Assembly: GCA_011620645.1 (NCBI GenBank)
Contig: WOYS01000073.1
Coordinates: forward strand, 1-39,916
Origin: Mycobacterium sp.
GTDB taxonomy: Bacteria > Actinomycetota > Actinomycetes > Mycobacteriales > Mycobacteriaceae
Direction: 5' to 3'
Length of the DNA stretch: 39,916 bases
A model generated the notes under the pieces. It had not been told where the DNA came from. It saw nothing but the letters and a program-made list of their open reading frames with translations, and made no database searches. The translations under genes were made by a program, and so were the position numbers. Shown here piece after piece: positions 1-39,916 of this stretch; within the stretch, counting starts at the first letter, position 1, and every line of letters starts with the position of its first letter.

Positions 1-47
1 GGGCGGGGCGCACGGCATGCCCGCTTAGCCCACCTAACCGACGCCGA

Positions 48-1100
48 CTATCCGCTGACCGCCACCAACGCCGCGGCGAACCGCTCCAGATCCTCGGCCG
101 TGCCGTCCACATGCGGGGACACCCGCAACACCGCGCGGTCCATCTCGTTGGGTGCCCGCGCCACCTCGCATGCCGTGGTGACGATCTGATGTTCGACGAT
201 CAACCGGGCGCGCACCGGCGTCGGCTCGGCCCCATCGGTGGGCCGCAGCGTGGTGATCGCGGTCGGCTCGTCGACGGGTTCGATCACCTGCCAGCCCGGC
301 ACCTCCGCAAGCACCGTCCGCGTGAGCCGGCCAACCTCGGCCAACCGGGCGCGTATTGCTTCCGGACCGGCTGCCAAGTGCTCCCCCAACGCCAGCGAGA
401 AGCCCAGCCGGGAACCGATACTGGCCCCGTGCAGTTCCATCGGCGCCCATCGCGGCGTCAGCGAGGCGAAGAGCTCGGGGCGAACCGCCAACGTCCCGAC
501 ACCACGCGGGCCGGCCAGCCACTTGCGTGAGGACGAATACAAGACGTCGGCACCCACCGCGCAGTCCAGGTGCCCGAGCGCCTGAGCGGCGTCGATCGCC
601 ACAGGCACACCGAGGCTCCGACACATCGCCACCGCCTCGGCGATCGGTTGCGCGACGCCACGGTGACTTGCAAGTGCAGTCAGGTGCACCAGTCCCGGCG
701 GTTGGGCGCGCAGCACGTCGGCGGCCTCGTCGACCAGCAACCGCCCCAGCTCATCAGCGGGCAACCAGCGCACCTGGAACCCGTTGGCCGCCGCAATGGC
801 CAGGTTCGGCCCGTACTCACTCGGCGGATAGGCCAGGGTGCGCGGACCGCGCCAGCTGCTCAGCAGCAGACCCAGCGCATGATTGGAACCGGTGGTGAAA
901 ATGACCTCGGCTTCGGGCATTCCGGCCAGCGCCCGTACCGCAGCCCGGCCGGCAGCCAATGCGGGCTCGGCGGCCTCATGCCGGGCGTGGGTGGTCGACG
1001 CCTCGATCACCGTGTTGCTCTGTCGCGAACATGCCGCACTGTCCAGGTGCAGGCCGGCCACCGGAACCCTGGCCGCCCGCCAGCTCTCGGCAAGGCTCAT
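48..1100 (-). CDS. egtE: Ergothioneine biosynthesis PLP-dependent C-S lyase EgtE
   Basis: EgtE is the last enzyme of ergothioneine synthesis. It cleaves the C-S bond of hercynylcysteine sulfoxide to leave ergothioneine. The 350-residue product has a fold-type I aminotransferase/NifS-like layout: an aspartate in the AIDAAQ motif (about residue 170) to hold the pyridine nitrogen of PLP, and the Schiff-base lysine in [12 protein letters not shown] (Lys193). An open frame continues upstream into egtD, but the ATG at 1100 fits best because it overlaps the egtD stop in an ATGA arrangement and gives the usual family length. It is the last gene of the operon. Family assignment rests on motifs plus operon position, since the sequence alone could be a related cysteine desulfurase. 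Confidence 0.93.
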
Positions 1101-2047
1101 TTCACCGCCAACGACAGACCGAAATCGCCCGCGTCGTCCGACCACCAGTGGGTGCGGCGCAGGCCGGCTGCGTCCAGTTCGGCCTTCACACCTTCGGGGC
1201 GGAACTTGCAGGACACCTCGGTCAGCATCTCCTCGCCTGCCGCTAACACCACGGTCAGATCCAGCTCGACGATCCGAACCTGTTGTTCCGCAGTGGATCG
1301 CAGCCACATCTCGATGCGTTCCTCATCAGGGTTCCACCGCGCGACATGGTCGAACGCGTCCAGGTCGAAGTCGGCACCGAGCTCACGGTTCACCACGGCC
1401 AGCACGTTGCGGTTGAAGGCGGCCGTGACACCTGCGCTGTCGTCGTAGGCGCGTACCAGCCGGCCCGCATCCTTGACCAGGTCGGTACCCAGCAGCAGTG
1501 AATCGCCGGGTTGCATGCTGTCGCCAAGTGCGGCAAGGAATTCCGCGCGGGGCCCGGGCGTCAGATTGCCGATCGTGGATCCGAGGAAGACCACCATCCG
1601 CCGCCCGAGCTTGGGGATGAGGCCCAGATCCTGCTCGAAATCTCCGCACACCACCTCGATCTCGATACCGGCGTATTCGGTATGCAGGGCGGCCGCGGCG
1701 TCGCGCAACACGCTGGGGTCGACGTCGAACGGGATGAAACGCTTCAGCGTTCCGCGTTCGCTCATGGCATCGAGGAGCAACCGCGTCTTCTCCGACGTGC
1801 CGCTACCCAACTCGACCAGGGTGTCGGCGCCGGACGCCGCCGCGATGTCAGATGCCCTGTCCAGCAGGATCGAGGCCTCGGTGCGGGTCGGGTAGTACTC
1901 GGGCAGCCTGGTGATCTGATCGAACAGATCACTTCCGGTGCCGTCGTAGAACCATTTGGGCGGCAATGCCTTCGGGGACTGCTGCAGACCGTGCAGGACG
2001 TCGCGGCGCAACGCTTTGGACAGGTCGGATGCAGTGCCGGTGGTCAT
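1097..2047 (-). CDS. egtD: L-histidine N-alpha-methyltransferase EgtD
   Basis: EgtD trimethylates the alpha-amino group of histidine using three S-adenosylmethionines, giving hercynine, the first committed intermediate of ergothioneine. The 316-residue product shows the family's N-terminal signature [17 protein letters not shown] (about residues 29-45), a YYPTRTE substrate-pocket stretch (about 51-57) and the SAM-binding loop [14 protein letters not shown] (about 78-91). Length matches mycobacterial EgtD (about 320 residues). Its start overlaps the egtC stop by one base (TAATG) and its stop overlaps the egtE start by four bases, which implies translational coupling. Confidence 0.96.
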
Positions 2048-2733
2048 TACGATCCTTCCAGAGGGGTGAGCGTGAGATCGGCACCGGACACCTCGACGAG
2101 GTGCCGGTCAGGGATGTCGCGCCAGGATGGGTCATCGTCATAGGGTTCGCTGGCCAGCACGGTGCCGTCGGCACGCTGCAGTGCGAACAGGGTGTCGCCC
2201 CAGGTGGTGGCGAGCAGCCGGGACCCGTTGGCGGCCAGGATGTTCAATCGGGCTCCGGGATCATCGGCGCCGACCCGCGCGATGGTGTCGCCAAGGGCAT
2301 CCATTCCGCGGTCGAAGATGTGTGCGGCCAGCACTGCACTGTCGACGGTGGATTCGGCAGCGGACGCAGCTGGCAGCACACTGCGGTCGACGATTCCGTT
2401 GTGCGACAGCAGCCAGACGTCGTCGGTGAACGGCGCCGACGCTGACGGCTCGATGGGCATCCCGACCGTCGCCGACCGCACCGCGGCGATGACGCAGCCA
2501 CTTCGCAACGCCGGCGCGATCGAGGCGAACGAGGTGTCGCCCCACAGCGGCTTGTCGCTACGCCAGCGGCGCACCGCAGGGTCGAAGAACCCGACACCCC
2601 AGCCGTCGGCGTTGATGGTGCCGTGCTTCTGCCGGCGCGGCGAATAGGACTGCACGAGAAGACCACTCGGCGGATCCAGCACCAACGAAGATACACTCAC
2701 CGGTGCACCGAGCCACCCAAGATGACGACACAT
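2047..2733 (-). CDS. egtC: Gamma-glutamyl-hercynylcysteine sulfoxide amidohydrolase EgtC
   Basis: EgtC is a class II glutamine-amidotransferase-like (Ntn) hydrolase. It removes the glutamyl group from gamma-glutamyl-hercynylcysteine sulfoxide. The frame is open further upstream, but the start is fixed by chemistry: the ATG at 2733 places cysteine at position 2 (MCRHLGWLG), so it becomes the N-terminal nucleophile after methionine removal. This start shares one base with the egtB stop. The 228-residue length is normal. Later motifs NADGWGVGF and LLSHNGIV are typical of the glutaminase fold. Confidence 0.95.
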
Positions 2734-4007
2734 CAGGCATCCCATGCCAGGCGGACACCGGAGAATATCTGCCGCCGTATCGGATGGTCCCAGTTGCGGA
2801 AGCTGGGCCGCAGAATGCCAGCTGCCACTGCCCATGACCCGCCGCGCAGTACGCGGTAGTCACCGTCGAAGAATGGGACCGAGTAGCGGTCGTAGATCAT
2901 CGGGCTGAATCCCGGCCACGGCCGCAACGGTGAGGTGGTCCATTCCCACACATCGCCGAGCAGCTGCTCCACACCGTAGGCCGAGGCGCCCGCCGGGTAG
3001 GCACCCACCGGCGCCGGGCGCAGCGCCTCGCCACCGAGGTTGGCCCGTTCAGCGGTGGGTTGCACATCGCCCCAGGGGAATCGGCGACGTGTGCCGACCA
3101 CCGGATCCCAGGCGCACGCCTTCTCCCACTCCACCTCGGTGGGCAGCCGGGCACCCGCCCACGCGGCGAACGCCTCCGCCTCGAAGTACCCGATATGCTG
3201 CACCGGCTCATTGCCAGGGATGGCCTCACGGTGACCGAACCGGGTCCGGCTGCCATCGGTATTCCAGAACTGCGGGGCGACCAATCCGGCAAGCTCGCGG
3301 TGTGCCCAGCCCGGCTCCGACCACCACACCGGCGTCCGGTAGCCGCCGTCGTCGACGAACTCACGCCATTGCGCGTTCGTGACCGGGACACGGCCGATCC
3401 GGAAGGCCTCGACATCCACCACATGACCGGGTCGTTCATTGTCGAGCGAGAACGGTTCCTCGGAAGCGTCGACGCCCAGGGTGAATGGGCCACCGGGGAT
3501 CAGCACCGAGGTTCCGGCCACGCCATCGCGGCCGCGCGGCAGCGTCGCTCCGGCACTCAGCAGGGCCGGGCCGGTACGCAGGTTGAGCGCCTGCAGCATG
3601 GTCTCGTCGTGCTGGTTCTCGTGGGAGACCACCAGCCCGAACCGGAACAACGCGTCCGCATCGCCGGTGCGGTAGAGGACGTCGAGGGCACGGTCACGCA
3701 CGGTCCGGCAATACGTCCGGGCGTCGGCCGGTGGCAGCAGCGGCAGATCGACGCGGCTGGCGCGGGAGTGCACGAATGCGTCGTAGAGCGAGTCGATTTC
3801 GGGGGTGAGGATGCCGGGCGCATTCGGGTCGCCGTCACGCAGCAGCCAGAACTCCTCCTGCTGGCCGATATGCGCGAGGTCCCACACCAGCGGGCTCATC
3901 AGCGGGTCGTACTGGCGGCGCAGTTCGGCATCGTCGAAGTCGACGAGGGCCAGAGTGCGCTCGCGGGCACGGGTGAGTTCGGTGACCAGCACCTCCGGTG
4001 ACGTCAC
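2733..4007 (-). CDS. egtB: Hercynine oxygenase EgtB
   Basis: EgtB is a non-heme iron sulfoxide synthase that couples gamma-glutamylcysteine and O2 to hercynine. The 424-residue protein has an N-terminal DinB-like helical domain carrying the three-histidine iron site: His46 in [12 protein letters not shown] and His129/His133 in HENQHDE. The C-terminal formylglycine-generating-enzyme-like domain (about residues 165-424) has [27 protein letters not shown] and VLRGGSW motifs. Those histidines match the ligands of characterised EgtB with a constant offset. The ATG overlaps the egtA stop by four bases. Confidence 0.96.
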
Positions 4008-5254
4008 GACTCACCCCGTGCGAGCCGGGTGATCGCCGTCGGTACCCCGTGCTCCACGACCAGGTCCGAGAAATCGTCACCCGGGCAGCGGCCGGCCTCC
4101 ACATCGGCCAGCAGCCGGTCCATTGCCGCGAACAGCTCGGGCGGAGCGTGCTCGGCGGCAGCGGCGACACAGCGGGCCGCGGCGGCCCGCAGCCGTGGTT
4201 CCGCGAGCCCGGCACGCGCCGCGAGATCCCACTCGGTGGACACCGATTCCGTGGCAGCGACGGCGATTTCGGCCGCCACCGGATTGTCCAACAGGGTGAC
4301 CAGGGTGAACACCACGGCCGGCCAGACGGCGTTCGGCACGCTGTCCAGATAGCGGATCTCCAGCCAGCGGCGCGGCCGCACCGGCGGGAAGAGGGTGGTC
4401 AGGTGATACTCGAGATCCTCGTCGGTGGGCATCCGTCCGCCGAGCGCCACCCGGCCCTCGGCCCAGTCCGCGTAGGACACCCACTGGGTCACCGGCACGG
4501 CATCGGGGTTGTTCACCAGCATCACCGGCGCGCGCAGCGCATAGTTCGCCCAATCGGCGGCCGGGTCATCGCCGTCGTCGCCGAGTACCGGGCCGCAGCG
4601 CGCAGAGTCCAGCTGGCCCCACACCCGTTGCCGGGAGCTACGCCACCCGGTGAACTGCCCGCCCAGCAATGGCGAATTGGCCGAGATCGCGACCATCGTC
4701 GGCCCCAGCGCGTGCGCCAGCCGGACCCGGTCCGCCCAGCCCGCACGGGGGCCGGCTTCGATATTGATCTGGACCGAGGCGGTCGAGGTCATCATGGCCG
4801 CCCCCGCCGCGGCGGTGCCGGTCGCGGCGAAGAAACTCTCCATGGCCCGATAACGCGCACCGGGATTGATGCGCCGCGCCCGACGCAGTGGGTCCGCGCC
4901 GAGCAATACCAGGCCGAGGCCGTGTGCGGCGAAATGCTGTTGCAGCACCGACCGGTCGGCGGCCATCGCGGTGATGGCGTCTGCGGGGCCACACGCGGGC
5001 GGGCCGGACAGTTCGACGGCGCCGCCCGGTTCGACGGTGACGGCACTACCACCGGGCAGGGTGGGCACTGCCGCGATGACGTCACGGAGTTCATCCCAGC
5101 CGGGGCGTCGAAGGGGGTCATTCATGTCGAAGCAGTGCGCCTCGATCTCCAGGCCGACCGTGCCGACCGGTCCGTCGTGCAGACAGTCCGCCGCGACTTT
5201 CGCGGCCGCCTGTCCCGACGCACAATCGACTTCCCACGCGGTGGTGGTCGTCAT
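4004..5254 (-). CDS. egtA: Glutamate-cysteine ligase EgtA
   Basis: EgtA makes the gamma-glutamylcysteine used by EgtB from glutamate, cysteine and ATP. The product is about 416 residues with the GCS2-type features [10 protein letters not shown] near the N terminus, a [12 protein letters not shown] block, and SVQINIEAG in the middle. A GTG lies nine bases upstream of the chosen ATG, but it nearly abuts the GGGGAGGAG ribosome-binding site, whereas the ATG at 5254 has normal spacing. This is the first gene of the egt operon. A TAGCGT hexamer (minus strand, 5280-5285) is a weak -10 candidate. Confidence 0.94.
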
Positions 5255-5337
5255 GCGAACCACTCCTCCCCGGATCTGGACGCTACGGGCTTTTACTTAC
5301 CCAATCTTCCAGACAGGTACGACCTATTCCCGAGGCC

Positions 5338-6003
5338 CTATTGCCCGAGGGTGTTCTGCATGGCCCCGGCCAGAACATTGACCGCGGGACCACCGTTGCC
5401 GGGCTGGCAGACTTTCGCTTGCAGCAGAACGTTCTCCCGAAGTCTGGTCTGGATGAAGCAGCGCCGATCGGTGCCGCCCTCCTGTTTGACCCAGACCGCG
5501 TCGGTCGGTGTCGCGGCGCCGCCGGAAAAGGTCCACACCTGGTTGACGAGATTCTCCAGGTGCATGGTGGTGGTCTGACCCGCGCATCCGGTGGTGCGGT
5601 CGGTCACCCGGTGATAGGCCCGGGTGGCGGCATCGTTGGTGGCGAACACACCGACGGCCTGTTTGACGAGACGGGTGGGATCGGTCGCCGACGTCTGCGC
5701 GAGCGCCCCGTTGAAGGAGGCCAGGTCCGGATCGGCGTACACCTCCGGCAGGCCGATATCGGCCCAGTTGTTGCAGGCCGGGTTGTCCACGTAGAACGCC
5801 TGGCCCGGGTTGGCGAACTCGACTTCCCAGGCCAGCGGGGCTCCGATGATATTGCTGACCGAACCCTTCGGCAGGACGGCGTAACTGACCACGCCGGGAT
5901 CAGACGGTCGGGCAGAAGCCGGGGCGGCCTGGTGTGACCCGGCCAAGGCCAGAGCGGCCCCCACCCCGGCGGCCAGTGCTGTGAGCCGCATGGCATCGAT
6001 CAT
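5338..6003 (-). CDS. Secreted PknH-sensor-like protein (Rv3705c-like)
   Basis: The 221-residue protein starts with a signal peptide: a hydrophobic stretch at about residues 5-21 followed by small residues. The mature part resembles the extracellular sensor domain of the mycobacterial kinase PknH: a PLAWEVEFANP segment, an alpha/beta domain, and four cysteines (PACNN, TGCAG, RRCFI, KVCQP) that probably form two disulfides. No kinase or membrane-spanning segment follows, so it would be free in the periplasm. Ligand and role are unknown. It lies 83 bases upstream of egtA on the same strand, as its equivalent does in M. tuberculosis. An in-frame ATG (MRLTALA, residue 5) is an alternative start. 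Confidence 0.8.
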   Translation of the reverse strand: MIDAMRLTALAAGVGAALALAGSHQAAPASARPSDPGVVSYAVLPKGSVSNIIGAPLAWEVEFANPGQAFYVDNPACNNWADIGLPEVYADPDLASFNGALAQTSATDPTRLVKQAVGVFATNDAATRAYHRVTDRTTGCAGQTTTMHLENLVNQVWTFSGGAATPTDAVWVKQEGGTDRRCFIQTRLRENVLLQAKVCQPGNGGPAVNVLAGAMQNTLGQ

Positions 6004-6015
6004 GCCAGGGCCGCC

Positions 6016-6546
6016 CTAGAACAAGGTCCGAGTGCAGTACGTCCGGGCCGGTGCGGGATAGGGCCATGCGTAGGACCCGGCTACCGCCGGACAGGCGAAC
6101 GTGTCCCGGACATCGTGGCGCTCGGTGACCTGCACCAGCACGCCTTCGTCACGCTCATCACAGGAGGCCTTCTCGACGAGGCCGATCGGCATCTCCATCA
6201 GGTAGCACTGGTTGGCGACCAGATTCGGCACCAGGCACAGCCGGGCGGTCGACGGTTCGGCGTAGTCGGTGGGCAAGTGCTGGTACTCATTGGTGGGGCA
6301 TTCGCCGGCGGCGTTGGTGGTGGCTCCGACGGTGTAGCTCGGATCCTGGGTGCACGACGTCTCACGGGCGCGCACCGGGTCGGGAGTCGGGGCCACATCC
6401 GCATCGATCTGCACGCAGTCGCCGACCGCGAACACCGTGGACGCCGCGACATCGGGTTCGGCGCCGCGGACGCCGCAGGCGGTGAGCGTTGCCGATACCA
6501 CGAGAACTCCGATAAGCGCGGCAAGGCGCGGAGTTCGGCGTGTCAT
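6016..6546 (-). CDS. Putative cysteine-rich lipoprotein
   Basis: The roughly 176-residue product has a short basic N terminus, a hydrophobic segment (LAALIGVLVVSATLTAC) and a lipobox-type LTAC, so it should be lipid-modified and anchored outside the membrane. The mature region has eight further cysteines (CVQI, SCTQ, ECPT, LCLV, CYLM, SCDE, ACPA, YCTR), enough for four disulfides. I do not recognise the family with certainty. The spacing recalls mycobacterial LppU-type lipoproteins. The gene is 12 bases upstream of the PknH-sensor-like gene on the same strand, so the two are probably co-transcribed. A GTG at 6564 is an alternative start but would lengthen the signal region. Confidence 0.75.
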   Translation of the reverse strand: MTRRTPRLAALIGVLVVSATLTACGVRGAEPDVAASTVFAVGDCVQIDADVAPTPDPVRARETSCTQDPSYTVGATTNAAGECPTNEYQHLPTDYAEPSTARLCLVPNLVANQCYLMEMPIGLVEKASCDERDEGVLVQVTERHDVRDTFACPAVAGSYAWPYPAPARTYCTRTLF

Positions 6547-6740
6547 GGTTAGCGACACTCTCACGAATGAGCCGCAAGTGCCAAGAGTTATGGATGTTTC
6601 CTCAGCCGCTCGTGACCGTCCTCTTATTTTTTCAGGGGGAGCGCAGGGGGCGTGGTGGTGGTCGTCGAGTTGTCGGCTTCTTCGCTCATGGCTCCATCAT
6701 GATCATGCCGACGGCCGGCAATGCACCGGCTGGATAGAGG

Positions 6741-8960
6741 TTATGAATCAGCTGTGAGAGCGGGGGCCACCTCGACGAGTAGGCACAGGCCGTGGTGGGC
6801 AGGCATCTCGACGGGGAAGCTGTGCAGGTCGTCGACGTGGGCAATCTCCTTGCCGCTGAACATGTCCGACACCACTGCCTGTGGCGGCAGGTGTTCGGAG
6901 CGCACTGTGCCTGCGATGTGCTCATTGGCGAAGTTGAGCACCGTCAAATGCAGCTGGTGCGGGTCTTCGAGTTGGTGCACCATCACGAGCATCCCGCGAT
7001 GGGACACCTCGGGGATGTCGATCTGCCGGCTGGTGGCGATGCCGAAATGCGTCCTGACCCGCAGGATGGCCTGCAGCTGACGCAGAAAGCTGGTTTCGTC
7101 GGCGAGCTGGTCCGGTATCGGCCCGTACAGGCTAGTTCCGCGGGGCATTCCGGCGCTGGAATGCTTGGCCTCGGGGTTGACGCCCATCAGATCGTGGGCG
7201 GCGCGGTGGATCCAGCGGGTGTCCCCGCCCCGCAGCAGTCCGCTGACCTGCTCGGTCGGAAGCGTAAGCATGCCGCACAGATCCCACCCCGACAGGGCGA
7301 ATACCCCCGGCTGCAGCGCATTGAACATGGCCAGCAACAGATGTGCCCGCCGGATGCGGTCGATATCGCCGATATCCGCGAGATCGGTGACGCCCAATGT
7401 CGCGGCGATCACCGTCGCGGTCGTGCAGGCGATGCCGTTGGTGGTGAACACCAGGTTGTAGGGCGCCTGCGGGCCGGTGAGTGCCTCGGTGAGTTCGGCA
7501 CGGATGGTGTTCCCGAGCTGCTCTCCGGTGATCTCGTGCCCTTTGTAGGTATAGACGTCGTCGCGGTGCCCGGCCGACCAGTGCACGAGTTCATAGGTGA
7601 GCTCATCGTGGTTCTGCAGCGCGTGGACCAGTGAGGCCGGATCGACGTCCGATTCCAGGGTGGTGCGCAGGGTCAGCCGCAGGAACTCGCTATCGGCGGT
7701 GGCCAGCGCATGCTGATAGGCCGGCCGGTTGATGAAGTCGTAGGACAGGTCCGAGCCGGCGATGCTGTTCTCGCGAATATCTTCGATGGTCAGGTTGAGT
7801 TCCTGGAAGGTGAACCCACCGAGCTTGCGCACCATGCTGCCGATGAACTGGTTGGCCGCCTGCGACAGCGGGTGTCCCTCGGACCAGCCGACATCATCCT
7901 CCGCGGACTTCTCCGCGCCGAGGAAACCGTTGGCGTCCAGCCGTAACCCGCCGGAGCCCAAGTCGCTCAGCGAATGCAGCGCATCACCGATCACCAGGCG
8001 CATGCCGGCGAAGCTGGGGTCGAGCCAGTTGATCGACGGTTGTCCATCCTTGAAGTAGTGCAGGTAGACCCAGCGCCGCTCGACACCGTCGACGCCGATG
8101 ATGGGGCGGGTGACGCTCCAGTTGGTTTCCTTGATGCCCTCGGCGTAGAAGATGACGCGCTGCAGGCGGCCGATGATGTAACCGGCCTTGTCCAGCCAGT
8201 CCTCGGTGGTGGAGTTGACATTCACCGAGTCGGCGCCGTCGGGCACGTTGGGGAGGATTTCCCAGTCCCGAGGGTCGATCTCGACCATGTGGTAGATGCC
8301 GGGATAGTCCGCGTACTTCATCTCGGCGAGCCGGAAATCGGCCCCCTTGCCGGTATGGCCGGGCACGATATCGTCGATGATCGTTCCGCCGTACCAGTTG
8401 GCGGTGCCGCACATCTTCCGGAAGTCGTCCTCGGTCCCGAACGCCGGATCAATCTGGGTGCTGATCCGATCGAAGTGGCCGTCCACGCTCGGGGTCAGCT
8501 GCCAGCCCGAAATACCGCCCGCACGTTTCACCGGTCCGGTGTGAACGGCCTGAATTCCGATCTCCGCGAAGGCTTTCCACATCTCCTCGTCAGCCATCGC
8601 CTTCAAGAACGACTCGTCGGGCCGGGTGATCAGAGACAGCGGATAGGCGGTGAACCACACCGAGGCGGTGTCGACGACAGAGCGCGGGTTGGGCCGGGCG
8701 AACGGGTTCTGCCACATCGAGCCCTGCCCGGAGAACTGCTGGCTGATCTCGTTCGCATCGGCGAGCATCGACTGGGACAGCAGCCAGGACACGTAGCCGG
8801 GGTTCGCGCCGGTCGGCGTACCGTCCTGGGCCGGCGAGCGCCGGACGAACGGAGTGCGGACCCGTGGCCGTGAACGCAGTGTTCTGGGCCGGGCCGGGTG
8901 CAGATGCTCGTCGAAGGTGATATCGGCCGGTTCCGATGGCACAGCTGGCTGTGATGACAT
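6741..8960 (-). CDS. GH13 alpha-amylase-family enzyme, trehalose-synthase-like
   Basis: The 739-residue protein belongs to the alpha-amylase superfamily and is closest by eye to trehalose synthase (maltose alpha-glucosyltransferase). Catalytic blocks are present: the nucleophile in GLRLDANGF (Asp342), the acid/base in FQELNL (Glu387) and the third acid in [14 protein letters not shown] (Asp452), whose NHDELT is typical of TreS. Region I reads IVPGHTGKG (about residues 198-206), where the usual asparagine before histidine is glycine. About 100 residues, including a basic proline/arginine-rich stretch, precede the barrel. No signal peptide is visible, so it is presumably cytosolic. A GAGAGGAG site precedes the ATG. 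The substrate cannot be told from sequence. Confidence 0.85.
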
Positions 8961-9038
8961 CTGTCTCCTCTCTCGCCCTGCGTAAAAGTCGAATCCAACC
9001 CAGTATTGCCATTCACCGGCGGCTGAAACGTACTGCCG

Positions 9039-10133
9039 CTAACCCGTTGCCGCCCAAGGTTTCAGTGGATTCACCGCGTATTGGATCACCCGGTATGGTG
9101 TACCGCCCCGCGGTGTGGTGTTCCATTGGCTGACGAAAATCCGCAGCTCATCCAGCGTCGAGGCCGGGGAGATGTAACCACCGTAGGGCTGGGCGAGTCG
9201 ATTGTCGTGCGGAGCGGGCAGATCTTCGGGCCGGTCCGGCCAAGGCGAGGCGAAGACCACAGTCGTCACCGGCGCGACCCCGAGCTCGGTCGGGTCATCG
9301 GCGACCCGAACCTCCATGTTCCCGGTGCCGGCGTTGAAGTACGACAGCACCGTCTTCCCGTCGATCTGCCGCACGCTCATCTCACCGACCCGGTCCGGCC
9401 ACAGCGGTGTCGCGGCCTGCCCCCAACCGGCCACCTCCGACCAGCCCTGCCATGCGGATCGGTCGGGGAAATGCTGTGGTGCAACGCGATACAGCGTCAC
9501 CGCTGCGCTGCGGTCGAAGTTGTCGGTCGCGATGTACACCCAGCCACGTTCGGAATCCGGCGTCGGGACCGGGTCGTAGTACCCGGTGATCTGGGACTGC
9601 CCACCCCCGGCATGGTCGGCGGCACGTACCGATCCAGGCACCGTCGGCCAGTTGTCTTTGGCGGCATCGGCTTTCACCAGCCGCGAGGAGACCGGCCTGA
9701 GGCGTTCGGTGGTGGTGACGAGCATGTAGTTCTCACGGTTGATCGACACGATGCCGGCGGGAAGCTGGGAGGCGCCGGGTGGGGTCGGGTCGGCCAGCAA
9801 CGGGGCCTGGGTGCCGGTGATTCCGATGATGCGGATACCGTCGGGGGTGGTGATCGAGTCCGGCTCCACGTGCAGCGCCACCGGCGAGTACCACCCCCCG
9901 AAACCGACGCCCTGCCCCGCGAAACTGTCGCCGCAGACCTGCAGCATCTTGCTCGGGAATTCCATGAACTCGCACAGGTCGGTGGCGCCAATACCGTAAT
10001 CGCCTGTCGCGGTCCCGGTTCCGGCTACCGGTCCGAGCATGATGACCTGTCCTGGATGCAGCCGTAGGTCCGCATGCGCCGGCGACGAAAACACCAGCGC
10101 CGCGACCGACACCAGAGCGCACACCAAGCGCAT
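9039..10133 (-). CDS. Secreted DUF4185-type protein (Rv3707c-like)
   Basis: The 364-residue product begins with a clear signal peptide (MRLVCALVSVAALVFSSPAHA, cleavage expected after AHA). The rest looks like a beta-propeller of the DUF4185 type, with repeats around GVGFGGWYSPVAL, GWVYIATDNFD, MSVRQIDGKTVLSYFN and GGYISPASTLDELRIFVSQW. The WY/G-rich strands and final AQPYGGYISPAS block are characteristic. DUF4185 proteins have been linked to glycan cleavage in mycobacteria, so a cell-wall glycan role is possible but not shown here. It begins five bases after the asd stop and is probably the last gene of the ask-asd transcript. Confidence 0.78.
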   Translation of the reverse strand: MRLVCALVSVAALVFSSPAHADLRLHPGQVIMLGPVAGTGTATGDYGIGATDLCEFMEFPSKMLQVCGDSFAGQGVGFGGWYSPVALHVEPDSITTPDGIRIIGITGTQAPLLADPTPPGASQLPAGIVSINRENYMLVTTTERLRPVSSRLVKADAAKDNWPTVPGSVRAADHAGGGQSQITGYYDPVPTPDSERGWVYIATDNFDRSAAVTLYRVAPQHFPDRSAWQGWSEVAGWGQAATPLWPDRVGEMSVRQIDGKTVLSYFNAGTGNMEVRVADDPTELGVAPVTTVVFASPWPDRPEDLPAPHDNRLAQPYGGYISPASTLDELRIFVSQWNTTPRGGTPYRVIQYAVNPLKPWAATG

Positions 10134-10138
10134 CCCGA

Positions 10139-11185
<1,047 letters not shown>

Positions 11186-11218
11186 TTATTTCCCCCGTCG
11201 CTTCGCTCGCCCCACGGC

Positions 11219-11737
11219 CTAAATCCCTGAACCCGCGTACACGATGGCTTCCTCATCGCCGCCGAGACCGAACGCCTCGTGCAGCACCGCGACGGCCTTG
11301 TCGAGCTCGGTGTCCTTGATCAGCACCGAGATCCGGATCTCCGAGGTCGAGATCAGATCGATGTTGATACCCGCTTCGGCCAGCGTCTCGCAGAAGGTGG
11401 CGGTGACACCCGGGTGGGTGCGCATGCCGGCACCCACCAGCGACACCTTGCCGATGTGATCGTCGTAGAGCACCGCCGTGAACCCGATATCGCCCTGCAG
11501 CGAGGCCAGCTTCTGGACGGCAGACGGTCCGTTCTCCCGGGAGCAGGTGAAGGTGATGTCGGTCTTGCCGTCCTCGATCTTACTGATGTTCTGCAGCACC
11601 ATGTCGATGTTCACATCGGCGTCGGCGACCGCACGGAATACCTTGGCGGCGTATCCGGGTACGTCGGGCACTCCGACGACGGTGACCTTCGCCTCGCTGC
11701 GGTCGTGCGCAACTCCGGTCAGGATGGCGTCTTCCAT
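11219..11737 (-). CDS. Probable aspartokinase beta subunit (internal translation start)
   Basis: An ATG at codon 250 of ask ([12 protein letters not shown]) is preceded by GAGGACATCCCC, a recognisable ribosome-binding site with about eight bases of spacing. Translation from it would give a 172-residue protein containing only the two ACT regulatory domains. In Corynebacterium glutamicum the lysC beta subunit begins at the same codon number and at an equivalent sequence, so aspartokinase is likely an alpha2beta2 enzyme here too. This is inferred from position and ribosome-binding site. Confidence 0.6.
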
Positions 11738-12484
11738 GGGGATGTCCTCGATCGATCCTTTGACAATGGTGCCGGGCTTATCCGAGTACGACGAGCGGAC
11801 GTGTATCGGAACGTTGTAGCGACGGGCGTATTCCACGCACCGCAGCATCAGCACCTTGGCCCCGCAGGCGGCCATCTCCAGCATCTCCTCGAAGGAGACG
11901 CTGTCGAGGTGCTTGGCGTTGGGCACGATGCGGGGGTCCGCGGTGAAGATGCCGTCGACGTCGGTATAGATCTCGCAGACGTCGGCCTTGAGCGCTGCGG
12001 CCAGCGCGACGGCGGTGGTGTCGGAACCGCCGCGGCCCAGGGTGGTGACGTCCTTGCTGTCCTGGCTGACGCCCTGGAATCCGGCGACCAGCACGATCAG
12101 ACCCTCATCGAGCGCGTCACGCAGTCGTCCCGGGGTGACATCGATGATCTTGGCGTTGCCGTGGGTGCCCGTGGTGATGACGCCGGCCTGCGATCCGGTG
12201 AAGGATCGGGCCTGCGCTCCGAGGGACTCGATGGCCATCGCGACCAGCGCGTTGGAGATCCGTTCACCGGCGGTGAGCAGCATGTCCATCTCACGGGCCG
12301 GCGGCGCCGGGCTCACCTTACGGGCCAGATCCAGCAATTCGTCGGTGGTGTCACCCATCGCGGAGACGACCACGACGACGTCGTTGCCTGCCTTCTTGGT
12401 CTCCACGATGCGCTCGGCGACGCGCCGGATGCGCTCGGCGTCAGACACCGAGGATCCGCCGTATTTCTGCACGACGAGCGCCAC
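11219..12484 (-). CDS. ask: Aspartokinase (alpha subunit; internal start for beta)
   Basis: Aspartokinase phosphorylates aspartate and is normally the feedback-regulated entry point of the lysine/threonine pathway. The 421-residue frame has the kinase signature QKYGGSSV at residues 6-13, the substrate block [12 protein letters not shown] (about 148-159) and two C-terminal ACT domains (from about residue 260). The GTG at 12484 is preceded by GAGAGG at good spacing and gives the family N terminus. An in-frame start further upstream would add 12 unconserved residues. Codon 250 is an internal ATG with its own ribosome-binding site and would make the regulatory beta subunit. Confidence 0.96.
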
Positions 12485-12526
12485 TGTAAACCTCTCGACC
12501 AGCCGGGGATGTCTTGACAAGGATAA

Positions 12527-12542
12527 AGGGTGCGCGCACCCT
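12527..12542. repeat. Perfect 16-bp palindrome in the ask-leuA intergenic region
   Basis: AGGGTGCGCGCACCCT reads identically on both strands. It lies 43 bases upstream of the ask start codon, within the roughly 220-base divergent region between ask and the leuA leader. It could be an operator half-site pair or the stem of a small hairpin in the ask 5' leader. No T-tract follows that would mark a terminator. Function unknown. Confidence 0.45.
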
Positions 12543-12688
12543 CAATTACCCCTCCATCGCGATGACGGTCCCGGTGATGGATTACAGCCACAGCCGGTCG
12601 GGTGTACACACTGCACGCCGGAGACTCGCTGCAGATCGACGGTGAGGGCGCACACGGGCCGCCGTTTTGGCCCACAAGCCACCCGGAG

Positions 12689-12694
12689 TACAGT
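12689..12694 (+). promoter_or_regulatory. -10 hexamer of the leuA leader transcript
   Basis: TACAGT fits the mycobacterial TANNNT -10 consensus and lies seven bases before the GTG of the leader peptide at 12702. That spacing would start the RNA at or next to the G of the GTG, making a leaderless leader-peptide mRNA. A weak -35-like TTGGCC lies at 12667-12672, 16 bases upstream. Confidence 0.5.
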
Positions 12695-12701
12695 TGTCTG
12701 G

Positions 12702-12727
12702 GTGCAGCGGGTGCTCCTTCTCGGACG

Positions 12728-12743
<16 letters not shown>
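12702..12743 (+). CDS. leuA leader peptide with three consecutive leucine codons
   Basis: A 13-codon reading frame starting at GTG encodes MQRVLLLGRRDGV and ends in TGA at 12741-12743. Codons 5-7 are CTC CTT CTC, so ribosome progress would depend on charged leucyl-tRNA. The stop codon lies inside the stem of the following hairpin (12728-12766), so ribosome position would directly control RNA folding. Leader peptides and a conserved pseudoknot ('LEU element') upstream of actinobacterial leuA have been described, and this sequence fits that picture. There is no ribosome-binding site, and a -10 hexamer lies just upstream, suggesting leaderless translation. Confidence 0.65.
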
Positions 12744-14636
<1,893 letters not shown>

Positions 14637-14643
14637 AACTCGC

Positions 14644-15633
14644 TTAGAACAGCATGAACTGGTCACCGTCGGCGGTGGTGTCGGTGAACTTCTCGACTTC
14701 CCTACCACCGATGGCATGCCCGATCAGCGCCATGAACTCGGCATCGCTGATCAGCGGTATGCCCTGATCGAGGGCCTGGTAGCCCTTGCCCTGTTCGGGG
14801 GCCGCGTCGTCGCACACCACCACCGAGGTCTGCTGGTCGACGTTCTCCGCGTAGGACAGCCCTGCGTCGAGGATGCGCTCGATGACCTCTTCGTGGGTGT
14901 GTGTCATCTCCGCCGACAGCGCGACCCGCATGCCCTGAACCAGCGGCCGGCCGGGGACGTAGAAACCAGGATTCATCTGGGCGCACGGCAACCGTGCCGC
15001 CAGCACCTTCAGTGGCCGTAGCTCGTCGTGGGTGATCCGGCCGTTGGGCCAGATCCGGCGCCTCACCGACCGGATCGGCAGCCACGCCTTGAGCTCCCTG
15101 GCCGCCACCAGCGCAGGCTTGAGGATCTGTGCGAGCACCAACGCGTCGTCCAGCGCGTCATGCGGACGCATCTGGGTAACGCCCCAGTGCCGGGCCAGCG
15201 TCTCCAACCGCAGGTTCTCGGTGCCGAGGTCGAGCCGACGGGACAGCTCGACGGTGCACATCACGGTGTCGACCGGCAGCTGGGCGCCGACGAGTTCAGC
15301 CTCGGCGGCCAGGAAAGCATAGTCGAATCCGACGTTGTGGGCGACGAGGGTCCGGCCGTGCAGCACCTCTATGAGCCGGCCTGCGATCTCGGCGAAGGTG
15401 GGCTGGCCTTCCAGCATCTCGGTGGTCAGGCCGTGCACGTGGGTGGGGCCGGGGTCGACACCGGGGTTGAGCAGGGAGGACATGCTGTGTTCGACGCTTC
15501 CGTCATCTCCGACGGCGAGGGCGGCGACGCTGACGACCCGAGCCTGTCCCGGCCGGAAACCCGTCGTCTCCACATCCACGACGGCCCATCCGGCGCCCGC
15601 TTCGGCCGCCGGCCGGCCCCAGCATTGGCTCAT
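14644..15633 (-). CDS. DnaQ-like 3'-5' exonuclease with C-terminal BRCT domain (Rv3711c-like)
   Basis: The 329-residue protein has an N-terminal DEDDh exonuclease domain: VVDVETTG (Asp20, Glu22), VAHNVGFDYAFL in the middle, and HDALDDALVLAQI near the end of the domain. A BRCT-like region follows at about residues 225-315 (MRVALSAEMTHTHEEV, GYQALDQGIPLISDAEF). This layout and length match Rv3711c, annotated as a DNA polymerase III epsilon homologue. A proofreading or repair exonuclease role is likely, though mycobacterial replicative proofreading is known to reside in the DnaE1 PHP domain. A long open frame continues upstream over murT, but the ATG at 15633 starts the conserved protein. Confidence 0.9.
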   Translation of the reverse strand: MSQCWGRPAAEAGAGWAVVDVETTGFRPGQARVVSVAALAVGDDGSVEHSMSSLLNPGVDPGPTHVHGLTTEMLEGQPTFAEIAGRLIEVLHGRTLVAHNVGFDYAFLAAEAELVGAQLPVDTVMCTVELSRRLDLGTENLRLETLARHWGVTQMRPHDALDDALVLAQILKPALVAARELKAWLPIRSVRRRIWPNGRITHDELRPLKVLAARLPCAQMNPGFYVPGRPLVQGMRVALSAEMTHTHEEVIERILDAGLSYAENVDQQTSVVVCDDAAPEQGKGYQALDQGIPLISDAEFMALIGHAIGGREVEKFTDTTADGDQFMLF

Positions 15634-15693
15634 GAATCGAGGATGGCATGGTGGTCCGACAACACCGGATCGCGGTGCCGCGTGTCGGGCCAC

Positions 15694-15699
15694 TAAAAT
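15694..15699 (+). promoter_or_regulatory. -10 hexamer of murT
   Basis: TAAAAT lies seven bases before the murT ATG at 15707. This is the arrangement of a leaderless mycobacterial promoter, and no ribosome-binding site is visible before that ATG. The 73-base divergent region also has to hold the exonuclease promoter. Confidence 0.55.
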
Positions 15700-15706
15700 T
15701 CGCGGG

Positions 15707-16966
15707 ATGGCTACCGGAGGGCAGGAGCGCAGCGACCGGGGAAGGTCACTGTCTGCGCGTGGTCGGCTCGCCCTGGGGGCCGGGGCCGCCGCACGCTGGG
15801 CGTCCCGGGTCACCGGACGTGGCGCCGGGGCGATGATCGGCGGCCTGGTGGCGATGTCGATCGACAAGTCCGTCCTCGGACAGCTCGGAAAGGACCGCCG
15901 CACGGCCGTCGTGACCGGCACGAATGGCAAATCGACCACCACCCGGATGACGGCCGCGGCACTGGCCACGATGGGACCGGTGGCCACCAACGCCGAGGGC
16001 GCCAATATGGACGCCGGGCTGGTGGCCGCGCTGGCCGGTGCCCGCAAGGCCGAGCTGGCGGCGCTGGAAGTCGATGAGATGCACGTGCCGCATGTCAGCG
16101 ACGCGGTCGCGCCGGCGGCGATAGTCCTGCTGAACCTGTCCCGCGATCAACTGGACCGGGTCGGTGAAATCAATCACATCGAACGCACGCTGCGCGCCGG
16201 CCTGGCCCGCCACCCTGAGGCCGTGGTGATCGCCAACTGCGATGACGTGCTGATGGCTTCGGCAGCCTATGACTGTCCGAACGTGGTGTGGGTGGCTGCC
16301 GGCGGCAGCTGGGCAGGCGATTCGGTGAGCTGCCCACGATCGGGCGAGATCATCGTCCGCGACGGCACCCACTGGTATTCCACTGGCACCGATTTCAAGC
16401 GTCCGACACCCCAGTGGACCTACGACGACACCGATATCCATGGCCCGGAGGGCTTTTCGCTGCCGATGACGCTTGCGCTACCGGGAGCCGTCAACCGCGG
16501 CAACGCCACCCAGGCCGTCGCCGCCGCCGTCGCTCTTGGCGCCGACCCGGCCAAGGCGGTGGCCGCCGTATCGACGGTCGACGAGGTCGCGGGCCGGTAC
16601 CGCACCGTGCGGGTCGGCGATCACACCGCGCGACTGCTGCTCGCCAAGAATCCCGCAGGCTGGCAGGAGGCGTTGTCGATGATCGACAAGGATGCAGCGG
16701 GCGTGGTCATCTCGGTGAACGGGCAGGTTCCCGACGGTGAGGACCTGTCGTGGCTGTGGGATGTCCGCTTCGAGCATTTCGAGCGCACCCAGGTGGTGGC
16801 CGCGGGCGAACGCGGTACCGATCTGGCCGTGCGACTCGGTTACGCCGGGGTGGAGCACACACTGGTGCATGACACGATCGCCGCCATCGCATCGTGTCCA
16901 CCAGGCCATGTCGAAGTGATCGCAAACTACACGGCGTTCCTGCAACTGAACCGGAAAGTGTCATGA
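15707..16966 (+). CDS. murT: Lipid II isoglutaminyl synthase ATPase subunit MurT
   Basis: MurT activates the alpha-carboxylate of D-isoglutamate in lipid II with ATP so that GatD-supplied ammonia can amidate it. The 419-residue protein is a Mur-ligase-like enzyme with P-loop VVTGTNGKSTTTR (about residues 68-80), NAEGANMDAG, LEVDEMHVPHV and LLNLSRDQLDRVGE, plus a C-terminal DUF1727 domain (WLWDVRFE). The Cys4 zinc-ribbon insertion of characterised MurT proteins is degenerate: CPRSG at 209-213 keeps one cysteine and the second pair is WYSTG. The gene overlaps gatD by four bases, so the subunits are translationally coupled. Confidence 0.94.
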   Translation: MATGGQERSDRGRSLSARGRLALGAGAAARWASRVTGRGAGAMIGGLVAMSIDKSVLGQLGKDRRTAVVTGTNGKSTTTRMTAAALATMGPVATNAEGANMDAGLVAALAGARKAELAALEVDEMHVPHVSDAVAPAAIVLLNLSRDQLDRVGEINHIERTLRAGLARHPEAVVIANCDDVLMASAAYDCPNVVWVAAGGSWAGDSVSCPRSGEIIVRDGTHWYSTGTDFKRPTPQWTYDDTDIHGPEGFSLPMTLALPGAVNRGNATQAVAAAVALGADPAKAVAAVSTVDEVAGRYRTVRVGDHTARLLLAKNPAGWQEALSMIDKDAAGVVISVNGQVPDGEDLSWLWDVRFEHFERTQVVAAGERGTDLAVRLGYAGVEHTLVHDTIAAIASCPPGHVEVIANYTAFLQLNRKVS

Positions 16967-17670
16967 CCGTCCGGATCGGGCTGGTGCTGCCCGACGTGAT
17001 GGGCACCTACGGTGACAGCGGCAACGCCGTGGTACTGCGGAAGCGCTTGCAATTACGCGGAATCGATGCCGAGATCATCGAGATCACGCTCTCCGACCCG
17101 GTGCCCGACTCTCTGGACATCTATACCCTGGGCGGTGCCGAGGACTACGCGCAGCGGTTGGCCACCAGGCATCTGATCCGCTACCCGGGCCTGCAACGCG
17201 CCGCGGTGCGCGGCGCCCCGGTGCTCGCGATCTGCGCAGCCATCCAGGTGCTCGGGCACTGGTATGAGACCTCGGCGGGGGAACGTGTCGACGGCGTCGG
17301 GCTGCTCGATGTCACCACGTCACCGCAGGACGCTAGGACCATCGGCGAGGTGTCCTCGAAACCGCTGCTCGACGGACTCACCCAGCCACTCACCGGATTC
17401 GAGAACCACCGTGGCGGAACGGTTCTCGGCCGTGATGCCGAGCCGCTGGCCACGTTGACCAAGGGTGCGGGCAACCGGGCCGGCGACGGTTATGACGGCG
17501 CGGTGCAGGGCAGCGTCATCGCCACCTATCTGCACGGTCCATGCCTGGCACGTAACCCGGAGTTGGCCGATCACCTGCTGTCCCAGGTCGTCGGGGAACT
17601 CCCGCCACTGCAGCTGGCCGAGGTGGACCTGCTACGCAATGAGCGACTCGCCGCGCCCCGCCGCGTATGA
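16963..17670 (+). CDS. gatD: Lipid II isoglutaminyl synthase glutaminase subunit GatD
   Basis: GatD is a class I (CobB/CobQ-like) glutamine amidotransferase that supplies ammonia to MurT. The 235-residue protein has the nucleophile cysteine in APVLAICAAIQ (Cys91) and the catalytic histidine in TYLHGPCLARNP (His191). The N-terminal DVMGTYGDSGNAVVL is also typical. The ATG overlaps the murT stop (ATGA), and this start gives the family length. The two-gene order murT-gatD is conserved across Gram-positives. Confidence 0.95.
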   Translation: MTVRIGLVLPDVMGTYGDSGNAVVLRKRLQLRGIDAEIIEITLSDPVPDSLDIYTLGGAEDYAQRLATRHLIRYPGLQRAAVRGAPVLAICAAIQVLGHWYETSAGERVDGVGLLDVTTSPQDARTIGEVSSKPLLDGLTQPLTGFENHRGGTVLGRDAEPLATLTKGAGNRAGDGYDGAVQGSVIATYLHGPCLARNPELADHLLSQVVGELPPLQLAEVDLLRNERLAAPRRV

Positions 17671-17685
17671 GCTTCTACGCCCGAC

Positions 17686-17946
17686 TCAATCGACCTTCAT
17701 AGTCGCGTTACTGAGGGCGGCACGCCTGCGGCCGGCGGCTGCGACCAGTTCGAGGGCCTCGGCTTCACTGCAGGAAAACCAGTCTCCGCTGAACAGCAGC
17801 TTGTCCATGATCGAAACGGATGGCTTCCAATCATCGGTCTTCGCACTGAAAACGGCTGCCTCCGCGATGCCGAATTGAGGATCGCCGAGAGTGGCATCGG
17901 TGTCGACGCGTACGACATGTCCTGCACCGTCGGTGAAGTAGCGCAT
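17686..17946 (-). CDS. Small acidic protein of unknown function downstream of the RecR fusion
   Basis: The 86-residue product starts MRYFTDGAGHVVRVD, with a good GGGAGG site seven bases upstream of the ATG at 17946. A longer frame to 18003 has no such site. It contains mostly beta-type N-terminal sequence, SIMDKLLFSGDWF in the middle and a short helical C terminus (SEAEALELVAAAGRRRAAL). No signal or membrane segment is visible. I do not recognise the family. It lies 44 bases downstream of the recR fusion on the same strand and is probably co-transcribed. By analogy with toxin-immunity or toxin-antitoxin pairs it could neutralise the RelA/SpoT-like domain, but that is inference from position only. 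Confidence 0.65.
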   Translation of the reverse strand: MRYFTDGAGHVVRVDTDATLGDPQFGIAEAAVFSAKTDDWKPSVSIMDKLLFSGDWFSCSEAEALELVAAAGRRRAALSNATMKVD

Positions 17947-17990
17947 TCGCGTGCCTCCCTCAACCTGTAGCGAAATACCCGTCGATGATT

Positions 17991-19268
17991 TCAGTCTATC
18001 CATCTGATGTCATCGGGGGCAGGTACCCGATCGAACACCGCATTCTGACGTATCCTGAGCTGGGCTTTTTCTTCCATTGGAGTTGCTGCCAGGCGCATTA
18101 CACCGTACAGCGAATGTGTTTCTTCCGTCGCGGCCAGCGACGCGGCGGTGTGGAACTGGACTTCAAACTCGAACCCGTCGGCGGTTCGGAACGTGTCATT
18201 TCGACCTTGATGACCCACACGATTCCATCCCGGTGTGGACTTGGCGCGCTGAAATCCTGCCGCCTCGAGAGCATCACCGAACCGCGTTCCACGAGCCCAA
18301 TAATGGTCCTCTCCCAGCACAACGGTGTAGCGAAGCGAGTCTCGGACACCTCCGGCGGCCACCGTTGCATCCTCATCGAACTCCGCCATCTGCTCCTGTA
18401 TCTTCCGATTCAGCGAGTTGGTCCCTTTGAGCCTGGTATCGAAACGGCGAAGCTCGCCACCGAGGTCGCCGGTCACCCGCGCCAGGCCGGCAGATACCGC
18501 GGGCTCTGCTGCGGTGGCTCGCTCACGGACTCGCAATGCCGTCGCCCGCGCCTGTGCGCGCTCATCTGAAGTGAGATCGGCTCTCTCCTGGTTCTCATCC
18601 CACTCAAAGGTGTTCGGGGCGGTCTGAGTCGCCGGTGCCGAAGAACGTGCTGGCCCGGTCGCCATCGCGCGACGGCCGGCGAGCGCACGGCCCAACGTCA
18701 GCTCGTCGGCGAACTCCAGGTCCCCGCCCATCGGCAGTCCGGAGGCGATCCGGCTCACCGTCAGGCCCGGGATATCGCGCAGCATTCGCAGCAGGTACGT
18801 GGCCGTCGCCTCGCCCTCGGTGTTGGGGTCAGTGGCGATGATGACCTCGGCGACCTCGATTCCGTCGACCCGCTCCCCGATCCGGTTGAGCAGCTCACGG
18901 ATGCGGAGCTGATCGGGTCCCACCCCGGACAGCGGATCCAGGGCACCTCCCAGCACGTGGTAGCGGCCCCGGAATTCGCGGGTGCGCTCCACCGCCTGGA
19001 TGTCCTTGGGTTCCTCGACGACGCAGATCAGCGACGCGTCGCGGCGTGCGTCGCTGCAGATGCGGCAGCGCTCCTCATCGGCGACGTTGCCGCACACCGA
19101 GCAGAACGTGACCCCGTCGCGGATCCGGCCGAGCACGGCAGTCAGCCGGTCGATATTCGGCGGCTCCACCGATAGCAGGTGGAAGGCGATGCGCTGGGCA
19201 CTTTTGGGCCCGATACCAGGTAACTTGCCGAGCTCGTCGATCAGATCCTGAACCGGTCCTTCGAACAA
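17991..19268 (-). CDS. recR: RecR fused to a C-terminal RelA/SpoT-like nucleotidyltransferase domain
   Basis: Residues 1-203 are an ordinary RecR, the RecFOR-pathway recombination mediator: helix-hairpin-helix ([17 protein letters not shown]), Cys4 zinc finger (Cys56, 59, 68, 71), Toprim motifs ([18 protein letters not shown]) and the C-terminal [13 protein letters not shown]. RecR normally stops there. This frame continues through a polar linker (204-225) into about 200 extra residues. That extension has helices, then [16 protein letters not shown] (276-290), [11 protein letters not shown] (308-318), FEVQFHT (368-374) and [12 protein letters not shown] (381-392). These match the order of conserved blocks in RelA/SpoT synthetase folds: the R-K-S-K segment, the metal-binding Asp before LRY, the ExQ-RT motif and the terminal helix. 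The fused DNA is locally lower in G+C. Confidence 0.88.
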
Positions 19269-19269
19269 C

Positions 19270-19602
19270 TCAGGTACCCGGGATGCCGAAACCGCCCAGG
19301 CCGCCGGCCAGCGGCCCGAGCCGGGTCTGAGCCAGGATCGTCACCTGCTTGGCGGCGTCGGCGAGCGCACCGACGATGAGGTCCTGCAGTGTCTCGGGAT
19401 CGGATGGATCGATGACCTTCGGGTCGATGGCCACCGCGATGACCTCACCGCTGCCCTTCATGGTGACCTGCACCAGACCGCCACCTCCCTGGCCGTGCAC
19501 CTCGGAGTTGGCCAGCGCCTCCTGCGCCTCCATCAGCTGCTGCTGCACCTGCTGCGCCTGCGCCAGCAGCGCGGACATATCGGGCTGACCACCGGGTTGC
19601 AT
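19270..19602 (-). CDS. YbaB/EbfC family nucleoid-associated protein (Rv3716c-like)
   Basis: The 110-residue protein is a YbaB/EbfC-type DNA-binding dimer. An N-terminal coiled-coil helix rich in glutamine and alanine ([19 protein letters not shown]) is followed by the sheet [20 protein letters not shown] and the [15 protein letters not shown] helix. It sits one base upstream of recR, a pairing conserved in many bacteria. These proteins bind and bend DNA with little sequence specificity. The C-terminal glycine-rich tail ([11 protein letters not shown]) is common in actinobacterial members. Confidence 0.93.
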
Positions 19603-19695
19603 GACTGTCCCCTCTTTGATTGCGACCTGGTCTCGACTTCATTGCACTCGCGAGCCCGAGTCGATTTGCACTTCAACACTAGCCGTCACCCCGGC

Positions 19696-19701
19696 TACGG
19701 T
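19696..19701 (+). promoter_or_regulatory. -10 hexamer of the Ami1-type amidase gene
   Basis: TACGGT, a TANNNT match, ends six bases before the GTG at 19708. No ribosome-binding site precedes that GTG, so the mRNA may be leaderless. Confidence 0.4.
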
Positions 19702-19707
19702 GGCGGC

Positions 19708-20457
19708 GTGCACGTTCTCTCCAGCTTGCGTGTCGGCGCCGTAGCGCTGCTGGTCGCCGCTTCGGCGGCCTCGGCCCCGACCGCTACCGCCGCACCCAAT
19801 GCCATCGCCGGCATGATCGTGTTCCTCGATCCCGGTCACAACGGCGCCAACGACGCGTCCATCAGCCGCCAGGTACCCAACGGCCGGGGTGGCACCAAGG
19901 ACTGCCAGGCCAGCGGCACCAGCACCGACTCGGGCTACCCCGAGCACACGTTCAACTGGGACGTCACATTGCGCGTCCGCGCGATCCTGGACGCGAACGG
20001 TGTCCGGACGGCAATGTCGCGTGGCAACGACGACGCGCTGGGCCCGTGCGTGGACGAACGCGCGGCGATGGCCAACGCGCTACGACCCGACGCCATCGTC
20101 AGCATCCACGCCGATGGCGGGCCGACCACCGGACGCGGGTTCCATGTGCTGTATTCGTCCCCACCGCTCAACACCGTCCAGGCCGGACCGTCTGTCCAGT
20201 TCGCCCAGATCATGCGCGATCAGTTGCAGGGCTCAGGCATTCCGCCGGCCACCTACACCGGTTCGAACGGACTGAACCCGCGCTCGGACATCGCCGGTCT
20301 CAACCACGCCCAGTTCCCGTCGATCCTGGTGGAAATGGGCAATATGAAGAACCCTGCCGACTCGGCGTTGATGGAAGCTGAGGCCGGGCGGCAGAAACTC
20401 GCCGAAGCCGTGACGCGCGGGATCGCCACTTACCTGGCCAACAAGGCCTTAGCTTAG
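19708..20457 (+). CDS. ami1: N-acetylmuramoyl-L-alanine amidase, Ami1 type (Rv3717-like)
   Basis: This zinc amidase (Amidase_3) cleaves the lactyl-amide bond between muramic acid and the stem peptide. The 249-residue precursor has a signal peptide (about residues 1-29, ending TATAAP). Zinc and catalytic residues are present: His44 in LDPGHNG, Glu79 in YPEHTFN, His134 in VSIHADGG, and the catalytic Glu209 in LVEMGNMKN, each at a constant offset from those of Rv3717. Cys66 and Cys114 could form a disulfide. There is no cell-wall-binding domain. An open frame continues upstream but would bury the signal peptide, so the GTG at 19708 is preferred. Its 3' end overlaps the convergent SRPBCC gene by four bases. 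Confidence 0.93.
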   Translation: MHVLSSLRVGAVALLVAASAASAPTATAAPNAIAGMIVFLDPGHNGANDASISRQVPNGRGGTKDCQASGTSTDSGYPEHTFNWDVTLRVRAILDANGVRTAMSRGNDDALGPCVDERAAMANALRPDAIVSIHADGGPTTGRGFHVLYSSPPLNTVQAGPSVQFAQIMRDQLQGSGIPPATYTGSNGLNPRSDIAGLNHAQFPSILVEMGNMKNPADSALMEAEAGRQKLAEAVTRGIATYLANKALA

Positions 20458-20891
20458 GCCTCGAGCTCTTTCTTCAGGTTGCCCAGCACCTCGTCCTGGA
20501 TCTTGCGCAGACCCAGCGGGGCGAACGTCTTCTCGAAGAAGCCTTTCACGCCACCCGCACCGGTCCACGACGTCTTGACGGTGACCGTCGATCCGGTGCC
20601 GGCAGGCGCCACCGTCCAGTTGGACACCAGACTGGAATTGGCGTCCTTCTCGATGACCGTCTTTCCTGCGACGTCCACGCTGGCCTTCACATCACGGGAG
20701 CGGGACTCAGTGGCCTGAAGTTTCCAGGTGACCACAGTGCCTGCGCCCTGACCGCCTTCGAGCACGGAGTAGTTGCTGTAGTGCGACGAGAGAATCTTGG
20801 GCCGCACCGTCTGGTAGTCGGCGACCGCGGCGAGCACAGCGTCCGGTGCGGCTTCGATCAATACGGTGCTGGAAGCGCTGACCTGTCCCAT
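20454..20891 (-). CDS. SRPBCC (START-like) family protein (Rv3718c-like)
   Basis: The 145-residue protein fits the SRPBCC/polyketide-cyclase-like fold, a helix-grip with a hydrophobic cavity. A starting beta strand (ASSTVLIEAAPDAVLAAVADY) is followed by an antiparallel sheet (TVVTWKLQATES, STVTVKTSWTG) and a long C-terminal helix (LRKIQDEVLGNLKKEL). Such proteins bind lipids or other small hydrophobic ligands. No catalytic residue can be assigned. It converges on the amidase and diverges from the FAD oxidoreductase. Confidence 0.85.
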   Translation of the reverse strand: MGQVSASSTVLIEAAPDAVLAAVADYQTVRPKILSSHYSNYSVLEGGQGAGTVVTWKLQATESRSRDVKASVDVAGKTVIEKDANSSLVSNWTVAPAGTGSTVTVKTSWTGAGGVKGFFEKTFAPLGLRKIQDEVLGNLKKELEA

Positions 20892-20949
20892 CAGTGCAAA
20901 ACTCCTGTCATCACATATCGGTGCGGTCGCGTGATCGGCGACCGAGGAC

Positions 20950-20955
20950 TAGCGT
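20950..20955 (+). promoter_or_regulatory. -10 hexamer of the FAD oxidoreductase/methyltransferase operon
   Basis: TAGCGT lies six bases before the GTG at 20962. There is no ribosome-binding site before that GTG, so the operon mRNA is probably leaderless. Confidence 0.45.
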
Positions 20956-20961
20956 ATATGT

Positions 20962-22344
20962 GTGTCTGTTGTTGCAACTGATGCACAAGCTGTATACGGG
21001 GCGGGCGTGCAGCGACTGTTGGCGAGTTACCGCGCCATCCCCCCGACAGCCACTGTGCGGCTGAACAAGCCCACGTCCAATCTCTTCCGGACGCGGGAGC
21101 GCTCCGCTGCCAAAGGACTGGACACCTCCGGGCTGACCGGCGTCATCGCTGTCGATCCCGCAGCACGCACCGCCGATGTCTCGGGCATGTGCACGTATGA
21201 GGATCTGGTCGCCGCGACGCTGCCCCACGGACTGTCCCCGTTGGTGGTCCCGCAACTCAAGACGATCACCCTGGGTGGTGCCGTCACCGGCCTCGGCATC
21301 GAGTCGGCATCGTTCCGCAACGGATTGCCGCACGAGTCGGTGATCGAACTCGACATCCTCACCAGCACCGGCGAAATCGTCACCGCAAGCAGAGAGAGCC
21401 ATTGCGATCTGTTCCAGGCATTCCCGAATTCCTATGGCACCCTTGGCTACGCGGTGCGTCTTCGCATCGAACTGGAACCTGTGGCCCCCTTCGTCTCGCT
21501 GCGCCACCTGCGCTTCGATTCGCTGACCGACATGGTCGCGGCCATGGACCGCATCGTCGAGACACGCGGCCACGAGGGAATGCCGGTGCACTATCTGGAC
21601 GGTGTCGTCTTCAGCGCCCAGGAAAGCTACCTCTGCCTGGGCGTTCAGACCGCGACAGCGGGACCGGTCAGCGATTACACCGGGCGTGACATCTACTACC
21701 GATCCATCCAGCATCCGGCAGGCGAAAAGCATGACCGGCTGACCATTCATGACTACCTGTGGCGCTGGGACACCGATTGGTTCTGGTGTTCAAGAGCATT
21801 CGGCGCCCAGCACCCCGCGGTGCGCCGATTGTGGCCAAGGCGATACCGGCGCAGCAGCTTCTACTGGAAGCTTATCGGCTACGACCAGCGCTTCGGCATC
21901 GCCGACCGGATCGAGAAGCGCAACGGGCGCCCGCCGCGGGAACGCGTCGTCCAGGATGTCGAGGTCCCCATCCAGAACTGCGAACCGTTTCTGCACTGGT
22001 TCCTGGAGAACGTCCCGATCGAGCCGATATGGCTGTGCCCGATGCGATTGCGCGACGAGACAACGTCCTGGCCGCTGTACCCGATGCGGCCGCACCATAC
22101 CTACGTGAACATCGGTTTCTGGTCCTCGGTTCCGGTCGGCCCCACTGCGGGCCATACCAATCGGCTCATCGAGCACAAGGTCACCGAACTCGACGGACAC
22201 AAATCGCTGTACTCGGAATCCTTCTACAGCGCTGATGAATTCGACGCCCTGTACGGCGGCGAGGCCTACAAAACCGCAAAGAAGACCTACGATCCCGGCT
22301 CACGATTGCTCGATCTCTATGCGAAGGCGGTGCAAAACCGATGA
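20962..22344 (+). CDS. FAD-binding oxidoreductase (Rv3719-like)
   Basis: The 460-residue protein has a PCMH-type FAD-binding domain at the N terminus (GVIAVDPAARTADVSGMCTYEDL; LKTITLGGAVTGLGIESAS; PHESVIELDILTSTGE) and a DHCR24-like C-terminal part. It has no signal peptide. It overlaps the following cyclopropane-synthase-like gene by four bases. The same pairing of an FAD reductase with a SAM methylase makes 10-methyl fatty acids such as tuberculostearic acid (the BfaA/BfaB or TmsA/TmsB pairs), so reduction of a methylene-lipid intermediate is a reasonable guess. The actual substrate of this copy is unknown. Confidence 0.85.
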   Translation: MSVVATDAQAVYGAGVQRLLASYRAIPPTATVRLNKPTSNLFRTRERSAAKGLDTSGLTGVIAVDPAARTADVSGMCTYEDLVAATLPHGLSPLVVPQLKTITLGGAVTGLGIESASFRNGLPHESVIELDILTSTGEIVTASRESHCDLFQAFPNSYGTLGYAVRLRIELEPVAPFVSLRHLRFDSLTDMVAAMDRIVETRGHEGMPVHYLDGVVFSAQESYLCLGVQTATAGPVSDYTGRDIYYRSIQHPAGEKHDRLTIHDYLWRWDTDWFWCSRAFGAQHPAVRRLWPRRYRRSSFYWKLIGYDQRFGIADRIEKRNGRPPRERVVQDVEVPIQNCEPFLHWFLENVPIEPIWLCPMRLRDETTSWPLYPMRPHHTYVNIGFWSSVPVGPTAGHTNRLIEHKVTELDGHKSLYSESFYSADEFDALYGGEAYKTAKKTYDPGSRLLDLYAKAVQNR

Positions 22345-23645
22345 CGACATTCAAAGACCACACACACGAGGGCAAACTCAGCCTCGCCGAGGTCCTGGAA
22401 GTCTTTACCTGCGGCAAGCTTCCACTGAAGTTCACCGCCTACGACGGCAGCACATCGGGCCCGGAGGAGGCCGTGTTCGGTCTGTCGCTCATATCGCCAC
22501 GCGGCACCACCTACCTGGCGACCGCACCTGGCGAGCTGGGCCTGGCCCGGGCCTATGTCGCGGGCGATATCGAACCGCTGGGCGTGCATCCCGGCGATCC
22601 GTACGATCTGCTGCGGGCGCTCCCGGACAAGATGGCCATCAAACGCCCGCCCGCACGTGTGCTCGCCAACGTCATCGGTTCGATCGGACTGGACCGCCTC
22701 GTCCCCATCGCACCACCACCGCAGGAAGCATTGCCTCGCTGGCGGCGCTTCGCAGAAGGGCTGCGGCACAGCAAGAAACGGGATGCCGAGGCGATCCATC
22801 ATCACTACGACGTGTCCAACACCTTCTACGAACACGTGCTCGGCCCATCGATGACTTACACCTGCGCGTGCTACCCGGACACACACGCCTCCCTGGAGGA
22901 GGCGCAGGACAACAAGTACCGGCTGGTCTTCGAGAAGCTGCGCCTGCGCCCCGGTGACCGGCTGCTCGATGTGGGCTGCGGCTGGGGCGGCATGGTGCGC
23001 TATGCCGCCCGACACGGCGTACAGGTGCTCGGGGTGACGTTGTCGGCAGAACAGGCGGCATGGGCGCAGCGCGCCATCGCCGACGAGGGGCTCTCCCACC
23101 TCGCCCGGGTACGGCACGGCGACTACCGCGACGTCACCGAGTCCGGCTTCGATGCGGTGTCCTCCATCGGGCTCACCGAGCACATCGGTGTCGCCAACTA
23201 TCCGGCGTATTTCGCTTTCCTGCAGGCGAAGATGCGGACCGGAGCTCTGCTGCTCAACCACTGCATCACCCGGCCCAACAACCGGGCCGGTGCGTCGGCC
23301 AGCTTCTTCATCGACCGCTACGTCTTTCCCGACGGGGAGCTCACCGGCTCCGGACGCATCATCGCCGATGCGCAGGACGTCGGACTGGAATTGCTGCACG
23401 AGGAGAATCTGCGCACGCACTACGCGCTGACGTTACGCGACTGGGGCCGCAATCTGGTCGACCACTGGGATGAGGCCGTCGCCGAGGTCGGGCTGCCCAC
23501 CGCCAGGGTGTGGGGCCTCTATATGGCCGCGTCACGACTGGGGTTCGAGTCCAATGTCGTACAACTGCACCAGGTTCTGGCGGTCAAGCTCGACGGTCGC
23601 GGCCGTGACGGCGGTCTGCCGATGCGGCAGTGGTGGTCGGCCTAG
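22341..23645 (+). CDS. Cyclopropane-fatty-acid synthase-like SAM methyltransferase (Rv3720-like)
   Basis: The 434-residue protein has the CFA-synthase pattern. An N-terminal lipid-associated region includes TTYLATAPGELGLARAYVAGD. Then come HHHYDVSNTFYEHVLGPSMTYTCACY (about residues 153-178, quoted in part) and the SAM-binding loop LLDVGCGWGGM (about 208-218), and later SSIGLTEHIG and SASFFIDRYVFPDGEL. Such enzymes add a methylene or methyl group across an acyl double bond on a phospholipid. ATGA overlap with the FAD oxidoreductase suggests the two work in sequence. It ends within dnaX (four-base convergent overlap). Confidence 0.9.
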   Translation: MTTFKDHTHEGKLSLAEVLEVFTCGKLPLKFTAYDGSTSGPEEAVFGLSLISPRGTTYLATAPGELGLARAYVAGDIEPLGVHPGDPYDLLRALPDKMAIKRPPARVLANVIGSIGLDRLVPIAPPPQEALPRWRRFAEGLRHSKKRDAEAIHHHYDVSNTFYEHVLGPSMTYTCACYPDTHASLEEAQDNKYRLVFEKLRLRPGDRLLDVGCGWGGMVRYAARHGVQVLGVTLSAEQAAWAQRAIADEGLSHLARVRHGDYRDVTESGFDAVSSIGLTEHIGVANYPAYFAFLQAKMRTGALLLNHCITRPNNRAGASASFFIDRYVFPDGELTGSGRIIADAQDVGLELLHEENLRTHYALTLRDWGRNLVDHWDEAVAEVGLPTARVWGLYMAASRLGFESNVVQLHQVLAVKLDGRGRDGGLPMRQWWSA

Positions 23646-25360
23646 CCCCGATCGATACGTTTGGCGCCCAGTTCGGTCTGTAGCAACTCGATGGCCACTT
23701 CCTCGGGATCGCGGCGCACCGTCTCCGAGGTATCGCTGCTGGCCTCGGCGAGCATGCGCTCCTCTTCGACCTGCGGGTCCTGACGCGGGGCGGGCCCGGC
23801 ATCGGAGGGAACCGGATCGCCGTCGTCGGGAACGCACCGGATCTGCCAGTCGACCCCCAGTGCATCCTTGAGCGCTTCCCGGATGACGTCGGTGTTGCGC
23901 TGCTCACTCAGCCGCTTGGCCAGCGGGGGTGCCCGATGGCTGAGCACCAGGGTGTCGCCGTCCAGCGCCCGCACGATCGCATCAGCCAGCATCGCGTTTA
24001 CGGGCTTGCTGCGCGCATTCACTTTCTCCCGCACCGTATCCCACATCGAGCGGACCGCGGCGGCGTCGGGCTGGCCGACCGCGGCGGCGGGCGGCGCAAC
24101 GGGTGCCGGCGCGGTTTCGGGCTCTGGCACCACCTCGGCCGCGGCCTGCGCACGGCTGGCCCGGACGAACTGCTTGGCCGGGGCAGGCCCGGCACCGGGG
24201 ATGGCCATGTCCAGCCGGGCCTCGATCCGCTCGAGGCGTTGCAGCAGAGCTGATTCGGTGTCATGAGCCGAGGGCAGCAGCAGCCGCGCACACACCACTT
24301 CGAGCAGCAGCCGCGGTGCAGTCGCGCCGCGCATCTCACCGAGTCCGGCGTGCACGACCTCCGCATAGCGCGCCAGCGTTGCCGAACCCAGCTTGCCGGT
24401 CTGTTCGCGCATCCGGTCCAGCACACCGTCGGGCGCATCGACCACCCCACGGTCGGCGGCATCCGGGACTGCTTGCAGCACAATGAGATCGCGGAATCGC
24501 TCGAGCAGATCCATGGCGAACCGGCGCGGATCATGTCCGGCGTCGATCACGGCTTCCACCGCGCCGAACAACGCCGCAGCGTCCCCCGCAGCCAGCGCGT
24601 CGACCGCATCGTCGATCAACGCCACATCCGTGGCTCCGAGTAGGGACAACGCCCGCTGGTAGACCACATGGTTGCCGTCCGCTCCGGCAACCAGCTGATC
24701 GAGCACCGAAAGGCTGTCCCGGGGTGAGCCGCCACCGGCACGGATCACCAGCGGATAGACGGCGTCGTCGACGGTCACGCCCTCGTCGCTGCAGATCCGC
24801 TCCAGCAGCGTGCGCATCGTCTTGGGGGCCAGCAGCCGGAACGGATAGTGGTGCGTGCGGGACCGGATGGTGGGCAGCACCTTCTCCGGTTCGGTGGTCG
24901 CGAATACGAAGATCAGGTGGTCCGGCGGCTCCTCGACGATCTTGAGCAGCGCGTTGAAACCCGCGGTGGTCACCATGTGGGCCTCGTCCACGATGAAGAT
25001 GCGGTAGCGCGACTGGGCGGGGGCGTAGAACGCACGGTCGCGTAGTTCGCGGGTGTCATCGACGCCACCATGACTGGCGGCATCGAGTTCGACGACATCG
25101 ATATTGCCCGGGCCGTTGGGCGCCAGCGCCACACACGAATCGCATACACCGCATGGTGTCGGGGTGGGCCCCTGCTCGCAGTTCAGCGAGCGGGCCAGGA
25201 TGCGGGCCGAGGAGGTCTTACCGCAACCGCGCGGCCCGGAGAACAGATAGGCGTGGTTGATACGCCCCGCCGAGAGCGCCGTCGACAGCGGCGCGGTGAC
25301 ATGCTCCTGGCCGACGACCTCGGCGAAGCTTGCGGGTCGGTACTTCCGGTAGAGCGCCAC
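23642..25360 (-). CDS. dnaX: DNA polymerase III subunit gamma/tau
   Basis: DnaX is the clamp-loader ATPase that also holds the polymerase cores together. The 572-residue protein opens with ALYRKYRPASFAEVVGQEHV, then Walker A GPRGCGKTS (about 42-50), a Cys4 zinc module (Cys61, 70, 73, 76), Walker B IFIVDEAHM (about 121-129) and FATTEPEKVLPTIRSR with the SRC-like sensor region. The C-terminal tau part is alanine/proline-rich, ending in a helicase- or polymerase-binding region. The start is GTG. I saw no obvious slippery run for a programmed frameshift, so only full-length tau is predicted. Confidence 0.96.
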   Translation of the reverse strand: MALYRKYRPASFAEVVGQEHVTAPLSTALSAGRINHAYLFSGPRGCGKTSSARILARSLNCEQGPTPTPCGVCDSCVALAPNGPGNIDVVELDAASHGGVDDTRELRDRAFYAPAQSRYRIFIVDEAHMVTTAGFNALLKIVEEPPDHLIFVFATTEPEKVLPTIRSRTHHYPFRLLAPKTMRTLLERICSDEGVTVDDAVYPLVIRAGGGSPRDSLSVLDQLVAGADGNHVVYQRALSLLGATDVALIDDAVDALAAGDAAALFGAVEAVIDAGHDPRRFAMDLLERFRDLIVLQAVPDAADRGVVDAPDGVLDRMREQTGKLGSATLARYAEVVHAGLGEMRGATAPRLLLEVVCARLLLPSAHDTESALLQRLERIEARLDMAIPGAGPAPAKQFVRASRAQAAAEVVPEPETAPAPVAPPAAAVGQPDAAAVRSMWDTVREKVNARSKPVNAMLADAIVRALDGDTLVLSHRAPPLAKRLSEQRNTDVIREALKDALGVDWQIRCVPDDGDPVPSDAGPAPRQDPQVEEERMLAEASSDTSETVRRDPEEVAIELLQTELGAKRIDRG

Positions 25361-25408
25361 GGTCAGCAGGTTACCCAGGATGGCCGACGAGTGGTTATCG
25401 GTACCGGC

Positions 25409-27736
<2,328 letters not shown>

Positions 27737-27819
27737 CACGCCCGACGTCGATCACGTCGACAGTTCGCCCAGTCACCGTCAAACTTGGGAGGATACTTCT
27801 GGTGCTCGGAAGGCGGCGA

Positions 27820-28842
27820 ATGCGCAAGGCCCACGCTCAGAGGTGGCTCACCGCCATGGTCGGTGCCCTTTCTGCCGTCCTGCTGGTCTCCTCCGCCATC
27901 GCTGCCGCGGAGCCCGCGGACCTGTCGGGGGTGGCCGATCAGATCGAACCCTCGGTCGTGCGACTGGACACCGTCGTCGACTATCAGCACGTGATGGGCA
28001 CCGGCACCGGGTTCGTGATCGACCCGGCCGGCCAGGTGCTGACCAATTACCACGTCGTACAGGGTGCCGATGTGATCACGGCCGTGGTGGGCGATGCCGC
28101 GTTCGGCGCCGACATCATCGGCTACGACCGCGGCCGCGATATCGCCGTACTGCAACTGCGCGGCACCAGCAGGTTGCCGAGCGCCGCTATCGGCGACTCG
28201 GGCCGGATCGCGATCGGCGAGCCCGTCATCGCGATCGGCAACGCAAGGGGCAGCACCAGCCCGCTGACCCGGGAGTCGGGCACCGTCACCGCGCTGGGAC
28301 GCACGATCAGCGCCGAGGATGCGCTGACGGGTGCAAGAACCGAGATGACCGGGCTTTTCGCGATCGCCGCACCCGTGCGCGCGGGGGACTCCGGTGGCCC
28401 AGTGGTCAACGGCGCCGGGCAGGTCATCGGCGTGACGACAGCGGCGACGATCAACTTCCAGACCGACCCCGGCGGTGAGGGCTTCGCCATTCCGATCAAT
28501 GACGCGATGGCGGTCGCCAATCAGATCCGGGCCCGCGCCCCGACAGGTACCGTGCACATCGGCCCACCGACCCTGATCGGGGTCGGTGTCCGCACCGGCG
28601 AGCAGAGTGAGGCGTTCCGCGGCGTCATCGTGCACGAGGTGCTGCGCGGCGGACCGGCCGATCTGGCCGGCCTCGCCGACGGTGACGTCATCCTGACCAT
28701 CGACGAGACCCCGATCGAATCCGCGGCCAATCTCACCCAGGTCCTGGATCGCCACTATCCCGGCGACGTCATCGGGTTGACGTGGATCGACCGGGCGGGA
28801 CGGTACCGGACCGGAAAAGCCACCCTGACGGCCGGCGCCTGA
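27820..28842 (+). CDS. Secreted or membrane-anchored S1C (HtrA-like) serine protease with PDZ domain
   Basis: The 340-residue protein has an N-terminal hydrophobic segment (WLTAMVGALSAVLLVSSAIAAA) that acts as a signal peptide or anchor. A trypsin-like domain follows with the full triad: His78 in LTNYHVV, Asp107 in GRDIAVLQL and Ser191 in AGDSGGPVV. It ends in a PDZ domain (about 240-335; VIVHEVLRGGPADLAGLADGDVIL). Such proteases act on misfolded or signalling substrates outside the membrane. The start is uncertain: the ATG at 27820 has a GGAAGG site, and a GTG at 27802 has a stronger GGGAGGA site. Its cleavage targets cannot be predicted. Confidence 0.88.
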   Translation: MRKAHAQRWLTAMVGALSAVLLVSSAIAAAEPADLSGVADQIEPSVVRLDTVVDYQHVMGTGTGFVIDPAGQVLTNYHVVQGADVITAVVGDAAFGADIIGYDRGRDIAVLQLRGTSRLPSAAIGDSGRIAIGEPVIAIGNARGSTSPLTRESGTVTALGRTISAEDALTGARTEMTGLFAIAAPVRAGDSGGPVVNGAGQVIGVTTAATINFQTDPGGEGFAIPINDAMAVANQIRARAPTGTVHIGPPTLIGVGVRTGEQSEAFRGVIVHEVLRGGPADLAGLADGDVILTIDETPIESAANLTQVLDRHYPGDVIGLTWIDRAGRYRTGKATLTAGA

Positions 28843-28857
28843 GCACCCCCCTTCTCG

Positions 28858-29909
28858 TCACCGCACCGGTTGTGGGTTTCCGTCCGCGTCCCAATGCTCG
28901 GCGACCTTCTTGCTGGGCTGCACCCTCGGCGGTTCACCTGGCATTTTCGGGTAGTTCGGCGGGTACGGCAGATCGGCGAGCCCGTTCTCCTCGTCGGCAC
29001 GCACCATCTCCAGCAGCGGTTCCAGTGAGTGCGGTGTCTCGTCGATACCGGCCCATGGGTCATCACGCTGGGCAACCAGCGCGGGGACCGTCACGATCGT
29101 GTAGTCGTCGGGGTCCGCGCCGGCAAGCTCGGCCCAGGTGAGCGGCATCGACACGGTCGCGATGGGTGTCTTGCGGGCCGAGTACGCCGAGGCGAAGGTG
29201 CGATCCCGCGCGTTCTGGTTGTAGTCGATGAACAACCGCTCGCCGCGCTCTTCCTTCCACCAGGACGTGGTGACCGCATCGGGCGCGCGGCGTTCGACCT
29301 CGCGGGCCAGCGCGATCCCGGCCCGGCGCACCTCGATGAAATCCCAGTCCGGCTTGATCCGGACGAACACGTGCACGCCCCGCCCACCCGATGTCTTCGG
29401 ATACCCCACGTAGCCGAGTTCGTCGAGGACCGGTTTCAGCACCTCCACCGCAATCCGGCGGGCGTCGGCGAAGTCCGTACCCGGCTGCGGGTCCAGATCG
29501 ACCCGCAGTTCATCGGGATGGTCGGTGTCCGGGCAGCGCACCGGCCCGGGTGCAGTGCCACCGAGCCCATCTGGGCCGCCCACGCAATAGCAGACGGATG
29601 GGTGATCTTCAGCGCGTCGGCGGTGCGGCCGGATGGGAACGTGACCGTACAGGTCTCCAGATAGTCCGGATGCTTCTGTGGGACCCGCTTCTGGTAGATC
29701 TCCTCGCCGTCGATACCGTCGGGGAAGCGTTGTAGGTGAACCGGCCTGTCCCGCAACAGTTTCACCATCAGGGCGGCGACACTGAGATAGTAGTCGAACA
29801 GCACGCCCTTGGTGCCTTCGGCGCCGAGTTCGGGGAAATACGCTTTGTCGCGGCTCGTCAGCCGTACCGCCACACCGGCGACGTCGACCACTTCGGCCTT
29901 GCTTGCCAT
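28858..29909 (-). pseudogene. polD2: LigD-polymerase-like PolD2 (Rv3730c-like), broken by a one-base frameshift
   Basis: Two frames together encode one archaeo-eukaryotic primase-type polymerase like the LigD PolDom. The first (29909 down to about 29547) gives RLTSRDKAYFP, FPDGIDGEEIYQKR and ITHPSAIAWAAQMGSVALHP. The second continues PVRCPDTDHPDELRVDLDP with the catalytic acids and GGRGVHVFV. Homologues read HPWPVRCPD at the join. Here the codons for P-W-P are one base short between 29546 and 29547 (CACCCGGGCCGG instead of CACCCGTGGCCGG). With the base restored the gene encodes 350 residues, close to the M. tuberculosis protein. This may be true inactivation or a sequencing error in a G/C run. 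PolD2 enzymes work in DNA end repair and are next to ligC elsewhere. Confidence 0.85.
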
Positions 29910-29948
29910 GGACTCCAGTATGTCGGCCTCGATCAGCCCCTCAGATTC

Positions 29949-31199
29949 TCAGGAGGTGAAGCCGGGAATCGGGTACTGCCCGTTCAGGGTGTGCTTGCCG
30001 ACGTCGGCGATCTTGTAGGACACCGGGTCGTGCAGGGTGTGGGTGCGTACGTTGCGCCAGAAGCGGTCGAAACCGTACTTGGGATGTGTTCCGCGCGCCC
30101 CGATCACCTCGAAGATTCTGCTGTTGATGTCGAGGGCGGCGTTGGTGGCCAACGCTTTGACCCCGGAGACCTTCACCATCAGTTCGCCGCGGTCCTCGGG
30201 GGTGAGCGCGTCACCCTTGTCCCACACCGTCTGCAGCAGGTGGGCCGCTTCGCGGGCGGCGGCGTCAGCGCCCTGCAATGCGATGGTGAATTCACCATAG
30301 GCGCGCAGGACGTAGGGATCCTCGGTTGCCTGTTGGACACCGGCCGGTGTCCAGGGCCTGGCCTGGGTACGGGTGTACTCCCGGGCGGCGTCGAGTGCGC
30401 CGTGCGCGATACCCAAATAGACGTTGGCGAAGATCAACTGCACTATGGGCGCGAAGAGGCTGCCGCGCTCGGACTGTATGAAGGCGAGAATGAAGGCGTT
30501 GGGCGCACCCAGCACTTCGTCGGGCTCGACCTTGACGTTGTGGAACTCGGTGGAGCCGCTGTCGGTCTGCCGCATGCCGATGGCGGCCCAGTCGTCGTTG
30601 ACCTGAACGCCGTGCCTGGATGTCGGAATGACGGCCGCGATGATCGCGCCCTGCTGCGGAGAATCGTCCTGGATGACGCCGAATACGAGCAACAGGTCCG
30701 AACCCTTGGCGCCGCTGCAGAAGTGCTTGGTGCCGTTGAGTAGATAGCCGCCGTCCTCGGTCGGGGTGGCGCTGAGCTTCCAGTCCAGCACGTGGCTGTT
30801 GTTTTCGCTGGAGGCATTCCCGGTCCACCAGTCGTTCTGCGCGAGCTGACGGTATAGCCGTTGTTCTTGTTCCTGCGAACCGAACAGTTCGATTATCGGG
30901 GCGTTGCTGAGGTGGTAGCCGAACAGGTGTCCCAAAGATCCATCGGCTGCGGCGATTTCTCGAACGACTTCGATGGCGGTGGGCCAGTCCGCGCCCCACC
31001 CGCCGTATTGGCGTGGGATCAGCAGCGACAGCAGGCCGCTCGCGCGCAGGTCTTCGCGCTCGGCTGTTGCCGAACCCCCGGTGCGATCACGCTCGACGGC
31101 GGTGGCTCGCCACTTCTCGGCGAGCCCACGGGCAACTGCGACGGGATCGTTGTCGGCATCGGCGGGTCGAACGTGCTGCTTCTCAGCGGACAGAGTCAT
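29949..31199 (-). CDS. dszC: Dibenzothiophene monooxygenase DszC
   Basis: DszC oxidises dibenzothiophene to its sulfoxide and sulfone with FMNH2 and O2, the first two steps of the 4S pathway. The 416-residue protein has the acyl-CoA-dehydrogenase fold and agrees almost residue for residue, as I recall it, with the Rhodococcus IGTS8 enzyme: GSLGHLFGYHL, WTGNASSENNSHVLDWK (substrate pocket), NGTKHFCSGAKGSD and the C-terminal YKIADVGKHTLNGQYPIPG. It follows dszB by 10 bases with a GGAAG site. Reduced flavin must come from a reductase (DszD) not found in this window. Specificity beyond DBT-type substrates cannot be told. Confidence 0.93.
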   Translation of the reverse strand: MTLSAEKQHVRPADADNDPVAVARGLAEKWRATAVERDRTGGSATAEREDLRASGLLSLLIPRQYGGWGADWPTAIEVVREIAAADGSLGHLFGYHLSNAPIIELFGSQEQEQRLYRQLAQNDWWTGNASSENNSHVLDWKLSATPTEDGGYLLNGTKHFCSGAKGSDLLLVFGVIQDDSPQQGAIIAAVIPTSRHGVQVNDDWAAIGMRQTDSGSTEFHNVKVEPDEVLGAPNAFILAFIQSERGSLFAPIVQLIFANVYLGIAHGALDAAREYTRTQARPWTPAGVQQATEDPYVLRAYGEFTIALQGADAAAREAAHLLQTVWDKGDALTPEDRGELMVKVSGVKALATNAALDINSRIFEVIGARGTHPKYGFDRFWRNVRTHTLHDPVSYKIADVGKHTLNGQYPIPGFTS

Positions 31200-31209
31200 G
31201 CGGATCTTC

Positions 31210-32307
31210 CTATCGGTGACGGTTGAGGCTGTTATTCAGAAATTCCGGAGCCGCCCACTGATCGAGGGCGACGGGTTCCTGCAGCAACTTGTTGCTGAGC
31301 AGGAATTGCTGTGTGCGATCCAGGAGGGCGACCGCGTCGGAATCCAGGCGCGGAACCAAACGCTGCTGGAAGTCGGCGCCGAATCCGTGGCCGACTGCGT
31401 CGGGGGATACGCCCAGGTTCGCGGCGTGCAGGCGGGTCACCGCATCGCCATGGTCGCGTGCCCACAACCCGGCGTCGACGACCGCGTCGACCAATCGTTG
31501 AACGAGGTCAGGCCGGTCAACGACCAGTTCGCTGCTGACCGTCCACACACTGGCATAGGCATTGCGCTCATCGAGGCCGAGATCCACCACCGGGCGGGCG
31601 CCGGTGCCTTCCAACTCCGCGGCCCAGGGCAACCAACTGAACAGGGCGTCAACCTCACCGCTGTCCAGCACCGCGGCCTGGCCTGCGGCCACATCGGGAA
31701 ACAGGTCTGCCCCCTTGAGGGTCGCGGCCTCTTCCAACTGCTCAGCGGGGACATCGACACCAGGACTGTTGATCGGCACCAGCTCGACGTCGTGCACACC
31801 GAGCTCACCGTGCTCAAGGGTGTGCAACAATGCGCGCGCCTCCCACGAGCCCAGCGCTACCAGCGTCTGCCGCCAGGGATCCAGCTCGAGATAGTCGCCC
31901 AGTTCGCCGCGCAGGATGCGAATCGCCGACGCCGACACTCCTATTCGGCGTCCGGCAAGGTCGGCGGCCACCGTGATCGGGCTGCGATCGCCGACGAAGA
32001 AGCCCTGACGCCCCAGGATCGGGGTGATGCCGAGTAGACGCGTGCGTCCGGGTGCCCGCAACCCCTCGCTGAGCAGTGGCGGGATCTCACCTCCATAACG
32101 GGTGTAGGCAGGCTGGTCGTAGGTAAAGTGGACCGTTCCCTGCTTGCCGCTGAGGATGTCGAGTTCGATGCCGGCGGCGTCGAGGAAGCCCGATTCCCAC
32201 GCCGTGAGCAGCGCGTTGGGTACCGGGCAGTTGCTGTAGGTCAGTGTGTCGAGGATGCCGGAATCAAGTTCTGAACCGGGGTTTCCGGGGCTGAGGCGGC
32301 CTGCCAT
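31210..32307 (-). CDS. dszB: 2'-hydroxybiphenyl-2-sulfinate desulfinase DszB
   Basis: DszB hydrolyses 2'-hydroxybiphenyl-2-sulfinate to 2-hydroxybiphenyl and sulfite, the sulfur-releasing last step of the 4S pathway. The 365-residue protein has the same length as the Rhodococcus enzyme and keeps the catalytic cysteine, Cys27, in [12 protein letters not shown]. Substrate-site segments [15 protein letters not shown] and [13 protein letters not shown] are present. The fold is like periplasmic solute-binding proteins, but there is no signal peptide. Its ATG lies inside the 3' end of dszA (67-base overlap). An AGGA site precedes it. Confidence 0.94.
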
Positions 32308-33665
32308 GAAGATTGTCCTAACGGTCGTGGTTCGCGCAGACCCAGGTGGTCGCGCAGGGTGTTGCCCTCGTATTCGGCGCGGAAGTAGCCGCGGTCCTGC
32401 AGAACCGGCACCACCTGGTCGACGAATTCGTCATACGCGCCAGGCAGAAAGGCCGGAGAAACAATGAAGCCATCCGCGGCGCCGGCGTCGAAGTGGCGGA
32501 TCAGCTCATCGGCGATCTGCTCCCCCGTGCCGGCCCACTGCGGAACGAACCCCACGTTGGTTCCATACCGCCGACCCAACTCCGCCAAAGTGAGCTCCTC
32601 GGCGTGCATCGCGGCGGCGAACATGTGCAGTTGCGTCGGCACGTTGCGATCCTGCAGATCCTGCAGGATCGTCGTGATCGGAGTGTCCAACGGGTACGCC
32701 GCCAAGTTGATGCCGGTATGACTGGACAGCGTCGACAGGCCCACTTCCGGATGCACCAGACTGTTCAGGTATTCCAGTCGTTCCTGCGCCACCGCCTCGG
32801 TCTCCCCCAGCACCGGCATCACGGCGGTGAAGATCTTCGTCTGATCCGGATCACGCCCCGCAGCCTTCACCTCTGTTTTGATGTCCTGATAGGTGGCCTG
32901 CATCAATCCCAGATCGGGCGCGACACTGAAAACGGCCTCGGCCCACCGCCCGGCGAAGCGCCGACCCCGCGGCGACAATCCGGCCTGAAGGATCACCGGC
33001 TCACCCTGAGGTGAACGAGGCACCTGCAGAGGCCCGCGCACATTCAGCCACTGCCCGTGGTGATCGACGTAGTGAACCTTCGCGGGATCGGCGAACACGC
33101 CGGCCGCCTTGTCCAGCACCAGCGCGTCCTCATCCCAGCTGTTCCAGAGCTTCTTGACCGCCTCCAGGAACTCATCAGCCCGGTCATAGCGGGTGTCGTG
33201 TTCCAGATGCTGATCAATACCGAAGTTGCGCGCTTCAGCGTCGTTGAGCGAGGTCACCACGTTCCAGGACACGCGGCCCCCGGACAGGTGATCAAGCGTC
33301 GCGAACACTCGAGCGACGTGATACGGGGGATAGTAGGTCGCCGAAATGGTAGCCCCGAGACCTAGGTGTTCGGTCACCGCGGCCATGGTTGCGACCACAC
33401 TGGCCGGCTCCAAGGCGATTGCACCCTGCCCGCCAAGCCCGACACCGGTGTCCAGGTTGTCCCCGTAGCTGTCCTCGACGGCCAACCCGTCAGGAAGGAA
33501 CAACAGATCGAACTTGCCGCGCTCCAGGGTACGGGCGATGTGTTGGTAGTACTTCCCGGTCAAAAAACCATTCGACGCGTCCGGATGCCGCCACGCCCCA
33601 TGTGCATGAGTCACATTGCCGGCCGAGAAGAAACCGGCCAGATGCAGTTGTCGCCGTTGAGCCAT
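32241..33665 (-). CDS. dszA: Dibenzothiophene-sulfone monooxygenase DszA, with C-terminal read-on extension
   Basis: DszA is an FMNH2-dependent luciferase-like monooxygenase that opens the thiophene ring of DBT sulfone to give the sulfinate used by DszB. The protein is 474 residues. Residues 1-453 correspond to the usual DszA ([40 protein letters not shown] and [16 protein letters not shown] are typical, quoted in part). Where the Rhodococcus gene ends in a TGA overlapping the dszB ATG, the codon here is TGG. The frame therefore runs on for 21 codons ([21 protein letters not shown] minus one) inside dszB. An AGAGGA site lies about 10 bases before the ATG. Confidence 0.93.
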
Positions 33666-33899
33666 TGCGTATATGTCCTCTAACCGTAAAGAGCGGAGCG
33701 CTTCGTGTCGCCAAGAAGTTTCACCCCCACCCCCGGGGTGTGCCCACCGTTAAAATTCGTCCGATTTCAATTCTTTGCGGGCGAACAACCCGAAGACTGG
33801 TTCGGCCGCTTCGGCGGCCGCTGATTCCGGTGTCGCCGGGGGCCAGCGGGAATGCCCAATCGGTGTATCGCCGACCGTCGGGCGGAATACCGTACCGAT
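33666..33899. promoter_or_regulatory. Divergent control region between dszA and the P450 remnant
   Basis: This 234-base gap has lower G+C stretches and carries an inverted repeat CACCCC-C-GGGGTG (33728-33740). It also has an imperfect 11-base inverted pair, GGTGTATCGCC and GGCGGAATACC, just before the P450 start, and a minus-strand TACGGT that could be the dszA -10. A TACCGT hexamer (33888-33893) lies six bases before the P450 ATG. In Rhodococcus the dsz promoter is repressed by sulfate and cysteine. Whether that operates here cannot be seen. Confidence 0.4.
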
Positions 33900-34983
33900 A
33901 TGACGATGAACCGTACCGTCGACCTGACCGGGACCTTCGCGGCTGACCTTCACGGTGTGCTCGGCGCGGCGGCACGGCAGAGGCCGCTGGCCACGGACGT
34001 AGCGACCGGCGCCACCGTCGTGTTGCGCCAAGGCGACCTCGAAGCGTTGGCGCACCGATCAGCGACTAGAGGGGATCGGGCTGGCGTTGTTCGACATGAT
34101 AGGCGTCACCGACGGACACCTGCGCGACTGGTACGGCCGGGTGATGTTCACCACCGAAGGGGATTATCACCGCCGTCTGCGATCGCTCGTTTCCCGTGCC
34201 TTCACGCCTCGGTCCGTCGAGGCGCTACGAGCGACGGCCGCCGATATGGCCGCCGAGGCCGTCGCTTCGGTCCGCCAGGGCGGTGACCTTGTCGCGGCAT
34301 GCTCGACTCTGGCCACACGGCTGATGTGCCGCCTGATCGGCATACCTGACGACGATGTCTCGGTGTTCGCGCGGTGGCTCGACGTCTTGAGCCCAGTATT
34401 TCTTGTCATGACGCCCGAACAAATCGCGGCCGCGACGACCGCGATCACAGAACTGCAGCGCTATGTCGATGAGTTGACGACGCGTCGCAGCAAGGACCCG
34501 GGACGCGATCTCATTACTGCACTGCTGGCATCCGAGGCCGATGGCGAGCGCCTCACCCACGGCGAAACCGTCGCGATGATCGCCAATCTGCTTGTGGCCG
34601 GACATGATACGGCCGGGAGCCAGATACCCTGCAGTATTCTGGTGGCCCTGCAGCACCGCCACGAACTCGACGGCGTTCATGAAGACAAGGCCGGCTGGCA
34701 AGTGCAGTCGCAGAAACCATGCGCCTAGAGCCCAGTATCCCGTACATTCCTCGCACGGCCGTGGCGCCGATCGAGTTGTACGGCACGACAATTCCGGTCG
34801 GCTCGATGGTGTTTCTCTGCATAGCCGCCGCGTGCCATGGCGAAGATTGCGGTGGAAGAGAGCGTGCGCGCTGTATTGGCAGCTGATCATCCCCCACTGC
34901 GGCTGACCGAGGATCCGGCGGACATTCCGTGGCGACAGGTGCTTGGCCGCAGCCCCGCTCGACTGCTCGTCAGTTCCGAGTGA
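33900..34983 (+). pseudogene. Decayed cytochrome P450 gene
   Basis: Pieces of one P450 lie in three reading frames. The ATG at 33900 opens MTMNRTVDLTGTF and runs to LEALAH. An extra C at about 34056 shifts the frame to IGLALFDMIGVTDG, continuing through FTTEGDYHRRLRSLVSRAF and the I-helix LLVAGHDTAGSQI, until a stop at 34726-34728. A third piece from 34728 reads EPSIPYIPRTAVAP and PVGSMVFLCIAA. From 34840 the C-terminal end AKIAVEESVRAVLAAD follows, ending RSPARLLVSSE. The heme-binding cysteine loop that should lie between the last two pieces is missing, so no active enzyme is possible. The leaderless-type promoter is still visible. Confidence 0.85.
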
Positions 34984-35080
34984 GGAACCTAGGCCTACCA
35001 ACTCCTCGCTGATGTCGCCCCCCCCCGCGTATTCGAACCGGCATGAGAGGGTTCGGTCGCCGAGGCGCAACAATGAGTCC

Positions 35081-36145
35081 ATGGATCTGCCTGTGATGCC
35101 GCCGGTGCGACCCATGTTGGCGAAGTCTGTCACGTCAATTCCGGCCGGCGCTTTATACGAGCCCAAGTGGGATGGTTTTCGATCCATCTGCTTTCGGGAC
35201 GGCGACGACGTTCATCTGGGCAGCCGGAACGAACGCCCGTTGACCCGTTACTTTCCCGAACTTGTAGAGGCTGCGAAGTCAGAACTGCCACAACGGTGCG
35301 TCATAGACGGGGAGATCGTGGTCGCATTGAACGAGGGACTCGACTTCGAGGCACTCCAACAACGCGTTCATCCTGCGGACAGTCGTGTCCGGATGCTCGC
35401 CAAGAAGACACCGGCGTCGTTCGTGGCCTTTGACGTGCTCGCGCTCGCAGACGACGACCTCACCCGGCGATCCTTCGCCGAACGCCGCGTGGCGCTGACC
35501 GGTGCGCTGGCAGCCTCGGGCCCGACCTTCCACACCACGCCCGTCACCGATGACTTCGCCACGGCAGAACGTTGGTTCTCCGAGTTCGAGGGCGCCGGCT
35601 TGGACGGAGTGATCGCCAAGCCGTTCGACATCCCGTACCTGCAGGACAAGCGTGCGATGTTCAAGATCAAGCACGTGCGAACGGCGGACTGCGTGGTCGC
35701 TGGCTATCGGACGCACAAGTCGAGCAACGCTACGGTGGGCTCGCTGTTGCTCGGGTTGTACAGAGCTGACGGTGTCCTTGCGTCCGTCGGCGTCATCGGA
35801 GCATTTCCGATGGCTCGGCGACGCAGCCTCTTCGCGGAATTGCAGTCACTGGTAGTCGACATATCAACTCACCCGTGGAACTGGGCATCGCACGAGGCCG
35901 GAGAGCGCACACCTCAAAGGAATGCCGGGTCCAGATGGAACGCCGGGAAAGACCTTTCCTTCGTCCCGCTCAAGCCGGAACTGGTTGTGGAGGTTCGCTA
36001 CGACCACATGGAAGGCGGACGTTTCCGCCACGTCGCACAATTCAACCGGTGGCGGCCAGACCGCGCCCCAGAAACGTGCACATACGGACAGCTCGAGCAG
36101 CCGGTTCGCTTCGGCCTCAACGATATAGTTCCCGGTCTCGGCTAG
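35081..36145 (+). CDS. ligC: ATP-dependent DNA ligase LigC
   Basis: LigC is a single-turnover-domain ATP-dependent ligase that joins DNA ends and gaps, working with PolD-type polymerases in repair. The 354-residue protein has the nucleotidyl motif I YEPKWDGFR with the adenylated Lys29, motif III region FVAFDVLALADDD, motif IV LDGVIAKPF and motif V FKIKHVRTADCVV. An OB-fold domain follows (about 230-354). The ATG at 35081 gives the family N terminus (MDLPVMPPVRPMLA). The frame is open upstream into the P450 remnant but not conserved. Homologues sit beside polD2. Here the dsz island separates them. Confidence 0.93.
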   Translation: MDLPVMPPVRPMLAKSVTSIPAGALYEPKWDGFRSICFRDGDDVHLGSRNERPLTRYFPELVEAAKSELPQRCVIDGEIVVALNEGLDFEALQQRVHPADSRVRMLAKKTPASFVAFDVLALADDDLTRRSFAERRVALTGALAASGPTFHTTPVTDDFATAERWFSEFEGAGLDGVIAKPFDIPYLQDKRAMFKIKHVRTADCVVAGYRTHKSSNATVGSLLLGLYRADGVLASVGVIGAFPMARRRSLFAELQSLVVDISTHPWNWASHEAGERTPQRNAGSRWNAGKDLSFVPLKPELVVEVRYDHMEGGRFRHVAQFNRWRPDRAPETCTYGQLEQPVRFGLNDIVPGLG

Positions 36146-36154
36146 GCGCCGTCA

Positions 36155-37003
36155 TCACGACCGAGTGGACTTGCCCGTCACCACGTGATGGGAACGACGG
36201 AGGATTCGCCGGAGGAGAAGACCTATCACGACGAGGACGACCACCAGCGCGACGACCAGGTTGTTGACGTTCGATGCGATGCGGGCGAGCCAACCTTGAA
36301 GGGCCACTGACGTGTCCGCGTCGAGGAAGCCGCCGAGGTTCGCGGTGCCAGCGGTGAGCAGGAACAGCAGGCCGATCCCGATAAACAGCGCCCCCGAGAT
36401 CAGCGACGTCGTATGGGTATGGATCGGGCCGACACGTACTGCCCGTCCCCGCAACCACTTTCGGTGACCGAGGTCGTATCGGTCCCACAGCGCTGCGAGT
36501 ACAGCGAGCGGGACCGTCATCCCCGCGGCGTAGACGGCCATGAGGAACGCACCATACGGGGCGTGGCCGCCGGCCACCGCGACGGTGAGGACGGCGCCCA
36601 GTAGCGGCCCGGAGCAGAAACCGGCCAGTCCGTAAACAGTGCCCAGGATGAAGACCGACAGACGGGTGGTGATGGCCGTCGTACCGGCGATGCGTTGCGC
36701 GACGCCCAGATTGAAGCCCTTGCCCAACAGGATCATCACCCCGAAGGCCATGATGATCAGAGCGCTGACGAAGGTGGTCTGGCTGCGGTAGGTGGTGATC
36801 GCCGATCCCGCGGCGCCCACGCCGGCACCGAGGGGGACCAGCACGGCGGCCAGTCCCAGGAAGAAGATCCCGGTGCGGGCCAGCAGGGTCCCGAGTCCGT
36901 CGAACGCGTAGGCGAAGAACGACGGAAGGAGCAGCGCCGAGCATGGGCTGAGGATGGAGAGCAGACCCCCCAGGAAGGCGCCGAGGACTCCGATCTCTGT
37001 CAC
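36155..37003 (-). CDS. CcdA/DsbD-like membrane thiol electron carrier
   Basis: The 282-residue protein has at least six membrane segments and the two membrane cysteines of CcdA-type transporters: Cys21 in ILSPCSALLLPSFF and Cys130 in GFCSGPLLG. Such proteins pass electrons from cytosolic thioredoxin to thiol proteins outside the membrane. It is translated in coupling with the DsbA-like gene (ATGA overlap at 37000-37003), which is its likely partner. The C-terminal tail is basic. It could serve cytochrome c maturation elsewhere, but no other ccs genes are in view. Confidence 0.88.
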   Translation of the reverse strand: MTEIGVLGAFLGGLLSILSPCSALLLPSFFAYAFDGLGTLLARTGIFFLGLAAVLVPLGAGVGAAGSAITTYRSQTTFVSALIIMAFGVMILLGKGFNLGVAQRIAGTTAITTRLSVFILGTVYGLAGFCSGPLLGAVLTVAVAGGHAPYGAFLMAVYAAGMTVPLAVLAALWDRYDLGHRKWLRGRAVRVGPIHTHTTSLISGALFIGIGLLFLLTAGTANLGGFLDADTSVALQGWLARIASNVNNLVVALVVVLVVIGLLLRRILRRSHHVVTGKSTRS

Positions 37004-37755
37004 GAGCCGGCGGGCCGCCCCGCGGCGAGGTTGTCGATCAGCGTGGTGAACACCTCGGTGGGTTGGGCTCCCAGGACGGGGGTTCCGTGTACCGAGAACG
37101 CGGGCGTGGACGAGATGCCGAACCGATTGGCGACCTGCAGATCGGCGTTGATGGCGGCGTCGAACGCGGCGCTCGTGGCATCGGCGGTGAAGCGTTGCAG
37201 GTCGGGTACCCCGGCCTGCTCGGCGAAACCTCGAAGCGCAGCCGGGGTGAGGTCGGCGTGGCCCTTGGGAGGTGCGGCTTGATAGACGGCGTTGACGAAC
37301 GGCCAGAACCGGCCCTGTGCGGCGGCGGCCCGGCCGGCGCGGGCGGCGGCCATGGACTGCTCACCGAAGATCGGCATGTCGCGCCATTCGATGCGCAGCA
37401 CACCGCTGTTGACGTACTTGTCGACCAGTTGAGGTTCCGTGGTTCGCGCGAACTGCGCGCAGAACGGGCAGCGGAAGTCGGCGAACTCGACGAACGTCAC
37501 GGGCGCGGTGACCGAGCCTTGCGCCATGGGGTCGTTGGGTTGGCGTCGGGCGAGATCCCCCAACGGACCGAGCGGGACAGCAACGGGCGCAGCGACGGCG
37601 GCTGAGGTTGCAGTCAATGTCGCCGACCCCGCTGTGTCGCTGTCTTGTTGTCGCACCACGAGAACGGTGACGATGATCAGTGCGATGACGATCGCGACGG
37701 TAAGCAGCGTGAGGTCGCGACGTCGTGACGTCTCGGCCGGTGGGCGTTCAAGCAC
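37000..37755 (-). CDS. DsbA-like thioredoxin-fold oxidoreductase
   Basis: The 251-residue protein has an N-terminal membrane anchor (about 15-34), a proline/alanine linker, and a DsbA/thioredoxin_4 domain with active site FADFRCPFCAQF (Cys96-Pro-Phe-Cys99) and the cis-proline loop GISSTPAFSV. It should act outside the membrane on protein thiols. The start is a GTG at 37755 with an AAGGGA site. It is 63 bases after the TauE/SafE gene and overlaps the CcdA-like gene, which would keep it reduced or recycle it. Confidence 0.9.
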   Translation of the reverse strand: MLERPPAETSRRRDLTLLTVAIVIALIIVTVLVVRQQDSDTAGSATLTATSAAVAAPVAVPLGPLGDLARRQPNDPMAQGSVTAPVTFVEFADFRCPFCAQFARTTEPQLVDKYVNSGVLRIEWRDMPIFGEQSMAAARAGRAAAAQGRFWPFVNAVYQAAPPKGHADLTPAALRGFAEQAGVPDLQRFTADATSAAFDAAINADLQVANRFGISSTPAFSVHGTPVLGAQPTEVFTTLIDNLAAGRPAGS

Positions 37756-37818
37756 TCGGTTCCCTTCGTTGTTGTCACGCAGGCGGTTTCCCGCGGTGGT
37801 GTCGCTCTCGGTCGGAGG

Positions 37819-38673
37819 TCAGTGGGCGAGCTCGATGCCGGCGGTGGTGGCGACGTAGACGGCGACGGCGAGGAGCAGGACGGCGAAGCTGCGCGTCAGG
37901 GCATTGCCGGAGATCCGGTCGCCGATGACGGTGCCCGCGAAGGACCCCGCGATGGCGGCCAGGGTGAATGGGATGACGATCTGCCAGGGGATGCTGGCGG
38001 TTCCGAGCCGTTCGGCGAAGGCGCCGGCGCTGGTGATGGCGATGATCACCAGCGACGTGCCGACGGCGACGGGCATGGAGTAGCCCAAGGCGAGGACCAA
38101 GGCGGGCACGATGAGGAAACCGCCGCCCACACCGAGGAACCCGGTGAGGAATCCGACGACGAGGGCGGCCGCGACGAGCTTGCCGGCCTGCGCCGTACTC
38201 ACCCGCGACCTCGTGGCGGTGGCCACGGCGACCGATGAATTGCCGCTGCCATCAACGGGTTCCGCGCCGGCATACGGGTCATGATCTGGCCCGCTCTCAG
38301 GTTCGGCGGACTTCCTGGTGCGTAGCAGCATGGCGACCGCGGCCACCACCATCAGCGCGGAGAAGGCGATCAACAGAACCTGAGGGTCCACGGCACGGTT
38401 GAGGATCGATCCACCGAACGCGGTGAGCGACCCGATGACGCCGAATACCGCCGCGGCCTTCCACTGGACGTGTCCGCCGCGGGCGTGGGCGACCGCGGCG
38501 ATCACCGACGTGATGCCCACGATGATGAGGGAGGCGCTCGTCGCGGACTGCGGTCCCACGCCGAGCAGGGACACCAGGACCGGCACGGTGAGGATGGACC
38601 CGCCGCCGCCGAGCACGCCCAGGCAGAGGCCGATCAGGATCCCGCAGGCGATGGCGACGACGACGGTGTACAT
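37819..38673 (-). CDS. TauE/SafE-family sulfite/anion exporter
   Basis: The 284-residue membrane protein has two four-helix repeats with the family's glycine motifs, LGVLGGGGSILTVPVLV near the N terminus and GFLTGFLGVGGGFLIVPALVL in the second half. A charged, proline/aspartate-rich loop lies between. Members export sulfite, sulfoacetate or other sulfur anions. The frame is open upstream, but the ATG at 38673 comes one base after the rhodanese stop and gives a normal start, consistent with translational coupling. It is likely to remove sulfite or thiosulfate made in the cell. Confidence 0.88.
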   Translation of the reverse strand: MYTVVVAIACGILIGLCLGVLGGGGSILTVPVLVSLLGVGPQSATSASLIIVGITSVIAAVAHARGGHVQWKAAAVFGVIGSLTAFGGSILNRAVDPQVLLIAFSALMVVAAVAMLLRTRKSAEPESGPDHDPYAGAEPVDGSGNSSVAVATATRSRVSTAQAGKLVAAALVVGFLTGFLGVGGGFLIVPALVLALGYSMPVAVGTSLVIIAITSAGAFAERLGTASIPWQIVIPFTLAAIAGSFAGTVIGDRISGNALTRSFAVLLLAVAVYVATTAGIELAH

Positions 38674-38674
38674 C

Positions 38675-39013
38675 TCAGATGACCGTGCCGGGGGTGCCGT
38701 CCTCACGGATGACGGGGTGTCCGGCGTTCTGCCAGGCCGTCATTCCGCCGGCCAGGTTGTGCACCGCCAACCCGGCGGTGGCCAGCTTGGCAGCGGCCTT
38801 GCTGGAGCGACCGCCGGAGCGGCAGACGACGATCAGCGGTGAGGTGTCGGTGTGCGCCGACGGATCGAGGTCGCCGAGGGGCACGTGCACCGCGTTCGGG
38901 GCGTGTCCGGCGGCCCATTCGTCGGCTTCACGGACGTCGATGAGGCTCGCCGTGCCTGCGTCGATCATCTGCTGGGCGGTGGTGGGATCGACGTCCTGCA
39001 AGGGTTCGGCCAT
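38675..39013 (-). CDS. Single-domain rhodanese
   Basis: The 112-residue protein is a rhodanese-homology domain with the persulfide-forming cysteine in VVCRSGGRSSKAA (Cys64) and the DVREADEWAAGHAPNAVHVP signature. It moves sulfane sulfur between thiols or to sulfite or cyanide. It has no signal peptide. A GAGGAG site lies six bases before the ATG, and 29 bases separate it from the GntR gene. It is in one operon with the TauE/SafE exporter, suggesting thiosulfate or persulfide handling. Confidence 0.93.
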   Translation of the reverse strand: MAEPLQDVDPTTAQQMIDAGTASLIDVREADEWAAGHAPNAVHVPLGDLDPSAHTDTSPLIVVCRSGGRSSKAAAKLATAGLAVHNLAGGMTAWQNAGHPVIREDGTPGTVI

Positions 39014-39042
39014 GAGATTCTCCTCTACTCGGTGGTGGACGA

Positions 39043-39828
39043 TTAGCTGCGCGACAGTGATTCGGCGGTGAGGAACCGGTACCCCTCACTGGGTGAGAAG
39101 CGGGCGCTCACGGTGAAGCGGTCACCGCGAATCACGGTGTGGCGCAGTTCCACTGGGCGGGTGCCCATGAAGCTCAGCCGTCGGATCGACAGCGCGGCCG
39201 AACGCTCGTCCAGATCGAGCAGCGCAGCGTCGGCGGGTTGGGGCATCACCGCGGTGACGTCTTCGCGTCCGCCGGTGAGTCGGATACCGCAGCGCGTGTC
39301 GAGCTCGATGTACAGGGCGGTGTGGGTGAAGCTCGCCTGCAGCAGGGGCTCGGCGAGTTCGGCGGGCAGCCAGGCAGAATCCAGCGCCAGCGGCAAGTCG
39401 CCGGCCATGCGGAGACGCTCCAGATACACCAGGGGGGCCTCGGGACCCATCTCCAGGGTCGCGGCCACCGCCGGGTCGGTGCGGATCTCCAACGCCCGCA
39501 CCACGCTGTACTGGGTCAGGCCGGTCGACTCGACCGCCGCGAAGAGGCTGTACAACGCTCCCAGGGGCTGCTCGATGACCGGTACGTCGGCCAACCGGGT
39601 GGCGCGGCCACGTCCGGCGATCAGGACCCCCTCGGCCCGCAGGTGGCGCAGCGCTTCGCGCACCGTGTGACGGCTCACACCGTAGGCGGCGGTCAACGCG
39701 TGCTCGCCGGGAAAGCCGTCGGTGAACTCTCCAGCGGCGATGCGCCCCACGAGGTCCTCGCGCAGTTGTGCCCACAGCGGCAGCGCGCTGGACCTGTCCA
39801 TGCGATCGCTCAGATCACCGTTGACCAC
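39043..39828 (-). CDS. GntR/HutC-family transcriptional regulator
   Basis: The 261-residue protein has an N-terminal winged helix (about 15-85; PLWAQLREDLVGRIAAGEF, GVSRHTVREALRHLRAEGVL) and a UTRA effector-binding domain (about 95-250) of the HutC type. The GTG at 39828 has a strong GGAGG site six bases upstream. As first gene of the rhodanese-TauE cluster it is probably the local regulator. Its ligand is unknown, and a sulfur compound is only a guess. A minus-strand TAGAGT at 39908-39913 is a possible -10. Confidence 0.88.
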   Translation of the reverse strand: MVNGDLSDRMDRSSALPLWAQLREDLVGRIAAGEFTDGFPGEHALTAAYGVSRHTVREALRHLRAEGVLIAGRGRATRLADVPVIEQPLGALYSLFAAVESTGLTQYSVVRALEIRTDPAVAATLEMGPEAPLVYLERLRMAGDLPLALDSAWLPAELAEPLLQASFTHTALYIELDTRCGIRLTGGREDVTAVMPQPADAALLDLDERSAALSIRRLSFMGTRPVELRHTVIRGDRFTVSARFSPSEGYRFLTAESLSRS

Positions 39829-39916
39829 GCCGAACCTCCACTTCCCTGAAGACTGCCCGATGCCCTTGATTGCTCCCGGGGGGGTGCATTCGCGTCGAAC
39901 ACCCGCTACTCTAGCC

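What the first reader, a model, noticed from the sequence alone, without database searches (positions are those of the whole stretch)
17991..19268. RecR fused to a RelA/SpoT-like nucleotidyltransferase domain
The first 203 codons are a complete, normal RecR. The same frame then continues for about 220 codons into a domain whose ordered blocks ([42 protein letters not shown]) match the RelA/SpoT synthetase fold. Toxic small alarmone synthetases (toxSAS, such as FaRel2 and CapRel) use this fold to pyrophosphorylate tRNA or nucleotides and stop growth, some in response to phage. Attaching such a domain to a housekeeping recombination mediator suggests a guard arrangement that senses DNA damage or phage attack on the RecFOR pathway. 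That role is inference. I know of no described RecR of this form.
Basis: partly seen in the sequence, partly recalled or inferred. Interest (0 to 1): 0.88.

Follow-up and report, generated by a model that had tools for sequence, protein, structure and literature searches.

The report
RecR fused to alarmone-making toxin domain
In one mycobacterium the DNA-repair gene recR has lost its stop codon and runs on into a toxin-like enzyme domain of the alarmone synthetase family, with a likely antidote gene just behind it, as if a toxin-antidote cassette had hooked itself onto a housekeeping gene.

Summary
In detail: minus-strand ORF 17991-19268 is a normal RecR (codons 1-202) continuing in frame for 223 codons. 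The extension is a RelA/SpoT-fold alarmone synthetase. Pfam's RelA_SpoT model misses it, but it matches the solved Streptomyces enzyme 8vx3 (E 2.4e-20) and keeps its active-site residues. It belongs to the Apk/EAS toxin domains known from phage MuF proteins and secreted effectors (PMC12226406, PMC12691689). Both have foreign composition, and the domain has no good start of its own, so it is probably made only as a RecR fusion. Of 389 genus genomes with a RecR match, only this one shows the fusion in the rows listed. Literature searches listed no description of it. Best reading: a toxin-immunity cassette captured at the recR-gatD junction. The guard role has no specific evidence. New variant of a known kind, a singleton; activity, immunity and role are untested.

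The parts
18663..19268 (-). RecR part of the fused gene, codons 1-202 (TTG start); the only RecR match in this genome
   Evidence: TIGR00615 264 bits; RecR_HhH, ZnF, Toprim, RecR_C; one match in G000; 92.6-96.0% identity to RecR of 21 sampled relatives
18606..18662 (-). Linker, codons 203-221 (Ala/Pro/Thr-rich), where similarity to other recR genes ends
   Evidence: nucleotide alignments to recR of relatives end at 18656-18662 in 29 of 29 loci and at 18645-18669 in 35 of 36 same-genus genomes, the last having no recR match
18012..18605 (-). Alarmone synthetase (Apk/EAS SYNTH) domain, about residues 222-419 (248-419 aligned to 8vx3 by phmmer; the upstream limit is estimated)
   Evidence: 8vx3 E 2.4e-20, profile 4.4e-58; C-terminus of the XopAD model 4e-27; MuF/head proteins; 13 of 13 columns invariant in 45 homologues kept
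17686..17946 (-). Candidate immunity (antitoxin) gene, 86 aa, ATG at 17946 (upstream ATG at 18003 less likely)
   Evidence: Shine-Dalgarno duplex -12.1 kcal/mol against 0.0 for 18003; relatives directly behind the toxin relatives in L003 (42%) and L131 (34%)
17954..17961 (-). Shine-Dalgarno-like GAGGGAGG before the immunity ATG
17667..18661 (.). Cassette of about 995 bp between the convergent genes recR and gatD, limits set by where alignments to L026 end (the gatD stop codon lies just inside); in L026/L213 5 bp lie between the aligned recR and gatD sequences
   Evidence: GC3 of the extension 0.623 and immunity gene 0.686 against 0.856 for recR
16894..17670 (+). gatD/cobQ2-like gene, convergent neighbour (start may be internal; name recalled)
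   Evidence: synteny
19270..19602 (-). ybaB-like gene immediately upstream of recR (name recalled)

Best explanation
A horizontally acquired toxin-immunity cassette of the Apk/EAS type sits between the convergent genes recR and gatD and has fused in frame to recR after codon 202. The protein made is RecR carrying, behind a short linker, an alarmone synthetase that would transfer pyrophosphate from ATP to the 3'-OH of ATP/ADP (possibly also GTP/GDP). The small downstream gene makes an immunity protein, probably by binding the synthetase, that keeps the cell alive. RecR acts mainly as carrier: its transcription and translation start express the toxin, and the cassette then behaves like a toxin-antitoxin element that is hard to lose. 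Shown: the fusion ORF, domain homology, kept catalytic residues, paired immunity relatives, foreign composition, absence of a good internal start. Inferred: enzymatic activity, neutralisation, carrier role, addiction.
For: Homology to the solved SaEAS/SaSAS 8vx3. Residues aligned to SaEAS D121, R124, K154, N169, E182 and Q184 (named in PMC12691689, section 5) are D310, R313, K343, N357, E369 and Q371 here (at D121 the crystal carries alanine). RYT and GxN, the syn2 and syn3 signature of the adenosine-type enzyme Apk2 (PMC12226406), are kept. Tree of 54 domains: this domain groups (support 0.96) with two stand-alone toxin ORFs, L131 (phage contig, directly behind a MuF-like gene) and L003 (chromosome), each followed by a relative of this immunity protein. 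GC3 0.62 and 0.69 against 0.86. In-frame starts before the first catalytic block (codons 192, 202, 245, 265) have no ribosome site better than background, whereas the immunity start does. Ordinary RecR ends in relatives and a nearly empty site in L026.
Against: One genome only, so no test of selection. The immunity candidate matches no Pfam, NCBIfam or PADLOC family and no solved structure, and its link to L131's gene is weak by E-value (0.15 and 0.11) though it holds the same position. Immunity relatives also occur in G208, G178 and G161, where one search found no such domain. The syn4 motif of Apk2 is YH, here FH (as in SaEAS), so the acceptor nucleotide is open. Mycobacterial starts often lack strong ribosome sites (recR's own scores -3.9), so an internal start is not excluded. 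No repeat pair marks both ends of the cassette. Raw reads could not be checked.
Confidence: 0.6

Rival explanations
1. Evolutionary accident: the cassette fell in next to recR, the fusion is tolerated, the domain is silent in the fusion or permanently neutralised, and it is on its way out.
For: Seen in 1 of 389 genus genomes with a RecR match; recR-gatD is a variable site, 5 to 3751 bp between the genes in 18 of 21 sampled genomes and gatD out of reach in 3.
Against: Reading frame, catalytic residues and immunity gene are all intact.
Confidence: 0.2
2. Guard: the synthetase is held off by RecR and/or the immunity candidate and released when DNA damage or a phage perturbs RecFOR, causing growth arrest.
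For: Physical link to a recombination mediator; CapRel shows that a toxSAS can be phage-triggered (stated in the introduction of PMC12691689, passage; PMC9712102 seen only as listing and abstract start).
Against: No PADLOC family for the three proteins scanned; no defence gene recognised by eye among the ORFs; no second lineage with the fusion in the loci examined.
Confidence: 0.12
3. A bifunctional repair-signalling enzyme like mycobacterial RelZ (RNase HII plus alarmone synthetase), making a useful alarmone at repair sites.
For: RelZ is a precedent in Mycobacterium: a nucleic-acid enzyme fused to an alarmone synthetase, upregulated under UV stress (PMC7591505, passages).
Against: This domain is of the toxin (Apk/EAS) branch with an adjacent immunity-like gene, and it is a singleton.
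Confidence: 0.08

Closest known systems
SaEAS/SaSAS (PDB 8vx3), exported alarmone synthetase of Streptomyces (PMC12691689)
   Same: Same catalytic domain, E 2.4e-20, same active-site residues
   Different: SaEAS carries a Sec signal and has no adjacent immunity gene; here the carrier is RecR and an immunity-like gene follows
Apk2 MuF polymorphic toxins with IapK/Aph1 (PMC12226406)
   Same: Homologous C-terminal domain in 38 of 50,697 phage records, 30 of the 38 annotated as head or capsid proteins; toxin then small immunity order
   Different: MuF replaced by RecR; no HD hydrolase domain in the two cassette proteins; the immunity candidate was not shown to be IapK-like
Stand-alone toxin-immunity pairs in L003/L211 (same genus, 44%) and L131 (phage contig, 45%)
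   Same: Closest toxin relatives with related small proteins behind them
   Different: Not fused to another protein; L131 lies directly behind a MuF-like gene, L003/L211 beside a dnaK-like gene (name recalled) with an HD-domain ORF nearby
RelZ (RNase HII-alarmone synthetase, M. smegmatis; PMC7591505)
   Same: Nucleic-acid maintenance enzyme fused to an alarmone synthetase in a mycobacterium
   Different: Different partner; the RelA_SpoT model does not hit here; no immunity gene is mentioned in the passages read
toxSAS toxin-antitoxin modules (FaRel2/CapRel act on tRNA, FaRel makes (p)ppApp; abstract starts, passage)
   Same: Toxic RelA/SpoT-fold synthetase with an antidote
   Different: None of them appeared in the PDB searches with this domain; none is described there as fused to RecR

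Membership tests
Apk/EAS alarmone synthetase domain | Homology over the SYNTH domain to a characterised member | tested here: met
   8vx3, residues 48-219 of P0002 (248-419 of the fusion), E 2.4e-20; profile E 4.4e-58
Apk/EAS alarmone synthetase domain | Catalytic residues present | tested here: met
   13 of 13 columns invariant in 45 homologues are kept; SaEAS active-site equivalents kept
Apk/EAS alarmone synthetase domain | (p)ppApp or (p)ppGpp synthesis | not testable with these tools
   needs an enzyme assay
Apk/EAS alarmone synthetase domain | Export or delivery domain at the N-terminus | tested here: not met
   the N-terminal half is RecR; the Pfam scan shows no secretion domain
Pfam RelA_SpoT (PF04607) | Score over curated cut-off | tested here: not met
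   no hit for P0001 or P0002; the only match in the own genome is on contig C38, not here
Toxin-immunity (TA) pair | Small adjacent gene paired with the toxin in relatives | tested here: met
   L003 and L131, the two nearest toxin relatives; the L131 link is weak by E-value
Toxin-immunity (TA) pair | Toxicity and neutralisation | not testable with these tools
   needs an expression test
RecR | Full RecR architecture (HhH, Zn finger, Toprim, C-terminus) | tested here: met
RecR | Natural stop at about codon 203 | tested here: not met
Known anti-phage defence system | Match to a PADLOC model | tested here: not met
   0 families for P0001, P0002 and P0003

The most novel reading that the evidence does not exclude
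A repair-tethered toxin: RecR places the alarmone synthetase at damaged or stalled DNA, and loss or saturation of the immunity protein there starts a local burst of (p)ppApp, so that a housekeeping recombination mediator has become the sensing half of a growth-arrest or abortive-infection module.
Probability: 0.1. Interest if true: 0.85.

Novelty: new variant of a known kind. Interest (0 to 1): 0.52.

Why it matters
Alarmone-synthetase toxin domains are known behind delivery domains (T3SS, T6SS, T7SS, MuF, eCIS, Sec; PMC12691689). Here one sits behind an ordinary repair protein, in the only recR copy found. If active, it shows a new way for a toxin-immunity cassette to secure expression and persistence, by replacing a housekeeping gene's stop codon, and gives a natural construct for asking whether tethering such a toxin to repair sites changes its effect.

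Tried and rejected
Rejected: assignment by Pfam RelA_SpoT (no hit); export as a polymorphic toxin (no delivery domain in the Pfam scan); a frameshift or stop-codon error (after codon 202 the sequence differs wholly from the 8 relatives read, not by one base); a chimeric assembly (recR/ybaB and gatD flanks keep the order of relatives; raw reads could not be checked). Of the 20 of 396 genomes matched, I kept 10 (own genome included) and set 10 aside as noise (E 7.6e-5 to 7.6e-4; 9 of the 10 with stops inside). In the profile search of the PDB I disregarded non-RSH hits, among them a repeat-only lysozyme hit at 3.5e-4 with no stretch passing by itself. The XopAD and PRK09169 hits lie far below the whole-protein cut-offs of those very long models; I use them as domain homology only. 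Led nowhere: viral scan with P0002 alone (10 stretches, 0 relatives); P0003 in plasmids and phages (no match); P0003 in Pfam, NCBIfam and PADLOC (none), in PHROGs (two weak hits, E 0.14 and 0.15, disregarded) and, as alignment A3, in the PDB (none); repeats (no pair with one copy at each end of the cassette); promoters and terminators (one promoter-like match just before the immunity gene, 0.3 expected; no terminator-like site); a general paper search on toxin fusions to housekeeping genes (8 of 45 listed, none relevant by listing).

Full report
OBSERVATION. The ORF at 17991-19268 lies on the minus strand, 425 aa, TTG start, one base after the end of the ybaB-like gene (name recalled). RecR is complete: TIGR00615 264 bits, RecR_HhH, Zn finger, Toprim, and RecR_C to residue 200. 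In the 8 relatives read at the junction RecR ends ...GRRAMV-stop; here it reads ...[13 protein letters not shown].... Nucleotide similarity to the recR of relatives stops at window 18656-18662 in 29 of 29 loci other than the window's own, and at 18645-18669 in 35 of 36 same-genus genomes of another search, the remaining one having no recR match.

RARITY. P0001 against 396 genomes of the genus (drawn from a larger group): 389 match, 7 do not, and among the rows listed only the window's own genome matches through residue 425; the next best ends at 214, and no other listed row goes beyond 256. The list of rows is cut, but it is sorted by score and a second fusion would rank near the top. The own genome has one RecR match. 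Loci with relatives of the domain from the genome and viral collections (159 loci, L052-L210, the best of 148 and 161 relatives found), from the genus (L003-L021) and from the order (17 further loci, L226-L242; 40 of 397 genomes match) show no RecR in the stretch held. So the fusion was seen once; genomes outside these samples were not examined, and records very near the window's own may be left out by the tools.

THE DOMAIN. Pfam finds no RelA_SpoT. NCBIfam matches the C-terminus of the XopAD model (4e-27, far below that long model's cut-off), PHROGs the C-terminus of a head-morphogenesis family (2.4e-14). In phages 38 of 50,697 records match, 30 of the 38 annotated as head or capsid proteins; in plasmids 35 of 72,556 records, 20 of the 30 listed named XopAD, the first listed a Streptomyces 'ATP nucleotide 3'-pyrophosphokinase' at 39% identity over 67% of the query. 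The solved structure 8vx3 matches at E 2.4e-20, the profile at 4.4e-58, Tas1 6ox6 only at 0.0024. All 13 residues invariant in 45 homologues are kept, as are the equivalents of the SaEAS active-site residues (with section 5 of PMC12691689). RYT and GxN fit the adenosine-type signature of Apk2, the third motif is FH instead of YH (PMC12226406, parts 1-3 of 4 read). SaEAS, which shares RYT, GxN and FH, makes both (p)ppApp and (p)ppGpp, so the acceptor stays open.

THE PARTNER GENE. Behind the toxin stop lies an ORF whose likely start (ATG 17946) has a strong Shine-Dalgarno site (duplex -12.1 kcal/mol; random positions in recR: mean -5.0, fifth percentile -10.3). In-frame starts of the extension before its first catalytic block (codons 202, 245, 265) score -1.7, -4.6 and -2.7, so the domain is probably translated only with RecR; RecR's own TTG is weak too (-3.9), which would fit coupling to the gene before it and warns against relying on this score alone. 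Relatives of the small protein follow the domain in L003 (42% over 74 residues) and in phage contig L131 (34% in a two-sequence alignment; E 0.15). A tree of 54 domains groups the window's domain with exactly these two, support 0.96. In L131 the toxin ORF stands directly behind a MuF-like gene (PF04233 E 3.9e-5, under its cut-off). Against a strict pairing, relatives of the immunity protein stand without a detected domain in G208 (three copies), G178 and G161; in all 5 of 396 genomes have one. Solitary immunity genes are common in polymorphic-toxin systems (recalled). Several other domain relatives of the genus are followed by a different small family that is also found beside the domain in other actinobacteria.

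ORIGIN. GC3 is 0.623 in the extension and 0.686 in the immunity gene against 0.856 in recR; GC is 0.58-0.59 in the 300-base windows from 17700 to 18449. In L026/L213 only 5 bp lie between the aligned recR and gatD sequences; in 18 of 21 sampled genomes the spacing runs from 5 to 3751 bp, in 3 gatD was not in reach. The junction thus tolerates insertions; because many relatives carry about 1 kb or more of other DNA there, the cassette may have replaced older cargo rather than entered an empty site. No repeat pair marks both ends, and the two cassette proteins show no mobility domain in Pfam; ORFs on the opposite strand were not scanned.

MECHANISM. Most likely a captured toxin-immunity cassette with RecR as carrier (0.6). 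A silent passenger (0.2), a guard (0.12) and a RelZ-like repair enzyme (0.08) remain. RelZ, RNase HII fused to an alarmone synthetase, is the nearest precedent of such a fusion that I found (PMC7591505, passages). The own genome's only RelA_SpoT and HD_4 matches lie together on contig C38 in one 793-residue open frame, so neither RelZ nor a separate small hydrolase was detected by those two models. The guard idea has no specific support: 0 PADLOC families for three proteins and no defence gene recognised by eye beside it.

LITERATURE. Searches for RecR with alarmone synthetase (2 papers, one occurrence of each term, listing only), RecR with C-terminal extension and Mycobacterium (2 papers, listing only) and RecR with toxin-domain terms (13 papers, 10 listed, listing only) showed no description of such a fusion. 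PMC12691689 (abstract, sections 5 and 9, passages) names WXG/LXG, XopAD, MuF, DUF4157, Rhs/PAAR and Sec carriers; the words beginning 'recr' that I saw in it are 'recruit'. Most subscription papers and all preprints are outside the library, so absence from print is not shown.

Noticed in passing
window 17667-18661 and loci L213, L243-L262: The recR-gatD convergent junction is variable across the genus: 5 to 3751 bp between the genes in 18 of 21 genomes, gatD not within reach in 3. It may be an insertion hotspot.
   Followed up: partly
L131:287-3935 (IMGVR_UViG_2814123403_000003): A phage contig carries a stand-alone alarmone-synthetase toxin ORF and a small immunity-like ORF directly behind a MuF-like gene: an apparently split Apk2 arrangement.
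   Followed up: partly
L271:7356-8334 (G208): Three immunity-like copies close together, near a 107-aa WXG-like ORF (by eye) and a 558-aa ORF with an alpha/beta-hydrolase domain.
   Followed up: partly
L211:7423-9675 (G049): Toxin, immunity and an HD-domain ORF (weak HD_4, E 0.0011, under its cut-off) lie near one another beside a dnaK-like gene (name recalled), resembling the apk2-iapK-aph1 order.
   Followed up: partly
L007:790-3585 (G306; contig of the same length as L084, Mycobacterium talmoniae): The alarmone-synthetase domain lies inside a frame given as 2559 residues and the frame runs on for hundreds of residues behind it.
   Followed up: no
L005/L006 (G092, G088): 443-aa ORFs with a signal-peptide-like start (by eye) and the domain at the end, followed by a small gene of another immunity-like family found beside the domain in many loci.
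   Followed up: partly
L212:7124-9542 (G162): The domain ORF overlaps the end of a 700-aa ORF in another frame.
   Followed up: no
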